DNA of 64,000 bases from Deferribacter autotrophicus (GTDB lineage Bacteria > Chrysiogenota > Deferribacteres > Deferribacterales > Deferribacteraceae): contig NZ_VFJB01000003.1 of the NCBI RefSeq assembly GCF_008362905.1, positions 255,501 to 319,500 of the forward strand, read 5' to 3'. The notes below the pieces were generated by a model that saw only the letters and a list, made by a program, of their open reading frames with translations, made no database searches and was not told where the DNA came from. Below are positions 1 through 64,000 of the stretch, piece after piece. The position numbers were made by a program, and so were the translations under genes. Within the stretch, counting starts at the first letter, position 1, and the number at the start of each line of letters is the position of its first letter.

Positions 1-757
1 TATTATCAAGTCGGCTATTAAGAAATATGAGCATTTCAACATCTTCTTTGATGACAGTAGCCCAGATATCAGAGGAAATACCAATGGAGGATTTAGCAAG
101 GGATATGAGCTTCTGAGGGGTAATATTTGACTTATGTGCAAACTTCAATTCATCAAGAATCTTTTGAATATCATCTTCATTAGCATTCCTGATGATTTCA
201 GCTGTAGGCATATGTTTAAGGATATGCAAAATGGATTGAGTAAATACATTGGCATTTGCCACAAGTTCAGGAAATACTACAGTAAGATGCTGTTTAAGCT
301 GAGTCTTAACTCTTGCAATCTGCTGAGTAATATGTTCTCTCATCCTGGCAAGTGCGATAATATCATTGGACTCAGGAAGAGCAAAATAATTGAAATGTTC
401 AATATTCTTAGCTATAAATTTAGCAATGATAACAGCATCAATTTTATCGGTTTTGGTTTTTCTGAGAGTAACGGATTGGGCAAATTTTTTGATGAGAGCT
501 GGATTAATAAGACAGACATCTTTCTTTTTGGATACAAGGGATGCTAAGAGGTTAATGTGATAGCTGCCAGTAGATTCAAGAGCAATGATAGAGGAGTCAT
601 ACTTTTTAATCAAGTCATAGAAGCTGTTAAAACCATCAATGTCCATTTGAAATTCAGCTTCTTTGAGAAGTTCAAGCTTATTGTTAATAATAGCGCAATT
701 AAACTTATCTTTGGAAACATCAACACCTATAAAGAAAGCAAATTTGTCATTTTTCAT
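1..757 (-). CDS. IS110-family recombinase (transposase), 3' end beyond window
   Basis: This gene encodes the first 252 or so residues of a 395-residue IS110-type DEDD recombinase identical to the one at 49334-50521. The RuvC-like N-terminal domain is present, with the GVDVSKDKF motif, the STGSYH motif and the KTKTDKIDAVIIAKF segment. The Transposase_20 domain with the catalytic serine would lie outside the window. The start at 757 is chosen because it is preceded by a purine-rich GTGAGG and agrees with the full copy. Open frames on the plus strand here (134-547, 557-958) are shadows of this gene. Confidence 0.9.
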   Translation of the reverse strand, partial: MKNDKFAFFIGVDVSKDKFNCAIINNKLELLKEAEFQMDIDGFNSFYDLIKKYDSSIIALESTGSYHINLLASLVSKKKDVCLINPALIKKFAQSVTLRKTKTDKIDAVIIAKFIAKNIEHFNYFALPESNDIIALARMREHITQQIARVKTQLKQHLTVVFPELVANANVFTQSILHILKHMPTAEIIRNANEDDIQKILDELKFAHKSNITPQKLISLAKSSIGISSDIWATVIKEDVEMLIFLNSRLDN

Positions 758-784
758 GTCAAACCTCACTTAAAATATTTTAGT

Positions 785-907
785 CCCGAATCCAAACTCC
801 CGTTTGACAGTGGCTTGATAGCCAAATCAACCAATAGGGACTTTCGGGACGGGGGACAGACTAAATATGAAGCTTTTAAGCTTATTCCCACTGTAGTCCT
901 CTGTCCC
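785..907 (-). ncRNA. Putative bridge RNA of IS110 copy 1
   Basis: This is the same two-stem-loop region as 49184-49306, read on the minus strand. It lies between the element's left end (959) and the recombinase start (757). In IS110-group elements this position encodes the bridge RNA that pairs with donor ends and target DNA. The structure and guide matches are described under the full copy. The 25-nt palindrome next to the left end (960-984) is the same target as at the other copy. Confidence 0.65.
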
Positions 908-959
908 ATTCTTAATTCATTACATAATATAATTTTCTTATACAACAAAAAAACGTAGG

Positions 960-984
960 AGTTCTCACTGAAAAAGTGAGAACT
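960..984. repeat. 25-nt palindromic repeat, class A; target of the adjacent IS110
   Basis: Two 10-nt arms (AGTTCTCACT / AGTGAGAACT) enclose a GAAAA loop. The same unit occurs at 9915-9939, 35662-35686 and 49107-49131. A second class with arms AGTTGCCACT occurs at 8267-8291, 35802-35826 and 62110-62134. Homology with the 35662 copy continues past the palindrome into an AT-rich tail (about 985-1050). The IS110 left end abuts this copy exactly. Confidence 0.9.
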
Positions 985-1352
985 ATTTATTAAATAAATT
1001 TTTTTAATGATTTTATTAATTAAATTAGTTTTCTTTAGAAAACTAATTTAAAATTAATATCTTATAGTCTTTACCATATTTTGGGGGTTTTAAAAGGGGG
1101 GATCCCCCTTTAAGTTCGGGGATTTAAAGGGGGTGTTCCCCTTTAAGTTATCCTTACAAATACTCCAAAAAAATTATTTGTTTAAATATTAATAAGATAT
1201 ACTTTTTTAGCATAAACTAAATATGGTTATAATAAATACAGTTAGCTTTTTGGTATCGATAAAATAGTTTATTAAATCTTTACACTGGAGTCACCCCCAT
1301 TTTTTGTAAAAGAACAGTAATTTTATTAGTATTATTAGCGTGTTACACACTG
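985..1352. other. Non-coding spacer with AT-rich tail and two G/C-block hairpins
   Basis: No gene is seen. 985-1050 is the AT-rich tail shared with the palindrome at 35662. Two successive hairpins follow: about 1092-1112 (AAAGGGGG / CCCCCTTT) and 1124-1146 (TTAAAGGGG, GTGTT loop, CCCCTTTAA). They look like copies of one unit. 1284-1297 carries ACTGGAGTCACCCC, whose partial inverse GGGGTGACTC is at 1507-1516, and the same motif bounds 62074-62533. Confidence 0.7.
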
Positions 1353-1482
1353 AATACAGAGGAAAATATTTTTCTCATTCTCGTGGCACGTCCGGTGACA
1401 CTTGCGAGGCAGGTTTCTCAAAAATCGCCATCCATGGCGATTTTTTGGAAACCTAAACCCGAAAAATATTTTCCTCTGTATT
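1353..1482. repeat. Structured ~125-nt repeat element, copy 1 (possible ncRNA or MITE)
   Basis: A perfect 22-nt inverted repeat (1353-1374 with 1461-1482) encloses an 86-nt core. The core folds into two further hairpins: CTCG...CGAG with an inner GTGGCAC / GTGACAC stem, and AGGTTTC...GAAACCT continuing into AAAAATCGCCAT / ATGGCGATTTTT. The predicted shape is a three-way junction. A second copy at 58634-58758 has nearly the same core but an outer stem of different sequence that is again perfectly paired. No coding potential is seen. This copy ends 77 bases upstream of the phosphatase start at 1560. Confidence 0.8.
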
Positions 1483-1559
1483 AGAAAATGTTATTTTGTG
1501 AATTTTGGGGTGACTCTAAAAATCTTTACAAAATTGAAAAGTTATTTCATTATAATTAT

Positions 1560-2384
1560 ATGAGAAAAATAGTTATATTTAGTGATCTTGATGGTACTCT
1601 TCTGGATCACAATACCTATTCCTATGATGCCGCAAAAGAAGCATTATCAATTATTAAAAAGAAAAATATTCCTTTAATTTTTACAACCAGCAAAACAAGA
1701 GCAGAAGTTTTAAAACTGCAGGAAGATATGGGGGTTGATTATCCATTTATAGTGGAAAATGGCGGAGGGATAATTTTCAGAGAAAAAGATATTGATGAAA
1801 ATCTTAAAAAAAAGGTGCAGGAGATTGGAGAAGGTTTTTACGCTCTTATATTAGGGGCAAAAAGGAATGATTTGATTAGGTTTGGTCAAAGTTTGAAAAA
1901 GAAGTATAATTTAAAGCTTTTTTCAGAGATGAGTGATGATGAGTTGATGGAAATTATGAGCTTACCTTTTGAGAGACTTTCGCTCAGTAAGATGAGGGAG
2001 TTTAGTGAACCTTTTATTTTAGAAGATAAATGCGCAGTTGAAGAGCTTTTGAGAGAAGTGGAAAAGAGTGATTTTAAAATTTTAAAGGGTGGTAGATTTT
2101 ATCACCTTGTTGGTAAACATCAGGATAAAGGAAAAGCAGTGGAAAAAGTTAAAGAATTTTATGTGAAAAAATATGAAAAAATTGTTACAATAGGTGTAGG
2201 AGATAGCAGCAACGATATTGATTTGCTGAAAGAGGTAGAGTATCCGATTTTAGTTAAAAAATGGGATGGAAAGCATGTGGAATGTAGCGTGAAAAACGTA
2301 ATTAAATCAAACTTCATAGGCCCAGAGGGTTTTAATTATGAGGTGATTGATTTGTTAAAAAGTTTGGGAGTGTATAATGGCTGA
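1560..2384 (+). CDS. Glucosyl-/mannosyl-3-phosphoglycerate phosphatase (HAD family)
   Basis: The protein of 274 residues belongs to the HAD-IIB (Cof/MpgP) phosphatases. The nucleophile motif is DLDGTLLD at residues 9-16, motif II is TTSKTR at 42-47, an ENGGG loop is at 66-70, and the acidic motif IV GDSSNDIDLL is near residue 230. Family members dephosphorylate mannosyl- or glucosyl-3-phosphoglycerate to the free glycoside, a compatible solute. The frame is open from 1488, but that start adds 24 residues before the conserved MRKIVIFSDLDG beginning and runs into the repeat element, so 1560 is preferred. It overlaps the next gene, the matching synthase, by 8 bases. Confidence 0.8.
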   Translation: MRKIVIFSDLDGTLLDHNTYSYDAAKEALSIIKKKNIPLIFTTSKTRAEVLKLQEDMGVDYPFIVENGGGIIFREKDIDENLKKKVQEIGEGFYALILGAKRNDLIRFGQSLKKKYNLKLFSEMSDDELMEIMSLPFERLSLSKMREFSEPFILEDKCAVEELLREVEKSDFKILKGGRFYHLVGKHQDKGKAVEKVKEFYVKKYEKIVTIGVGDSSNDIDLLKEVEYPILVKKWDGKHVECSVKNVIKSNFIGPEGFNYEVIDLLKSLGVYNG

Positions 2385-3588
2385 TTTTTTTCAAAATGGT
2401 ATTATTACGACTTTGCAGAATGTTACAAAGAGACCTATAGAAGATATTGAAGCCGAGATTTCACAATTTATTGATAAAAGAAAAATTGCTTTGTTGCTAC
2501 CAGCCTTGTATTCAGAGTTTGAAAGACCTGCAATGTACACTATAATTGAAGAACTGAAAAAAGCTCACTTTATTGATACTGTAGTGTTATCCCTTGATCA
2601 GGCAAATGAGGAACAGTTTCTACATGTAAAAAAAATAATGAGTGAATTACCTCAAAATGTAAAAATAGTTTGGAATCATGGGAAAAAAATACAGGCTTTA
2701 TATTCTAAATTGATACAACAGGGATTTCCGCTCAATATTCCCGGTAAAGGTCGTGTGGTGTGGATGGCTCTTGGATATATTTTAGCTGACAACAGGTTTT
2801 ATGCTATAGCTTTACATGATTGTGATATAGTAAACTATAAAAGGGATATTGTGGCAAGGCTGGTTTTTCCAATTATTCATCGTGGTCTTAATTATGAGTT
2901 TAGCAAAGGGTATTATGCACGGGTATCAGATAAAATTTATGGCCGTGTGATGAGGTTGTTTTATACCCCTCTTGTGAGAGCTTTGAAGAAATTGATAGGA
3001 TATGATAATAAATTTTTAGACTATTTAGACAGTTTTAGATATGCCTTATCAGGAGAGTTTGCCATAATTAGAGAGCTAGCTAAAGGTATTAGATTTTCAC
3101 CTGACTGGGGACTTGAGGTATCCTTGCTAAGTGAAATTTACCAAAATACTTCTATTAATAGGATTTGTCAGGTTGAAGTTTTAGAAACTTATGAACATAA
3201 ACATAGCCCTCTTAATAAAAATGAGCCGAACAAAGGTTTGCTACGTATGGCCACAGATATTGCAAAGACTCTTTTCAGAATATTGAGTCAAGAAGGGATA
3301 CTTTTATCAGATGCTTTTTTTAAATCTCTTGTGAGTACTTATTTCCAGCAAGCGAGGATTGCCATTGAATCTTTCAATGCTTTTGCTTTGATAAATGGGG
3401 TTGCTTTTGATAGACATAGTGAGATTGCTGCTGTTGAAGCTTTTACTCAAGCAATCAACAATGCAAAAACTGATTTTTTGGAAAATCCTATAGGCATAAG
3501 ATTGATTTCTCCATGGGTAAGGGTTGATTCTGCTTTGCCAGAATTTGCCGATGAGCTTTTAGAAGCGGTGGAAGAAGATAATAAATGA
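2377..3588 (+). CDS. gpgS: Glucosyl-3-phosphoglycerate synthase-like glycosyltransferase (GT81)
   Basis: This 403-residue GT-A glycosyltransferase resembles the GT81 family, which transfers glucose (or mannose in relatives) from a nucleotide sugar to 3-phosphoglycerate. Visible signatures are LPALYSEFERPAM at 41-53, GKGRVVWMA at 123-131 and the metal-binding HDCD at 147-150. An SPDWGLEVSLLSEIY segment in the second half is typical of this family. The upstream overlapping phosphatase completes a two-step route to glucosylglycerate or mannosylglycerate. The choice between the two sugars cannot be made from sequence by eye; glucosyl is favoured because archaeal-type MpgS looks different. Confidence 0.75.
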   Translation: MADFFQNGIITTLQNVTKRPIEDIEAEISQFIDKRKIALLLPALYSEFERPAMYTIIEELKKAHFIDTVVLSLDQANEEQFLHVKKIMSELPQNVKIVWNHGKKIQALYSKLIQQGFPLNIPGKGRVVWMALGYILADNRFYAIALHDCDIVNYKRDIVARLVFPIIHRGLNYEFSKGYYARVSDKIYGRVMRLFYTPLVRALKKLIGYDNKFLDYLDSFRYALSGEFAIIRELAKGIRFSPDWGLEVSLLSEIYQNTSINRICQVEVLETYEHKHSPLNKNEPNKGLLRMATDIAKTLFRILSQEGILLSDAFFKSLVSTYFQQARIAIESFNAFALINGVAFDRHSEIAAVEAFTQAINNAKTDFLENPIGIRLISPWVRVDSALPEFADELLEAVEEDNK

Positions 3589-3602
3589 TTTATGATTGTT
3601 AG

Positions 3603-4124
3603 ATGATGTTGGATAGGGGATTTATACAAGTTTATACTGGTAATGGAAAGGGTAAAACCACTGCAGCTATTGGTCTTTCCATACGTGCTGCTGGGGCAGG
3701 TTTAAGGGTCTTTTTTGCACAATTTCTGAAAACAGCTGAATATAATGAACATAACATACTGAGACAGATAGAAAATATTGAGGTAAAGACATATGGTAGA
3801 GGATGTTTAATAAGAGGTAAACCTGAGGAGATTGATTACAGGCTTGCATCAGCAGGTTTTAATGAAGTAAAAAGAATTATAGAGTCAGCACAATATGATT
3901 TAGTAGTGCTTGACGAGATAAATGTTGTAGTTTATTATGGATTGATTGAAACAGAGCTTGTTTTGAGTCTGATAAGAAATAAACCTGAGAATGTAGAGCT
4001 TGTTCTAACAGGTAGATATGCTCCAAAAGAGTTTATAGATAATGCTGATTTGGTTACAGAATTTAAAGAGGTGAAACACTATTTTCATCAAGGGATACTA
4101 GCTCGAGAAGGTATAGAAAAGTAA
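3603..4124 (+). CDS. cobO: Cob(I)alamin (corrinoid) adenosyltransferase, CobA/CobO/BtuR type
   Basis: The protein of 173 residues has the P-loop GNGKGKTT at residues 13-20 followed by AAIGLSIRAAGAG, and a VVLDEINVVVYYGL Walker-B-like segment. This is the CobA/BtuR family, which transfers the adenosyl group of ATP to Co(I) corrinoids in the cytoplasm. Two adjacent ATG codons (3603 and 3606) are possible starts; neither has a strong ribosome binding site. It follows gpgS by 14 bases and is probably co-transcribed with it. No cobalamin riboswitch is seen upstream. Confidence 0.85.
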   Translation: MMLDRGFIQVYTGNGKGKTTAAIGLSIRAAGAGLRVFFAQFLKTAEYNEHNILRQIENIEVKTYGRGCLIRGKPEEIDYRLASAGFNEVKRIIESAQYDLVVLDEINVVVYYGLIETELVLSLIRNKPENVELVLTGRYAPKEFIDNADLVTEFKEVKHYFHQGILAREGIEK

Positions 4125-4314
4125 TTTTTAAGTAAAATTTAGAAAGTCAATTAAGCTTAATTATTTCAAAAAAAATGAAACTTTCTTCCCTTTTATATTA
4201 GCGGGGTTTTTACTTAATTTATTAATTTGTTGTAAATTCAAATATGTTGATTTAAATAAAAAAATCTATATCATAAAGTATGAATATAATCATTATTATA
4301 AAATCGGTGAAAAG

Positions 4315-6063
4315 ATGAAGAAATATTTGGGATGTTCCCCTAAATATAATTGGTTTATAGAAGAAGTAGATATAGAGAAGCTTTTTGATCTTATAGATAA
4401 ATGGCATTTGCCAATCCCTATCGGTATGACTCTTTTCAAAAGAGGGGTTTTGACTTCTCATGATTTAAATACTTTTTTCAATACACCTTTGCAAAGTTTA
4501 AGAAACCCTTTCCATATGAAAGATATGGAAAAAGCTGTAAGGAGGGTTTACGAGGCTATAATAGCTAAGGAAAAAATATGTATATATGGCGACTACGATG
4601 TGGATGGTGTTACATCCACTGCATTGATTTATCTATTTTTAAAAGAACTTGGTGCAAACGTTATATATTACATTCCAAATAGACTTGAAGAAGGTTATGG
4701 TTTGAACATTGAAGCTATTGATGAACTTAAAATAAAAAATATTTCACTCTTAATAACAGTAGATTGTGGTATTACAGCTATAAGGGAAATTGAATATGCT
4801 AAAACATGCGGAATTGATGTTATTATCACAGATCATCATAAGCCTTTAGATGAATTACCAAGCGCTTATAGTATATTAAATCCAATGAGAGAAGATGATG
4901 AATACGAGTTTAAAGGGCTATCAGGAGTAGGGGTAGCCTTTAAGTTTATAATGGCAATGAGATATTTTCTTTCCATAAATAACTTTTTTAAAGACAAAAT
5001 CCCTAATTTGAAAAAATATTTAGATATTGTTGCTCTTGGAACAATAGCTGACGTAGTTCCTATGGTGGATGAGAACAGAATATTTGTAAAGCACGGTCTC
5101 AAAATACTTTCTAATAGAGATGTGAGAATAGGTCTGAACGAATTGAAAAGGGTAACGGGTTTATTGAATACAAATATCGAAGTATCCCACGTGGGATATG
5201 TTTTGGCGCCAAGAATTAACGCTGTGGGAAGACTTGGTGAAAGTGATAGAGGAGTAAGATTACTTATAACTAAAAATAAAAATGAAGCAAGATGGCTTGC
5301 AGAAGAGTTGGATATTGAAAATAGATATCGTCAAGAGATGGAAAGAAGGATTTTAAGTGATTCTTTTAATAAAATTGAAAGGCTTGGTTTAGCACAAAGA
5401 TTCTCAGGTATTGTTTTATATTCTGATAGATGGCATCCGGGAATAATTGGGATTGTGGCATCAAGGGTGGCTGAGAAATATAATAAACCTGCAATTGTAA
5501 TTTCTCTTGAAGAAGGGATCGGAAAAGGTTCTGCTAGAAGTATTGCAGATTTTCATCTCTATAACTGTTTGAAAGAGATTTCAGATCTTTTCCTTAAGTT
5601 TGGTGGACACAAATATGCAGTTGGTATTCAGCTTTATGAACAAAACATAAAGGTGCTTCAAAGACGTTTTGATGAAGTGGTTAAAAAGTACAGGCGAGCT
5701 AATGACCAGCATCCTGAACTGATGATAGATGCTATAGTTAATCCTAAAGATATAAATATGGATCTTATGAATTGGCTGGAAAGAATGAAGCCTTTTGGTC
5801 AGGGTAATCAAGAGCCATTATTTTGTATGAGGAATGTAAAAAAATATCAGCAATTTGGATTTACTGGAAGGGATAAATCTCATTTGAGAGGATTTATAGA
5901 AAAGGATAGATACGTCTTTGAAATTGTTGGCTATAATATGAAAGAATATCAATCATATGTAAAAGGTTATGATACCTTTGATATAGTTTTTACTCCTGAA
6001 ATTAATCAATGGTTTGGGGATCGTTCAATATTATTAAAATTAAAAGATATAAAAAGAGTCTAA
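4315..6063 (+). CDS. recJ: Single-stranded-DNA-specific 5'-3' exonuclease RecJ
   Basis: This 582-residue protein is near the usual RecJ length. The DHH phosphoesterase motifs are in order: YGDYDVDG at 91-98, VDCG at 149-152 and DHH at 173-175. A DHHA1 domain has its GGHKYAVG motif near residue 430, and an OB-like C-terminal region follows. RecJ degrades single-stranded DNA in recombination and mismatch repair. The 190 bases upstream have no gene, only an AT-rich promoter-like stretch. The next gene starts one base after its stop, suggesting a two-gene unit. Confidence 0.95.
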   Translation: MKKYLGCSPKYNWFIEEVDIEKLFDLIDKWHLPIPIGMTLFKRGVLTSHDLNTFFNTPLQSLRNPFHMKDMEKAVRRVYEAIIAKEKICIYGDYDVDGVTSTALIYLFLKELGANVIYYIPNRLEEGYGLNIEAIDELKIKNISLLITVDCGITAIREIEYAKTCGIDVIITDHHKPLDELPSAYSILNPMREDDEYEFKGLSGVGVAFKFIMAMRYFLSINNFFKDKIPNLKKYLDIVALGTIADVVPMVDENRIFVKHGLKILSNRDVRIGLNELKRVTGLLNTNIEVSHVGYVLAPRINAVGRLGESDRGVRLLITKNKNEARWLAEELDIENRYRQEMERRILSDSFNKIERLGLAQRFSGIVLYSDRWHPGIIGIVASRVAEKYNKPAIVISLEEGIGKGSARSIADFHLYNCLKEISDLFLKFGGHKYAVGIQLYEQNIKVLQRRFDEVVKKYRRANDQHPELMIDAIVNPKDINMDLMNWLERMKPFGQGNQEPLFCMRNVKKYQQFGFTGRDKSHLRGFIEKDRYVFEIVGYNMKEYQSYVKGYDTFDIVFTPEINQWFGDRSILLKLKDIKRV

Positions 6064-6064
6064 A

Positions 6065-8197
6065 ATGCCTGAAGTAAAAAAAGTTGTTAGATTGTTAGAT
6101 ATTCAAGAAAGATTAACTAAAAATGGAATAAAAAATTTAGAGAAATTACATAAAGCATACGTATATGCTGCCACAAAACATAGAGGTCAACTTAGGAAGA
6201 GTGGAGAACCTTATCTATCTCACCCTTTAAATGTGGCTTATATTTTAGCAGAGATGAATATGGATCTTGATACGGTTGTGGCAGGTTTATTGCATGATAC
6301 TCTTGAAGATACCGATGCAACCTATGAGGAATTGGCGAATTTTTTTGGGGAAGATGTAGCCTTTCTTGTAGATGGTGTTTCAAAGATTGGGAAAATTAAT
6401 TTCAAATCTCATGAGGAGAAGCAGGCTGAGGCATTTCGTAAAATGCTCATTTCTATGTCTAAAGATATCAGAGTAATTGTTATAAAACTTGCAGATAGAC
6501 TTCATAATATGCGGACAATTCATTATTTGAGTGAGGAGAAGAAGAAAAGAATTGCAAAGGAAACTTTAGAAATTTATGCACCTTTATCCCATAGACTTGG
6601 GATTGCATGGATAAAATGGGAGCTCGAAGATTTGTCATTTAGAATACTTAATCCTGAGGCTTATTATGATATTTACAATAAGGTTAAATTAAAACGTAGT
6701 GAAAGGGAAGAATACTTAAAAGAAGTTTTGGCTATTATTAAAAAAGCTCTTGAAGATGAAGGGATTGAAGCAGAGGTTACAGGACGTCCTAAACATTTTT
6801 ATAGCATTTATACAAAAATGATAAGAAAGAAAACTTCTTTTGATGAAATATATGACCTTCTAGCGTTAAGAATTTTGGTAAAGACAGTACCAGAATGTTA
6901 TGCGGCACTTGGTGTAATTCACAACTTGTGGAAGCCTATCCAGGGGAGAATAAAAGATTATATAGCCATGCCCAAATCGAATATGTATCAGTCTTTGCAT
7001 ACCACTGTTATCGGTCCTAGGGGGATGAAGGTTGAATTTCAGATTAGAACTTATGAGATGCATAGAATTGCTGAAGAAGGGATTGCTGCTCATTGGAAAT
7101 ATAAAGAAGGTAAAGTTTTTGATCCAAAAGAGGACAAGACCTTTGTTTGGCTTAGGCAGTTGTTAGAGCAAAAAGATTTAAAAGATCCGAAAGAGTTCGT
7201 AGAGGCTTTAAAAGAAGACGTTTTACCTGTACAGATATATGTTTTTACTCCTAATGGAGATATTGTGGAATTGCCGGTTGGTTCTACTCCTATTGATTTT
7301 GCTTATGCTATACATACTGAGGTAGGACATAGATGTGTTGGTGCAAAAGTTGATGGGAGAATGGTATCTTTAAAGTATAAGTTGAAAAATGGTGAGAAGG
7401 TGGAAATTCTAACTTCACCAAATCAGGAGCCTCGTAGAGATTGGTTAAACTTTGTTAAAACTAACAGGGCTAAGACAAGAATTAGAAGTTATCTGCGAAA
7501 GAAGGAAGAGGACAGAGCAATTGAGATAGGAAAATACCTTCTTAATAAGACTTTTGTTGAGCATGAATTAGATTTTGAGCAAATTATTAAAGAAAAGGAT
7601 AATTTAAAAAAGATCTTAGAGAAATTTAGCTTAAGAGATTATGATGATCTTATTAAAGCTGTTGGTTACGGTAGACTTTCACCGAGACAGGTTGTTCATG
7701 TATTTGTTAAGCCTAAGGAAGGTCAGGTTGTTCAAGCTCCAAAGACTGTACCCAGAAGAGATCCTTTTATAATTGATGGCATAGAAGATATGATGGTTAA
7801 GATTGCTCAATGTTGTAAACCTTTGCCCGGAGATAAAATTAAGGGGTATATTACTAGAGGGCGTGGTATTGTTGTTCACAAAGAAGATTGTAAAAATTTT
7901 AAAAATATGGCCATAGATGAAAATCGTGTTATTGATGTGGATTGGAATGTTGATATAAGTTTTAAAATGTCTGTAAAAGTGGATTCTATTACAGAGGATC
8001 GTCCTGGAATTTTGAGTGAAATAACAAATGTAATCAAAGATATGGGGATAAATATTATAGAATTTACGGCAAAACCAATTATGGCAGGTAAGGCAAGGCA
8101 AACGTTCAGCATAGAGGTAACTGATAAGAATCAGCTCAATAGGTTGATAACAAAGATAAAAAGTATCTCTGGTGTAGAATCAATTAAAGTTATCTGA
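6065..8197 (+). CDS. spoT: Bifunctional (p)ppGpp synthetase/hydrolase, RelA/SpoT homologue
   Basis: The protein of 710 residues has the full Rel domain order. An HD hydrolase domain contains AGLLHDTLEDT at 73-83 and KLADRLHNMRT. The synthetase domain contains MPKSNMYQSLHTTVIGP near residues 303-319. A TGS domain starts at about residue 395 (IYVFTPNGDIVELPVGSTPID), and an ACT domain occupies the last 70 residues. It both makes and removes the stringent-response alarmone. No other Rel homologue is in the window. It starts directly after recJ with no promoter-sized gap. Confidence 0.95.
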   Translation: MPEVKKVVRLLDIQERLTKNGIKNLEKLHKAYVYAATKHRGQLRKSGEPYLSHPLNVAYILAEMNMDLDTVVAGLLHDTLEDTDATYEELANFFGEDVAFLVDGVSKIGKINFKSHEEKQAEAFRKMLISMSKDIRVIVIKLADRLHNMRTIHYLSEEKKKRIAKETLEIYAPLSHRLGIAWIKWELEDLSFRILNPEAYYDIYNKVKLKRSEREEYLKEVLAIIKKALEDEGIEAEVTGRPKHFYSIYTKMIRKKTSFDEIYDLLALRILVKTVPECYAALGVIHNLWKPIQGRIKDYIAMPKSNMYQSLHTTVIGPRGMKVEFQIRTYEMHRIAEEGIAAHWKYKEGKVFDPKEDKTFVWLRQLLEQKDLKDPKEFVEALKEDVLPVQIYVFTPNGDIVELPVGSTPIDFAYAIHTEVGHRCVGAKVDGRMVSLKYKLKNGEKVEILTSPNQEPRRDWLNFVKTNRAKTRIRSYLRKKEEDRAIEIGKYLLNKTFVEHELDFEQIIKEKDNLKKILEKFSLRDYDDLIKAVGYGRLSPRQVVHVFVKPKEGQVVQAPKTVPRRDPFIIDGIEDMMVKIAQCCKPLPGDKIKGYITRGRGIVVHKEDCKNFKNMAIDENRVIDVDWNVDISFKMSVKVDSITEDRPGILSEITNVIKDMGINIIEFTAKPIMAGKARQTFSIEVTDKNQLNRLITKIKSISGVESIKVI

Positions 8198-8516
8198 GAA
8201 GTTTTTTTGAAATATAGTTTAATGAGAGTATTATGCAGTCATATTTTTGCAAGATGTGACTTACTTAGTTGCCACTGAAAAAGTGGCAACTAATTTATAA
8301 TAATAGATTTATTCCAATATTCCTATAAAAATTCCCCCAGTTTTTGGATAATTTTCACAAAAAAATGGGGGATATAACCCCCACTTTTAAGTATTTATAA
8401 AATTAATTTCGAGGATATTTCACAATAATAGATTATTTGTTTTATAACTCATTGATAAACAAAAGATTGCTTCGTCACTTCGTTCCTCGCAATGACAGGG
8501 CATGGTAATGTGTCAT
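8198..8516. other. Non-coding spacer with palindromic repeat, G/C-block inverted repeats and a REP-like unit
   Basis: No gene is seen. The stretch holds a class B palindrome at 8267-8291 (AGTTGCCACT / AGTGGCAACT, GAAAA loop), then CCCCCAGTTTTTGG and AAAAAATGGGGG arms with a GGGGG-ATATAA-CCCCC hairpin near 8369-8386, and a REP-like unit at 8463-8496 (AGATTGCTTCG ... CGCAATGAC). It ends in TGTCAT (8511-8516), the left half of the target used by the insertion sequence that follows. Confidence 0.75.
8267..8291. repeat. 25-nt palindromic repeat, class B
   Basis: Arms AGTTGCCACT and AGTGGCAACT enclose a GAAAA loop. Relative to class A copies, two bases in each arm differ with full compensation. 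The unit is flanked by TTA/TAA and lies about 70 bases after the spoT stop. It lacks a clean following T-run in either direction, so terminator function is uncertain. Confidence 0.85.
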
Positions 8517-8579
8517 CGTATATTGCAAATTATTAAAAGATATTAACGAGCAGTAAAAATTAATTTAATATTATAGAGA

Positions 8580-8725
8580 GTACCTAATGTGGAGAAGGAT
8601 ATGATTGTCATTGGTCTAAAAAGACCGTTCGCAATGTTATCCCCACATTAGGCTCCCTTTACTCAGAACAGAACATTAGGCATAAAGCCTGTATTTACGA
8701 TGATAGAGTAAAAAGGGAGCAAGCT
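8580..8725 (+). ncRNA. Putative bridge RNA of the IS110 element at 8517-9777
   Basis: Two large stem-loops precede the recombinase. The first has outer stem CCTAATGTGG/CCACATTAGG (8583-8592, 8643-8652) and inner hairpin GGTCT-AAAA-AGACC (8613-8626). The second has outer stem CTCCCTTTACTC pairing to 8706-8719 with a two-base bulge, and inner hairpin AGGC-ATAAA-GCCT (8678-8690). In loop 1, TGTCAT (8606-8611) equals the left flank at 8511-8516, and CGCAATG (8630-8636) is the complement of CATTGCG at 9775-9781. In loop 2, ACAGAACAT (8668-8676) equals the right end at 9769-9777, and TACGATG (8696-8702) is the complement of CATCGTA at 8514-8520. This is the target/donor loop logic of IS110 bridge RNAs. 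Confidence 0.85.
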
Positions 8726-8749
8726 CAATAAAAAATTTGAGGTGAGTAA

Positions 8750-9760
8750 ATGTATAAGTATCAAAAGGTGGTAGGTATTGATGTATCGAAGTTGAATTTA
8801 TCCATAAGCGTATATGATGGTAAGAAGTATAGTTTTTACGAAGTTTCTAATAATACTAACTTATTTAAAAAAGATTTTTTTGACAAAGAGAGATTAGATT
8901 TATCAACCACACTTTTCATAATGGAAAACACAGGAGTATATCACTTAAAGTTAGCAACCTATTTAGTAAAAGAATTAGGATGTATAGTATCAGTAGTAAA
9001 TCCGCTTGCAATAAAAAACTTTATAGGTATTGATTTAAACAGATTAAAAACAGATAAGGCAGACTCTAAAAAGATAGCAGAGTTTGGTTATATTTATGGT
9101 GATAAATACTTATTTAGTCCTACAGATGAACTCTCAGAAAAGATAGAATTAACGTTAAACATGATAGATGATTTTTATAATCAAATAAACACGCTAAGTA
9201 ATCAATTGGAAAGTTTAATGCAAAGATACTATAAATTTCCTGAAATAATAAAAAGTTACAAAAGCATGATAAAAACATATCAAAGAAAGATTAGAGAAGC
9301 GGAGAAGGAACTAGAGAGATTAATAAAGAAAAATTTTAAAGTGGAATATGAGCTTTTACGTAGTATTCCAGGTGCTGGATTAAAGTTTTGTTCACTTGTA
9401 ATAGGTAAACTTAAATGTTTTAAAAATTTCGATAAGGCTAAGCAAGTAAGTTCATATATTGGGATTTGTCCTAGTCCTTATGAGTCAGGGAGTTCAATTA
9501 AAGGCAGAGGTAAAATATCCAAGAGGGGTAACACGTATATGAGAAAAATATTATTTATGTGTTCATTAAGTGCTTGTAAGCATAACAGGAGCTGTAGGAC
9601 TTTGTATTATAGGTTGATTGCATCTGGGAAACCTAAAAAGCTAGCGTTAATTGCTGTTGCAAATAAATTAATAAGACAAGCTTTTGGGATATTGAAAAGT
9701 GGAAAACCTTATGATCCTGATTATCATGCAGGATTAACACATAGTGCAAAAAATGCTTGA
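8750..9760 (+). CDS. IS110-family DEDD recombinase (transposase)
   Basis: This 336-residue protein has an N-terminal RuvC-like DEDD domain (GIDVSK at 9-14, ENTGVYH near 59, DKADSKKIAEF near 105) and a C-terminal Transposase_20 domain (ELLRSIPGAG, then GSSIKGRGKISKRGN with the expected serine region). It is only distantly similar to the IS110 protein at 49334-50521, so the two elements are different types. The start has a good ribosome binding site (TTTGAGGTGAGTAA-ATG). In known relatives this recombinase acts with a bridge RNA encoded upstream of it. Confidence 0.93.
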   Translation: MYKYQKVVGIDVSKLNLSISVYDGKKYSFYEVSNNTNLFKKDFFDKERLDLSTTLFIMENTGVYHLKLATYLVKELGCIVSVVNPLAIKNFIGIDLNRLKTDKADSKKIAEFGYIYGDKYLFSPTDELSEKIELTLNMIDDFYNQINTLSNQLESLMQRYYKFPEIIKSYKSMIKTYQRKIREAEKELERLIKKNFKVEYELLRSIPGAGLKFCSLVIGKLKCFKNFDKAKQVSSYIGICPSPYESGSSIKGRGKISKRGNTYMRKILFMCSLSACKHNRSCRTLYYRLIASGKPKKLALIAVANKLIRQAFGILKSGKPYDPDYHAGLTHSAKNA

Positions 9761-9777
9761 CTTTTAACACAGAACAT

Positions 9778-9803
9778 TGCGAGCGTTAGCGAAGCAATCT
9801 CTT
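9778..9803. repeat. REP-like unit half, right flank of the insertion sequence
   Basis: TGCGAGCGTTAGCGAAGCAATCTC is the remainder of a REP-like unit interrupted by the IS110 element. The following bases up to about 9815 also resemble, in inverse, the sequence at 50640-50665, so this was one dispersed repeat before insertion. Confidence 0.8.
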
Positions 9804-9914
9804 TATTACCAATACGTTTAGGATCGAGTTATGTATTTGCAATATTTCTTTTTGTATTATGCAACAACTTCATTTCATAAAATGAAAACTTATTAAGAAA
9901 ATTTTTATTTAAAT

Positions 9915-9939
9915 AGTTCTCACTTTTTCAGTGAGAACT
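9915..9939. repeat. 25-nt palindromic repeat, class A (unoccupied)
   Basis: Arms AGTTCTCACT and AGTGAGAACT enclose TTTTC. It is followed by ATTTAACG and then the octamer array. It is the same palindrome that carries an IS110 insertion at 960 and 49131 but is unoccupied here. Confidence 0.88.
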
Positions 9940-9942
9940 ATT

Positions 9943-10006
9943 TAACGTTCTAACATTCATACGTTCCAACGTTCTAACGATCATACGTTTTAACGTTCTA
10001 ATATTT
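9943..10006. repeat. Degenerate 8-bp tandem array, AACGTTCT type
   Basis: Successive octamers read AACGTTCT, AACATTCA, TACGTTCC, AACGTTCT, AACGATCA, TACGTTTT, AACGTTCT. The same 8-bp period occurs at 39025-39062. The stretch after it (10031-10080) drifts into heptamer-like CCTTAAC/TTGAACC units. No gene is seen between 9778 and 10299. Confidence 0.75.
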
Positions 10007-10074
10007 CGTAAATTGAAAACGTTTTTCGTTTCACTATTCACTTCACCCTTAACCCTCAGCCTTAACCTTAAACA

Positions 10075-10285
10075 TTGAACCCGTGAAATACAACTGTCGA
10101 CTGTTTTTTGATGAGATAGACGTAATAAGCGTCGTTGTTAGTGATTGGGCGTTCGTAGGTCATTATTCCACGGGTTGAACCTTGAACACGTGTAATAAAG
10201 CATTTGTATAGTATATTGACTACGCACAACTCAAGTTTTATTGTTCGGAAATTACAATGCGTACGGTATTATTACACGTGTTGAA
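10075..10285. repeat. Two adjacent ~105-nt imperfect dyad elements between GAACCTT heptamers
   Basis: Element A (10075-10179) has arms TTGAACCCGTGAAAT and ATTCCACGGGTTGAA. Element B (10182-10285) has arms TTGAACACGTGTAATAA and TTATTACACGTGTTGAA. The two are nearly the same length but differ in interior sequence; each outer stem pairs with itself, with one mismatch in B and two in A. Both are bounded by GTTGAACCTT. Smaller inner dyads exist (GACG/CGTC in A, TACGCA/TGCGTA in B). No coding frame is seen. Confidence 0.65.
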
Positions 10286-10299
10286 CCTTGAATAACTAT

Positions 10300-11415
10300 T
10301 TATATGTTTTTACTGTAAATTCTGTATGTTTTATAAACTGATGCACCCATTTTTTGTAAGGCCAAATTCATAGGTTTGTTATCTTCTAATATCCAGGATA
10401 ATTCTCCTTTATAAAAACCATGTTTAAACCCGTTTTCAAATGTTTTATAGTAAAGCAGGTAGTCAAGACCTCGATTTCTAAATTCTTTTACAATTCCAAG
10501 AGTAATTACCCTTGCAAAATCGATTTTCTTAAATCCTGTTATAAATTTAAATATACCAAAGGGGAAAAGTTTACCATTAAGTTTAATTAGGATTTGATTG
10601 ATATCAGGAAGGGTTAAAGAAAATCCTACAGGTTTCCCCTCATATTCTGCAATAATACATAAATCGGGTATTATTATACTTTTTAGATTTTTTGCCATGA
10701 AGTCAAATTCTTCATCTGTCATTGGGACAAAACCCCAGTTCTTTTCCCATGCACTGTTGTATATTTCCTTGATTAACTCTAGTTCTTCATAAAACTTTTT
10801 CATGTTTACAGAGCGAAGTGTTACATTTAGTCTATTTTTTAATAAGTTGTATGCTTTTTGTGCTCTTTCTGGAAAATCATTCACTTCCATTTTATAGGCA
10901 AGAACGTCCTTTTCCTTTTTAAACCCGCATGATTCTATAAGGTGGGGGTAATATTCGTAATTGTATGTCATCATTATTACTGGCGGTAAATCATAAGAAT
11001 CTAAGAGAATGCCAATTTCATGGTTTGTGGAGAAATTGAATGGACCAATAACCTTTTTAATACCTTTATTTTTTAGATAATTAAGAGCATGCTCAAAAAG
11101 TTTTTTTACTACTTCTAAGTCATCAATAAAATCAAGAAAACCAAAATACCCAGTTTGTTCTCCTTGAAAATTGATAAAGTTATGATCAATTATTGCTGCA
11201 ATTCGTCCAGCGATTTTTCTATCTTTGTAGGCTAAAAAATATGAAACATCAGCATGATTAAAAAAAGGATTTTTTTTTGGATTAAAAAATTCCTTTCTTT
11301 CAATAGTTAGATGAGGCACATAATAAGGACAATTTTCATAAAGAGTTAAAGGGAATTTTATAAATTTTAATAATTCACTTTTATTTTTGACTTCTTTTAT
11401 AATTATGTCTGACAA
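10300..11415 (-). CDS. GNAT-type N-acyltransferase, possible bacterial ceramide synthase
   Basis: This 371-residue protein has a GNAT/acyl-CoA acyltransferase character: an N-terminal segment with YFLAYKDRKIAGRIAAIID, a central GPFNFSTNHEIGILLDSYD and a C-terminal VITLGIVKEFRNRGLDYLLYYKTF that resembles an acetyl-CoA-binding motif A. The length and its position 3 bases after a serine palmitoyltransferase-like gene fit the bacterial ceramide synthase family first described in Caulobacter. That would N-acylate the sphinganine product. The fold assignment is fairly secure; the substrate is inferred from the neighbour. Confidence 0.6.
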   Translation of the reverse strand: MSDIIIKEVKNKSELLKFIKFPLTLYENCPYYVPHLTIERKEFFNPKKNPFFNHADVSYFLAYKDRKIAGRIAAIIDHNFINFQGEQTGYFGFLDFIDDLEVVKKLFEHALNYLKNKGIKKVIGPFNFSTNHEIGILLDSYDLPPVIMMTYNYEYYPHLIESCGFKKEKDVLAYKMEVNDFPERAQKAYNLLKNRLNVTLRSVNMKKFYEELELIKEIYNSAWEKNWGFVPMTDEEFDFMAKNLKSIIIPDLCIIAEYEGKPVGFSLTLPDINQILIKLNGKLFPFGIFKFITGFKKIDFARVITLGIVKEFRNRGLDYLLYYKTFENGFKHGFYKGELSWILEDNKPMNLALQKMGASVYKTYRIYSKNI

Positions 11416-11418
11416 TTT

Positions 11419-12603
11419 TTAAACCAGTACCCCAAGTTGTTTTGTAACTTTTTCAATTTTTTCAAGAGCAAAATCTATTTGCTCAAAAGTATGTGTGGCC
11501 ATAACACTTAGTCTTATAATTGCTTTTCCAGGTTCGACTGCAGGGGTAACTACAGGATTTACAAATACTCCTTCATTTAAAAGCATCATGCACACTTTAA
11601 AAACATCTAAGTCAGTACCTATTTGTACTGGAATTATGGGGCTAACACTATTTCCTGTATCAAGTCCCAATTCTTGCAAGCCTTTACGTAACCTGTGGGT
11701 ATTTGCCCATAGTTTTTCAATCCTTTCAGGCTCGTTTTTCAAAATTTCAAGAGAAGCTTTTACAGCTGCGGCATTTGCAGGGGACATTGAAGCTGAAAAA
11801 ATTAGCGCCCTTGAACTATGCTTTAAATAGTCGATTATTTCCTTTGATGAGGCAATAAATCCTCCAAGGGATGCAAAGGATTTTGAAAAGGTTCCCATAA
11901 TAAGAGCTACATCATCTGTAAGTCCAAAATGATCACAAGTACCTCTTCCATTTGTTCCAAAAACACCGATACCATGGGCGTCATCAACCATAACTTCGGC
12001 ATTGTATTTTTTTGCAATTTTTACGATATTTGGCAAATCAGCAAGGTCCCCTTCCATACTATAAACACCATCTACAACAACGAGTTTTCCTCGCTCAAGC
12101 TCAATAGATGATAATTTATTTTCAAGGGATTCCATATCGTTATGGTTAAATCTAAGCATTTTACCAAGAGTAAGACGGCATCCTTCGATTATGGATGCAT
12201 GAACTAATTTATCAATAATCACATATTCGTTTCTTCCTACAAGAGGAGCTATTGCACCTTGGTTTGCCTGAAAACCTGTTGAATAGAGTATTGCTGCTTC
12301 TTTTCCTACGAAATCAGCTAACTCTTCTTCCAATTCAATATGAATATCTAATGTCCCATTCAAAAATCTTGAGCCGGCACAACCTGTTCCATATTTCTTA
12401 ATGGCGTTAATGGCTGCCTCTTTAACTTTGGGATGATTTGTAAGCCCAAGGTATGAATTTGAGCCAAGCATTAAAACTTTTTTACCATTAATAATTACTT
12501 CTGTGTTTTGCTCAGACTCGATTACCCTGAAATAGGGGTAAAGACCTAACTGTCTAACCTGCTCGGCATCTTTAAAATTGTAGACTTTATTGAATAAACT
12601 CAA
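11419..12603 (-). CDS. Serine palmitoyltransferase-like alpha-oxoamine synthase (PLP)
   Basis: This 394-residue PLP enzyme of the alpha-oxoamine synthase family condenses an amino acid with an acyl-CoA. The motifs [48 protein letters not shown] and the PLP-lysine loop [13 protein letters not shown] are present. The [18 protein letters not shown] segment resembles Bacteroidetes serine palmitoyltransferases more than KBL or BioF. It would start sphingoid-base synthesis. A cysteate-using (sulfonolipid) homologue is an alternative, since cysE and a cysteine desulfurase lie in the same unit. It is 34 bases downstream of nifS, with an acyltransferase gene after it. Confidence 0.7.
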
Positions 12604-12637
12604 AAACTCCTCCTAAATAATGGAAATTATAACAAAT

Positions 12638-13798
12638 TTATCTTTTATTGTAAAGGGGAGACATTTGCCTCAATTTATTTACACTATCTTTTATAATTTC
12701 TACGGCTTTGTCAACTTCTTCCATAGTATTAAATCTTCCAAAGCTAAATCTTAGAGCTCCATGTGCATCAACCGGGTCCACATTGATGGCATAAAGCACG
12801 TGGGATGCGTCCACACTATCTGATGTACATGCACTTCCTGTGGAGCAGCATACTTCATTTGCATAAACCATCAAAGCTTCTCCTTCAATATATTTGAAAC
12901 TTATATTTGATATGCTGCACACCCTTTTTTCTCTGTCTCCATTTAAGATTGTATCAGGTATTTCATTCAAGATTCTACTTTCAAATTTATCTCTTAATGT
13001 TTTAACATGCTTTATATCTTTTTCTAGTTCATTTTCGATTATTTCGCATGCTTTGGCTATTCCAATAATATAAGGCACATTTTCGGTTCCAGCCCTTAAT
13101 CCAAATTCATGATGTCCACCATGGATTATTGGTATTAGAAAATCTTTTATTCTTTCTTCTGCATATAGCACACCAATACCTTTTGGAGCATATATTTTAT
13201 GCCCAGAAAATGTTAAAAGATGAACTCCTAACTTGGATACATCTATAGGCATTTTACCCATTGCTTGTACAGCATCGGTATGAACAATAATTTCTTTTTC
13301 CCTTGCAATTTTTGTAATTTCTTCTATGGGCTGAATTGTTCCTATTTCATTGTTTGCAAGCATAATTGAGATTAAAATAGTATCATCGCGAATTGCTTTT
13401 TTAAGTTCATCTATATTGATAATTCCATTCTTTTCTACAGGTAGGTAAGTAACTTCAAACCCTTCCTGTTCTAAATATTTGCATGTCTCTAAAACTGCTT
13501 TATGTTCAATTTTAGAGGTGATTATATGTTTACCTTTTTCACGCAGGCCGTAAGCTACACCTTTTATTGCCATATTGTCAGACTCTGAACCGCTTGCTGT
13601 GAAAATTATTTCTTGAGATTCTGCCTTTATACTTTTTGCAACCGTTTCTCTTGCTCTTTCAATGTCTTCTCTAATTTCTCTCCCCAGAATATGAATACTA
13701 GATGGATTTGCAAACTTCTCTTTGAAATATGGTTGCATAGCTTCAATTACACGGGGGTCCATTGGAGTTGTTGCGCTATTGTCAAAATAGATAGACAT
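12638..13798 (-). CDS. nifS: Cysteine desulfurase (NifS/IscS family)
   Basis: This 386-residue PLP enzyme takes sulfur from cysteine for Fe-S clusters and other sulfur uses. YFDNSATTPMDPRV starts the protein, SGHKIYAPKGIGVLY carries the PLP lysine, and the active cysteine is in CCSTGSACTSDS near residues 323-330. The gene starts directly after the stop of an IscR-like regulator. No iscU or nifU gene is adjacent, unlike many isc operons, so the scaffold must be elsewhere. Confidence 0.92.
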   Translation of the reverse strand: MSIYFDNSATTPMDPRVIEAMQPYFKEKFANPSSIHILGREIREDIERARETVAKSIKAESQEIIFTASGSESDNMAIKGVAYGLREKGKHIITSKIEHKAVLETCKYLEQEGFEVTYLPVEKNGIINIDELKKAIRDDTILISIMLANNEIGTIQPIEEITKIAREKEIIVHTDAVQAMGKMPIDVSKLGVHLLTFSGHKIYAPKGIGVLYAEERIKDFLIPIIHGGHHEFGLRAGTENVPYIIGIAKACEIIENELEKDIKHVKTLRDKFESRILNEIPDTILNGDREKRVCSISNISFKYIEGEALMVYANEVCCSTGSACTSDSVDASHVLYAINVDPVDAHGALRFSFGRFNTMEEVDKAVEIIKDSVNKLRQMSPLYNKR

Positions 13799-14227
13799 TT
13801 ATAGATCCTCCTTCTTTAAGGTAAAATTCTTATATACTAAATCATCAAATGTAATCTTTTCCAAAAAATTATCAATTAGATTTTTCAATTCAAACCATAT
13901 CCAATTGATACTACAGCTTTTAGCATGCTCACAAGCATCTTCATCTATACAGTCTACAGGTTTAATAGGACCATCCATAATATTTACAACATCCTTTAAA
14001 GTAATTTCTTTAAGAGGCTTACTGAAAATATATCCACCATAAATACCCCTTACTGAATCAACAATGCCTGCTTTTAGTAGCTGAGAAAAAATTCTTTCTA
14101 AATATTTCATTGAAATAGATTCCATTTCTGATACTTTTTTTAATGATACTGGTATTTTGTCTCCCCCTGCTATTGCAAGAGCATAAAGAGCTCGTATGGC
14201 ATATCTACTTCTTGTTGTCACTTTCAT
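13799..14227 (-). CDS. Rrf2-family transcriptional regulator, IscR-like
   Basis: The winged-helix protein of 142 residues starts [18 protein letters not shown]. An upstream in-frame start (14269) would add a lysine-rich tail lying inside cysE, so 14227 is preferred. Three cysteines spaced C-x5-C-x5-C ([13 protein letters not shown]) match the [2Fe-2S] ligands of IscR. It probably senses Fe-S status and controls this cysE-nifS unit. Its first 23 bases overlap the end of cysE. Confidence 0.85.
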
Positions 14228-14876
14228 AGTATTCCACCTTTTTTTGTAATTCTTTGATTTCTTTTTCAAGCTCTACCACTCTATCGACAATACAGGAAAT
14301 AGCATTTGCTACAGGATCAGGTAATTTATCGTGGTCAAAGTCCAATAGTTTTTTTTCTTTTTTTGTAACAACTCTACCAGGTATACCGACCACAGTAGAA
14401 TTTGGAGGAACTTCTTTTACTACTACAGAGTTTGAACCAATTTTGGAGTTTTCTCCCACTTCAAAAGGACCAAGAACTTTAGCTCCTGAACCTATTACAA
14501 CATTATCTTTGATTGTAGGGTGTCTTTTACCTTTATTTAGACTAACTCCACCAAGTGTGACTTGATGGTATATAGTTACATTGTCTCCAATTTCCGCTGT
14601 TTCACCTATAACCACACCCATTCCATGATCAATAAAAAATCTTTTACCGATTTTTGCTCCTGGGTGAATTTCAATCCCTGTTAGGAAACGAGATATGTGT
14701 GATATAAATCTTCCTAAGAAATACATCTTGTGTGTCCAAAACCAGTGAGCGATTCTATGCATTATATTTGCATGAAATCCTGGATAACAAAATATGACTT
14801 CAAGGACACTTCTTGCTGCTGGGTCTTTTTCAAAAATATTGTTTATTTCATCCTTAAACCATTTGATAATACCCAT
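14205..14876 (-). CDS. cysE: Serine O-acetyltransferase
   Basis: The protein of 223 residues makes O-acetylserine for cysteine synthesis. The N-terminal helical region is followed by left-handed beta-helix hexapeptide repeats starting at [19 protein letters not shown] and ending at VVGIPGRVV. The [14 protein letters not shown] active-site segment is clear. A coiled C-terminal tail ([18 protein letters not shown]) overlaps the next gene. It is first in the minus-strand unit cysE-Rrf2-nifS-SPT-acyltransferase. Confidence 0.93.
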
Positions 14877-14914
14877 AATACCTACCCTGGTAGTAGTGTT
14901 TTGTATTAAAAAAT

Positions 14915-14935
14915 AAGGGGTCTTGCTGACCCCTT
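14915..14935 (-). terminator. Rho-independent terminator after the ferredoxin gene
   Basis: AAGGGGTC-TTGCT-GACCCCTT forms an 8-bp stem. Read on the minus strand it is followed by ATTTTTTAAT. It lies 12 bases after the ferredoxin stop and just upstream of cysE, separating the two transcripts. Confidence 0.8.
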
Positions 14936-14946
14936 AAGATTATTTC

Positions 14947-15129
<183 letters not shown>

Positions 15130-15259
15130 TTAATTATAATTATTTTAATAGTCATCTATTGAAACAATGTCAATAATTTTTCATTTTAAAGATTGAATGA
15201 TGGTTGATTTTTTAAACAAAATGTATATTCTTAACCCACAAAAAAAGTTGGAGGAAATG

Positions 15260-15601
15260 ATGGCATACGAAATAAAAATGGTTAAGCTTGTTAGTGGCGA
15301 CACCGTTATTGGGAACTATGATGATGAAACTAAAAGTTTGAAAGATATTGCTGCAGTACAAACAATTCCTGTGGGTGGATCTGGTGTGCAAATAGCAATT
15401 TTGCCCTTTGGTTTTCCTTTTGAAGATGAGATAGGCGGAGAAATATCAAGTGATAAGATATTGTATGAATATACTAAAGTCCCAGAGGAATTGAAAAATA
15501 AATACCTTGAAGCAAAGAGTAACATAAAAATCACATCAAATTTGGAGGGGTTAACACCACCTTCAGGTAGCAATCAGAGTGGAGGCGGTTTGATTCTTTA
15601 A
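15260..15601 (+). CDS. Small LSm-like hypothetical protein
   Basis: The protein of 113 residues starts MAYEIKMVKLVSGDTVIGNYDD. The pattern KLVSGD-x-VIG, a following D-x4-L-x-DIAAVQTIP and a later IAILPFGFPFE resemble small Sm-like proteins seen in phages and some bacteria, but no function is assigned. The C-terminus is glycine/serine-rich (TPPSGSNQSGGGLIL). The frame is open from 15197, but GGAGG at 15249-15253 points to 15257 or 15260. It overlaps the Nudix gene by one base, so the two are co-transcribed. Confidence 0.6.
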   Translation: MAYEIKMVKLVSGDTVIGNYDDETKSLKDIAAVQTIPVGGSGVQIAILPFGFPFEDEIGGEISSDKILYEYTKVPEELKNKYLEAKSNIKITSNLEGLTPPSGSNQSGGGLIL

Positions 15602-16143
15602 TGGAAAAATATTGGAAGTTAATTAAAGTTGAGAAAAAATTTCAGGATCATATTCTCAATATAGATCATAAGTATTATGAGTTTTTAAAAAATGGTGAAA
15701 CGCACCCATTTTGTGCAATAAATACGAAAAATTGGGTTGTGATAATTCCCGTTACGGATAATGGTAGATTTGTTTTGGTAAGACAATTTAGATTTGCAGT
15801 TGAAGATACTACTTTAGAGTTTCCTGGTGGTGCGATCGACTTAGGGGAGCCACATAGTTTGGCAGCAGTAAGAGAACTTGAAGAGGAAACAGGATATAAA
15901 TCTGATGATATAAGATATCTGGGGTTTGTGCATCCAAACCCTGCAATTCTTAGTAATAAATGCCATATTTATGTGGCTTACAATTGTAAGAATGTAGGGA
16001 AAACCAATTTTGATAAATTTGAAGATATAGAGATTGTTTTAATGGATGAAACTGAGTTTAAAAAATATTTAATAGATAATAAGATTACGCATTCAATTGT
16101 GGTGGCTGCTTATACTAAGTATCTTTTGAGCAAAGATCAGTAA
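15601..16143 (+). CDS. Nudix hydrolase, ADP-ribose pyrophosphatase-like
   Basis: This 180-residue protein has a complete Nudix box: GGAIDLGEPHSLAAVRELEEETG at about residues 76-98, with the REL-x-EE-x-G catalytic core. The preceding VLVRQFRFAVEDTTLEFPGG is typical of ADP-sugar pyrophosphatases. It would hydrolyse ADP-ribose or a related nucleoside diphosphate sugar. The start codon overlaps the stop of the LSm-like gene. Confidence 0.85.
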   Translation: MEKYWKLIKVEKKFQDHILNIDHKYYEFLKNGETHPFCAINTKNWVVIIPVTDNGRFVLVRQFRFAVEDTTLEFPGGAIDLGEPHSLAAVRELEEETGYKSDDIRYLGFVHPNPAILSNKCHIYVAYNCKNVGKTNFDKFEDIEIVLMDETEFKKYLIDNKITHSIVVAAYTKYLLSKDQ

Positions 16144-16189
16144 TTGTTTTTTCTGGCGTCATTTCAGTTTTTGCAAATAAGGGCTATTA

Positions 16190-16352
16190 AGAGTAGTAGG
16201 GGTGATAAGGGTTGTAAGAGTAATAAGGGGGAGTAAGGGTTGTAAAGGTTGTAGGAGTGACACTTGAAGTTTATCTCCTTAGCTTCAACCTAAACCTTAA
16301 CCTCGAACTTTGAACATTGAACCTTGAACGTTGAACTTTGAACCTTGAACAA
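16190..16352. repeat. Low-complexity spacer: G-rich repeats, then a 7-bp tandem array
   Basis: 16190-16260 holds imperfect repeats of GTAAGGGTTGTAA / GAGTAATAAGGG. 16299-16352 is a heptamer array: GAACTTT, GAACATT, GAACCTT, GAACGTT, GAACTTT, GAACCTT, GAACAAA. The GAACCTT heptamer also bounds the dyad elements at 10075-10285. No gene is seen. Confidence 0.75.
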
Positions 16353-16370
16353 ATCTTCCAGATCATAAAA

Positions 16371-16388
16371 AATTGGGTGAACCCAATT
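16371..16388 (-). terminator. Rho-independent terminator of the cytochrome gene
   Basis: AATTGGGT-GA-ACCCAATT is a near-perfect palindrome. On the minus strand it is followed by a run of T. It overlaps the cytochrome stop codon (16387-16389), so termination is immediate. Confidence 0.75.
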
Positions 16389-16710
16389 ATTGTTTTGTGT
16401 GACATTCTATGCATTTATCAAGATCTGCGTGATAACCATCTTTCGGCCATTTATCATGGCAATCAAAACATCTATCACCACAACCATCGTTCATAGTTGA
16501 AAAGATGGAAAGATCGTTCGATGATTTTTTGTGGCAGGTGGCACACATGGTCATTGATATGTGAGTTTCATCATCTATTAACTTTTGGTGACATGTCATG
16601 CAATCACCGGCACAACCTGCATTAACTTTTGTAGTATTTAAGCAAAAAGTGAAGTATATAAGTATTCCTGTACATAATCCAAATAAAGTAGTCCTTTTTC
16701 TGTTAAACAT
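16387..16710 (-). CDS. Small periplasmic tetraheme c-type cytochrome
   Basis: This 107-residue protein has an N-terminal signal sequence (hydrophobic LFGLCTGILIYFTFCL, cleavage near VNA-G) and four CXXCH motifs: CMTCH, CATCH, CFDCH and CIECH. It would carry electrons in the periplasm. The signal peptide requires the start at 16710, which places the first 73 bases inside the 3' end of hemW, in a different frame. Its close relatives and redox partners cannot be named from sequence alone. Confidence 0.85.
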   Translation of the reverse strand: MFNRKRTTLFGLCTGILIYFTFCLNTTKVNAGCAGDCMTCHQKLIDDETHISMTMCATCHKKSSNDLSIFSTMNDGCGDRCFDCHDKWPKDGYHADLDKCIECHTKQ

Positions 16711-17711
16711 ACTTTATCACCTTTTATAGTTAATAATCCTTGATGAGTGAGGCCATCTATGTTTTTCATTATATTCAATTCTATAGGGATTGCAATATCT
16801 ACTCCCTCGATCATTCGTAATCCAAATATTAGATTTTCAATCAACACATCTTTATTTCTAATGATAGTATAATTTTCATATTGAAAAGGGGATTGGATAT
16901 ACGCGAAGATATTAGTACAATGAGACCATCTGATCCTTTTATGTTTTTTATTAATCATGGAGTGCGCTGCAGCACCAAGTCCTATGTAATCGTGCATTTT
17001 CCAATAAATTATGTTGTGTTTGCACTGGAAGCCAGGTTTTGCAAAATTTGAAATTTCATATTGTATGTAGCCTTTTTCCTGCAGTAGATTTCTTATTTTA
17101 TACATTGATGTTTTTTCAACTGGGGGTGATTCTGATAGAAATAATGTATCAAAGGAGTAACTATAGGCTGAGATATGATTAGGAGCTAAATCACATAATT
17201 TTTTTAGTGATTTTATTGTAATTTCTTCATCAATATTTGGAATATCATAAATTAAATCTACATTGAAGTTAAATCCAAATTTTTTTATAAAATATGTTGC
17301 TCTGTAAACATCAGATTGTGTGTGTATCCTTCCTAGAAATTTTAATACATTATTATTCATAGATTGAACACCGAGACTGATTCTGTTGACCCCATATTCT
17401 TTTAAAATTTTTAATTTTTCTGGACTTAAACTTTCTGGATTTGCTTCAATGGTAAATTCTAAAGGTTCTTTTTTAAGCAGGGATAAAAGCTTATTGAGAA
17501 AGTCTGACAAAGTAACAGGGGCTAAAATAGAAGGTGTGCCACCACCTATGTAAATAGTATCAAATTCATAATTCTTGTATAGTTCAAATTCCTTTAAAAG
17601 GGCTTTTGTATATTTTGAAATTAAACTCTTATCAAACTGAGTAATGGAATAAAAACCACAATATTTGCACTTGCTTTTACAAAATGGTATATGTATATAT
17701 AGGCCTCGCAT
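16638..17711 (-). CDS. hemW: Radical-SAM heme chaperone HemW
   Basis: The protein of 357 residues begins MRGLYIHIPFCKSKCKYCGFYS, giving the CxxxCxxC radical-SAM motif plus the extra cysteine typical of HemW/HemN. YIGGGTPSIL and FTIEANPESL follow, then the HemW C-terminal domain (GFGL-like GLGAAAHS). HemW delivers heme to respiratory enzymes; many are misnamed coproporphyrinogen oxidases. Co-transcription with a tetraheme cytochrome that overlaps its end fits a heme-related role. Confidence 0.88.
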   Translation of the reverse strand: MRGLYIHIPFCKSKCKYCGFYSITQFDKSLISKYTKALLKEFELYKNYEFDTIYIGGGTPSILAPVTLSDFLNKLLSLLKKEPLEFTIEANPESLSPEKLKILKEYGVNRISLGVQSMNNNVLKFLGRIHTQSDVYRATYFIKKFGFNFNVDLIYDIPNIDEEITIKSLKKLCDLAPNHISAYSYSFDTLFLSESPPVEKTSMYKIRNLLQEKGYIQYEISNFAKPGFQCKHNIIYWKMHDYIGLGAAAHSMINKKHKRIRWSHCTNIFAYIQSPFQYENYTIIRNKDVLIENLIFGLRMIEGVDIAIPIELNIMKNIDGLTHQGLLTIKGDKVCLTEKGLLYLDYVQEYLYTSLFA

Positions 17712-17765
17712 GGGAGTTATTTTATAATTTAAAATGTAAAATGCAAATATAAAAGGGATAACTCA

Positions 17766-19493
17766 TTGAAACTTTTAAAAAGAATCTGGCGTTATTTTGA
17801 AAAATACAAGCTTTACATTATCTTATCTTTTCTCTTTTCACTAATTGTAGCTGCAAGTAACGGAGCTACAGCATACATTATCAAACCAGCACTTGATGGT
17901 ATTTTTATAAATAAGGACAGAGAAAAGCTAATTTACATGCCCATTTTAATCATTGCCATATATTTAATAAAAGGAACTTTCAGATTCTTACAAAACTATC
18001 TAATGCGAAAAACTGGTCAAAAAGTTGTTGAAGCAATTAGGAATGATTTATATGACAAAATTATAATGCTGCCCCTAAAGTTTTTTTCTCAAAGCTCTAC
18101 GGGTATGCTTATGTCAAGAATTACAAATGATGTAAACCTAATGCAGTCATCCATACCATCTTTTGTAACAGGAATAAGAGAATGCTTTTCAATACTTGGG
18201 TTGGCTGCTGTGGTGTTATATCAAGACCCTTATCTTGGTACATTTGCCCTTTTTGTTTTACCGATCATTGTGCTTCCAATCGTAAAAATTGGGGAAAAAA
18301 TCAAAAAGTACAGTAAAAAAGGCCAACATAAAATGGGTGATTTATCATCTGTTTTGCAGGAAACTTTTAGTGGCATAAAAGTAGTAAAAGCTTTTGTAAT
18401 GGAAGAAAAAGAGAAAGAAAAGTTTAGAAAACACAACGCAACTTTTGTCAAATATGAACTTAAGAGGATGATTTACAATGAAATCAGCTCTCCATTGATG
18501 GAACTAATTGGAGCAATCGGAATAGCTTTAGTGGTTTATTATGGTGGTTTAAAAGTCATAAACGGAGAATCTACGCCAGGTACTTTTTTCTCATTTATGG
18601 CTGCAATAGCAATGATGTATGATCCATTCAAAAGAATAAATTCTGCAAACAATGCAGTCCAGGCTGCAATTGGGGCGGCTGAACGAGTTTTTGAAGTAAT
18701 GGATACTCACAATGAAATACTTGAGAATGATGGTACTTTAGAGTGCGATGCAAGAAATAAAATTATCGAATTTAAAAATGTCTATTTTAGATATGACAAC
18801 AACGAACGTTATGTGCTTGAAAATATCAATCTCAAGGTCGAGCCTGGCACAACTGTAGCTCTTGTCGGCTCAAGCGGTGCCGGTAAAAGTACATTCGTTA
18901 ACCTGATCCCCAGGTTTTATGATGTAACAGGTGGTGCAATATACATAGGTGGAACAGATATCAGAGAATTTAAAGTTTATTCATTAAGAAAAAATATTGG
19001 AATTGTATCCCAAGAACCATTCTTATTTAATGATACTATAAAAAACAACATAGCATATGGTGCAGAAAATATAACGGAAGAAGATATCATCAATGCTGCA
19101 AAAGCAGCTTATGCCCATGATTTTATAACAGAACTACCAAATGGTTATGATACAGTTATAGGTGAAAGAGGAGTAAGACTATCAGGGGGGCAACGTCAGC
19201 GAATTACTATTGCAAGAGCATTAATAAAAAACCCACCTATTCTGATACTGGATGAAGCCACTAGCGCTTTGGACACAGAAGCAGAAAAGATTGTACAGAA
19301 AGCCCTTGAAAATCTTATGAAAGGAAGAACAAGCTTTGTAATAGCCCATAGATTATCAACAATATTGAATGCGGATATAATAGTTGTTTTAAAAGATGGT
19401 AAAATCGAAGCCACAGGAAAACATACTGAATTATTAGAAAAATCCCCTACTTATAAAAAACTTTATCAGATGCAGTTTCAAGATGGTGAATAA
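17766..19493 (+). CDS. msbA: Lipid A/LPS ABC exporter MsbA
   Basis: This 575-residue half-transporter has a six-helix membrane domain (about residues 15-300) and an ATPase domain with Walker A GSSGAGKST at 368-376, signature LSGGQRQRI near 472 and Walker B ILILDEATSALD. MsbA flips lipid A-core across the inner membrane. The start codon is TTG at 17766; no better start lies nearby, and MKLLKRIWRYFEKYK is a typical beginning. It opens the lipopolysaccharide cluster and is followed by a glycosyltransferase 3 bases later. Confidence 0.92.
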   Translation: MKLLKRIWRYFEKYKLYIILSFLFSLIVAASNGATAYIIKPALDGIFINKDREKLIYMPILIIAIYLIKGTFRFLQNYLMRKTGQKVVEAIRNDLYDKIIMLPLKFFSQSSTGMLMSRITNDVNLMQSSIPSFVTGIRECFSILGLAAVVLYQDPYLGTFALFVLPIIVLPIVKIGEKIKKYSKKGQHKMGDLSSVLQETFSGIKVVKAFVMEEKEKEKFRKHNATFVKYELKRMIYNEISSPLMELIGAIGIALVVYYGGLKVINGESTPGTFFSFMAAIAMMYDPFKRINSANNAVQAAIGAAERVFEVMDTHNEILENDGTLECDARNKIIEFKNVYFRYDNNERYVLENINLKVEPGTTVALVGSSGAGKSTFVNLIPRFYDVTGGAIYIGGTDIREFKVYSLRKNIGIVSQEPFLFNDTIKNNIAYGAENITEEDIINAAKAAYAHDFITELPNGYDTVIGERGVRLSGGQRQRITIARALIKNPPILILDEATSALDTEAEKIVQKALENLMKGRTSFVIAHRLSTILNADIIVVLKDGKIEATGKHTELLEKSPTYKKLYQMQFQDGE

Positions 19494-19496
19494 TCT

Positions 19497-20546
19497 ATGA
19501 AAATTCTTCATATAGATACAGGTAAAGAGTGGCGCGGTGGACAACGTCAAGTATTTATACTTCATAAAAACCTTTTAAAAAATAATATAGATAGTTTTCT
19601 CGTGTGTAATGAAAATGGGATATTATATTCAAAAGCTAAAGATGAACTGCAAAATGTAATCAGTTTACCAGGAAATATATTTCAAGGTATTTTTAATTTG
19701 AAAAAGATTCTTAGAAAAATAAATCCAGATATTTTGCATTTTCATGATGGAAAAAGTTTAAATTTTATAGAATTTATGCCTGCTAGTATGAAAAAAATTG
19801 AAACGAGAAGGGTGTCTTATCCAATATCTTTTTTTTCAAGGAAAGTTAAATACTCTTTATGTGATTATCACGTGGCTGTTTCTGAGGAAATTGCTGAATA
19901 TTTAAGGCAATTTTTTAAAAATGTTTTTGTAATAAACAGTTGTATAGAAATAGATAGATTTGTTTTGAAAAAACCTAAAAATCCTTTTAAAAAGCGGTTT
20001 AATAAAAATATTCTTTTTGTAGGTTCATTTTCAAAGCAGAAAGGGATTGAGGTTTTATTGGAAGCATTTAAAAGTGTGGTTGAACAAATAGGAGATGTTG
20101 GTCTTCATCTTGTTGGAGGCGGTTCATTGGAAAAAGATTTATGGAAAATGGTAGATGATTTGGGTATAGTTGATAATGTACTTTTTTATGGATTTCAGAA
20201 AGAGGTTGAACAATTTTATTTTTTTGCTGATCTTGTAGTTGTACCTTCTGTAGATGGAGAAGGTTCAAGTGGTGTTATTAAAGAGGCTTTAGCCAGCGGA
20301 AAGACTGTAATTGCAAGTAATTTAGATGCAAATAAAGAAATCATTAAGGATAATTATAATGGAATTCTTTTTGAGAATAAAAACAAGAGCGATTTATCGA
20401 ATAAAATTAAACTTGTTTTAAATCATAAAATAGTGTTGGACAAAAATAAAATATTGGAAACGGCAAAACAATTTTCTTGTGAGAAAATGACATATAAATA
20501 TATAAAAATATATGATGAAATACTAAACAAAGATGGAAGGTTATGA
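19497..20546 (+). CDS. GT4-family glycosyltransferase
   Basis: This 349-residue GT-B glycosyltransferase begins [18 protein letters not shown]. Its C-terminal half has the retaining-transferase pattern [20 protein letters not shown] and [20 protein letters not shown], which is the E-x7-E nucleotide-sugar motif. It probably adds a core or O-chain sugar on the cytoplasmic face. Donor and acceptor are unknown. It follows msbA by 3 bases and overlaps rfbA by 4. Confidence 0.85.
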
Positions 20547-21433
20547 TGAAAGGGATTATACTTGCTGGTGGAAAAGGAACAAGATTATATCCTTTAACTC
20601 AGGTTGTTTGTAAACAATTATTACCTATATATGATAAGCCATTAATATACTATCCTTTGTCTCTTTTAATGCTTGCCGAAATAAGGGACATTTTGATTAT
20701 ATCTACTCCTGAAGATACTCCGAAATTTAAGGATTTATTAGGAGATGGGAAAAAATACGGAATAAATATTAGTTATGCTATTCAGAATAAGCCAGAAGGG
20801 ATTGCCCAAGCTTTTTTAATTGGTGAAGAATTTATAGGTGATGATAATGTATGTCTTATTTTGGGGGATAATATTTTTTACAGCGATGGATTAACGAATA
20901 TTTTAATCAAAAGTAAGATGCTTATAGAAAAAGAAGGTGGTGCCCTTGTTTTTGGGTATTATGTTAATAATCCAAGTGAATATGGAGTTGTTGAGTTTGA
21001 TAAAGAAGGTAATGTCCTTAGTATAGAAGAAAAACCTGCTCAACCGAAAAGTAATTATGCTGTAATAGGACTCTATTTTTATGATAACGATGTTATAAAA
21101 ATTTCTAAAGAGATAAAACCTTCTGCAAGAGGGGAATACGAGATAACTTCAGTTAATGAAAAATATTTAAAAAAAGGAAAATTAAGGGTAGAGCTTTTGG
21201 GAAGAGGATTTGCCTGGCTTGATACTGGTACTCATAACTCAATGCTTGAAGCGAGTAACTTTATTAAGATAATAGAGGAAAGGCAAGGATTGAAAATTGG
21301 TTGTATTGAAGAAATTGCTTTTAGAAAAGGGTGGATAAATAAAGATAAAGTTTTAGAGCTTGCTAAGCCTTTGATGAATAGTGGTTATGGCCAGTATTTG
21401 TTAAGATTGGTGGGAGAAGCAAATGAGTTGTAA
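20543..21433 (+). CDS. rfbA: Glucose-1-phosphate thymidylyltransferase
   Basis: The protein of 296 residues has the nucleotidyltransferase signature [27 protein letters not shown] near its start and [26 protein letters not shown] and [16 protein letters not shown] further on. It makes dTDP-glucose. The start is ATG at 20543 or 20546, within the ATGATG overlapping the preceding stop. rfbB follows with an 11-base overlap. rfbC and rfbD are not in the window, so the pathway may branch from dTDP-4-keto-6-deoxyglucose. Confidence 0.93.
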
Positions 21434-22433
21434 GACCATATTGGTTACAGGTGGTTGTGGTTTTATAGGAACAAATTTTATCAAATATGTTTTTTATGAT
21501 ACCGATTTTGATGGTATAATAATTAATATAGACAAATTAACTTATGCAGGCCGAAAGGAAAATTTAATAGATATTGAGACTAATTTTAAAGAAAGATATA
21601 TTTTTAAGAAACTTGATATTTGTGATTTTGCTGCACTGGAAGACTTGTTTACCCAATACAAAATTGACTGTATTGTGCATTTTGCTGCTGAATCGCATGT
21701 GGATAAGTCGATAACGGGTCCTCAACAGTTTATTTATACTAATATTATTGGGACATTTAATTTGCTTGAGGCAATAAGAAAGTATTGGGCATGTTCAGAG
21801 TCTAATAATAGGTTTATACATATTAGTACTGATGAAGTTTATGGTTCATTAGGGCAAGAAGGTTATTTTTATGAGAGTAGCTGTTATAATCCTAGAAGCC
21901 CATATTCAGCTTCGAAAGCGTCAAGTGACCATCTCGTAATGTCTTATTATTATACATACAACTTGCCCGTTATTATTACGAATTGCTCAAACAACTATGG
22001 TCCATACCAGTATCCTGAAAAATTAATACCTTTGATGATACTAAATATGTTAAAGGAAAAGCCTTTGCCTGTATATGGAGATGGGCAAAATGTGAGAGAC
22101 TGGTTGTATGTAAAGGATCATTGTGAAGCAATATGGTTAGTGCTGGGTAATGGGAAAGTGGGTGAGAAATATAATATTGGTGGAGAAAATGAATGGAGAA
22201 ATATAGATTTAGTTAACTATCTCTGTGAAATTGTTGCAGAGAAGTTAGGGAAACATCGAGATTATTTCAAAAAATATATTACTTTTGTTAAAGATAGACT
22301 AGGTCATGATAAAAGATATGCTATCAATTGTGACAAGATAAAAAAAGAATTAAATTGGTCTCAGCGAACACCTTTTGATGAAGGTATAAGTAATACAGTT
22401 GAATGGTATATTAAGAAATATTGGAATAGATAA
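21423..22433 (+). CDS. rfbB: dTDP-glucose 4,6-dehydratase
   Basis: This 336-residue extended short-chain dehydrogenase has GGCGFIG near residue 10 for NAD binding, [22 protein letters not shown] and the catalytic [10 protein letters not shown] (Tyr-x3-Lys). [18 protein letters not shown] is typical of RmlB. It converts dTDP-glucose to dTDP-4-keto-6-deoxyglucose. The DegT-type aminotransferase two genes downstream could aminate this product. Confidence 0.94.
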
Positions 22434-23185
22434 TGGAAAAAATTTCAGTAGTTATATTGACTTTTAATGGAGAAAAATATTTGGAAGCATGTTTGTCACA
22501 AATATCAAAAATAGGCGATGAAATAATTATTGTTGACTCAGGTAGTAGTGATAATACTATTTCTATTGCCAAAAAATTTACTGATAAAATTTTTTTTCAT
22601 GAGTTTGAGAATTATGGAAGGCAATGCAGATATGCGGTTTCACTTACTGCATGCAAATGGGTGTTTGTAGTTGATCAAGATGAAATATTAACAGATGCTC
22701 TTGTTGATGAGATAAAATATCTGAAATTAACGGGCTTTGATTGTGATGGTTATTATATTAAAAGGGATAACTATTTATTTGGAAAGTTGATAAAACATGG
22801 TGGATGGGGAGATGATTATGTGCTTAGGCTATTTAATAAAGAAAAAGGGGAGCATACAGATAACAATTTTTCTGTGGTAAAAACTGAAGGTATGACAAAA
22901 AAATTGAAACATTCTATAAAACATTATCCTTATGATTCTGTGCATGAATATTTATCTAAAATGCATTCTTATGCAAACCATTCGGCAAAGGAAATGTTAT
23001 CACAAAACAAAACTTTTAAATTAAGAAAATTAATTTTAAATCCTTTTGGTAGATTTTTTAAAAAATATATATTAGAATTCGGTTTTTTAGATGGATTACA
23101 TGGATTTGTTTTGGCCGTTTTTTCTTATTATTTTGTTTTTCTTAAATATTTAAGATTTTGGGAGCTAAAAAGAAATGAAAAGTAA
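22433..23185 (+). CDS. GT2-family glycosyltransferase, WaaE/KdtX-like
   Basis: This 250-residue GT-A transferase has VILTFNGEKYLEACLSQI at the start, IIIVDSGSSDNT, and VVDQDEIL as the acidic metal-binding motif. The later KHGGWGDDYVLRLFNKEKG and HYPYDSVHEYLSKMHSYA resemble WaaE/KdtX lipopolysaccharide core transferases. A hydrophobic C-terminal segment may anchor it to the membrane. The start overlaps the rfbB stop by one base. Confidence 0.82.
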   Translation: MEKISVVILTFNGEKYLEACLSQISKIGDEIIIVDSGSSDNTISIAKKFTDKIFFHEFENYGRQCRYAVSLTACKWVFVVDQDEILTDALVDEIKYLKLTGFDCDGYYIKRDNYLFGKLIKHGGWGDDYVLRLFNKEKGEHTDNNFSVVKTEGMTKKLKHSIKHYPYDSVHEYLSKMHSYANHSAKEMLSQNKTFKLRKLILNPFGRFFKKYILEFGFLDGLHGFVLAVFSYYFVFLKYLRFWELKRNEK

Positions 23186-24374
23186 ACCTGCTATTGAAGG
23201 TGGAAAACCTGTTAGGGATTCATTTTTAGTTTTTGGACAGCCAGATATAAGTGATGATGAATTGAATGAAGTAATAGATACAATCAGATCAAAATGGATT
23301 GGTACTGGACCAAAAACTCATAAATTTCAAGAAGAATTCAGAAAATATATTGGAGCAAAATATGCTCATGCAACAAACTCATGTACAGCTGCACTTCATT
23401 TATCTTTAATAGCAGCAGGAATCAAACCAGGAGATGAAGTTATCACTACTCCGATGACTTTTTGTGCAACGGCAAATGCTATTATCCATGCAGGAGCAAC
23501 ACCTATTTTTGTTGATATCGACAAAACGACATTAAATATTGATGTAAATAAAATAGAGGAAAAAATCACTAAAAAAACTAAGGCTATCTTGCCTGTACAC
23601 TTTGCCGGTCGTCCATGTAATATGGATAAAATACAAGAAATAGCGAAAAAATATAATTTAGTAGTTATTGAAGATGCTGCTCATGCGATAGAAGCGTATT
23701 ATAAAAACAAAAAAATCGGTACAATAGGTGATTTAACATGCTTTAGTTTTTATGTAACAAAAAATATGACAACAGTAGAAGGTGGTATGGTTACAGGCAA
23801 TAACGAAGAATTAATAAATAAAATCAGAATTTTAAGCTTACATGGTATGGACAAAGATGCCTGGAAAAGATATTCTGATGAAGGATATAAACATTACATG
23901 GTTGTTGAAGCAGGTTTTAAATACAATATGACGGATATCCAAGCATCTTTTGGTTTGCATCAGTTGAAAAAAATAAATGAAAACTTCGAAAAAAGAAAAA
24001 AGATTTGGAAAATGTATGATGAAGCTTTTGCTGATTTACCTTTAATCAAATTGGCTAATCCTGATGATTCAGGACTTCATGCCAGACACCTATACATCAT
24101 GATTTTAGACTTAGGCAGATTAAAAGTTAATAGAGACTACATTCTTGAAGCACTTACAAAAGAAAATATCGGTGTTGGCGTACACTATATTTCGCTTCAT
24201 AAACATCCTTATTACAAAAATCTACTTAATTTAAAAGATGATGATTTTCCTAACTCATCATTTATTTCTGATAGAACGATAAGTATACCTTTTGGAAGTT
24301 ATTTGAGTGATAGGGATGTTGAGGATGTAATAAATGCAGTAAGGAAAATTTTAACATTTTATTGGGAAGGGTAA
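23175..24374 (+). CDS. DegT/DnrJ/EryC1/StrS-family sugar aminotransferase
   Basis: The protein of 399 residues is a PLP-dependent sugar aminotransferase. The pattern ATNSCTAALHLSLIAAGI binds cofactor phosphate, VIEDAAHAIEA carries the PLP-contacting aspartate, and CFSFYVTKNMTTVEGGM carries the Schiff-base lysine. The N-terminal DSFLVFGQPDISDDELNEV and C-terminal GVGVHYISLHKHPYY are typical. It probably makes an amino sugar for the O-chain, perhaps from the RfbB product. It overlaps the preceding gene by 11 bases. Confidence 0.88.
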   Translation: MKSKPAIEGGKPVRDSFLVFGQPDISDDELNEVIDTIRSKWIGTGPKTHKFQEEFRKYIGAKYAHATNSCTAALHLSLIAAGIKPGDEVITTPMTFCATANAIIHAGATPIFVDIDKTTLNIDVNKIEEKITKKTKAILPVHFAGRPCNMDKIQEIAKKYNLVVIEDAAHAIEAYYKNKKIGTIGDLTCFSFYVTKNMTTVEGGMVTGNNEELINKIRILSLHGMDKDAWKRYSDEGYKHYMVVEAGFKYNMTDIQASFGLHQLKKINENFEKRKKIWKMYDEAFADLPLIKLANPDDSGLHARHLYIMILDLGRLKVNRDYILEALTKENIGVGVHYISLHKHPYYKNLLNLKDDDFPNSSFISDRTISIPFGSYLSDRDVEDVINAVRKILTFYWEG

Positions 24375-24375
24375 G

Positions 24376-25230
24376 ATGAAACTTAGTGACTATGAAATTG
24401 TAACTGCAGCAGATAAAAATTATATTGAATTTGCTAAAGCATTTACCAGAAGCGTAAACTTAACATTAAACAAAACTCCATATATTTTCGATTTAGGTGG
24501 CATTAGCTTGTATAAGGATTCTTTAAATGCGCAGTTTATTGATATTAGCGTTAATTCTGATTATAATAAAATTAATAAGCAAAATTGTATTAGGACAATA
24601 CATAAACCTGAGTGCATAAAATATTTTATAAATAAATTTAAAAAACATTTTATTTTTATCGATGCAGATTGTTTGTTTTTAAAAAATAGTTTTTTGCCAA
24701 GTGTAGATGTTGACATTTTTTTTACATTTAAAATTTATAAGGATCAAACTTGTAAAGATTTTCAAAAAAATGGCATTATAAATGCTGGCGTTTTAATATT
24801 TAATGTCAATGAATTTAATATAGAGAGATTGAATAAATTCATTGATAAATGGCATGAATATTGTCTTAGAGATTCAGAAATTACTGACCAAAAGGCATTA
24901 AGTTTAATATTAGAACAATATTTGGATATTCGCAATTTATTAACTTCAAAATTTGAAACAGAAGAGATAAGTTTTAGATTTTTGTCTTCGGAGCTTTATA
25001 ATGATACAAGCTGCAAAACTGGCGTTATTTGGCACTTTAAACAAGCTGCAAGAGAACAACAGAAATTTAAGAATTTTGTTAGAATATCAAAAAATGTTAA
25101 GCTTTATAGTGCGATAAGGGAAATAAATTTAATTTTATATAAAATTAAAAAATTGTTAAATCCTAAAAGATATGCGAAAAGATATATAAATGAATTGCGA
25201 TTATATTTGGAGAAAGAGAATGCAACTTAA
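24376..25230 (+). CDS. GT8-like nucleotide-sugar transferase
   Basis: This 284-residue protein has a GT-A-like core: KHFIFIDADCLFLKN provides a DxD motif near residues 96-98, and NGIINAGVLIFNVNEF resembles the acceptor-side loop of GT8-type enzymes. SEITDQKALSLIL matches the D-Q segment common in that fold. The family cannot be named with certainty. The C-terminus is lysine-rich. It lies between the aminotransferase and the O-antigen ligase and overlaps the latter by 11 bases. Confidence 0.65.
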   Translation: MKLSDYEIVTAADKNYIEFAKAFTRSVNLTLNKTPYIFDLGGISLYKDSLNAQFIDISVNSDYNKINKQNCIRTIHKPECIKYFINKFKKHFIFIDADCLFLKNSFLPSVDVDIFFTFKIYKDQTCKDFQKNGIINAGVLIFNVNEFNIERLNKFIDKWHEYCLRDSEITDQKALSLILEQYLDIRNLLTSKFETEEISFRFLSSELYNDTSCKTGVIWHFKQAAREQQKFKNFVRISKNVKLYSAIREINLILYKIKKLLNPKRYAKRYINELRLYLEKENAT

Positions 25231-26398
25231 TTCTAATAATTTATATAAATTAAGTTTGTTCCTGTATATAGTGTTTTTGCCAATTTCTATATCAATAAGG
25301 CAAGCAGGAATCATATTATTGACTTTGGTTTTTGTTTATGATTGTTTTAAAAACAAAGCATATTATGTTCTTTTTAAATGGACAGAAAATAAGTTTTTAT
25401 TAATTTTTTTGTGTTATCTTTTATTTAATTCTTTATTTGTAAGTATGGATTCAAGGACATCCTTAGATGTTCTTTTTAACGCTATTTGGCAATGTTTCTT
25501 GGTTTATTATATTTTGTCATCTATTACCATTAGTAAAAAAGTGGATAAAAATTATATTCTTTTGCTTCTTATGATAAGTGTGACCATACAAGGTATTGAT
25601 GGTATCTATCAATTTGTTACAGGTTATGATTTTATCAAACACTTAAAACCATTTGGTGATAGATTGACTGCTTCTTTAGATACTCCAAGAGTGGGCAATT
25701 TTGTAAGTCTGTCTTTACCAGCATTTTTTGCTTACTATTTTAGAAATAATGACACTTTTGAATCATGGAAAGCAAAATTGTTGCTTTTTGTAGCATTTTT
25801 ACCTCCACTATTTCTTTTAATTTTTTCTAAGACAAGAAGTGGATGGGTTGGTTTTTTTGTTTTTTTATCAATTTTTTCGTTTTATAATGTTAGAAAGCTT
25901 TTTTTACCTGTTTTTTCTATTTTAGTTTTGATTTTATTTTTTTTCAAAAAAATTATATTAAATAGGTTAAACTTTAATATAATTTTGAATGATCCTCGCT
26001 TTGAATTATGGACTATTGCCTTAAAATTGTTTAAATTAAAACCTATTTTTGGACATGGTGTAGCGACATTTTGTAATGCTTTTAATTACTACCACTTATA
26101 TCCTACAAAAACCTCAAGGCATATACAACATCCTCATAATATATATGTTCAATTTTTATCTGAGACTGGTATTATAGGGTTGTTGTTATTTTTTACCTTT
26201 ATTTTCGGCAGATTATTTAATTTATTAAAGACTTTTTTAAAAACTAAGTCAATATTATTATGGATTTATGTAGCATGGATATGTTCATATTTAGCCACTG
26301 CTTTTAGTGCTCATAATTTTTTTAGAACATGGTGGTTAGGAACATTCATGATAGTATTTGCTATTACCTCGCCTGAAGATGAAACCAGTTCTTTTTAG
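25220..26398 (+). CDS. O-antigen ligase/polymerase (WaaL/Wzy_C family)
   Basis: The protein of 392 residues is strongly hydrophobic with about ten to twelve membrane segments. The large periplasmic loop region contains LTASLDTPRVGNF, FGHGVATFCNAF and the HPHNIYVQFLSETGIIG motif of the Wzy_C domain. It would join O-chain to lipid A-core or polymerise units at the periplasmic face. The frame is open from 25190, but 25220 has a purine-rich AGAAAGAGA upstream and avoids a long overlap. Confidence 0.82.
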   Translation: MQLNSNNLYKLSLFLYIVFLPISISIRQAGIILLTLVFVYDCFKNKAYYVLFKWTENKFLLIFLCYLLFNSLFVSMDSRTSLDVLFNAIWQCFLVYYILSSITISKKVDKNYILLLLMISVTIQGIDGIYQFVTGYDFIKHLKPFGDRLTASLDTPRVGNFVSLSLPAFFAYYFRNNDTFESWKAKLLLFVAFLPPLFLLIFSKTRSGWVGFFVFLSIFSFYNVRKLFLPVFSILVLILFFFKKIILNRLNFNIILNDPRFELWTIALKLFKLKPIFGHGVATFCNAFNYYHLYPTKTSRHIQHPHNIYVQFLSETGIIGLLLFFTFIFGRLFNLLKTFLKTKSILLWIYVAWICSYLATAFSAHNFFRTWWLGTFMIVFAITSPEDETSSF

Positions 26399-27479
26399 AG
26401 TGACAAATAACTTAAATATTGGCGGTGTTCAAAGAAGGATGTTGGATGTATTATCTCATTTTGTTAATGATTATGATATCCATGTAGTTGTTTATAAGGA
26501 AAAAGGAGTATTAGCAGAAGAGTTTGAAAAGAAAGGGATTAAAATACACTTTGTTAAGGCAAAAGGTACTTTTGATTTTTTAGCAATTTTAAAAATATCT
26601 AAGTTAATGAAAAAATATAAAGCTGATATTGTACATACTCATTCAATGGGGGGGAATATCAAAGGGCTAATAGCAGCATATTTAGCGGGAGTAAAAAAAA
26701 GGTTTGCCCATGTGCATGTTAAAATGGAACTGCACTGGTATGGGAGAAGCAAATTAAAAAGATTAAAACATCAGCTTGAAGAAAAAATTATTTTATGTCT
26801 GTTTGCTAAAAAAATATTTTTTGTTTCAAAATCTATACTGGATGAGTTTTTAAAAAGATTTAGTTTAGGATTGCAAGAAAAATGTTTGGTTTTATACAAT
26901 GGATTTGATGTTGAAAGTTTTCCTGTAAAGTCTTTGAATCATGATAAAGAATTTTTTAAATTAGGAGTTGCTCTACGTTTAGTTGAGAGTAAGAATTTAA
27001 CTTTTATAGTTGATACTATTGCCATTTTAAAAAATTTTAAAAATAATTTTAAATTTTATTTTGTTGGAGATGGTCCCTATAAGGATTATCTGCAAAATTA
27101 TATCAAAGAAAAAAACTTGGAAGTTTATTTTGAGTTTGTTGGAGAAACAAAAAATCCTTATTCGTATATAACAGATTTCGATTTAGTAGTATTTCCTTCA
27201 AAAAATGAAGGGTTGCCAGCAGGATTGATTGAGCCTTTATTAATGAAGGTTCCAGTAGTTGCTGTTGATACAGAGATAAATCGTGAAGTTATTAATATTT
27301 ATAATGGTGGCATTTTATTAGAAGAAAATCCTGAGCTATTTGCTAAAAAGATTGCTGAAGTTTTAGATAATTATGAAGTCTTTTATAAAAGCTTAAGTTT
27401 TGAAAAATATCATAATGAATTTGATATTAAATCTCATCTTTTCAAACTGAGAAAATTTTATGAAGGTGATGAAGAGTGA
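26379..27479 (+). CDS. GT4-family glycosyltransferase
   Basis: This 366-residue GT-B enzyme begins MKPVLFRVTNNLNIGGVQRRMLDV. It has ADIVHTHSMGGNIKGLIAA in the N-domain and SYITDFDLVVFPSKNEGLPAGLIEPLLMKVPVVAVD with the E-x7-E pattern in the C-domain. Sugar specificity is unknown. The chosen start is at the first methionine that fits the family; it overlaps the ligase gene by 20 bases. Confidence 0.85.
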   Translation: MKPVLFRVTNNLNIGGVQRRMLDVLSHFVNDYDIHVVVYKEKGVLAEEFEKKGIKIHFVKAKGTFDFLAILKISKLMKKYKADIVHTHSMGGNIKGLIAAYLAGVKKRFAHVHVKMELHWYGRSKLKRLKHQLEEKIILCLFAKKIFFVSKSILDEFLKRFSLGLQEKCLVLYNGFDVESFPVKSLNHDKEFFKLGVALRLVESKNLTFIVDTIAILKNFKNNFKFYFVGDGPYKDYLQNYIKEKNLEVYFEFVGETKNPYSYITDFDLVVFPSKNEGLPAGLIEPLLMKVPVVAVDTEINREVINIYNGGILLEENPELFAKKIAEVLDNYEVFYKSLSFEKYHNEFDIKSHLFKLRKFYEGDEE

Positions 27480-29488
27480 TGAATAAAAGCATCCCTGTTT
27501 TGTGTTATCATAAAGTTTCATATTCTGGAGGAATAACACCTGAGCAATTTGAAGAACATCTTTTTTTTCTTAAAAAAAATGGTTATCAAACCATAACTAC
27601 ATCACAATTATACCAATATTTAAAAGAAAATACTATTTCTGTAAAAAAACCGTTTTTAATTACTTTTGATGATTGTTTTTTAGACAATTGGATATACGCT
27701 ATTCCATTATTGGAAAAGTATTCATTTAATGCAGTGTTTTTCGCAATTTCAAATTTCATATGGGATGGTGAACCAAGGAATAAAGAATGGGCAAGTAATA
27801 TTTTAACAGCAAGAGAATGTTTTATTAATGCTTTAAAAAATAAGGATTATTCTCAATTTATGAATTCATCTGAGCTTTACAAAGCCGTATATCATTATGG
27901 ACATGAGGTTTTAAGTCATACGCAATCCCACCAAATGTGTTTTAAAAATTTATATCAAACAGGTAATTTGAATGAAAAATCTCACTGGGGTGTTTATGGA
28001 ATATATGAACATCCTATAAGTGATTATCCTCTTTTTCAAAGAGGCTCAGCATACGCCTATAATGGGTTTTGGCCTGTTTTAAAGGATAATGGATTTTTGG
28101 ATTTTAGATACCGCAGTGATGAAGAGAGATTTAAGTTTTGTTTTGAAGAATTTATAAATAGTAGAAATAAAATTGAAGAGATAATTAATAAAAGGGTAGA
28201 TTTTATTTGTTGGCCTTGGGGAGAATTTGATAATATTACTATTGATGCCGCCAAAGAGGCAGGATACAAAGGAGCTTTTACTTTAGAAAGATTTTGTAAC
28301 AGTTATGGGACAAACCCATTTTACATAAACAGAATCGGTATAGTAGATAAAACTTCGGTAAGATGGCTATCTCAAAAAATGAAGATCTATTCTTCAAAGT
28401 ATTTATCGATGATCTTTTTTAAAAAATACCGTAAGAAGAACGACTTTGGTGGTAAAGTTTTGTTTGTAACTGATTCTACAAAACGCTCTAGCGGTGGAAT
28501 TAAACAGCTTATTTATAATGCAAAATCATTAAAAGAAAAAAATGTGCAGGTTTATTTAGCAGCTAAAAAAGATGCTTATGTTAGTAGTTTGGAAGATATT
28601 TTCGACAAGATAGTATTTTTAGATTTTAATAAAAAGTTATTATCTGCCAAAAAATTAGCATTTTTTATTAAAGAAAACAAAATTAAAGTAGTGCATACTT
28701 TTCATAATAAGGGGCACAAAGTAGGGGTGCTTTCAAAGGTTTTTTATTCAAAATTTAGGTTGTTTGTTAATAGGGGAGTTTTGAAAGTTCCTAACAATAT
28801 TTTTTATTATAATAATGTATTGATTGATGGTTTTATATGTAATTCACATGCTTGCAAAGAGAGTTTGAAAAAGATTTTTGTTAATCCTAAAAAGATAAAT
28901 GTTGTTTTCAATTGTATAGACTTTGAGGAATTAGAGAGAGATTTGACTTCTAAAAAAATTTTTATGGTACTTTATATTGGAAATACAAACCCTATAAAAG
29001 GGTTTGATATATTTAATCAGATTGTGAAAAAAATACCAAAAAGGTATAATATACAATTTGTTGCTCTTGGCGTTGCAAAAGAAAAGTTAAAATTTCAAAT
29101 TGATAAGAGGATTGAATTGCCAGGGACAGTTAAAAATGTTGCAAGTTATCTCAAAGATGCAAATCTTTTTGTATTGACATCGAGGTCGGAAAGTTTTCCT
29201 AACTCATTATTAGAAGCTATGAGTTTTGGTTTGCCTGTTGTTGCTCATAGTGTTGGTGCAGTTAACGATCTCATAATTGATGGAAAAAACGGATTTGTTG
29301 TTGACAATCTTGATATAGACAAGTTTGCTAATAAAATTTTATTTTTGTATAATAACAGGAAGCTATCTCAGAGAATGGGAGATAATAACCGAGAAATAAT
29401 TAGGCAGTTAAGTTGTATGAATAAAGGTTTGAAACTGATTAAGGTATATTCAGGACAGTTTTTTGAGGATAAAATAAATGCAAGGTAA
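27479..29488 (+). CDS. Fusion: polysaccharide deacetylase-like domain plus GT4 glycosyltransferase
   Basis: This 669-residue protein has two parts. Residues 1-300 resemble the carbohydrate esterase 4/NodB fold: IPVLCYHKVSYSGGITPEQFEEHL, FLITFDDCFLDNW with the metal/catalytic Asp-Asp, LSHTQSHQ, and ICWPWGEFD. Residues 315-669 are a GT-B glycosyltransferase: KVLFVTDSTKRSSGGIKQL, VLYIGNTNPIKGFDIF, and SRSESFPNSLLEAMSFGLPVVAH. It could deacetylate and extend the same glycan. ATG at 27479 follows a GTG at 27476; either may start. Confidence 0.78.
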   Translation: MNKSIPVLCYHKVSYSGGITPEQFEEHLFFLKKNGYQTITTSQLYQYLKENTISVKKPFLITFDDCFLDNWIYAIPLLEKYSFNAVFFAISNFIWDGEPRNKEWASNILTARECFINALKNKDYSQFMNSSELYKAVYHYGHEVLSHTQSHQMCFKNLYQTGNLNEKSHWGVYGIYEHPISDYPLFQRGSAYAYNGFWPVLKDNGFLDFRYRSDEERFKFCFEEFINSRNKIEEIINKRVDFICWPWGEFDNITIDAAKEAGYKGAFTLERFCNSYGTNPFYINRIGIVDKTSVRWLSQKMKIYSSKYLSMIFFKKYRKKNDFGGKVLFVTDSTKRSSGGIKQLIYNAKSLKEKNVQVYLAAKKDAYVSSLEDIFDKIVFLDFNKKLLSAKKLAFFIKENKIKVVHTFHNKGHKVGVLSKVFYSKFRLFVNRGVLKVPNNIFYYNNVLIDGFICNSHACKESLKKIFVNPKKINVVFNCIDFEELERDLTSKKIFMVLYIGNTNPIKGFDIFNQIVKKIPKRYNIQFVALGVAKEKLKFQIDKRIELPGTVKNVASYLKDANLFVLTSRSESFPNSLLEAMSFGLPVVAHSVGAVNDLIIDGKNGFVVDNLDIDKFANKILFLYNNRKLSQRMGDNNREIIRQLSCMNKGLKLIKVYSGQFFEDKINAR

Positions 29489-29606
29489 CGAGAATTCTAA
29501 AAATTATCATAGTGTAATAGCGTTTATTTGGATTGATAGAATCTGCAGTGCTATTATAGAAAGATTACGTACAGTCAAAAAGTTGTATGGAACCTTTTCA
29601 AATTGA
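29478..29606 (+). CDS. Possible 42-residue protein of unknown function
   Basis: This short open frame begins 11 bases before the preceding stop, the same overlap seen at several joints in this cluster, with GAGG nine bases upstream. The product (MQGNENSKNYHSVIAFIWID... ending YGTFSN) is not recognised. It could be a real small protein or the remains of a gene lost from the cluster, since the 129-base gap here is the largest between msbA and lpxK. Confidence 0.3.
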   Translation: MQGNENSKNYHSVIAFIWIDRICSAIIERLRTVKKLYGTFSN

Positions 29607-29644
29607 CATAACACATTATGCAAAGAAACTACAGGAAACATACA

Positions 29645-30802
29645 ATGAATTATCCTTTAGAAAATAAGATAATTATTTTTATTCGTACATTTTCAAGATA
29701 TGGTGGAGTTGAAAATTTTTGTTTCAGGTTTTACAATTACTTAAAGGGTAAAAATATAAATGTAAATATCATCTGTGGTGAAAATAAGACTGATATTAAA
29801 AATGAAGATATTATTGAAGTAAAATTATGGAAACCTGGTAGATTTCTAAAAACTTTAAGTTTCTATTTAAAATCACAAAAATATATAAAATCTATCGATA
29901 AAAACTCTGTAACTTTAGCTTGTGGAAAAGTAGCACACTGTGATTTCTACCGAACTGGGAGCAGCTCTCACATAGATTTTTTAATAAAATCATCAGTAGG
30001 GTATCCACCATTAAAATTTATTATGAAAGCTATTAAAAGGGCATTGAATCCAGTAAATTATCTTAATCCCATCCTTGAATCTAAAATTTATAATAGTAAA
30101 CACACTAAAAAAATTATCGCAATTTCTACTCTTGTGGAAAATGAACTTACTAGCAGATTTAAACTTCCAAAAAATAAGATTGTTGTTATTCCAAATGGTA
30201 TAGACAAAACCAAATTCTCTTTAAAAAATAAAGAAAAACTTATAAATACATTAAAAAATAGATTAACTTTTGATGAAAATAAAATTGTCATCGGTTTTTG
30301 TTCTACCAATTTTGAGTTAAAAGGTTTACATTTTTTAATTTCCTCACTACAGTATTTACCAGAGGATTTTGTTTTACTTGTTGCAGGCGGCAGAAATCCG
30401 TCTAAATACATAAAGCTTGCAAAAAAACTCAAAGTTGATAATAGAGTTTATTTCTTAGGTAAAGTAGATAATATGCCGGAGTTTTATGCTTCATTGGATG
30501 TTTTTTGCCATCCTTCTTTTTATGATACTTTCGGAAGTGTTGTAGCAGAAGCTATTGCTATGCACATTCCAACAATTACTGCCAAAAACGTTGGTGCCAA
30601 GGATTTGATAATAGAAGGAGTTAATGGATACATTTTAGAAAAAATTAATGAAAAACTTATTGCAGAAATGATTCAGAAATGTATAAATTTAAAGCCTGAA
30701 AATTTCATTGATACGACATTGAGTGATGATGAAGTTTTTCAAAAATATTTGGATGTTTTGTTAGATGAAAATTTTATTAATTCAGTTTTATCAAATCGGT
30801 GA
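29645..30802 (+). CDS. GT4-family glycosyltransferase
   Basis: This 385-residue GT-B enzyme starts MNYPLENKIIIFIRTFSRYGGVENF. The C-domain has IGFCSTNFELKGLHFLISSL and HPSFYDTFGSVVAEAIAMHIPTI with the E-x7-E motif. FYRTGSSSHIDFL in the N-domain resembles core-sugar transferases of the WaaG type. The frame is open from 29618; ATG at 29645 has AGGAA eight bases upstream and is preferred. The 3' end overlaps the next gene by 38 bases. Confidence 0.82.
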   Translation: MNYPLENKIIIFIRTFSRYGGVENFCFRFYNYLKGKNINVNIICGENKTDIKNEDIIEVKLWKPGRFLKTLSFYLKSQKYIKSIDKNSVTLACGKVAHCDFYRTGSSSHIDFLIKSSVGYPPLKFIMKAIKRALNPVNYLNPILESKIYNSKHTKKIIAISTLVENELTSRFKLPKNKIVVIPNGIDKTKFSLKNKEKLINTLKNRLTFDENKIVIGFCSTNFELKGLHFLISSLQYLPEDFVLLVAGGRNPSKYIKLAKKLKVDNRVYFLGKVDNMPEFYASLDVFCHPSFYDTFGSVVAEAIAMHIPTITAKNVGAKDLIIEGVNGYILEKINEKLIAEMIQKCINLKPENFIDTTLSDDEVFQKYLDVLLDENFINSVLSNR

Positions 30803-31772
30803 TATTGTATTGTCGACCCCTTTTCCAAGGGAAATAAAGAGGGTTTATCCCGAGGCAAAAATTGACTTCTTAGTTGCAAAGGGGTTTGAAGATGTTTTAA
30901 AGTATAATCCAAATATTGAGAATGTTATTACAATTGACAGAAAAGGCGGAGTGAAAGAATTATTAGATGTTATAAAGCAAGTTAGAAATAGAAAATATGA
31001 TTTTTTGATAGATTTTCATAATAATCCACGATCTGCTTGGATATCACTTTTTTCAGGAGCAAAAACAAAAATAACTTATAAATATACGAAAAGGAAATTT
31101 GCTTATAATCAATTGGTGATGCCAAAGAGAGAATATGCAATTAAGATGAAATCAGCACTTCTAAAGCCTTTAGGTATTGAATGCAAAAATATAAGACCTG
31201 AAATATTTTACAAAAAAGAACATTTAGCAAGAATCAACGAGATGTTAATAAATTATGGGATCCAGCAATATGTGACAATTTCGCCAACTCATAAAAGAGA
31301 AACAAGGAGATGGCCTCTGAATTATTATATTGAGGTAGCAAAATATATATATCAAAACTACAAATTATGCTCAATTTTTACTGCTGCACCAAATGAACAA
31401 GAGTATCTAAGTCCTTTAAAAAGCGAAAACCTTTATGGAAAAGCTTTTTTTATAGCTCCCAAAATGACGTTGTTAGAATTAACGGCTTTGATAGATAATG
31501 CCTTGATACATATTGGTAATGATTCTGCTCCTCATCATATTGCTGTTGCATGTAAAACACCGACGTTTATAATTTTAGGTTCATCGAGCTCAGGCTGGGT
31601 GTTTCCTGATGAAATTCACACATATGTTAATAAAAAACTTACATGTCAACCATGTAATAGCGAAAAATGTAAATTTGAGACAATTCCGTGTTTAACTGAG
31701 CTAAAATTCGAAGATATCAGACAGGAGTTTGATAGATTTTTTAAAAGATATATTTTAAAAGGAATTTTATGA
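30765..31772 (+). CDS. GT9-family heptosyltransferase-like protein
   Basis: The protein of 335 residues begins MKILLIQFYQIGDIVLSTPFPREIKRVYPEAKIDFL, the GT9 pattern. ISPTHKRETRRWPLNYY and IHIGNDSAPHHIAVACKTPTFIILGSS are the conserved heptosyltransferase segments, and CQPCNSEKCKFETIPCL near the C-terminus is the usual cysteine cluster. It would add heptose or a related sugar to the inner core. It starts 38 bases inside the previous gene, suggesting translational coupling. Confidence 0.87.
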   Translation: MKILLIQFYQIGDIVLSTPFPREIKRVYPEAKIDFLVAKGFEDVLKYNPNIENVITIDRKGGVKELLDVIKQVRNRKYDFLIDFHNNPRSAWISLFSGAKTKITYKYTKRKFAYNQLVMPKREYAIKMKSALLKPLGIECKNIRPEIFYKKEHLARINEMLINYGIQQYVTISPTHKRETRRWPLNYYIEVAKYIYQNYKLCSIFTAAPNEQEYLSPLKSENLYGKAFFIAPKMTLLELTALIDNALIHIGNDSAPHHIAVACKTPTFIILGSSSSGWVFPDEIHTYVNKKLTCQPCNSEKCKFETIPCLTELKFEDIRQEFDRFFKRYILKGIL

Positions 31773-32836
31773 ATATAGCTTTTATAACATCCACTCATAG
31801 GTGGGGAGGTGTTAAAACATGGATGTTAGAATTTGGAAATGAATTAAATAAGTTAGGACATAGTTGTTATTACTTTGCTTCGGATAAAAATTTTATTAAA
31901 AAAGCAAGAGAAAATTACCACATCTCACATATTATTAAGTTTGGTGCAGATTATAATATATTTGCTGTAAAAGCATTCTACTCTTATTTTAGAAAATATA
32001 AAATCGATATAATCATATGTAATATTTATAAGGAAATTAGGACAGCAGGTATTGCTGCTAAACTTTTAGCAATCCCTGTGATCCATAGAGTAGGTTTGGT
32101 AGGTGATTTGAAGAATAAAATTGATGTTATAATAAATCACAAATTGATTGTAGATAAGATTTTAGTCCCTTGCAAAGGGATGAAAGATAAGCTTGTTGAA
32201 ACCTTTAAGTTTATAAAAGAACAGGATGTAGAATATGTCTATAACGGTAAAATTCCATATGAAAAAAGAAGTATAATGAAAACAGATCCTGTTCGTTTTG
32301 TAATTACATCAAAAGTTGAAGAAACAAAGGGACATAAAGATCTTTTTGAAGCATTACTTAAGTTAGACAAAGAGTTTAATATAAATTTTTTGTGTGATAT
32401 TTATGGTGAGGGAGAGCTTGAAGGGTGGTTAGATGAGCAGATTAAAAAATATAAATTAGATAGTAAAATAAGACTCAAAGGTTTTAGCCTCGGCTTAGGT
32501 GAGATATTACCAAATTATCATTTTGGGATACTTACTTCATATTCCGAAGGATTCCCTAATGTTGTTTTAGAATATTTAGCTGCTGGTTTGCCTGTTATTA
32601 GTACTAATATTGCATGTATTCCAGAGTTGATAGAAGAAAGTAAAAATGGATTTTTATATTTTCCTGGAAATATTGATCAATTAACAAAATTACTACATAA
32701 ATGCTGTTTAATGGAAAAAAATTGTTATAAAAAAATGTCATTACATGCGGTAAACTCTATCGAAAAAAAATTCAATCTTAAAAAAAATGCAAAATTACTA
32801 TCTGTTTTTTTGGAAAAAATAGTAAGAGGAGAATAA
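31769..32836 (+). CDS. GT4-family glycosyltransferase
   Basis: This 355-residue GT-B transferase starts MNIAFITSTHRWGGVKTWMLEFGNELNKLGH. VITSKVEETKGHKDLFEALLKL and LTSYSEGFPNVVLEYLAAGLPVISTN carry the GT4 nucleotide-sugar pattern. Specificity is unknown. The ATGA start overlaps the previous stop by four bases. The C-terminus is lysine-rich and basic. Confidence 0.86.
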   Translation: MNIAFITSTHRWGGVKTWMLEFGNELNKLGHSCYYFASDKNFIKKARENYHISHIIKFGADYNIFAVKAFYSYFRKYKIDIIICNIYKEIRTAGIAAKLLAIPVIHRVGLVGDLKNKIDVIINHKLIVDKILVPCKGMKDKLVETFKFIKEQDVEYVYNGKIPYEKRSIMKTDPVRFVITSKVEETKGHKDLFEALLKLDKEFNINFLCDIYGEGELEGWLDEQIKKYKLDSKIRLKGFSLGLGEILPNYHFGILTSYSEGFPNVVLEYLAAGLPVISTNIACIPELIEESKNGFLYFPGNIDQLTKLLHKCCLMEKNCYKKMSLHAVNSIEKKFNLKKNAKLLSVFLEKIVRGE

Positions 32837-32837
32837 T

Positions 32838-34115
32838 ATGAGAATTGCAGTTGTTGGTCTTGGATACGTAGGGTTGCCTCTTGCGGTATCCTTTGCAAAA
32901 GAATTTGATGTAATAGGATTTGACATAAAAAAAGAAAGAATTGAAGAATTAAAAAATGGTAAAGATTCCACAGGAGAAGTGAGTAGTGAAGAACTAAAAA
33001 ATATCTCAATAAAATATACAGCTAACCCTGAAGATTTAAAAAATGCAAGTTTTTATATTGTGACTGTGCCAACCCCTATAGATGAGCATAAAAACCCTGA
33101 TCTAACACCTCTTGTAAAAGCATCTGAAACTATTGGCAAGTATCTTAAAAAGGGAGATTATGTGGTTTATGAATCTACCGTTTATCCTGGAGTTACAGAG
33201 GATATTTGTGTACCCATACTTGAAAAAGAATCCGGTCTTACTTTCAAAAAAGATTTTAAGGTGGGTTACTCTCCAGAGCGGATAAATCCAGGGGACAAAA
33301 TTCATACCTTTGAAAACATTGTTAAGGTTGTGTCAGGCTGTGATAAGGAAAGTTTAGATTTTATAGCTGAAATTTATGGAAAAGTTGTTAAAGCAGGTAT
33401 TTTCAAAGCTGAGAGTATAAAAGTAGCTGAAGCTGCAAAAGTTATAGAAAATACACAGAGAGATTTAAACATTGCACTGATGAACGAACTAGCACTCATC
33501 TTTGACAAAATGAATATAGACACTAAAAGCGTACTTGAAGCAGCAGGAACAAAATGGAATTTTTTAAAGTTTGAACCTGGCTTAGTTGGTGGTCACTGTA
33601 TTGGTGTAGATCCATATTATTTAACATTTAAAGCCCAAGAAATAGGTTATCATCCACAGATAATTTTATCAGGAAGAAAGATCAATGATTACATGGGAAA
33701 ATTTATTGCAGAAAAAACTGTTAAATTGTTGATTAAAGCTAATAAATTAGTGAAAAATGCAAAGGTTCTTATTTTAGGATTTACTTTTAAAGAAAATGTA
33801 CCAGATATTAGGAATACCAAAGTCATTGACATTTATTCCGAATTAATTGAATATGGCGTTAACCCTTACATATTTGATCCTATCGCTTCAACGGATGAAA
33901 TCAGAGATGAATACAACATTGAAACAATTTCAAGTTTAGATGAAAAATCCCCTTATGATGGAATTATCCTTGCAGTAAAACACGACTACTTTATCCAAAA
34001 TCTTGATAATAACCTCATAAAGAAGCTAATCTCAAAAAACGGTGTATTTATAGATGTAAAAGGTATTATGAAAAATAAATTGGAAAAAATTGATATAACA
34101 TATTGGAGACTATAA
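32838..34115 (+). CDS. UDP-N-acetylhexosamine dehydrogenase (TviB/WbpA/WbpO type)
   Basis: This 425-residue nucleotide-sugar dehydrogenase has the N-terminal NAD site VVGLGYVGLPLAVSF, the YSPERINPGDKIHTFENIVKVVSG segment, the catalytic GGHCIGVDPYYLTFKA, and a C-terminal UDP-binding domain (ILGFTFKENVPDIRNTKV). Its sequence resembles the N-acetylhexosamine branch (Vi antigen TviB, WbpA) more than UDP-glucose dehydrogenase. It would supply a uronic acid for the O-chain. A good AGAGGAGAATAAT ribosome binding region precedes it. Confidence 0.86.
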   Translation: MRIAVVGLGYVGLPLAVSFAKEFDVIGFDIKKERIEELKNGKDSTGEVSSEELKNISIKYTANPEDLKNASFYIVTVPTPIDEHKNPDLTPLVKASETIGKYLKKGDYVVYESTVYPGVTEDICVPILEKESGLTFKKDFKVGYSPERINPGDKIHTFENIVKVVSGCDKESLDFIAEIYGKVVKAGIFKAESIKVAEAAKVIENTQRDLNIALMNELALIFDKMNIDTKSVLEAAGTKWNFLKFEPGLVGGHCIGVDPYYLTFKAQEIGYHPQIILSGRKINDYMGKFIAEKTVKLLIKANKLVKNAKVLILGFTFKENVPDIRNTKVIDIYSELIEYGVNPYIFDPIASTDEIRDEYNIETISSLDEKSPYDGIILAVKHDYFIQNLDNNLIKKLISKNGVFIDVKGIMKNKLEKIDITYWRL

Positions 34116-34116
34116 T

Positions 34117-35022
34117 TTGTCAAAGATAATTTCTATAGGCAATATTACTTTAGGTGGTACGGGTAAAACCCCTATGGCAATTTTTTTAGCGAATCAATTA
34201 ACTAGTCTCGGTTATAAAGTCTGCGTATTGTCCAGAGGTTATAAAGGGAAAATCGGTTATGATACAAATGTAATATCTGATGGTAAAGAGATACTTTTAA
34301 AACCACCTCTGGCTGCTGATGAACCGTATATGATAGCAATAAATTGCCCCGGATGTATTGTAATCACAGGGAAAGAAAGGGTAAAAAGTTTTGAATATGC
34401 AGAAAAGAATTTTGACATTGATTTTTACCTTTTAGATGATGGATTTCAGCATAGAAAGATGCCAAGGGATTTGGATATTGTATTGCTCGATCACAAAAAT
34501 CCTATCTCAACGGGATTACCTTTTCCTTTTGGTTATTTGAGAGAGTTTCCATCTGCCTTAAAAAGAGCAGATATTATTGTTTTTACCAAGGCTAATAGTT
34601 TTACAATGCCTGAGAAAGTCAGAAAATATATCAAAGGGAAAGATATATTTTACTCTAAGATTAAGAATAAAGAAGTCGTTTTTAGAAATGAACAGTATCC
34701 GATATCCTTTTTAAAAGGGAAAAAAGTTGTTGCCTTTTCTGGGATTGCAAAGAATAGTTCTTTTTTTAAACAATTAAGCAAATTAGGCGTAGAAATAGTA
34801 TACAAAAAGGGGTATATGGATCATCATTTTTATAGAGAGAAAGATATGGATTTTCTTTTTAAATTAAAGAAAAGATATAATGCTGACTTTTTAATAACAA
34901 CTGAAAAAGATTATGTAAAAATTTTAGACAAATATAGAGATGATATTGCTTTCTTAAAGATAGAAATATCAATTAATGATACACAAAAGTTTATGGATTT
35001 GATTTTTGAAAAAATTAAATAG
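34117..35022 (+). CDS. lpxK: Tetraacyldisaccharide 4'-kinase
   Basis: The protein of 301 residues phosphorylates lipid A precursor at the 4' position on the inner membrane. The P-loop is in SIGNITLGGTGKTPMAIFLA at about residues 6-25, followed by LSRGYKGK and LLDDGFQHRKMPRDLDIVLLD. FLITTEKDYVKI closes the conserved region. It is slightly shorter than many LpxK proteins because the N-terminal membrane segment is missing. The start is TTG at 34117, one base after the dehydrogenase stop. Confidence 0.9.
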   Translation: MSKIISIGNITLGGTGKTPMAIFLANQLTSLGYKVCVLSRGYKGKIGYDTNVISDGKEILLKPPLAADEPYMIAINCPGCIVITGKERVKSFEYAEKNFDIDFYLLDDGFQHRKMPRDLDIVLLDHKNPISTGLPFPFGYLREFPSALKRADIIVFTKANSFTMPEKVRKYIKGKDIFYSKIKNKEVVFRNEQYPISFLKGKKVVAFSGIAKNSSFFKQLSKLGVEIVYKKGYMDHHFYREKDMDFLFKLKKRYNADFLITTEKDYVKILDKYRDDIAFLKIEISINDTQKFMDLIFEKIK

Positions 35023-35026
35023 TGGA

Positions 35027-35049
35027 GTTAGCCCATTAAAAGGGCTAAC
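35027..35049. terminator. Bidirectional terminator between lpxK and the rubrerythrin-like gene
   Basis: GTTAGCCC-ATTAAAA-GGGCTAAC forms an 8-bp stem between convergent genes, ending 5 bases before the minus-strand stop at 35055. A short T-rich run (ATTTATT) follows on the plus strand. Confidence 0.75.
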
Positions 35050-35054
35050 ATTTA

Positions 35055-35564
35055 TTACAGTTCTACAGAAAACTCAATAGTATCAAACCAAAAACCGTCA
35101 TTTCTGATGGTATCAAGTTCTGCTTGAATAATATCATAATGTTTTTGTTCGACTTCAGCCAAATTTTCGAAAAATGCTTTTAACTCAGAATTTGGTGTTT
35201 TTGCTGCTTTTTCTTTATAAAACTCATAAGCCTTCTTTTCATGTTCAAGTGCAATTTTTAAAGCCTCCTCATCCCCTAAATCAGCTTTATCTACTTTTTG
35301 TAAGCTTGCATCGCTTGTTTCTGGCATAAATTTTGAAAGTCTCCCTTTAGGTACTTTTACTCTTTCATAAGGTTTTCCTTCGAATGTTTGCTCAATAAAC
35401 TTTTCAATAAGTTCCATATGATCAATCTCATCTAAGGCTAGCTGAATAAACATATTTTTACCTGCTGCAACCTTTGTTTGTTTTGCGAATTTGAGATAAG
35501 TTCTCAAACCTTCTTTTTCGGCCTCATATGCTGTTTTTAGGGCTTTTAGAATTTCGTTCGTCAT
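35055..35564 (-). CDS. Ferritin-like diiron protein, rubrerythrin-type without rubredoxin domain
   Basis: This 169-residue four-helix protein has two E-x2-H type metal motifs: ALDEIDHMELIEKF near residues 43-56 and NLAEVEQKHYDIIQ near 138-151, plus EAEKEGLRTYLKFA and EHEKKAYEFYKEKA as the partner helices. Rubrerythrin-like proteins reduce peroxide or store iron in anaerobes. The rubredoxin domain of classic rubrerythrin is absent. It is probably monocistronic, with a GGAGG-like site (AAAAGGAGGTTGTGCC) before the start. Confidence 0.85.
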   Translation of the reverse strand: MTNEILKALKTAYEAEKEGLRTYLKFAKQTKVAAGKNMFIQLALDEIDHMELIEKFIEQTFEGKPYERVKVPKGRLSKFMPETSDASLQKVDKADLGDEEALKIALEHEKKAYEFYKEKAAKTPNSELKAFFENLAEVEQKHYDIIQAELDTIRNDGFWFDTIEFSVEL

Positions 35565-35661
35565 GGCACAACCTCCTTTTAAACAAATATAGTTTTATAA
35601 TAAGCCTAATTAAATAAATAACAATAAAATCTTTTTTAAAGTTTTTGAACAACCGTAATTT

Positions 35662-35686
35662 AGTTCTCACTGAAAAAGTGAGAACT
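35662..35686. repeat. 25-nt palindromic repeat, class A (unoccupied)
   Basis: Arms AGTTCTCACT and AGTGAGAACT enclose GAAAA. It is followed by AATTATTAAATAAATAA, the sequence found to the right of the IS110 insertion at 50547, and so shows what the empty IS110 target looks like. Confidence 0.88.
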
Positions 35687-35801
35687 AATTATTAAATAAA
35701 TAATTTTTGTGATTTTTTAATATTTAAATTAGTTTTCTAACAAGAATTTAAAGAAGAATGCCCTACATCTAAAACCAAGAAATAGAGTATTATTATAAAT
35801 T

Positions 35802-35826
35802 AGTTGCCACTTTTTCAGTGGCAACT
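35802..35826. repeat. 25-nt palindromic repeat, class B
   Basis: Arms AGTTGCCACT and AGTGGCAACT enclose TTTTC, which is the inverse loop orientation to the class A unit 115 bases upstream. Confidence 0.88.
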
Positions 35827-36008
35827 AATTTATGATATGGACATATGGTTAAAACATCAATTAATAAGAATTATTAAAAATTGAAGATTAATTTTAAAAT
35901 TAATTATACAATATTTTAAAGTAAAATAGCGACAATATATATATTGAATTTAGGGTTAATTTGGATTATTACTAAAAAGCTGAAATTTATTAAAATCTGG
36001 AGGTCATT

Positions 36009-37316
36009 ATGAACCCATTAGCTCAAGAGTTAAACGAAATGATAGCAAAAGATAATGCATCTGTTTTAGAAATGTTGTCAAAACTTGGGAAAAATCTGTT
36101 TATGCCAAAAGGGATTTTAACACAGTCTGCAGAAGCAAAAGAGAAAGCTCATAAATTCAATGCAACAATCGGTATTGCTACTGAAAATAATGGCCCTATG
36201 TATCTTGATTGCATTTATGAGCCTTTAAATACATTTGAACCTAAAGATCTCTTCCCTTATGCACCTGCTACGGGAAAACCTGAGCTTAGAAAAGCCTGGA
36301 AAGAAAAAATGGTAAAAGAAAATCCTTCTTTGCAGGGCAAATACATCGGACTACCTATTGTTACAAATGCATTAACCCATGGGCTTAGCATTGTGGCTGA
36401 TTTATTTGTAGATGAAGGTGATTATGTGGTGACTCCCGATAAATTCTGGGGAAATTACAGGCTTACCTTTTCTGTTAGAAGAGGTGGTGAGATTGCTACT
36501 TTTGATACTTTTACAAAAGAGGGTAAGTTTAATGTAAATGGTTTGATAGAAAAAGTAAAAGAATGTGGTGAGGCTAGAGGTAAGGTTATTATTTTGTTGA
36601 ATTTCCCTAATAACCCTTCAGGGTATATGCCTACAGTGGAAGAAGCAGAAGCTATAGCCAATGGGCTTGTTAAGCTTGCTGATGAAGGGATAAAAATTAT
36701 TGCTGTGACAGATGATGCATATTTTGGACTATTTTATGAGGATTCAATAAAAGAATCAATTTTTGGTTTACTTGCCAATAAATCTGAAAATCTGTTGGCT
36801 ATTAAATTAGATGGGGCTACTAAAGAGGAGTATGTTTGGGGTTTTCGTGTGGGCTTTATCACATTTGCAGCTACAACTAATGAGCCTCAAGAAGGGATGT
36901 TAACGGCATTGGAGAAAAAGGTTGCAGGTCTTATCAGAGGTACAATTTCAAACTGCCCTCATCCATCACAAACTTTTGTTTTAAGAGCTATAAATCATCC
37001 TGATTTTGCTAAGCAGAAAGCAGAAAAATATGAAATTATGAAAGCAAGGGCTTTAAAAGTTAAAGAAGTTCTGGATAGTGGAAAATATGTGGATGAATTT
37101 GAATATTATCCATTTAATTCTGGTTATTTTATGTGTTTAAAGTTGAAAAATGTGGAAGCTGAAGCATTGAGAGTACATCTTCTTGATAAATACGGTGTTG
37201 GCACAATTTCCGTAAACAAAACCGATTTAAGAATTGCGTTCAGTTGTATAGAAGTTGAGCAAGTAGAAGAACTATTTGATATTATTTATCAAGGGTGTAA
37301 GGATTTGAATAAATAA
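36009..37316 (+). CDS. Class I/II aminotransferase
   Basis: The protein of 435 residues is a fold-type I PLP aminotransferase. ILLNFPNNPSGYMPT is the cofactor-region N-N-P motif, VTDDAYFGLFYE the conserved D-x-Y, and IKLDGATKEEYVWGFRVGF contains the Schiff-base lysine and the arginine segment. The family resembles aspartate/aromatic aminotransferases, but the substrate is not clear. It is followed by a short gap and then yedF. Confidence 0.82.
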   Translation: MNPLAQELNEMIAKDNASVLEMLSKLGKNLFMPKGILTQSAEAKEKAHKFNATIGIATENNGPMYLDCIYEPLNTFEPKDLFPYAPATGKPELRKAWKEKMVKENPSLQGKYIGLPIVTNALTHGLSIVADLFVDEGDYVVTPDKFWGNYRLTFSVRRGGEIATFDTFTKEGKFNVNGLIEKVKECGEARGKVIILLNFPNNPSGYMPTVEEAEAIANGLVKLADEGIKIIAVTDDAYFGLFYEDSIKESIFGLLANKSENLLAIKLDGATKEEYVWGFRVGFITFAATTNEPQEGMLTALEKKVAGLIRGTISNCPHPSQTFVLRAINHPDFAKQKAEKYEIMKARALKVKEVLDSGKYVDEFEYYPFNSGYFMCLKLKNVEAEALRVHLLDKYGVGTISVNKTDLRIAFSCIEVEQVEELFDIIYQGCKDLNK

Positions 37317-37358
37317 GGGGGCTTTAAGCTTCCCTTTTTTTATATGGGGGATAATAGT

Positions 37359-37952
37359 ATGGTTGTCGATGCAAGAGGCAAAGCATGTCCAACACCTGTA
37401 ATTATGACAAAGAAAGCCCTTGAAGAGATTGAAGAGGGTGTGATAACTGTTTTGGTAGATAATGTTGCGTCAAAGGAGAATGTCTCAAAGTTTGCTGCAA
37501 GCCAAGGATTTACTTACGAGGTTGATGATAAAGGGGAGTATTTTGAAATTGTTATCGCAAAGGGGTACAAGTGTTCTCTTCCTCAAGACAGTGACAAAGA
37601 TAAAGAAGATGTCACAGCTAATCTTGTGATTCATGTAGGAAGCGACGCTATTGGTAATGGTAGTGATGAGCTTGGAAAATTATTAATGACAGGTTTTATT
37701 GAAAATATTATTAATATGGACTTTTTGCCTAAAACGGTGATTTTTGTAAATAGCGGAGTGTTTTTAACAACAAAAAATGAAAAGACAATTAATGCTTTGA
37801 AAGAACTGGAAAACAAAGGTGTAGAAATTCTAAGTTGTGGTACATGTTTAACCCATTTCAATTTGATGGATGATTTGAAGGTGGGTGAAGTTACTGACGC
37901 GTACAAAGTGATGCAGCGTTTGTTTTATGCAGATAAAATAATAAGGTTGTAG
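37359..37952 (+). CDS. yedF: Sulfurtransferase-like selenium metabolism protein YedF
   Basis: This 197-residue protein has an N-terminal TusA domain (MVVDARGKACPTPVIMTKKALEE, with the CPxP active cysteine) and a C-terminal DsrE-like domain (LVIHVGSDAIGNGSDELGKLLMTGFIENI, ILSCGTCLTHF). YedF genes of this type lie beside selD and are thought to act in selenium delivery. GGGGGA eight bases before 37359 fixes the start; an ATG at 37344 is less likely. It ends 5 bases before selD. Confidence 0.9.
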   Translation: MVVDARGKACPTPVIMTKKALEEIEEGVITVLVDNVASKENVSKFAASQGFTYEVDDKGEYFEIVIAKGYKCSLPQDSDKDKEDVTANLVIHVGSDAIGNGSDELGKLLMTGFIENIINMDFLPKTVIFVNSGVFLTTKNEKTINALKELENKGVEILSCGTCLTHFNLMDDLKVGEVTDAYKVMQRLFYADKIIRL

Positions 37953-37957
37953 GGGTT

Positions 37958-38986
37958 ATGATTAAGCTTACACATCTTGCAAAAGCTGCCGGGTGAGCAG
38001 CTAAAATAGGTCCGGAGGACCTAAACAAAACACTTAATGGATTGAAGTATTACCGGTCTGACAATCTTATTGTGGGCTTTGAAACTAATGATGATGCTGG
38101 TGTGTATAAAATCAGTGATGACAAATATTTAGTTCAAACAGTGGATTTCATTACCCCAGTGGTTGATGACCCTTACACCTTCGGTAGAATTTCGGCAATT
38201 AATTCTTTAAGTGATGTTTATGCTATGGGAGGTACACCTCTTACTGCTCTTTCAATACTTATGTATAACTGTGATATAGATGCCGATATTATCAAAGCTA
38301 TGATGCAAGGTGCATGTGATGAACTATCAAAAGTTGGATGTACATTGCTTGGTGGGCATTCCGTGGATGACAATGAGGTGAAACTTGGGTTTGCCGTAAC
38401 TGGTATGATAAATGACGGCAAAGTCTTTAAGAACTGTACGGCAAAAGTTGGTAATGACATTATTTATACAAAGGCATTGGGCATAGGTATTGTTTCTACG
38501 GCCATAAAGGGTGAAATGGCAAAGAAGGATGAAATCGATGAAGTTACAAAGCTAATGCTTTTATCAAATTATGAAGCAAGTATTTTGATGAAAAAATATG
38601 ATGTATCAGCCTGTACTGATGTTACAGGTTTTGGGCTCGCTGGACACCTTTTTGAAGTAGCAAAAGGCTCGAATGTAACATTGGAAATAAATAGTAATCA
38701 GATAAATTACCTTGAATCAGCATTGCAGTATGCAAATATGGGAATAATTCCTGCAGGTGCATACTATAATAAACAGTATTTAGAATATAATGTGGATTAT
38801 TCTGCAGTAAAAGAAGAATACAAGATGTTACTTTTTGATCCTCAAACATCGGGTGGATTATTAATATTCGTTGATGAAGATGAATCCGGTAAGCTTTTAA
38901 ACGATTTATTCAAATCAGGCTATAAAGATGCGGCAGTTATTGGTAAAGTTGTAGATTTCTCCGAAAAATTCGTAATTTTTAAATGA
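37958..38986 (+). CDS. selD: Selenide, water dikinase, a selenoprotein with in-frame UGA
   Basis: The gene begins MIKLTHLAKAAG, then an in-frame TGA at 37994-37996, then AAKIGPEDL. In SelD this position is the active Cys/Sec, so the UGA is read as selenocysteine (residue 13) and the full protein has 342 residues. The remainder has the SelD pattern: TVDFITPVVDDPYTFGRISAINSLSDVYAMGG, LLGGHSVDDNEVK, VTGFGLAGHLFE and LLFDPQTSGGLLI. It makes selenophosphate from selenide and ATP. A frame starting at 38042 would lose the active site. A SECIS-like hairpin follows the UGA. Confidence 0.95.
38007..38023 (+). promoter_or_regulatory. Bacterial SECIS-like hairpin
   Basis: TAGGTCC-GGA-GGACCTA starts 10 bases after the in-frame UGA (37994-37996), the distance at which bacterial SECIS elements lie. 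It has a 7-bp stem and a small G-containing apical loop, as needed for SelB binding. It is inside the coding sequence of selD. Confidence 0.8.
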
Positions 38987-39024
38987 AACATGAAAAAGGG
39001 GAGATGGGGAAGTAGGGAGGTAAT

Positions 39025-39062
39025 AACGTTCCAACGTTCTAACGTTGGAACGTTCTAACGTT
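39025..39062. repeat. 8-bp AACGTT array, possible terminator between convergent genes
   Basis: Five AACGTT units occur at an exact 8-bp period (39025, 39033, 39041, 39049, 39057). The whole stretch is close to a palindrome. It lies between the selD stop and the transaldolase stop, and TTATTTATTTTT follows on the plus strand. The same octamer array is at 9943-10006. Confidence 0.75.
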
Positions 39063-39711
39063 ATTTATTTTTGGTGGCTTTTTCCCAATCAGCCAAAAAT
39101 TTTTCCAAACCAATATCTGTTAGAGGATGCTTAAATAGCTGCTTCAATACTTTAAAAGGGATTGTGGCAATATCAACACCATTTAATGCAGCTTCTTGTA
39201 CATGCATAGGATGACGAATACTTGCAGCGATTACTTCGGTATCAAAATCGTAATTAATTACAATTTCTTGACATGCAAGGACAATATCAAGCCCATTGTG
39301 ACCTATATCATCAAGTCTTCCTGCAAAAGGGCTAATATATCTTGCACCAGCCTTACAGGCTAAAAGGGCCTGATTTGGAGAAAAAATCAATGTCATATTT
39401 ACATCAATCCCTTCCTGGGTAAGAATATATGTAGCTTTCAAACCTTCTTCAGTAAATGGTATTTTCACCACCACGTTTTCATCAAGTTTTGCAAGCTCTC
39501 TTGCTTCTTTAAGCATTCCTTCCAAATCAGTAGCTATTACTTCAGCACTTACTGGCCCTTGGACAATATCACAAATTTCTTTGATGGTTGATTTCAAATC
39601 TCTATTTTCTTTTGCAATTAAGCTTGGATTTGTAGTAACACCATCCACTACTCCATAGGACACAGCTTCTTTTATTTCTTCAATATTTGCTGTATCTAAG
39701 AATATTTTCAT
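39061..39711 (-). CDS. tal: Transaldolase, TalC/MipB type
   Basis: The protein of 216 residues is a short-form transaldolase. It begins [17 protein letters not shown], then [31 protein letters not shown] with the Schiff-base lysine near residue 84, [14 protein letters not shown] and [13 protein letters not shown]. It transfers dihydroxyacetone units in the non-oxidative pentose phosphate pathway; fructose-6-phosphate aldolase activity is an alternative for this subfamily. It overlaps the preceding small gene by four bases. Confidence 0.9.
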
Positions 39712-39959
39712 GATTCACCTCTCTTTTCTTTTACTTTAGCTATAAATTTATCCATACAATCTTTAGAACAGAAATAATAAATTTTATCGTAATATTTCAC
39801 TTTGTATGGAGTAGTTTTTTCAATATAAATACCACAGATTTCATCCTTTTCAAGGTCAACTGATTCTTCAATTTCTCCCTTTTTACTTTCAACCTGCTTC
39901 TTTCTGAATAATGTAAATGCTAAGTAAATTAAAATGGCAGTAATTAGAAATTTCAACAT
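39708..39959 (-). CDS. Small membrane-anchored protein with YHS/TRASH-like metal site
   Basis: This 83-residue protein has an N-terminal membrane segment ([17 protein letters not shown]), a charged linker and a C-terminal [27 protein letters not shown], which resembles a YHS/TRASH-type metal-binding fold with cysteines in C-x(22-24)-C-x3-C spacing. Such PP0621-like proteins are common but uncharacterised. It is coupled to its neighbours: the start touches the jag stop and the end overlaps tal. Confidence 0.7.
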
Positions 39960-40591
39960 TATTTAATATCCTCAGGTATTATGTAAATTGTTTTTATATT
40001 GCCATCACCGTAACTCTCAGTCCTTACACCGGAAATAGATTTCAAAGCAGTATGTATTTCTTTTCTTACCATTGGTATCATTGGCGGAAGCTTTTCAACC
40101 CTTCTTGTTTTCTTTACTTTATTAGCAAGCTCGATTGCCCTGTTTTTCAAATCTTCAATAACTCTTTTTCTGTAATTTTCCACATCTACAAGTATCTTAA
40201 TATCGCTTTTTTCATCTACGTTCAAAAGACGTTCTACTAAAAACTGGAGAGCTTCAAGAGTTTGTCCCATTTTTCCAATGAGCAGGCTTGAGTCCGGTGA
40301 TTGAATATTTAAAGTGTAGTATGGATAATCTTCGATAACTTCAATATGGAAGTCTTCAAAACCTGCTTTTTCAAGAATTTCAGCTAATATAACCTTTGAT
40401 CTTCTCTTAAGGTACTCATTATCATCAAATTTTATTTTTATTTTTGCATTTTTTTTACCAAAACCAAAAAGCCCCTTTGAACCTTTTTCAATAATCTCTA
40501 TTTCTATATATTCTCTAGGTATTTTGTGTTGTATTAAAAAGTTATTTATTGCTTCATCAACTGTACTTCCTTCCACCTCATAATATTTCAT
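39959..40591 (-). CDS. jag: RNA-binding protein Jag/KhpB (SpoIIIJ-associated)
   Basis: The protein of 210 residues has the Jag N-terminal domain (MKYYEVEGSTVDEAINNFL ... GSKGLFGFGKK), a KH domain (SLLIGKMGQTLEALQFLVERLLN) and a C-terminal R3H domain (LPPMIPMVRKEIHTAL). It binds RNA and is usually encoded beside yidC. The open frame extends to 40603, but 40591 gives the typical start. It lies 8 bases after yidC. Confidence 0.92.
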   Translation of the reverse strand: MKYYEVEGSTVDEAINNFLIQHKIPREYIEIEIIEKGSKGLFGFGKKNAKIKIKFDDNEYLKRRSKVILAEILEKAGFEDFHIEVIEDYPYYTLNIQSPDSSLLIGKMGQTLEALQFLVERLLNVDEKSDIKILVDVENYRKRVIEDLKNRAIELANKVKKTRRVEKLPPMIPMVRKEIHTALKSISGVRTESYGDGNIKTIYIIPEDIK

Positions 40592-40599
40592 GACACTCC

Positions 40600-42114
40600 T
40601 CACGCAGTTTTCTTATTAATAAAATACTGCTGAATAATAGATAGGACATTGTTTGTAAGCCAATAAATTACAAGTCCTGATGGGAAGTTTAAGAAAAGGA
40701 ATGTAAAAATTACTGGCATAAGCATAAATATTTTTTGTTGGGTTGGATCACCAGCTTGTGGTGTCATTTTTTGTTGTATGAACATAGTTACACCCATGAG
40801 AATTGGAGTAATATAATATGGGTCCTTCATTGATAGGTCAGTAATCCATCCGAAAAATGGAGAACCTTTTAGTTCTATTGAAACAAGGAGCGCTCTATAA
40901 AGCGCGAAGAATATTGGAATTTGTATTATCATTGGGAGGCATCCACCCATTGGGTTGACACCATGTTTTCTATAAAGCTCCATCATTGCAGCATTCATCT
41001 TTTGAGGGTCGCCTTTAAATTTTTCTCTAATTTTCTGAATCTCAGGCTGAATTTTTTGCATTTTTTTCATAGAAGTCATGCTTTTTATTGTGAGAGGGTA
41101 TGTGATGAGTTTTATAAGAATAGTTAAAATGATAATGGCAACACCATAATTATGAATGAATTTGTAAAAGAAATTCATGAGATTTAACATAGGGATAGCA
41201 AGAAAAGAGAAAACTCCAAAATCTATACTTTTCTCAAATTTGTAACCTAAACTTTTTAATAATTTGTATTCCTTTGGACCGGTAAAAAGAGCCAATTTAA
41301 ACTCTTTATTAGCATGTGGATTTAAAGTAATGTCTACGACACCTTTAATTATGGCAGAGTCTTTATATTTTGAAATAATTCCTTGCTCAAAGAAATCAGC
41401 AGCTGAAGCAAAGAGGAAATATTTAGATGTAAAACCGATCCACAAAGGTTTTTTTACTACTACATCCTCTTTTATTTTTTTTGGTTTTTGTTTATAAACT
41501 TTTTTTCCATCAAACATTAAAGGCCCTTCAAAGGTGTAGCGACTCTCTTCAAATCCTTCTCCTAAATCTGGGCCGATTTCTACTATCAAAGGTAGTCTGA
41601 CACTCTTATCCCCAGTATTTGCAATCTTGAGAGTGTAATTTATTAAATAATTTTTGTTATCAATTTCATATTTTTTTGAGATTACGATATCATTCAAAAA
41701 ACAGTTAAAATTAACAGTAGTTTTATCTTTAGATTTCTGAATTGAATAATCTACTTTATCAAATGTTAGATCTTTTAATCTAAAATAGTTTTCATTTCCA
41801 TCTTTGAAGACAACTTTACCAATATTTTTGTCTTTATAACTTAAAATGCCAGCAGAGAAAATGTCTCCAGTGTTTTTGTCAAAATTTATTTCAAGGTAAT
41901 TAGTTTTGATAGAAATAGTTTCTATTGATTTTGCTTGTACGACATTAGTTTGCTCTGGCGTGGGGACTTTGACAGTTTTTACAGCTTTTTCTTCTTTTGT
42001 TTGGACGGTTTGATTATCTGGGGCAACTTGTTGTGGAGTTGGTGCGAACATAAATTGAAAAATCATTAAAACCAGTAAACTTAATAAAACAGCAAGTAGT
42101 GTTCTTTTATCCAT
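40600..42114 (-). CDS. yidC: Membrane protein insertase YidC
   Basis: This 504-residue Gram-negative-type YidC has an N-terminal membrane segment (LLAVLLSLLVLMIFQFMF), a large periplasmic domain (residues about 30-310) and five C-terminal membrane helices with NYGVAIIILTILIKLITYPLT, the positively charged SMKKMQKIQPEIQKIREKF loop and NPMGGCLPMIIQIPIFFALYRAL. It inserts and folds inner-membrane proteins. Confidence 0.96.
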   Translation of the reverse strand: MDKRTLLAVLLSLLVLMIFQFMFAPTPQQVAPDNQTVQTKEEKAVKTVKVPTPEQTNVVQAKSIETISIKTNYLEINFDKNTGDIFSAGILSYKDKNIGKVVFKDGNENYFRLKDLTFDKVDYSIQKSKDKTTVNFNCFLNDIVISKKYEIDNKNYLINYTLKIANTGDKSVRLPLIVEIGPDLGEGFEESRYTFEGPLMFDGKKVYKQKPKKIKEDVVVKKPLWIGFTSKYFLFASAADFFEQGIISKYKDSAIIKGVVDITLNPHANKEFKLALFTGPKEYKLLKSLGYKFEKSIDFGVFSFLAIPMLNLMNFFYKFIHNYGVAIIILTILIKLITYPLTIKSMTSMKKMQKIQPEIQKIREKFKGDPQKMNAAMMELYRKHGVNPMGGCLPMIIQIPIFFALYRALLVSIELKGSPFFGWITDLSMKDPYYITPILMGVTMFIQQKMTPQAGDPTQQKIFMLMPVIFTFLFLNFPSGLVIYWLTNNVLSIIQQYFINKKTA

Positions 42115-42134
42115 AAATTACAGCCTCCTCAAAT

Positions 42135-42362
42135 TCACTCAACAGGGTCATATCCGCCCTTGCTAAAAGGATTGCATCTTAATATTCTCCAGCAGGAAAG
42201 AATCATCCCTACAATTAAACCTTTTTTAATGATAGCTTCTTTTGTGTATTGAGAACAAGTTGGGTAAAATCTACAATTTCTCCCTAGAAAAGGGGACAAT
42301 AATACTTGGTAAATATCAATTAGCCTGATTATTAATTTCTTGAAAAATTTGTTTAACATCAT
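42135..42362 (-). CDS. yidD: Membrane protein insertion efficiency factor YidD
   Basis: The protein of 75 residues has the YidD pattern [31 protein letters not shown] and [18 protein letters not shown]. It is an amphipathic membrane-associated helper of YidC. Its start lies inside rnpA (47-base overlap), the usual arrangement for this pair; 42362 and 42359 are both ATG. Confidence 0.94.
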
Positions 42363-42663
42363 TTTCTAATTCACTAAAATTTGCCTTTTCTACTCCTCGT
42401 TTTGCAATTATAACTAAATGCACGTTATCTGGCAAAGAGTATTTGTTTAATCTGAATATTTCTCTTAAGCGTCGTTTAACTTTGTTTCTAACAACAGCTT
42501 TTTTACTAATTTTTTTACTAACAACAAAGCCAGCTTTTCTACCTTTTGAAAAAGTATAACATACATTTACAAAGCAACCCTTAATCCAGCGGCCATTTGC
42601 AAAAACATTGTCAAACTCTTTCTTTTTTCTGAGCCTTTCATCTTTTTTAAAGGTAAATTTCAT
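42316..42663 (-). CDS. rnpA: Ribonuclease P protein component
   Basis: This 115-residue basic protein has the RNase P signature near [27 protein letters not shown] and begins with [19 protein letters not shown]. It is the protein partner of the RNase P ribozyme for tRNA 5' maturation. It follows rpmH closely, as in nearly all bacteria. Confidence 0.95.
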
Positions 42664-42666
42664 TCA

Positions 42667-42810
42667 TTAAACAGTTAATCTTTTGCGCCCTTTTGCTCTT
42701 CTTCTTTTTAAAACAAGTCTACCGCCACGTGTTTTCATTCTTGCTCTGAATCCATGTTTACGCTTTCTTTTAAGATTACTTGGTTTTTTTAATGTCAACA
42801 TTTGAGCCAT
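42667..42810 (-). CDS. rpmH: 50S ribosomal protein L34
   Basis: This 47-residue protein, [20 protein letters not shown] and onward, is the very basic L34 with the [21 protein letters not shown] core. The start at 42810 has GGAGG nine bases upstream; an internal ATG at 42801 would be too far from it. It is the first gene of rpmH-rnpA-yidD-yidC-jag. dnaA, often the divergent neighbour, is replaced here by pdxA. Confidence 0.96.
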
Positions 42811-43003
42811 TTATACACACCTCCATTTTTTAGAGCGCACGATTATATATATCAATATCCTATTTGTCAACACGATTGTAATCCCGACATTACCTTTTTT
42901 TCTTAAAGTGTCCAATACTTATTATAAAAAGAATTTTGTGAGTGAAAATAGTATTTATGAATTGTTGTTGATTAATATTTTAAGAAATATATAATTTGTG
43001 ATT

Positions 43004-43969
43004 ATGGAAAAGATAAAGATTGCAGTTACAATTGGTGACCCAGCAGGAATAGGTCCAGAAATTTGTTGTAAGTTAATAAATGAGGGAATACATCTTGATG
43101 GATGTGAAATTTTATTTGTCGGTAATAAAAAGATACTTGATGAAACCTTTAAAAGGGTTCTACAAAGCCATAAATTAAAAGATTATAAAATTGTTGAGCC
43201 TGATGAAGCTGTAAAATTTGATGCTATAGAGTTTGGAAAGATAAAAAAAGAGTATGGAAGATTGTCCATGCTTTTTGTGGAAAAGGCTGTAAAGATGGCA
43301 ATGAGAGGTGAAGTGGACGCAGTGGTAACATGTCCAATAAATAAAAGAGCGATACAGCTAGCTGGTTATAAATTTCCTGGTCATACTGAGTTTTTAGGTT
43401 TTCTTACAGGTTCAAATGATTACAGTATGATGCTTGTAGGAGATAGGGTAAAAGTTGTGCTTGTCACAACTCATTTACCGATAAAAGAGGTAGCCAAGAG
43501 TATTGATAAAGAGAAAATAAAAAAGGCCATTATAAATGCACATAATGCTGGTAGATTTTTTGGGAAAGCAATTCCAAAAATTGCTGTTTGTGGGTTGAAT
43601 CCTCATGCTGGAGATGAGGGAGCCCTTGGGGATGAGGAGTTAAAAATTATAAGGCCTGCCGTCGACGAGATGGAAAGGGATGGTTTTGATGTGAGCGGTC
43701 CGTATCCTGCTGATTCTTTATTTCCAAAGGTGTTGAAAGGGGAGTTTGATTTTGTGGTGTGTATGTATCACGATCAGGGATTAATTCCTGTAAAAATGGA
43801 AAGTTTTGGTGCGGCAGTGAATGTTACACTGAATTTGCCTATAATTAGGACATCAGTTGATCATGGTACAGCCTTTGATATTGCAGGTAAAAACCTCGCA
43901 AATAATTTTAGTTTAAAAAAAGCAATAGAAGTTGCAGTGGGAATGGTGAAAAATGTTAAATCTGCTTAA
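43004..43969 (+). CDS. pdxA: 4-hydroxythreonine-4-phosphate dehydrogenase
   Basis: The protein of 321 residues begins MEKIKIAVTIGDPAGIGPEI, the PdxA hallmark. Metal-binding histidines are in FPGHTEFLGFLTG, VCMYHDQGLIPVKM and VDHGTAFDIAGK. It acts in pyridoxal-phosphate synthesis by the DXP-dependent route. A GTG at 42998 is a weaker start. It overlaps rsmA by 17 bases. Confidence 0.94.
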   Translation: MEKIKIAVTIGDPAGIGPEICCKLINEGIHLDGCEILFVGNKKILDETFKRVLQSHKLKDYKIVEPDEAVKFDAIEFGKIKKEYGRLSMLFVEKAVKMAMRGEVDAVVTCPINKRAIQLAGYKFPGHTEFLGFLTGSNDYSMMLVGDRVKVVLVTTHLPIKEVAKSIDKEKIKKAIINAHNAGRFFGKAIPKIAVCGLNPHAGDEGALGDEELKIIRPAVDEMERDGFDVSGPYPADSLFPKVLKGEFDFVVCMYHDQGLIPVKMESFGAAVNVTLNLPIIRTSVDHGTAFDIAGKNLANNFSLKKAIEVAVGMVKNVKSA

Positions 43970-44762
43970 GGCATATAAGCTTGAGTTTCAAAAAACCAAA
44001 AAGTCGTTAGGACAGCATTTTCTTACTAATAAACATATTATTTCTGAGATTGTGGATAATCTAGAATTGAAACCTGATGAAAATGTTGTGGAAATTGGTC
44101 CTGGGTGTGGAGTGGTAACCTATGAATTATTGCAGAAAGATATTAATGTAACAGTTGTTGATATTGATGAACAGGTCTGTGATTTTCTTGATAGGTATCT
44201 GCATTTTTACAAAAATCTAAAGATTATCAATAAAGATTTTCTTGCGATTAATAGGGGTGAGTTGCCTGATGGTAAGTTAAAATTCGTGGGGAATTTACCC
44301 TATAATGTATCTGTGAAAATTTTAGAAAAATGTGTGGAGTTTATTGATGATGTGGATTTGATGGTTTTTATGTTTCAAAAGGAAGTGGCTGATAGGATAA
44401 TAAGTGAGCCAAACTCTAAGACATATTCTTCCCTTTCCGTGTTTTGCCAATATTATTTTGATATAAAAAGAGTGAGAAATATTTCCGGATCAAATTTCTG
44501 GCCAAATACAAAAGTAACATCTACCATATTGAAATTTGTTCCTAGAAAAAGGTTTTTTGACGATGTTTCGGTTGAAAAAGAATTTTTCAAGTTTGTTATG
44601 GCGGCGTTTAAAAGCAAGCGTAAGACTTTGAAAAACAATTTGAGTTTTTTAAGTAAAGAGCAGAAAGATATTATTGATGAATTGTTGGGTGAAAAGATAA
44701 GGGGGGAGCAACTTAGTTTGGACGATTTTATCAGATTGTTTAGAAGATTGTATGCTAGATAA
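43953..44762 (+). CDS. rsmA: 16S rRNA dimethyladenosine transferase RsmA/KsgA
   Basis: This 269-residue methyltransferase has KKSLGQHFLTNKHI near the start, the SAM site VVEIGPGCGVVTYELL, and the catalytic FVGNLPYNVSVKIL (N-L-P-Y). It dimethylates two adenines near the 3' end of 16S rRNA during 30S assembly. Other possible starts, such as one near FQKTKKSLGQH, cannot be excluded. It overlaps the next gene by 11 bases. Confidence 0.94.
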   Translation: MLNLLKAYKLEFQKTKKSLGQHFLTNKHIISEIVDNLELKPDENVVEIGPGCGVVTYELLQKDINVTVVDIDEQVCDFLDRYLHFYKNLKIINKDFLAINRGELPDGKLKFVGNLPYNVSVKILEKCVEFIDDVDLMVFMFQKEVADRIISEPNSKTYSSLSVFCQYYFDIKRVRNISGSNFWPNTKVTSTILKFVPRKRFFDDVSVEKEFFKFVMAAFKSKRKTLKNNLSFLSKEQKDIIDELLGEKIRGEQLSLDDFIRLFRRLYAR

Positions 44763-45351
44763 GAAGCTAACTGATTATACCTTTACGGTGGTGGATACTG
44801 AAACTACAGGTTTAAGTCCTTATAAAGGGGCGAGGCTTGTAGAAATAGGAGCGGTTAAAATTTATCCAGGTTTATCCATTCGGTTTGACAAAGGGTTCTC
44901 TACATTGATAAATCCAGAAAAGCCTATCCCTCCTGCAGCTTATAAAATACATAAAATTAGTGATGAAGTTGTGGCTGATGCTCCGAAAATCCATGAAGTA
45001 TTACCGCATTTTAGCAAATTTGTTGAGAATACTGTTTTTGTAGCGCACAATGCATCATTTGATTTTAAGTTTATTGATTACTTTTATAAAACATACAACA
45101 TGTCATGTCCTTTAATAGCTGTGGTTGATACTTTAAAGATTGCAAGAAAGGTTATAAAAGGCTTAAAAAGTTATAGCCTGGACTCTTTGATAGATTATTT
45201 TCAAATAAAAATGAGTTTTCCAGGTAGTTACAGGCATAGAGCAATTTTTGATGCTGCACATACAGCTGTAATTTTTAAAAAATTGCTTGATTATCTATTA
45301 AAAGAGAATAGCACTATTTCTTTATATGAACTCATTTACTATTTTCATTGA
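44752..45351 (+). CDS. DnaQ-like DEDDh 3'-5' exonuclease
   Basis: The protein of 199 residues has the three exonuclease motifs: TVVDTETTGLSP (Exo I), VAHNASFDFKFID (Exo II) and HRAIFDAAHTAVIF (Exo IIIh). It resembles the epsilon proofreading subunit but lacks extra domains, so it may act in proofreading or repair. Its end overlaps the convergent gene at 45345 by 7 bases. Confidence 0.88.
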   Translation: MLDKKLTDYTFTVVDTETTGLSPYKGARLVEIGAVKIYPGLSIRFDKGFSTLINPEKPIPPAAYKIHKISDEVVADAPKIHEVLPHFSKFVENTVFVAHNASFDFKFIDYFYKTYNMSCPLIAVVDTLKIARKVIKGLKSYSLDSLIDYFQIKMSFPGSYRHRAIFDAAHTAVIFKKLLDYLLKENSTISLYELIYYFH

Positions 45352-45707
45352 GTAGAAAGCCAATCTTTTGCTTCTTGAATGGTATCAAATAACTTTAAAT
45401 TTTTTCTGCCAGATAATTTTAGTATCAAACTGTAAACAGCTTTTCTCCAGCCTGTAACCCCTACCACTGCACCGCATTTAACATAAGGCTTATTGTGTTC
45501 TGCAAAATCCTTTAATGCCATTTGTAAGTCTTTTCCACCATTGAGATTTTTTACGTTTACAAGGGTATATACACTATTTTTTTGCATTGTTCTTATTGCT
45601 TTTTTCCCCTCTTCGATAAGTTTATACGCTTCCATAGGTGTTGCTTCACTAAAATTAAGATAAATAATAATTTTACCGTTGTGTGATAATATCTCTAATC
45701 TTTCCAT
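45345..45707 (-). CDS. SpoIIAA/STAS-like protein
   Basis: The protein of 120 residues starts MERLEILSHNGKIIIYLNFSEATPME. The alternating hydrophobic pattern, VYTLVNVKNLNGG and GAVVGVTGWRKAVYSLILKLSG resemble the SpoIIAA-like STAS-related family of unknown role. GGAGG lies ten bases before this start; an upstream start at 45734 would include the ribosome binding site. It is probably monocistronic. Confidence 0.65.
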   Translation of the reverse strand: MERLEILSHNGKIIIYLNFSEATPMEAYKLIEEGKKAIRTMQKNSVYTLVNVKNLNGGKDLQMALKDFAEHNKPYVKCGAVVGVTGWRKAVYSLILKLSGRKNLKLFDTIQEAKDWLSTQ

Positions 45708-45947
45708 ATTGAGCGAACCTCCGTGATGTAACAAACAATGTTATAGTATAGTGCAAAGAAAAAGTCAATTTTTTTGATTAAATTGACAGGTGTTATGAAA
45801 TGTTAATAACAATAAGTGGTTATAGCTTGAGAATAATAGATTAGATGTTTTAATGTTAATCATATGTTAAGACAGCTTGCTTGTTAATAAAATATTTTAC
45901 ATTCTTCTAAATCGATAGTATTTTAATTTAAAAATAGGGGGTGTTGT

Positions 45948-46367
45948 ATGAAATCATACAGAAAAGAGCTTTGGTTTAATACGAAGAATAGAGTTGAATT
46001 TATAAATATTACGGATGAAGTGCAAAAAGCTATTGATGAAAGTGGTATAAAAGAGGGGCTATGTCTCGTAAATGCAATGCATATTACTGCAAGTGTATTT
46101 ATTAACGATGATGAAAGAGGGTTGCATGAGGATTATAAAAGATGGCTGGAAGAGCTTGCTCCTCATGAACCATTATCTCTTTACAAGCACAATCTCACTG
46201 GAGAAGATAATGGGGATGCACATTTAAAAAGGCAGATTATGGGGAGAGAGGTAGTGGTGGCAGTGACTGATGGGAAGCTTGATTTTGGTCCATGGGAGCA
46301 GATATTTTATGGTGAGTTTGATGGTCAGAGAAGAAAAAGAGTGCTGATAAAAATAATCGGAGAGTGA
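45948..46367 (+). CDS. YjbQ/UPF0047 family protein
   Basis: This 139-residue protein has the UPF0047 signature: [39 protein letters not shown] and [39 protein letters not shown]. Members show thiamine-phosphate-synthase side activity and have unclear main function. A GGGGGTGTTGT-ATG ribosome binding region precedes it. It is the first gene of a run to DUF554 at 48998. Confidence 0.88.
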
Positions 46368-46368
46368 A

Positions 46369-47211
46369 ATGATTTTACATATTACACACAATGACTTAGA
46401 TGGAGCAGGATGTGGCATACTGGTAAAAAAAACTTTACCTGATGTAGTAACTTACTACCTCAATTATGATGAGGTTGATGAATTTTTAAAGAATAATTAT
46501 GTAAATTTTGATAAAATTATCATTACAGATGTTGCACCATCCAAAGATATTTTTGATTTAATTTACAGAGAAAAAGATGTTTTGCTGATAGACCATCACA
46601 AAACAACCTTACATTTTAGAGATTATAAAGGAGTGATTCACTCTTTAGATAAATGTGCTACATTTCTCACCTATGAATGGCTTTTGAAAGAAGGGTTTGA
46701 GATAAATGAATACGAGGATTTTGTAAAAGTTGTTAATGATTATGATATCTGGATACTTGAAGATAGTCGGAGTTTAGAGCTAAATATGCTTTTTTATCTT
46801 TACGGATTGGAAAGGTTTGTTGATAGGTTTCTGAAAAAACCTTCTGTAGATTTTGAAGAGAAAGAAAGTTTTCTTTTAGAAATTGAAAGGGGGAGACAGA
46901 AAGATTATCTGGAAAAGGCTAAGGATTATGTTACTGTAAATGAGGATAAAGAAGGTAGAAGGTTTGGTTACATCTTTGCCGAGATGTATAATTCGGAACT
47001 TGGGCATTTTTTGATTAATGAACTAAAATTGGATTATGTGATAATTATCAATGCGCAGAAAAAGAAGATTTCTTTGCGCTCAAGAAAAGATATAGATGTT
47101 TCTATCATAGCTAAAAGAAATGGTGGGGGTGGTCACAAAAATGCTGCAGGATTTTCCACTGACTTTGATTTTGGTATAAATCTATTTTTAAAAAATATGG
47201 GTGTGTTATGA
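46369..47211 (+). CDS. DHH/DHHA1-family phosphoesterase
   Basis: The protein of 280 residues has HITHNDLDGAGCGIL, then ITDVAPS and LLIDHHKTT (DHH), and a C-terminal DHHA1 motif GGGGHKNAAGFS. It resembles oligoribonucleases/nanoRNases and related DHH proteins, which remove short RNAs or cyclic dinucleotide products. Substrate is uncertain. It overlaps engB by four bases. Confidence 0.85.
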   Translation: MILHITHNDLDGAGCGILVKKTLPDVVTYYLNYDEVDEFLKNNYVNFDKIIITDVAPSKDIFDLIYREKDVLLIDHHKTTLHFRDYKGVIHSLDKCATFLTYEWLLKEGFEINEYEDFVKVVNDYDIWILEDSRSLELNMLFYLYGLERFVDRFLKKPSVDFEEKESFLLEIERGRQKDYLEKAKDYVTVNEDKEGRRFGYIFAEMYNSELGHFLINELKLDYVIIINAQKKKISLRSRKDIDVSIIAKRNGGGGHKNAAGFSTDFDFGINLFLKNMGVL

Positions 47212-47783
47212 AAGCTGAATTTATAAAATCCGCATTCTTTGAAAAAGATTACCCGGATACTGAATTACCGGAAATAGCCTTTGTGGGTAGAAGTAATGTA
47301 GGGAAATCTTCAATGATTAATACCCTTACAAACAGAAAAAAACTTGTAAAGGTGAGTCAAAAGCCTGGGAAAACAAGAGCTATAAACTTTTTTAATATTA
47401 ATGATAAAATAATATTTGTGGATTTACCGGGCTATGGTTATGCGAAGGTTTCTAAAAAAGAGCGCGAAAAATGGAAATTTATAATCGAAACTTATTTATT
47501 GAAGAGAAAGCAACTTAAATGCGTTGTATTGATTATTGATATAAGGATTGGACCTACAGAATATGATATGATGATGCTTGAGTGGTTAGAAGCTTATTCT
47601 ATAGACACTGTTATTGCTCTTACCAAATCAGATAAGTTGTCAAACAATAAAATTGCAAAACAGAAGAGGGAAATTGCAGTAAAACTTGGTATGGATGAAG
47701 ATAGATTTGTTATTTTTTCAAGTATCACAAGAAGAGGTCGTGATGAACTTTTACAGATTATCGAAGAGAAAGCTTTTTCTTAA
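47208..47783 (+). CDS. engB: Ribosome biogenesis GTP-binding protein EngB/YsxC/YihA
   Basis: This 191-residue GTPase has G1 GRSNVGKSS at 27-35, G2 in KPGKTRAINFF, G3 DLPGYGYAKV, G4 TKSDK and G5-like FSSITRRG. It functions in 50S subunit assembly. The start ATGA overlaps the DHH gene. Its last 41 bases overlap the next gene's start. Confidence 0.94.
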   Translation: MKAEFIKSAFFEKDYPDTELPEIAFVGRSNVGKSSMINTLTNRKKLVKVSQKPGKTRAINFFNINDKIIFVDLPGYGYAKVSKKEREKWKFIIETYLLKRKQLKCVVLIIDIRIGPTEYDMMMLEWLEAYSIDTVIALTKSDKLSNNKIAKQKREIAVKLGMDEDRFVIFSSITRRGRDELLQIIEEKAFS

Positions 47784-48312
47784 TATTGCATTTGCAGTTT
47801 TTGTCGTAGTTTTTTTTGTAATTACAAATATTTCAGCAAAATTAATTAAGCATGAAGGTAAAGTAACCTTTTTGCCTAACAAAGAGATTTTAAAGCCGCT
47901 TATTAAAGATATAGAAGATGCTAAAGATAGTATTTATATTGCCATGTATATGTTTAAAACAGATGATTATAAGTTTAATTACTCTACACTTATTGAAGAA
48001 GCTCTATTTGATGCATTGAAGAAAGGTGTCAAAGTATATGCAGTTTTTGACACAGGGAAAAAGAATGATATCACAACCGAATTTAATAAAGATACTGGTG
48101 AGGAATTGAGGAAAAAAGGAGCAGTTGTTTGGTATGATTCTCCTGAAAGAAGACTTCATGCAAAGGTTGTTGTTATTGATAATAAGATTATTTATCTTGG
48201 AAGTCACAACTATACTCACAGTGCTTTGAAATATAATTATGAAGCGAGTGTAAGGATTGAATCACCTGAAATGGCTAAAGAGGTGATAAGGTATATTAGA
48301 GGGATAAGATGA
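47743..48312 (+). CDS. Phospholipase D-like protein with one HKD motif, membrane-anchored
   Basis: The protein of 189 residues starts MNFYRLSKRKLFLNIAFAVFVVVFF, a signal anchor, and has one HKD motif HAKVVVIDNKIIYLGSHNYTHSAL near residues 141-165. Single-HKD proteins of this size resemble the Nuc nuclease and act as dimers. The start is chosen inside engB because translation from 47686 would add residues that are read from engB out of frame; 47743 puts the anchor near the N-terminus. Confidence 0.78.
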   Translation: MNFYRLSKRKLFLNIAFAVFVVVFFVITNISAKLIKHEGKVTFLPNKEILKPLIKDIEDAKDSIYIAMYMFKTDDYKFNYSTLIEEALFDALKKGVKVYAVFDTGKKNDITTEFNKDTGEELRKKGAVVWYDSPERRLHAKVVVIDNKIIYLGSHNYTHSALKYNYEASVRIESPEMAKEVIRYIRGIR

Positions 48313-48998
48313 TTATAGGGACTGTGGTCAATACTGTGGCTGTAGCTGTTGGGAGTATTATAGGTGTTACGATTGGAAAAAGAATTAAGCCGGAGATTAA
48401 AGATGCTGTTATGAAGGCGCTGGGGCTTGCAGTGGTTGTACTTGGTATCAAAATGGCTTTTGAAAAGCACGATTTCTTATTGGCGCTCATTGCCATTGTT
48501 ATAGGAACAGCAGTGGGTGAAATGATAAATATTGAATTGTTTCTAGAGAATATAGGTGGTTATTTCCAACAAAAAGTCAAAAGTGAATCAGGAAATTTTG
48601 TTCTTGCTTTTGTTACTGCTTCAGTCCTGTTTTGTGTGGGTTCTATGACAATTATTGGAGCGATAAAGGATGGTCTGAGTAATGATCCTTCTGTACTTTA
48701 TATAAAGAGTTTACTTGATGGGGTATCATCCATTATTCTTGCATCTACCCTGGGGATAGGAGTGTTTTTTTCTATTGTAGTGATTTTGGTGTATCAGGGG
48801 TTATTAAGTTTATTAGCCTTTAAGTTTACATTTTTATTAAATGATATGTATGTAAATGGTATTTCTGTGGTTGGTGGGATTATAATTTTAGGTATCGGTT
48901 TAAATATGCTTGGACTTACAAAGATAAAAACTGGGAATATGCTTCCATCCCTTTTCATTATACCAATCATTGATTTTTTAGCAAAAATAATAGTGTAA
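48309..48998 (+). CDS. DUF554 membrane protein
   Basis: This 229-residue protein has six to seven membrane segments and the DUF554 pattern: MIIGTVVNTVAVAVGSIIGVTIGKRIKPEIKDAVMKALGLAVVVLGIKMA, GSMTIIGAIKDGLSNDPSVLYIKSLLDGVSS. Its function is unknown; a transport role is often suggested. It overlaps the PLD-like gene by four bases. A small dyad ACGCAT/ATGCGT (49002-49017) follows the stop. Confidence 0.85.
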   Translation: MIIGTVVNTVAVAVGSIIGVTIGKRIKPEIKDAVMKALGLAVVVLGIKMAFEKHDFLLALIAIVIGTAVGEMINIELFLENIGGYFQQKVKSESGNFVLAFVTASVLFCVGSMTIIGAIKDGLSNDPSVLYIKSLLDGVSSIILASTLGIGVFFSIVVILVYQGLLSLLAFKFTFLLNDMYVNGISVVGGIIILGIGLNMLGLTKIKTGNMLPSLFIIPIIDFLAKIIV

Positions 48999-49106
48999 GT
49001 TACGCATATTAATGCGTGCCCACTGAAAACCTTTTTCCGAGCAGATGTTGGAAGATTGCCCTAAGAAGGTGAAAGTGTAAGTGGGATTGCTTTGTTTCAA
49101 GTAATT

Positions 49107-49131
49107 AGTTCTCACTTTTTCAGTGAGAACT
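49107..49131. repeat. 25-nt palindromic repeat, class A, with IS110 inserted at its right edge
   Basis: Arms AGTTCTCACT and AGTGAGAACT enclose TTTTC. The terminal CT (49130-49131) is shared with the IS right end (50545-50546) and is the likely recombination core. Confidence 0.88.
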
Positions 49132-49183
49132 CCTACGTTTTTTTGTTGTATAAGAAAATTATATTATGTAATGAATTAAGAAT

Positions 49184-49306
49184 GGGACAGAGGACTACAG
49201 TGGGAATAAGCTTAAAAGCTTCATATTTAGTCTGTCCCCCGTCCCGAAAGTCCCTATTGGTTGATTTGGCTATCAAGCCACTGTCAAACGGGAGTTTGGA
49301 TTCGGG
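49184..49306 (+). ncRNA. Putative bridge RNA of IS110 copy 2
   Basis: Stem-loop 1: outer stem GGGACAGA/TCTGTCCC (49184-49191, 49231-49238), inner hairpin AAGCT-TAAA-AGCTT (49208-49221). Stem-loop 2: outer CCCGAA/TTCGGG (49243-49248, 49301-49306), inner TGGCT-ATCA-AGCCA (49267-49280). Loop 1 left strand CAGTGGGAAT resembles target CAGTGAGAAC; both differences are G-U wobbles. Loop 1 right strand CATATTTAG is complementary to 7 of 9 bases of CTAATTATT at the right junction. Loop 2 left strand GGTTGATT matches right end AGTTGACT with two wobbles. Loop 2 right strand GGGAG pairs with CTCCT at the left end. This fits bridge-RNA target and donor guides, more weakly than in the other element. Confidence 0.72.
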
Positions 49307-49333
49307 ACTAAAATATTTTAAGTGAGGTTTGAC

Positions 49334-50521
49334 ATGAAAAATGACAAATTTGCTTTCTTTATAGGTGTTGATGTTTCCAAAGATAAGTTTAATTGCGCTA
49401 TTATTAACAATAAGCTTGAACTTCTCAAAGAAGCTGAATTTCAAATGGACATTGATGGTTTTAACAGCTTCTATGACTTGATTAAAAAGTATGACTCCTC
49501 TATCATTGCTCTTGAATCTACTGGCAGCTATCACATTAACCTCTTAGCATCCCTTGTATCCAAAAAGAAAGATGTCTGTCTTATTAATCCAGCTCTCATC
49601 AAAAAATTTGCCCAATCCGTTACTCTCAGAAAAACCAAAACCGATAAAATTGATGCTGTTATCATTGCTAAATTTATAGCTAAGAATATTGAACATTTCA
49701 ATTATTTTGCTCTTCCTGAGTCCAATGATATTATCGCACTTGCCAGGATGAGAGAACATATTACTCAGCAGATTGCAAGAGTTAAGACTCAGCTTAAACA
49801 GCATCTTACTGTAGTATTTCCTGAACTTGTGGCAAATGCCAATGTATTTACTCAATCCATTTTGCATATCCTTAAACATATGCCTACAGCTGAAATCATC
49901 AGGAATGCTAATGAAGATGATATTCAAAAGATTCTTGATGAATTGAAGTTTGCACATAAGTCAAATATTACCCCTCAGAAGCTCATATCCCTTGCTAAAT
50001 CCTCCATTGGTATTTCCTCTGATATCTGGGCTACTGTCATCAAAGAAGATGTTGAAATGCTCATATTTCTTAATAGCCGACTTGATAATATTACGAAGGA
50101 ATTTATTGATAAAATAAAATCTTCCAAAAAAGATGATATGGAGATTATTACTTCTATCAAAGGAATTAATGATATTACCGCTGCCCATTTTCTTGCAGAA
50201 ATTAAAGATATAAACAGATTTGCCAACAAAGGTAAACTTGCTGCCTATGCCGGGATAGATCCTGCTATTAAACAATCCGGAAGTATGTATAGTAACGGCA
50301 GAATAAGTAAAAAAGGATCCCGGTCCCTTAGGCGTATTCTTTATCTTATGGCAAGTGGTGTTATGAAGTTTAATGAGTATTTTAGAGCGTATTATTTGAA
50401 AAAGAAGGAGGAAGGTATGCCTCATAGAAAAGCTATGATTGCATTGTGTAACAAACTTGTGCGTGTACTTTATGCCATGCTTACAAAAAAAGAGGTTTTT
50501 CATATGCCTAAATTATCTTAA
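49334..50521 (+). CDS. IS110-family DEDD recombinase (transposase)
   Basis: This 395-residue protein has the RuvC-like DEDD domain with GVDVSKDKF, STGSYHINLLASL and KTKTDKIDAVIIAKFIA, a helical linker, and a Transposase_20 domain with ITSIKGINDITAAHFLAEI, LAAYAGIDPAIKQSGS and GRISKKGSRSLRRILY containing the expected serine. The start at 49334 follows AGTGAGGTTTGAC; translation from 49322 would add four residues. It is complete and presumably active. Confidence 0.93.
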   Translation: MKNDKFAFFIGVDVSKDKFNCAIINNKLELLKEAEFQMDIDGFNSFYDLIKKYDSSIIALESTGSYHINLLASLVSKKKDVCLINPALIKKFAQSVTLRKTKTDKIDAVIIAKFIAKNIEHFNYFALPESNDIIALARMREHITQQIARVKTQLKQHLTVVFPELVANANVFTQSILHILKHMPTAEIIRNANEDDIQKILDELKFAHKSNITPQKLISLAKSSIGISSDIWATVIKEDVEMLIFLNSRLDNITKEFIDKIKSSKKDDMEIITSIKGINDITAAHFLAEIKDINRFANKGKLAAYAGIDPAIKQSGSMYSNGRISKKGSRSLRRILYLMASGVMKFNEYFRAYYLKKKEEGMPHRKAMIALCNKLVRVLYAMLTKKEVFHMPKLS

Positions 50522-50546
50522 TAATTTTTAATATTTATAGTTGACT

Positions 50547-50878
50547 AATTATTAATAATGATTTTATAATATTTAAGGATGTTGCACAATACAGAACATA
50601 AACAAATTTTGAAGGTGAATAACTATATACTTAACATGTTGGTAATAAAGAGATTGCTTCGCTAACGCTCAGGGTGACGACACCATTACCGTCATCGCGA
50701 GGAACGAAGTGACGAAGCGATCTCTCTCTATGTCACCAGCAAGGGCTTTTAGCCCCGAAGCAATCTTTCTCATTGATGTTTCACCCTTTCGCACAAGAGA
50801 TTGCTTCGCTAACGCTCGCAATGACAAAAATAACAACGTCACCTAAGAGGAGCGTATGCTACGAAGCAATCTTTAAAA
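50547..50878. repeat. REP-rich non-coding region
   Basis: No gene is seen. AT-rich bases after the IS end (50547-50577) are the tail of the class A palindrome repeat. From 50650 the region is built of REP-like units with the pattern AGATTGCTTCGCTAACGCTCGCAATGAC and its inverse (about 50650-50680, 50690-50733, 50793-50825, 50860-50877). 50683-50825 is the inverse of 62209-62345, so a composite of about 140 bp is repeated. Confidence 0.8.
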
Positions 50879-51280
50879 TCATACTGTACAACATCCTTCT
50901 GTTAATAACTTAAGAAAACTTTCAGGTATTTTTACAGGTTTGTTTTTATTAGCATCGAAGGTGACCATTACAGTTTTTGCGGTGGCAAAAATTTTATTTT
51001 CTCCATTGTGTATCTTATAATTAAAAGTAAAACTTGTATTACCAATTTTTTCAACCATTATTGTAACAATGACTTTGTCTGAGTAGTTTATAGGTGTTTT
51101 GTATTCGCATTCTGCTTTAACAACGAGAAAAAATAACCCTTCAGCGGTTGCTTTTGAAAGGTAGTCTTTGAATAATTTTGTTCTTGCTGTTTCAAGATAA
51201 GTGAAAAATATTGCGTTGTTCACATGTCCGTATGCATCAAGATCGCTAAATCTTACTTCAATTTCGGTGCTGAATTCCAT
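50879..51280 (-). CDS. Acyl-CoA thioesterase, 4HBT/YbgC hotdog family
   Basis: The protein of 133 residues has the hotdog signature EVRFSDLDAYGHVNNAIFFTYLETARTKLF, with the catalytic aspartate region near residues 13-17. It probably hydrolyses acyl-CoA thioesters in the cytoplasm. It is the last gene of a three-gene minus-strand unit (MerR regulator, chalcone-isomerase-like protein, thioesterase) divergent from the beta-oxidation genes, which supports a lipid role. Confidence 0.88.
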   Translation of the reverse strand: MEFSTEIEVRFSDLDAYGHVNNAIFFTYLETARTKLFKDYLSKATAEGLFFLVVKAECEYKTPINYSDKVIVTIMVEKIGNTSFTFNYKIHNGENKIFATAKTVMVTFDANKNKPVKIPESFLKLLTEGCCTV

Positions 51281-51284
51281 CAGA

Positions 51285-51833
51285 TTATACTCCTAACAGT
51301 CCTTTTTTTAGGTTTTTGTCTGCTGGTTTATCACCTATGTAAATTTCAAGAATTGCTTTTGCAAGCTCTTTGGATTTTATTTCACTTATTTTGTTACCGT
51401 TGTGAATTACTGTAACTTTATCAGTTTCAAGTACCAAGTCAATATCATCTCCTTTTACAACATCAAAATTAAAAGTATTTAAAAATTTCTTAACAACATC
51501 TGACTCAGCTAAATTGGGATACGATTTTTCAAGTCCTTCTTTGAAAGCATCTTGCATCTGTTTTGCTTTGACTTTTTTATAAAGGAAATGCATTTTTATA
51601 ACTATTGGGTTTTGATTTGAAATTTCTTCAAAATTTGATGATTTTTTTTCAAGATAAAGAGCTCCAATATATACTTTAATAAAAAATTTCTTTCTGTAAC
51701 CAGTACCGTTTAACACAAGTGATTTACCACCTAAATCATAACCATCTGGTATTGAGATGCCGGAAACATCTTTTGCTTGCAAAGTTGAAGCAAGGATTAG
51801 ACAAGATAATAAGAGCATTAATAATTTTTTCAT
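51285..51833 (-). CDS. Secreted chalcone isomerase-like protein
   Basis: This 182-residue protein has a signal peptide (MKKLLMLLLSCLILASTLQA) and a CHI-like domain: SIPDGYDLGGKSLVLNGTGYRKKFFIKVYIGALYLEKKS. Bacterial members are periplasmic and lack the flavonoid active site; some bind fatty acids. Its place beside a thioesterase and beta-oxidation genes fits fatty-acid binding. It lies 4 bases before the thioesterase. Confidence 0.82.
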   Translation of the reverse strand: MKKLLMLLLSCLILASTLQAKDVSGISIPDGYDLGGKSLVLNGTGYRKKFFIKVYIGALYLEKKSSNFEEISNQNPIVIKMHFLYKKVKAKQMQDAFKEGLEKSYPNLAESDVVKKFLNTFNFDVVKGDDIDLVLETDKVTVIHNGNKISEIKSKELAKAILEIYIGDKPADKNLKKGLLGV

Positions 51834-51842
51834 GACATCCTC

Positions 51843-52241
51843 CTACGTGTTGTTTTGTTTAAGAATTTCTAAAATTCTTGTTTTATAGTCTACGATATCT
51901 TTCCTGAGTGAGGCAAGCTTTGCTATTTTTTCATCAATTTTTGCTATGTGTGAGTCAAGAATTTCAATTAGTTTTGGCATAATTTTTTCGGGTGTTTGGT
52001 GAATTTTATAAATTTGAGCAAGTTCTTGCATTTCTTTTAAAGAGATTCCAAGTTCTTTTAATTTTAAAATAAATTTCAACCTTTTGATATCATCTTTTGT
52101 GTAAATTCTGATTCCCCCCTCGAGTCTTTGGGGAGGATCCATGAGGCCTATTTCTTCATAGTATCTAATTGTTCTTGTGGTAATACCAAGCATTTCAGCA
52201 ACTTCACCAATTTGAAATAATTCTTCATTATTTATTTTCAT
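51843..52241 (-). CDS. MerR-family transcriptional regulator
   Basis: This 132-residue protein has the MerR winged helix FQIGEVAEMLGITTRTIRYYEEIGLMDPP at residues 8-36 and a C-terminal coiled coil ending in a short tail without metal-binding cysteines. It probably senses an acyl-CoA or related ligand (compare LiuR-type regulators of acid degradation). AAAGGTGAAAGGC before 52241 fixes the start; GTG at 52250 is less likely. It is divergent from the thiolase operon. Confidence 0.87.
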   Translation of the reverse strand: MKINNEELFQIGEVAEMLGITTRTIRYYEEIGLMDPPQRLEGGIRIYTKDDIKRLKFILKLKELGISLKEMQELAQIYKIHQTPEKIMPKLIEILDSHIAKIDEKIAKLASLRKDIVDYKTRILEILKQNNT

Positions 52242-52251
52242 GCCTTTCACC

Positions 52252-52300
52252 TTTACGTTAATTACAGAATATTACTATAATTAAAACTATGTTATGTCAA
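52252..52300 (-). promoter_or_regulatory. Putative promoter and operator of the MerR unit
   Basis: On the minus strand TTGACA lies at 52300-52295 and a TATAGT/TAGTAA -10 region at 52279-52272. AACATAGTT (52293-52285) lies in the spacer and is repeated in the divergent promoter. TTTACGTTAA (52252-52261) lies in the leader and is also repeated there. The two shared motifs are candidate MerR-regulator sites. Confidence 0.55.
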
Positions 52301-52415
52301 GTGATAAAAATTGTATATAAACTTTACTGAAAGTTGAATGTTACAGTAGTATTTTCATGTAATAACCTAGGGTTGAATTTTTGTTCAAGATATTTAAGAT
52401 AACGTTATAGATTAC

Positions 52416-52444
52416 TTGACATTTACGTTAAACATAGTTATAAG
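52416..52444 (+). promoter_or_regulatory. Promoter of the beta-oxidation operon with putative MerR operator
   Basis: TTGACA (52416-52421), a 17-base spacer and TATAAG (52439-52444) form a strong promoter 27 bases before the thiolase gene. The spacer contains TTTACGTTAA (52422-52431) followed by AACATAGTT (52431-52439), the motifs shared with the divergent MerR promoter. Binding within the spacer is typical of MerR regulators. A perfect ATAACGTTAT lies just upstream near 52399. Confidence 0.65.
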
Positions 52445-52470
52445 ATTGTAAAATTACAATGGGGTGAGTT

Positions 52471-53646
52471 ATGAGAGAGGTGTATGTGGTAGAAGGGTTG
52501 AGGACGCCTTTTGGCTCTTTTGGTGGGGCACTTTCTGATGTTCATCCTGCAAAGCTTGCTGCTACTGTTATTGAAAAACTGTTTGATGTTACAGGTATTC
52601 CTAAAGATGCTGTGGATGAAGTAATTTTAGGCCAGGTTTTGATGGGAGGATTTGGACAGGCACCTACCAGACAGGCGATGAGGTATGCCGGCATTCCGGA
52701 CAAGGCGCATGCTATGACAATAAATAAGGTGTGCGGTAGCGGTTTGAAGTCTTTGATGCTCGGAGCACAATCCGTCATGGTTGGAGATTCCGATATTGTG
52801 ATTGCAGGTGGGATGGAGAGTATGTCTATGAGCCCCTATGCACTTCATAAGGCAAGATACGGTTACAGGATGGGGAATGGGGAGATTGTGGATTTGATGA
52901 TTTATGATGCTTTGTTAGATCCTTATTCAGGCAGGCATATGGGGATGTTGACTGAGGAGACTATCAAAAAAGAGGGCCTCACAAGGGATGAACAAGACGA
53001 CTATGCAGAAAGATCATATAAACTTTCTCAAAAAGCGATAAATGAAGGGATATTTAAGGATGAAATTGTTCCTGTTGTAAAAGTTACAAAGAAAGGGGAA
53101 GTGATTGTAGATACTGATGAAGAACCTTTCCGTGTAAAATTTGAAAAGCTGCGTCAGCTTAAACCGGTTTTTGCAAAAGATGGAACGATTACTGCAGCTA
53201 ATGCTTCCACGATTAATGATGGTGCAGCATGTTTAATTCTTGCAAGCGAAGATGCTCTTAAAAAGTACAATTTAAAGCCAATAGGCAAGCTTATAGCTTA
53301 TGCCACAAACAGTATTCATCCTGATGAGTTTTCTCTGGCGCCGGTGGGTGCAATTAAAAAGGTTTGTGAAAAAGCTGGGTTGAAAATTGAAGATATTGAT
53401 CTTTTTGAGATAAATGAAGCCTTTGCTGCTGTTGTTCTTTTTGCTGTGAAGAATTTAAATTTGCCTCTTGAAAAAGTGAATGTAAACGGGGGTGCAGTTT
53501 CCATAGGGCATCCTGTAGGTGCAAGTGGTGGTAGGCTAGCTGTTACCCTTTTAAAAGAGATGCATAGAAGAGGTTCAAAATACGGGCTTGCCACTCTTTG
53601 CATAGGTGGTGGTGAAGCTGTAAGTGCAATTTTTGAGAGGGTGTAA
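52471..53646 (+). CDS. Acetyl-CoA acetyltransferase (thiolase)
   Basis: This 391-residue thiolase has the acyl-enzyme cysteine in NKVCGSGLKSLMLGAQ near residue 89, NEAFAAVV, GGAVSIGHPVGASGGR with the catalytic histidine, and ATLCIGGGEA with the second cysteine. It cleaves or forms acetoacetyl-CoA or longer 3-ketoacyl-CoA in the cytoplasm. It is the first gene of the operon; the next starts one base after its stop. Confidence 0.94.
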   Translation: MREVYVVEGLRTPFGSFGGALSDVHPAKLAATVIEKLFDVTGIPKDAVDEVILGQVLMGGFGQAPTRQAMRYAGIPDKAHAMTINKVCGSGLKSLMLGAQSVMVGDSDIVIAGGMESMSMSPYALHKARYGYRMGNGEIVDLMIYDALLDPYSGRHMGMLTEETIKKEGLTRDEQDDYAERSYKLSQKAINEGIFKDEIVPVVKVTKKGEVIVDTDEEPFRVKFEKLRQLKPVFAKDGTITAANASTINDGAACLILASEDALKKYNLKPIGKLIAYATNSIHPDEFSLAPVGAIKKVCEKAGLKIEDIDLFEINEAFAAVVLFAVKNLNLPLEKVNVNGGAVSIGHPVGASGGRLAVTLLKEMHRRGSKYGLATLCIGGGEAVSAIFERV

Positions 53647-53647
53647 G

Positions 53648-54490
53648 ATGAAGGTGGCAGTTATCGGTGCAGGACAGATGGGTTCAGGCATAACCCATGT
53701 TTTAGCTCAGCATGGATTTAAAGTAGGCCTTTATGATATAAGTCAATCTCAGCTTGAAAGAGCTTTTCTGGTTATTAGGAAAAATATGGAAAGACAGGCT
53801 AAAAAAGGGCTTTTTGAGGAATCAAGGATTGAAGAATTCTTATCAAACATTGAAACAGTAAATCAGCTTGAGTTACTGGAAGATGCTGATTTTTTTATAG
53901 AGGCTGCTACTGAGAATGAAGATATAAAATTTGAGCTTTTTAGAAAACTGGATAATCTGGCAAAGCCTGAAGCTATTCTCGCAACTAATACGTCATCAAT
54001 ATCAATTACAAAGATAGCTGCTGTGACTAACAGACCAGATAAAGTTATTGGGATGCACTTTATGAATCCTGTGCCTGTAATGAAATTGGTTGAGATTATT
54101 AGAGGGCTTGCCACAAGTGATGAGACTTTTGAAAAGACTGTGGAGCTTGCTAGAAGTCTAGGGAAAGAAACTGCCATAGCTTCTGACTATGCTGGCTTTA
54201 TCGTTAACAGAATTTTGATACCAATGATAAATGAGGCAATTTTTGCACATTTTGAAGGTGTGGCATCTATCCAAGATATAGATAAAGCAATGAAGCTTGG
54301 TACAAACCAACCAATGGGGCCCTTTGAATTAGCAGATTTTATAGGGCTTGATACCGTTCTGGCAATTATGGAAGTGCTCTACAATGAATTCAAGTATGAC
54401 AAATACAGACCTTGTCCATTACTTGTAAATATGGTTAGAGCTGGATATTTGGGGAGAAAAGTAGGTAAAGGTTTTTATGATTATCAATAA
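53648..54490 (+). CDS. 3-hydroxybutyryl-CoA dehydrogenase
   Basis: This 280-residue protein begins MKVAVIGAGQMGSGITHVLAQHGF, the NAD-binding Rossmann motif. TNTSSISITKIAAVTNRPDKVIGMHFMNPVPVMKLVEIIRG carries the catalytic Ser and His, and the C-terminal domain has GTNQPMGPFELADFIGLD. It oxidises 3-hydroxyacyl-CoA. The open frame starts at 53624, inside the thiolase gene; 53648 has the natural beginning. Confidence 0.93.
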   Translation: MKVAVIGAGQMGSGITHVLAQHGFKVGLYDISQSQLERAFLVIRKNMERQAKKGLFEESRIEEFLSNIETVNQLELLEDADFFIEAATENEDIKFELFRKLDNLAKPEAILATNTSSISITKIAAVTNRPDKVIGMHFMNPVPVMKLVEIIRGLATSDETFEKTVELARSLGKETAIASDYAGFIVNRILIPMINEAIFAHFEGVASIQDIDKAMKLGTNQPMGPFELADFIGLDTVLAIMEVLYNEFKYDKYRPCPLLVNMVRAGYLGRKVGKGFYDYQ

Positions 54491-54505
54491 ATCTGGGAGG
54501 TAATT

Positions 54506-55291
54506 ATGGAGTATAAAAATATTGTATTAAAGATAGAAGACAACATAGCTCTTTTAACTGTGAACAGACCTAAGGCACTTAATGCGTTGAATAGTGAAGT
54601 GTTGAGTGAGCTAGAATGTGCTCTTTATGAGATTGAAAATAATGATGATGTAAAGTGTGTGATAATAACTGGTGATGGTGAAAAAGCTTTTGTGGCAGGT
54701 GCTGATATAAAAGAGATGCTGGGTATGGATGCTATTGCAGCTGCTGAGTTTGCTAAAAAAGGGCACAGTATTATCAGATTCATTAGAAAAATGAAGAAGC
54801 CTGTTATAGCTGCTGTAAATGGTTATGCCCTTGGTGGTGGTTTTGAATTGGCTTTAGCCTGCGATATAATTTATGCATCAGAAAATGCAAAGTTAGGATT
54901 CCCTGAGGTAACACTTGGAATTATGCCGGGTTTTGGGGGGACTCAGAATCTTGTAAGGATTTGTGGCGAAAAGATTGCCAATGAACTCATTTTTACAGGT
55001 CAGATGATTTCTGCGGTAAGAGCAAAAGAGATAAATGTGGTTTGTGAAGTATTAAAGGATAAAGAATCTTTAATGGATAGGGCTTTTGAAACAGCTAAAA
55101 AGATTGCTTCAAATTCCCCTAAAGGGGTGGCTTTTGCAAAGAGTGCTATCTTAACCGGTGTAAATATGAATTTATCCGAAGCTTTAGATTATGAAAGCAC
55201 TCTTTTTGGACTGTTGTTTAACACTGAGGATCAAAAAGAGGGGATGAGTGCATTTGTAGAAAAAAGAAAAGCGAAATTTAAAGGAAAATAA
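54506..55291 (+). CDS. Enoyl-CoA hydratase/crotonase
   Basis: The protein of 261 residues is a crotonase-fold hydratase. VAGADIKEMLGM supplies the oxyanion loop, and NGYALGGGFELALACDIIYASENAKLGFPEVTLGIMPGFGGTQNL contains both catalytic glutamate positions (FEL and PEV). It hydrates trans-2-enoyl-CoA. A GGGAGGTAATT-ATG ribosome binding site is clear. It lies between the dehydrogenase genes in pathway company. Confidence 0.93.
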   Translation: MEYKNIVLKIEDNIALLTVNRPKALNALNSEVLSELECALYEIENNDDVKCVIITGDGEKAFVAGADIKEMLGMDAIAAAEFAKKGHSIIRFIRKMKKPVIAAVNGYALGGGFELALACDIIYASENAKLGFPEVTLGIMPGFGGTQNLVRICGEKIANELIFTGQMISAVRAKEINVVCEVLKDKESLMDRAFETAKKIASNSPKGVAFAKSAILTGVNMNLSEALDYESTLFGLLFNTEDQKEGMSAFVEKRKAKFKGK

Positions 55292-55309
55292 AATTAGGGA
55301 GGAATGATC

Positions 55310-56449
55310 ATGAATTTTGAATTAACTCAAGACCACAAGGTATTGCAGGACACTTTGCGGGATTTTGTAAACAATGAGATAAAACCGATTGCTGCAGATA
55401 TTGATAAAAACCATGAGATACCAGCAGATCTTGTGAAAAAGATTGCAGAGATGGGTTTTCTTGGCACCTATATTCCGGAGGAGTATGGTGGAGCTGGCCT
55501 TGATTATTTTTCATACATTATGACTGTAGAAGAGGTATCTAAAGCATGTGCTTCTACGGGGGTTATGATTTCTGCCCATACATCTTTGGCATGTGATCCT
55601 ATTTTGCAATTTGGGACAGAGGAGCAAAAGAAAAAGTATTTACCACCCCTTACTACTGGTGAAAAAATAGGATGTATACTGCTCACTGAGCCGGAAGCTG
55701 GTAGCGATGTTGCAAATATTTCCACTACTTACAGGGAAGAAGGTGATTATTATGTAATTAATGGCTCTAAGATTTTTATTACAAATGGTGCTTTTAGAGG
55801 TATTGGTGTACTTTTTGCAACAAAGGATAAGGAATTAAAACATAAAGGTTTATCAGCTTTTATTATTGACTTGACCAGTGAAGGTGTTGAAATTCTGAAA
55901 AATGAAGAAAAGCTTGGGATTAGAGGAAGTTATACCACCGCGTTTGCTCTTGATAATGTAAAAATACCAAAGGAAAATCTTCTTGGTAAAGAGGGGGATG
56001 GCTTCAAAATTGCAATGGAGACATTGAACGGTGGTAGAATCGGTATTGCTGCACAGGCGTTAGGTATAGCTGAAGGTGCTTTTGAAAGGTGTATTGCTTA
56101 TGTTCAGGAAAGAAAACAGTTTGGCAAACCTCTTGCAGCTTTTCAAGCAATACAGTTTAAGCTTGCAGATATGGCAACAAGAATAGAAGCAAGCAAACTT
56201 ATAACTTACAAGGCGGCATGGCTCAAAGATATGAAAAAAACCAACGCCATTGAATCGGCAATGGCAAAGATGTATGCCTCTGAAACAGCAACTTATGTGA
56301 CAAAAGAGGCTATCCAAATTCATGGTGGATACGGATATATTTGTGAATATGAAATTGAAAGAATGTTTAGAGATGCAAAAATCACTGAAATTTATGAAGG
56401 GACAAACGAAGTTCAGAGGATTGTAATTTCAAAGATGTTGTTGAAGTAA
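55310..56449 (+). CDS. Acyl-CoA dehydrogenase
   Basis: This 379-residue FAD enzyme begins MNFELTQDHKVLQDTLRDFV. GCILLTEPEAGSDVANISTTY and YVINGSKIFITNGAF are the family's flavin-site segments, and YEIERMFRDAKITEIYEGTNEVQRIVISKMLL contains the catalytic glutamate in IYEGTNEVQR. It oxidises short-chain acyl-CoA and passes electrons to EtfAB, encoded downstream. GGGAGG seven bases upstream favours 55310 over 55304. Confidence 0.94.
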   Translation: MNFELTQDHKVLQDTLRDFVNNEIKPIAADIDKNHEIPADLVKKIAEMGFLGTYIPEEYGGAGLDYFSYIMTVEEVSKACASTGVMISAHTSLACDPILQFGTEEQKKKYLPPLTTGEKIGCILLTEPEAGSDVANISTTYREEGDYYVINGSKIFITNGAFRGIGVLFATKDKELKHKGLSAFIIDLTSEGVEILKNEEKLGIRGSYTTAFALDNVKIPKENLLGKEGDGFKIAMETLNGGRIGIAAQALGIAEGAFERCIAYVQERKQFGKPLAAFQAIQFKLADMATRIEASKLITYKAAWLKDMKKTNAIESAMAKMYASETATYVTKEAIQIHGGYGYICEYEIERMFRDAKITEIYEGTNEVQRIVISKMLLK

Positions 56450-56473
56450 GTGTGGTTTGGGGTTTCAAAATGG

Positions 56474-56527
56474 ATTGCTTCGTCCGCCTTAGCCCGTTGT
56501 CAGGTAAGCATGGGCGGAGAAGCAATC
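56474..56527. repeat. REP-like inverted repeat in the beta-oxidation operon
   Basis: ATTGCTTCGTCCGCC (56474-56488) pairs with GGCGGAGAAGCAAT (56513-56526). It is a variant of the dispersed REP-like unit and lies in the 134-base gap before the HdrD-like gene, where it could form an mRNA hairpin. Confidence 0.75.
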
Positions 56528-56583
56528 TATTTCAAGACCTAAAAATGGAGAAAAACATAGAATAATCAAGGCAAAGAGGTGAT

Positions 56584-58581
56584 ATGGTGATGGAAGCGAC
56601 AAGAGAAATTTATTGGAATGTGGGACACGGTGTACTTATACCGATGTATTTATTTGCGATTATTGCCATAGGGATTCTTGTATACGGTTTTAAAAAGCGT
56701 TTGGAAATTTATAAGATAGGAAAACCATTGAATCGTTTTGATAATAGAGACGAAAGAGTTAGGTTATTACTTACAAATGTACTTGGGCAAACAAAAGTAT
56801 TGAGAGTGGCAGGTCCAGGTACTGCCCATGCACTTTTTTTCTGGGGTTTTTTAATTTTAACCATAGGTACTACACTTGTATTTTTACAGGCGGATATTTT
56901 ACATCCTCTTTTCGGTGTCAAATTCTTAAAAGGTCTTTTTTATAAACTGTTTTCTATTACTCTCGATATTGCAGGACTTGTTGCCATATTGATGATGATT
57001 GGATTTTTTATCAGAAGATTTTTTGTTAAACCTGAAGGGCTTGAAACGGTCAAAGATGATTATATTATGCACGGGCTTCTTTTTGCCATTTTGGTAACAG
57101 GGTTTTTTGTAGAAGGTGCCAGAATGGCTGCCACAGAATTGAAAAATAATATTTCCCTAGCGTATTGGTCCCCTGTAGGTTTTTTTGTTGCAAATATATT
57201 GAGAGGGATGAGTGAATCATCCCTTCTTGCCCTTCATAAAGGATTATGGTGGGTACATCTATTTCTTGCTTTCGGTTTTATAGCGTCAATTCCGTTTATA
57301 AAGTTTAGGCATATTTTTACCACATCTGCCAATTATTTTTTCACAGATTTAAGACAAAAGGGGAGTATCGATACCATTGATATTGAAAATGAAGAAGCTG
57401 AAAGTTTCGGTGTTAGCAAAGTTAATGAGTTTACATGGAAGGATATTTTTGATGCCGATGCTTGTACAAGATGTAAAAGGTGTCAGGATAGATGTCCGGC
57501 TTACAATACTGATAAACCATTAAGTCCTATGAAACTCATCTTGGATATAGGTGAAGCCGCTGGTAGCGGAGCTGAAACCAATGTGATTGAAAAGGTTACA
57601 AAAGATGTTATTTGGGCATGTACCACTTGTAGAGCATGTCAAGAAATATGCCCTGCAAACAATGAGCATGTTAATAAGATTTTAGAAATGAGAAGAAATC
57701 TTGTGCTGATGGAAGGGGAATTCCCTGGTGAAGAAGTAATGATGGCAATGGACAATGTAGAAGTTAACGGTAATCCAATGGGTATGGGTTTTGCCACAAG
57801 AGGGGATTGGGCTAAAGACCTTGATGTGAAAATTATGAGTGAAGATAGTGATGTGGATATTCTTTATTTTGTGGGTTGCTATGCTTCTTTTGACAAGAGG
57901 AATCAACAAGTGGCAAAGAGTTTTATTAAACTTTGTAATGCTGCCGGTGTCAAAGTAGGAATTCTTGGCAAAGAGGAAAAATGCTGTGGTGAGCCTGTAA
58001 GAAAGATGGGTAATGAGTATCTTTACCAAATGGTTGCTATGGAAAATATTGAGGTGATTAAAGGTTACAATGTGAAGAAGGTTGTGACGACCTGTCCTCA
58101 CTGTTTTAATACACTGGCTAGAGATTATAAAGATTTGGGATTTGATATAGAAGTGGAGCACTATACCACATTTTTATGGAAACTTATCAATGATAGAAAG
58201 TTACAGATAAAAGAGTTGCCTTTTGAGTGTACTTATCATGATTCATGCTACATCGGAAGATACATGGATATTTTTGAAGAGCCAAGGGATGTATTAAAGG
58301 TAGCTGGTGCTAATGTAAAAGAGATGAGCAAGAACAGATATGAGAGTTTCTGCTGTGGTGCCGGTGGCGGTAGAATAATTGCTGAAGAGAATATTGGTGA
58401 AAAGATAAGTGTAAAAAGGGTTAAGATGGCTGAAGAGACTGGAGCAGATATGCTGGTATCAAACTGTCCTTTCTGTCTTACTATGTTTGAGGATGGATTA
58501 AAAATGGCTGAGCTTGATGAAAAGATAAAAGCAAAAGATTTGGCTGAGATATTAGTAGAAAGATTGGAAAATCAAGAATAA
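56584..58581 (+). CDS. ETF-linked membrane Fe-S oxidoreductase, HdrD/FadF-like
   Basis: This 665-residue protein has an N-terminal NarI-like membrane domain with about five to six helices (to residue 260), a two-cluster ferredoxin domain (CTRCKRCQDRCPAYN near 294 and CTTCRACQEICPANN near 343), and two CCG domains (EEKCCGEPVRKMGNE and ESFCCGAGGGRI). It is thought to take electrons from EtfAB and pass them to the quinone pool, replacing ETF:quinone oxidoreductase. Its position between acyl-CoA dehydrogenase and etfBA supports this. ATG at 56584 or 56590 may start. Confidence 0.88.
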   Translation: MVMEATREIYWNVGHGVLIPMYLFAIIAIGILVYGFKKRLEIYKIGKPLNRFDNRDERVRLLLTNVLGQTKVLRVAGPGTAHALFFWGFLILTIGTTLVFLQADILHPLFGVKFLKGLFYKLFSITLDIAGLVAILMMIGFFIRRFFVKPEGLETVKDDYIMHGLLFAILVTGFFVEGARMAATELKNNISLAYWSPVGFFVANILRGMSESSLLALHKGLWWVHLFLAFGFIASIPFIKFRHIFTTSANYFFTDLRQKGSIDTIDIENEEAESFGVSKVNEFTWKDIFDADACTRCKRCQDRCPAYNTDKPLSPMKLILDIGEAAGSGAETNVIEKVTKDVIWACTTCRACQEICPANNEHVNKILEMRRNLVLMEGEFPGEEVMMAMDNVEVNGNPMGMGFATRGDWAKDLDVKIMSEDSDVDILYFVGCYASFDKRNQQVAKSFIKLCNAAGVKVGILGKEEKCCGEPVRKMGNEYLYQMVAMENIEVIKGYNVKKVVTTCPHCFNTLARDYKDLGFDIEVEHYTTFLWKLINDRKLQIKELPFECTYHDSCYIGRYMDIFEEPRDVLKVAGANVKEMSKNRYESFCCGAGGGRIIAEENIGEKISVKRVKMAEETGADMLVSNCPFCLTMFEDGLKMAELDEKIKAKDLAEILVERLENQE

Positions 58582-58633
58582 TTAAAAGTTAGTGCTGTTT
58601 AAATGTATATTATTAAAGAAATAAATAAAAAAC

Positions 58634-58758
58634 ACAGAACAAAAACATTTTTCTCATTTTCGTGGTACGTCCAGTGCCACTGCGAGGCAGGTTTCTCAAA
58701 AATCGCCGTCCATGGCGATTTTTTGGAAACCTGAACCCGAAAAATGTTTTTGTTCTGT
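58634..58758. repeat. Structured ~125-nt repeat element, copy 2 (possible ncRNA or MITE)
   Basis: A perfect 20-nt inverted repeat (58634-58653 with 58739-58758) encloses an 85-nt core that differs from copy 1 (1353-1482) at only a few positions. The outer arm here is ACAGAACAAAAACATTTTTC against ACAGAGGAAAATATTTTTC in copy 1; both are fully self-paired. Internal hairpins are conserved, including GTGGTAC/GTGCCAC, which pairs better than in copy 1. It lies 59 bases upstream of etfB in the same orientation as copy 1 to its gene. Confidence 0.82.
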
Positions 58759-58817
58759 AATTATGAAAGGTAGTTAGTAAATTTGGGAATAATATCAGTA
58801 AATAGAAGGAGGTAAGG

Positions 58818-59588
58818 ATGAAAATTCTTGTTTGTATTAAACAGGTTCCTGATATGGAATCAAAGTTTAAGGTAAATAGTGAAGGGACATGGTATGACGA
58901 GACAGACCTTGCATACCGTATGAATGAATATGATGAATATGCTGTGGAACAGGCTGTAAGATTGAAAGAGCAGGTAGGAGATGCTGATATTACAGTACTT
59001 TCCATTGGACCTGAAAGGGTAAAAGAGGCTATTAAAAAGGCACTTGCAATGGGATGTGATAGAGGTGTTCATCTGAAAGATGATGAAGAATATAAGAAAG
59101 ATCCTTATCAGAAAGCTCAAGCAGTTTATGAATTTGCAAAAGACAAAGGGTTTGATATTATCTTTACAGGTATGCAGTCTCAAGATAGAGGAAGCGGTCA
59201 GTTTGGTGTATTATTAGCCGAAATGCTTGGAATCCCTGCCGTTACTACCATTGTTGGTTTTGAGTATGCTGATGGTGTAGTTACTGTGAAAAGAGAGCTT
59301 GAAGGTGGTAAAAAGGCAGTTGTAAAAGTAAAACTTCCCGCACTTTTCACATGCCAACTTGGTTTAAACGAACCAAGATATCCAACATTGCCAAATATTA
59401 TGAAAGCAAAAAGAAAAGAGTTACTTACACATGATATTTCTGAATTTTTAAAGGAGAGCAATCTTGTTGAAACTGTTAAGGTTGACTATCCTGAGAAAAA
59501 AGGTGGAGCTCTTATACTTGAAGGTGATATTGCTGATCTTGTTGAAAAAACAGTTCAAATTTTAAAAGAAAAGACATCAGTGTTATAA
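58818..59588 (+). CDS. etfB: Electron transfer flavoprotein beta subunit
   Basis: The protein of 256 residues begins MKILVCIKQVPDMESKFKVNSEGTWYD. MNEYDEYAVEQAVRLKE, ADITVLSIGPERVKEAIKKALAMGCDRGVHL and GMQSQDRGSGQFGVLLAEMLGIP are typical EtfB segments for AMP and subunit binding. It forms the soluble ETF dimer with EtfA, accepting electrons from acyl-CoA dehydrogenase. AGGAGG lies six bases upstream. Confidence 0.95.
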   Translation: MKILVCIKQVPDMESKFKVNSEGTWYDETDLAYRMNEYDEYAVEQAVRLKEQVGDADITVLSIGPERVKEAIKKALAMGCDRGVHLKDDEEYKKDPYQKAQAVYEFAKDKGFDIIFTGMQSQDRGSGQFGVLLAEMLGIPAVTTIVGFEYADGVVTVKRELEGGKKAVVKVKLPALFTCQLGLNEPRYPTLPNIMKAKRKELLTHDISEFLKESNLVETVKVDYPEKKGGALILEGDIADLVEKTVQILKEKTSVL

Positions 59589-59600
59589 GGGAGGGATGAA

Positions 59601-60521
59601 ATGAAAGTATTGTTAGTTGCAGAATATAGAGAAAAACAACTTCTTGAGACTACATACGAATTGGCAACATTTGCAGATAAACTGGGTGCAGAGAAGATTT
59701 GGTTTGCTGTTGGATACAAAGATAATTTACCAAAGGTTGCTGGGAAACTTTATTTTGCTGATGCAGAAAAACATGGTGAATTTAATCCTGATGTTCATAA
59801 AAAACTTATTTTACAAGTGGTAGAGAAAGAAAACCCTGATTATATCGTATTTGTTCACTCTTCTTACGGATGGGATTTGGCTCCGAGAATAGCTGCAGCA
59901 TTGAAAATAGGTCAAGTATCAGAAGTGATAGAGGTTGTTGATGGACAGTTTGTGGTACCAAGCTGCAATGCAAAGTTGAGAAGATTTGTAAAGCCTGCCA
60001 CTGATAAAGGGGTAATAACAATTCAGGCCGGTGCTTTTCCTCCAGCTGAGCCAAATGGTGAGCCAGAAGTTGAGGAAATTTCTCTTGATGCAGAATCAGC
60101 TATCGAATTTGTAGGGTATGAAGAGGCTGAAGCAAAAACAGTTGATTTGACAAAGGCAGAAATTATAGTGAGTGCTGGTAGAGGAGTGGGCAAGCCAGAT
60201 AATATTCCTGTAATAGAAGAGCTTGCAAAAGCTTTTGGTGGTGAGCTTGGTGCAAGTAGGCCTGTAGTTGATGCTGGTTGGGTTGATCACTCAAGACAGG
60301 TTGGAACCACAGGGCAAACAGTTGCACCAAAGCTTTATGTTGCTTGTGGTATTTCCGGTGCTATTCAGCATCTTGCAGGGATGAAAAAGTCTGAATTTGT
60401 TGTTGCAATAAATACCGATAAGGATGCGCCAATTGGTGAAGTGGCTGATGTGCTTGTTGTTGCCGATGTAATGCAGTTTGTTCCTGCATTGGCAGAAAAA
60501 ATCAAAACAATAAAAGGGTAA
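59601..60521 (+). CDS. etfA: Electron transfer flavoprotein alpha subunit
   Basis: This 306-residue protein has an EtfA N-domain and the C-terminal FAD-binding domain: IIVSAGRGVGKPDNIPVIEELAKAFGGELGASRPVVDAGWVDHSRQVGTTGQTVAPKLYVACGISGAIQHLAGM. The FAD is held in the RQVGTTGQ-SGAIQH region. It transfers electrons to the membrane HdrD-like protein. A strong terminator follows its stop. Confidence 0.95.
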   Translation: MKVLLVAEYREKQLLETTYELATFADKLGAEKIWFAVGYKDNLPKVAGKLYFADAEKHGEFNPDVHKKLILQVVEKENPDYIVFVHSSYGWDLAPRIAAALKIGQVSEVIEVVDGQFVVPSCNAKLRRFVKPATDKGVITIQAGAFPPAEPNGEPEVEEISLDAESAIEFVGYEEAEAKTVDLTKAEIIVSAGRGVGKPDNIPVIEELAKAFGGELGASRPVVDAGWVDHSRQVGTTGQTVAPKLYVACGISGAIQHLAGMKKSEFVVAINTDKDAPIGEVADVLVVADVMQFVPALAEKIKTIKG

Positions 60522-60524
60522 CTA

Positions 60525-60550
60525 AGTTAGCGCCTCCTAAGGCGCTAACT
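60525..60550 (+). terminator. Rho-independent terminator after etfA
   Basis: AGTTAGCGCC-TCCTAA-GGCGCTAACT forms a 10-bp stem followed by TTTT. It lies directly after the etfA stop and ends the beta-oxidation/ETF transcript. Confidence 0.92.
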
Positions 60551-60616
60551 TTTTCACTGTTTTTATCATTTATCGTTTAACATTTAACATTCAAAATTAA
60601 TATTAGTGGGGGAATT

Positions 60617-60913
60617 ATGGAAAAGATACTGGAAGAAGCGAAACAGAATTACAAGGGGATGGAAAAAGAATATGTCTATTACTTTGTAGTAGATGATACA
60701 GTGAAAAAGACTGTTTTTGCAAAACCTGATGTCCTTGAAATTGAAGACGGTAAAGTTGTAGATAATGCTGATTGTGTTTGCAAAATTAGTTCAGAGCTAT
60801 TTAAGAAGATCTGGTATGAGAATTACAAGCCGGGGATGAAAGAAATTTTTTCTGGCGAGTTGAAAACGAATAGCCCGGATTTATTACAAAAGTTTCTAAA
60901 AGCTTGCAAATAA
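60617..60913 (+). CDS. SCP2-like small lipid-binding protein
   Basis: The protein of 98 residues has a sterol-carrier-like pattern: VYYFVVDDTVKKTVFAKPDVLEIEDGKVVDNADCVCKISSELFKKIWYENYKPGMKEIFSGELKTNSPDLLQKFLKA. SCP2 domains bind fatty acyl chains or acyl-CoA in a hydrophobic tunnel. It is preceded by GTGGGGGAATT-ATG and stands alone between the ETF terminator and the FabK-like gene. Confidence 0.78.
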   Translation: MEKILEEAKQNYKGMEKEYVYYFVVDDTVKKTVFAKPDVLEIEDGKVVDNADCVCKISSELFKKIWYENYKPGMKEIFSGELKTNSPDLLQKFLKACK

Positions 60914-60925
60914 ATGCTATTTTTA

Positions 60926-61081
60926 GTCATTCTGATCTGTACATGGGTGGAGAAGTATCTAAAATAGATTCTTCGTCCTGAACACCTCTGTGTAAGGTTT
61001 GGATGAAGTTGTGTTGGGCTAGTTGTTGGAAGTATCAACAAGCAATAAAATTTAAATGAGGTGTTCAGTCCTCAGAATGAC
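60926..61081. repeat. Nested inverted repeat, REP-like variant
   Basis: Outer arms GTCATTCTGA (60926-60935) and TCAGAATGAC (61072-61081), inner arms TGAACACCTC (60979-60988) and GAGGTGTTCA (61058-61067). GATTCTTCGTCC between them resembles the REP-like units. It fills the 188-base gap before the next gene. Confidence 0.7.
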
Positions 61082-61101
61082 TATATAAATAGGAGGATGA
61101 A

Positions 61102-62073
61102 ATGTTTAAAACAAAATTGACAGAACGTTTAGGTATAAAGTATCCCATCATTCAGGGTGGTATGATGTGGATATCAAGGGCTGAGCTTGCGGCTGCAGTT
61201 TCGGAGGCCGGGGGGCTTGGTATTATAACGGCCCTTTCTTTCGATACACCTGAAAAGTTGGCAGAAGAAATAGATAAAGCAAAGAAACTCACAGACAAAC
61301 CTTTTGGAGTAAACCTTACCTTTTTACCTACGCTCAGACCTGTAAACTACGATGCTTATATAGATGTGATTGTAGATAAAGGGATTAAAATTATTGAAAC
61401 GGCAGGTAGAAATCCCGAGCCGTATATGGAAAAACTTAAAAACAATAATATTACGGTAATTCATAAATGTACTTCGGTTAGGCATGCTTTGAAAGCTCAA
61501 AAAATAGGTTGTGATTTTGTAAGTATCGATGGTTTTGAGTGTGCTGGTCATCCTGGTGAGGATGACGTAACTAGTTTGATTTTAATACCAAGAGCAGTTG
61601 ATGAGCTTGATATTCCAGTAATTGCTTCAGGTGGTTTTGGTGATGCAAGAGGTTTTGTGGCGGCCCTTGCTCTTGGAGCTGAAGGGGTGAATATGGGTAC
61701 TCGCTTTGTTGCAACAAAAGAAGCACCTGTACATGAAAATATAAAGAAAAGGCTAATTGAAGCTAAAGAAACTGATACCATGCTTGTGGAAAGAAGCCTC
61801 AGAAATACTATAAGAGTTCTTAGAAATAAGCATGCTGAAAAAATTCTTGAAATGGAAAATAATGGTGCAACCCTACAAAAGCTAGCACCGCTTTTAAGTG
61901 GATTGAGGGGGCTTGAGGCTATCAAAACTGGCAATGTTGATGATGCTCTTTTTGCCTGCGGTCAGGTTGTGGGACTTATTAACGATGTACCTACAGTAAA
62001 AGAATTGATAGAAAATATCGTGAGAGAAGCAAAAGAGATAATCAAAAATAGATTGGCAAATATAATAGATTAA
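61102..62073 (+). CDS. Nitronate monooxygenase/FabK-like flavin oxidoreductase
   Basis: This 323-residue TIM-barrel FMN protein begins MFKTKLTERLGIKYPIIQGGMMWISRAELAAAVSEAGGLG. DFVSIDGFECAGHPGEDDVTS carries the active histidine region, and VIASGGFGDARGFVAALALGAEGVNMGTRFVATKEAPVH the phosphate-binding loop. It is either a nitronate monooxygenase or a FabK-type enoyl reductase; NMO-like features are slightly favoured. GGAGG lies upstream (AATAGGAGGATGAA-ATG). Confidence 0.85.
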   Translation: MFKTKLTERLGIKYPIIQGGMMWISRAELAAAVSEAGGLGIITALSFDTPEKLAEEIDKAKKLTDKPFGVNLTFLPTLRPVNYDAYIDVIVDKGIKIIETAGRNPEPYMEKLKNNNITVIHKCTSVRHALKAQKIGCDFVSIDGFECAGHPGEDDVTSLILIPRAVDELDIPVIASGGFGDARGFVAALALGAEGVNMGTRFVATKEAPVHENIKKRLIEAKETDTMLVERSLRNTIRVLRNKHAEKILEMENNGATLQKLAPLLSGLRGLEAIKTGNVDDALFACGQVVGLINDVPTVKELIENIVREAKEIIKNRLANIID

Positions 62074-62533
62074 ACTGGAGTCACCCAATTTTTTGTAAGC
62101 AGTAGAATTAGTTGCCACTGAAAAGGTGGCAACTCCTATTAAACATTTTAATCTCAGCTATATTGTTTCGTCGTTTTCGCTCCTCACTAGTGACGACAAC
62201 AAACCTGTCATTGCGAGTGTTAGCGAAGCAATCTCTTGCACGAAAGGGTAAAACATCAATAAAGAAAGATTGCTTCGGGCCTAAAAGCCCTCGCAATGAC
62301 ATAAATAAGAGAGATCGCTTCGTCATTTTGTTCCTCGCGATGACGTAGCGGTGGGATTGCTTCGTCGCATCCGCTCCTTGCTGGTGACGCTATGATTTCC
62401 GTCATTGCGAGCGTCAGCGAAGCAATCTCTTGCACGAAAGGGCAAGACATCAATAAAGAAAGATTGCTTCGGGCCTAAAAGCCATCGCTGGTGACATAAC
62501 AAAACAATCTTCGAAAAATGGGGTGACTCCAGT
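62074..62533. repeat. Inverted-repeat-bounded non-coding segment packed with REP-like units
   Basis: The segment begins with ACTGGAGTCACCC (62074-62086) and ends with its inverse GGGTGACTCCAGT (62521-62533); similarity extends into the adjoining T/A runs. Inside are a class B palindrome (62110-62134), and two direct copies of a composite REP module (about 62207-62345 and 62400-62500), each with CTTGCACGAAAGGG and AAAGATTGCTTCGGGCC. No gene is seen. The same bounding motif occurs at 1284-1297. Confidence 0.78.
62110..62134. repeat. 25-nt palindromic repeat, class B
   Basis: Arms AGTTGCCACT and GGTGGCAACT enclose GAAAA; the one difference from the class B form gives a G-T wobble pair. Confidence 0.85.
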
Positions 62534-62604
62534 TTTGAACATCCTTGACATCATTAAATAATTATTTTAAATATTTATTTGAAATAATTATTTAAGAGGA
62601 TGTT

Positions 62605-63228
62605 TTGAAGGATACTAAAGAGGTAATTCTTGGTATTGCCTGTAGGCTTTTTGCGGAGAAAGGTTATAAGAAGACCACTATTGCTGAAATATGCAAGTTA
62701 GCAAAAGTAAATATCGCATCGGTAAATTATTATTTTCAATCAAAGGATAATTTATATAGAAATTCATTACTGTTTGCATATCAACTAAGTGAAAAACAAG
62801 CACCATTGAAAAAAATCATTTCTCAGGATTTACCACCTGAAAAAAAGCTTTATAATTTTATAAAAACAGTCTTGATTAGGAATTACAGTGATAGTGAAGC
62901 CTCTTATATGCCCAAAATTTTTCTACATGAAATTACTAGTCCCACAGGCATATGCGATGATATTATTTCGAACATTAAAGATGAGTTTCGCACAATTATT
63001 ATTTCTATTTTAAAAGAGATTATAAACGTAGAAAATGAAATGTATCATCCGCTGGTTTACAGCATAATTAGCCAGTGTCTATTTTTGAATTTTAGTCCGG
63101 TAGCAAAGAAAGAAGCTCTTGAAAATAAAAGTAAAAATGAACTTATTTCATTTTTGACAAATCACATTTATAAATTCAGTATGGCTGCATTGAAAAACTA
63201 TAAGGATGTGGAATGTCCAGATATTTAA
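62605..63228 (+). CDS. TetR-family transcriptional regulator
   Basis: This 207-residue protein has an N-terminal TetR helix-turn-helix: TKEVILGIACRLFAEKGYKKTTIAEICKLAKVNIASVNYYFQSKDNLYRNSL. The C-terminal ligand domain resembles CerR/DUF1956-type regulators of efflux. The start is TTG at 62605, with AAGAGGATG upstream. The regulator overlaps the efflux gene that follows by 16 bases and probably represses it. AATAATTATTT palindromic bases near 62560-62593 (ATTATTTAAAT ... AAATAATTATTT) are a candidate operator. Confidence 0.87.
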   Translation: MKDTKEVILGIACRLFAEKGYKKTTIAEICKLAKVNIASVNYYFQSKDNLYRNSLLFAYQLSEKQAPLKKIISQDLPPEKKLYNFIKTVLIRNYSDSEASYMPKIFLHEITSPTGICDDIISNIKDEFRTIIISILKEIINVENEMYHPLVYSIISQCLFLNFSPVAKKEALENKSKNELISFLTNHIYKFSMAALKNYKDVECPDI

Positions 63229-64000
63229 CATTGTTATTTATCATCTTGATAATGATTGGATGTGCCTCAAAAAACGAAACAAACGATATACAGGTATTGG
63301 CACAAAAAGAGTTTAGCAATAGAATAACATCTTCTGAAAAACATAAATATGACTGGTGGAAAAGTTTTAACAGCAAGGAGCTTGAAAACCTTATCAATCT
63401 GGCAATAAAGGATAATTTTAATATGCAAACAGCACTTTTGAAAATTAAAGAGGCTGATTTGCAATACAAAAAGGATAGAACAACACTTTTTCCGCATATT
63501 AATTTGACGGCAGATTATTCAAGAACTAAAACAAAACAAAAAGGATTTCCTACAATCACTACCAATCAATACAGTCTAGGGCTTAATACTTCATATGAAA
63601 TAGATTTATGGGGAAAAATCAGGGAAGGGATAAAAATTACAGAGTTGAATAAACTTGAGCAACTTGCAGCTTTTGATACTGCCACCATAACGGTTTCTTC
63701 AGAGGTAGCTAAAAACTGGCTTAATATATTGTCAATTAGGGAAAGAAGAAAAATTTTGAAGGAACAAATCCTTTTCACCGAACAAAAACTAAATGTTTTA
63801 AAGGCAAATTATGTTAATAATCTGGCAACATTAAATGATTATATTTCCACAAATCAACAGCTTATCAATTATAGAAATGAACTTGTTCAGCTTGATGCGG
63901 AAGAAAATATTTCGTTAAATCAGTTGAAATTGCTTGTAGGTAAAAGTAGCGCTGAAGATCTTAGAATAAAGAGCAGTTCTCTACCAAAAATACCACCTTT
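63213..64000 (+). CDS. Outer-membrane efflux lipoprotein (NodT/TolC family), 3' end beyond window
   Basis: The reading frame starts MSRYLTLLFIILIMIGCAS, a lipoprotein signal with the lipidated cysteine at residue 17, and runs open to the window edge (262 residues seen). KYDWWKSFNSKELENLINLAIKDNFNMQTALLKIKEADLQYKKDRTTLFPHINL and LGLNTSYEIDLWGKIREG are hallmarks of the NodT-type outer-membrane factors of RND efflux systems. It forms a periplasm-crossing channel. The pump and adaptor genes probably follow. Confidence 0.9.
   Translation, partial: MSRYLTLLFIILIMIGCASKNETNDIQVLAQKEFSNRITSSEKHKYDWWKSFNSKELENLINLAIKDNFNMQTALLKIKEADLQYKKDRTTLFPHINLTADYSRTKTKQKGFPTITTNQYSLGLNTSYEIDLWGKIREGIKITELNKLEQLAAFDTATITVSSEVAKNWLNILSIRERRKILKEQILFTEQKLNVLKANYVNNLATLNDYISTNQQLINYRNELVQLDAEENISLNQLKLLVGKSSAEDLRIKSSSLPKIPP

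Follow-up and report, generated by a model that had tools for sequence, protein, structure and literature searches.

An in-frame UGA and a covarying SECIS-like hairpin point to a selenocysteine-containing selenophosphate synthetase in Deferribacter autotrophicus

The selD gene of Deferribacter autotrophicus almost certainly encodes a selenophosphate synthetase that itself contains selenocysteine (Sec), with the UGA at codon 13 decoded as Sec via a hairpin just downstream. This reading comes from comparing sequences, namely those of the window (the whole 64,000-nucleotide stretch of DNA that was analysed), of the genome to which it belongs and of related genomes, and on that footing the original prediction, which took selD for a selenoprotein gene, is supported.

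Results

The selD frame and its active-site codon

The frame opens at the ATG at 37958, reads MIKLTHLAKAAG-TGA-AAKIGPEDLNKTLNGLKYY... and ends at the stop at 38984-38986 (Table 1). An in-frame TAA lies upstream at 37934-37936, and between it and the ATG there is no alternative in-frame ATG, GTG or TTG. As had been anticipated of automatic gene callers, the mechanical ORF list opens this frame at the TTG at 38042; such a start would cost the protein its active-site loop, and the misplaced gene start is corrected here for selD. When the TGA at codon 13 is read through, with Sec (U) entered as C in the SelD protein searches, the product matches the selD model TIGR00476 with 351.4 bits (cut-off 125) over profile positions 1-310 of 311 and carries two AIR-synthase domains, PF00586 and PF02769.

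The alignment with the solved structure 2yye begins at residue 1, and the TGA falls, as the original prediction held, on the active-site Cys of both 2yye and 3u0o. The N-terminal loop is accordingly GUAAK, Sec followed by a conserved Lys, against GCAAK in 2yye and GCGCK in 3u0o. The best PDB match (239 bits) is 2yye, listed together with 2zod, which we take to be the SelD of Aquifex aeolicus with Sec as its native residue; its loop agrees with the one found here once U is written as C, whereas the 2yye chain is the Cys form, unlike the Sec form predicted for this protein. The chain 3u0o, presumably from Escherichia coli, belongs to the same family (209 bits) and is a Cys enzyme with Cys at the Sec position; the U-A-A-K of the present protein has Ala where the GCGCK of E. 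coli has its second Cys.

Table 1. Coordinates of selD, its putative recoding signals and its upstream neighbour in the window
Feature	Coordinates	Strand	Basis
yedF-type selenium-associated sulfurtransferase-like gene	37344..37952	+	TIGR03527 (selenium_YedF) 229.7 bits, cut-off 110; end 5 nt upstream of selD
AGGGG, possible ribosome binding site of selD	37951..37955	+	proposed from position; spacing to ATG short (2 nt)
selD (selenide water dikinase / selenophosphate synthetase)	37958..38986	+	342 residues, probable Sec at 13; TGA=U translation, TIGR00476, PF00586, PF02769, PDB 2yye and 3u0o
In-frame TGA, probable Sec codon 13, active-site Cys position	37994..37996	+	aligned to Cys of 2yye/3u0o; TGA in 23/23 clear SelD genes of the order
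Probable bacterial SECIS hairpin, 7-bp stem TAGGTCC/GGACCTA, apical loop GGA	38007..38023	+	fold z -3.47; two-sided changes in 4/7 pairs; bSECIS criteria as given in part of PMC13188914

A SelD search of 45 genomes of the order gave a match at E 0.001 in 25 of them, and 23 carry a clear SelD, with a best match of E 4e-87 or better; G027 and G043 were left out of this set, their matches being weak (E 6.7e-5 and 3.7e-7) and free of stops. In every one of the 23 clear SelD genes, TGA stands at the active-site codon, within G-TGA-A-A-K. SelD genes 62-63% identical to this one, with the TGA and a hairpin (-6.5 kcal/mol), also occur on two MAG contigs labelled Desulfuromonadaceae (L048:5001-6020 and L050:4640-5659), possibly through transfer, wrong binning or wrong labelling.

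The neighbourhood of selD likewise agrees with the original prediction, which had placed YedF next door: the gene directly upstream is a selenium_YedF match well over the cut-off (Table 1). Upstream of the yedF-selD pair, at 36009-37316, lies an aminotransferase-type gene that matches the hypothetical-protein model PRK08637 with 690 bits, over the cut-off. Between selD and a converging transaldolase-family gene, at 39021-39064, there are short palindromic repeats of the type CCAACGTTCTAACGTTGGAACGTTCTAACGTT.

A hairpin downstream of the TGA

The predicted hairpin is a perfect stem of seven base pairs, with TAGGTCC at 38007-38013, the loop GGA at 38014-38016 and GGACCTA at 38017-38023, and it begins, as had been stated, 10 nt after the TGA, which places the apical loop 17 nt from it. 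A 51-nt RNA folds at -17.1 kcal/mol, a value to which a small additional stem across the TGA contributes, with z -3.47, and none of 200 dinucleotide shuffles equals it; taken by themselves, the 36 nt that follow the TGA reach -9.5 kcal/mol. For bacterial SECIS elements, a recent review (PMC13188914) expects a stem of 4-16 bp, a loop of 3-9 nt with G as its first or second base, a UGA-to-loop distance of 16-37 nt and an MFE no higher than -7.5; the selD hairpin lies within all of these limits as given there (3-nt loop GGA, 7 bp, 17 nt, -9.5 kcal/mol). This, together with the covariation described below, bears out the description of the hairpin as SECIS-like. Across 37900-38150, Rfam returned nothing above its gathering scores and four sub-threshold, unrelated matches.

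In an alignment of the 23 SelD genes (21 distinct rows), 94.6% of the cells of the seven pairs are paired, and shifting the partner column by 1-3 positions lowers this to 19-57%. Two-sided changes are found in four of the seven pairs, a number reached by 2 of 500 shuffles, and the covariation score of 0.390 was reached by none of 500, while further pair types show no excess (370 of 500 shuffles reach the count); these shuffles ignore the relatedness of the genes. RNAalifold recovers the same stem minus its innermost pair, and adds a three-pair stem around the TGA. An order-wide set of 23 probable Sec-SelD genes with a covarying SECIS is thereby documented.

The hairpin also lies within codons for KIGPEDL, so that it might be a by-product of the coding sequence, with the SelB-binding signal elsewhere or unneeded. 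When synonymous codons were randomised in the 23 genes, more than 5% of the recodings folded as well as the native sequence in 8, L030 and L039 being the worst, and 15 stood at or below 5%; all 23 were recoded with the codon usage of the window, and several of the folded energies include pairs outside the stem. The 36-nt fold reaches -7.5 kcal/mol in 20 of the 23 genes and is weaker in L028, L030 and L039. A further point in favour of a by-product comes from outside the order, where a search of 50 phylum genomes gave two SelD matches (G045 and G047, of one family), both without an internal stop and reading GCGCK. In one of these Cys-type genes, L070 (G047:C1:1079200-1082200), the Cys codon is followed by a 5-bp hairpin capped by a GTT loop, perhaps accidental, perhaps left over from a former SECIS; a weak hairpin at that place is therefore not unique to Sec genes. 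Yet the 36 nt after the Cys codon fold at only -4.9 and -6.3 kcal/mol in the two genes (the latter in L070), both weaker than the selD hairpin and with a different stem. For the window's own copy, moreover, 1 of 1000 synonymous randomisations of the 36 nt, amino acids kept, is as stable, and the two-sided changes in four of the seven pairs go along with changed amino acids, GPED having given way to SPEG in L025-L027 and L040 with the pairing intact. We regard a coding by-product as very improbable, and prefer to see the hairpin as the SelB-binding signal.

Sec machinery in the genome and the order

The presence of selA, selB and selC, which the original prediction implied, and of which the last two would have refuted it by their absence, was borne out in this genome. 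The genes selA (C4:346-1668, 527 bits) and selB (C4:1686-3506, 315 bits), both over cut-off, are adjacent with overlapping reading frames; among 14 control genomes selA exceeds the cut-off in one and selB in two. A tRNA-Sec gene at C6:107533-107625 scores 62.7 bits (cut-off 47) and has the anticodon TCA (UCA), an acceptor stem of 8 bp and a T stem of 5 bp. By itself the Rfam tRNA-Sec model is not specific, matching 17 places in this genome, two of them over cut-off, and all 14 control genomes, five over cut-off. The second over-cut-off place in this genome is a tRNA-Leu according to ARAGORN. A gene for SelU/MnmH, over cut-off, lies at C4:258924-259844, and the SelD search gave one place in this genome, with no second SelD.

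Across the 45 genomes of the order, selA and selB are each over cut-off in 20. One or both were found in 21 of the 23 genomes with a clear SelD, against none of the 22 others, several of which are incomplete; the two SelD genomes without them, G002 and G008, are 73% and 87% complete. A SelU over cut-off occurs in 25 of the 45 genomes, namely 22 of the 23 with SelD and three without a clear one (G024, which is 95% complete, G027 and G043).

The UGA could in theory be read as another amino acid, either as Trp, through near-cognate read-through, or as Cys, through a variant tRNA. We consider this highly improbable, as SelA, SelB, a tRNA-Sec with a UCA anticodon and the SECIS hairpin are all present, and SelD homologues have Cys at this place. 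Nor is TGA a general sense codon: it terminates selD itself at 38984, a place occupied by TAA or TAG in 16 relatives and by TGA in 4, which speaks against a general reassignment of UGA.

That the TGA is a nonsense mutation or sequencing error, with function starting at the TTG at 38042 or lost altogether, has a negligible probability, for the only point in its favour is that automatic ORF listing opens there, whereas the TGA recurs in all 22 relatives from the order, across genera and at 51-73% protein identity, the rest of the frame is open in them except in L029 (an extra TAA) and L040 of G003 (interrupted by a contig end), and translation from 38042 would leave out the active-site loop. L029 (G014:C3:238325-239317) is the SelD of a Denitrovibrio-labelled MAG and probably the same record as L051; its internal TAA, besides the Sec TGA, may reflect either error or decay.

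Search for further selenoproteins

Formate dehydrogenase was examined because it is the customary partner: none of the 20 stretches matching its alpha subunit in this genome contains an internal stop, and none is over the family cut-off. Of seven such frames examined, the two best have Cys at what we take to be the place of the Sec/Cys ligand. In the order as a whole, 2 of 89 stretches contain one TGA, G014:C12:124288-126312 and G043:C88:5052-5807, and each is possibly Sec or an error. Since G014 is a SelD genome, its TGA may count against SelD as the sole selenoprotein of that genome; G043 is 64% complete, and selA and selB were not found in it. The six AhpC-TSA matches in this genome are likewise free of stops.

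A covariance model of the hairpin, which can miss SECIS elements of other shape, gave 23 matches in this genome at E up to 10 (150 of 924 candidates scored), with SelD at 1.3e-20 and the 22 others from 0.0066 upward. Inspected by eye for nearby TGAs and open frames, without folding, none of these 22 was convincing. Two of them stay possible candidates: in L095 a TGA lies 28 nt before the match, just ahead of an apparently ordinary gene start, and L096 is a 10-nt match whose open frame extends over 47 codons ahead of the TGA and 130 behind it. Within the 64-kb window SelD scores 55.8 bits and the next match 8.7.

Because no Sec-containing formate dehydrogenase was found, SelD may be the chief or only selenoprotein of this genome, as far as formate dehydrogenase alpha, AhpC-TSA and hairpins of the selD shape are concerned.

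Discussion

In bacterial Sec decoding, SelB binds a hairpin in the mRNA and brings Sec-tRNA-Sec to the UGA. By analogy with this established process, we envision that when the ribosome reaches the UGA at codon 13 of the selD mRNA, SelB with GTP and Sec-tRNA-Sec would bind the hairpin just downstream, and Sec would be inserted without termination. In the flexible N-terminal loop, where selenide is handled, Sec13 would then stand in for the active-site Cys. The product, selenophosphate, would pass to SelA, charging tRNA-Sec and so allowing more SelD to be made, and very probably also to SelU/MnmH, for 2-selenouridine in tRNA. Sec insertion, SelD activity and the use of the product are what we infer from the genes. 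Since SelD would depend on selenophosphate to be made, and the genome search gave no Cys-type SelD able to set such a loop going, we also infer a starter, which may be inherited SelD protein or a different residue inserted at a low level at the UGA.

This self-dependence, combined with the lack of a detected Sec-FdhA, makes the genome a fair one in which to ask whether Sec decoding persists for SelD alone. That Deferribacter, and perhaps the whole order, keeps selA, selB and selC for SelD alone, as a closed loop with SelU 2-selenouridine as the sole outlet, seems to us a rather doubtful proposition. The idea that Sec decoding is kept for SelD was already put forward for other bacteria in 2006, according to passages of PMC1794560, which discuss SelD as the single selenoprotein in several species with SelU (YbbB). 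The present genome resembles these in combining a probable Sec-SelD with SelU, with no Sec-FdhA found.

A Sec-containing SelD as such was published by 2005-2006 at the latest and is a known, fairly common arrangement. SelD and FdhA are described as the most widespread bacterial selenoproteins in a passage of PMC1794560, and a survey from 2016 includes 394 selenophosphate synthetases in its tally of the selenoproteins of 383 organisms (PMC5029168). For Deferribacter, Deferribacteres or Calditerrivibrio we found no description of a Sec-SelD, judging from titles and the beginnings of abstracts; in the portions of two Deferribacter genome papers that mention 'selen' (PMC6896113, PMC13186404), the word occurs only in connection with selenate reductase, Seleniivibrio and a reference. 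Part of PMC1242214 lists the SelD proteins of Haemophilus influenzae and Photobacterium profundum as selenoproteins, and passages of that paper and of PMC1794560 extend the likeness to Campylobacter jejuni and others. For P. profundum selD, the same passages include a drawn SECIS, as is proposed here for D. autotrophicus.
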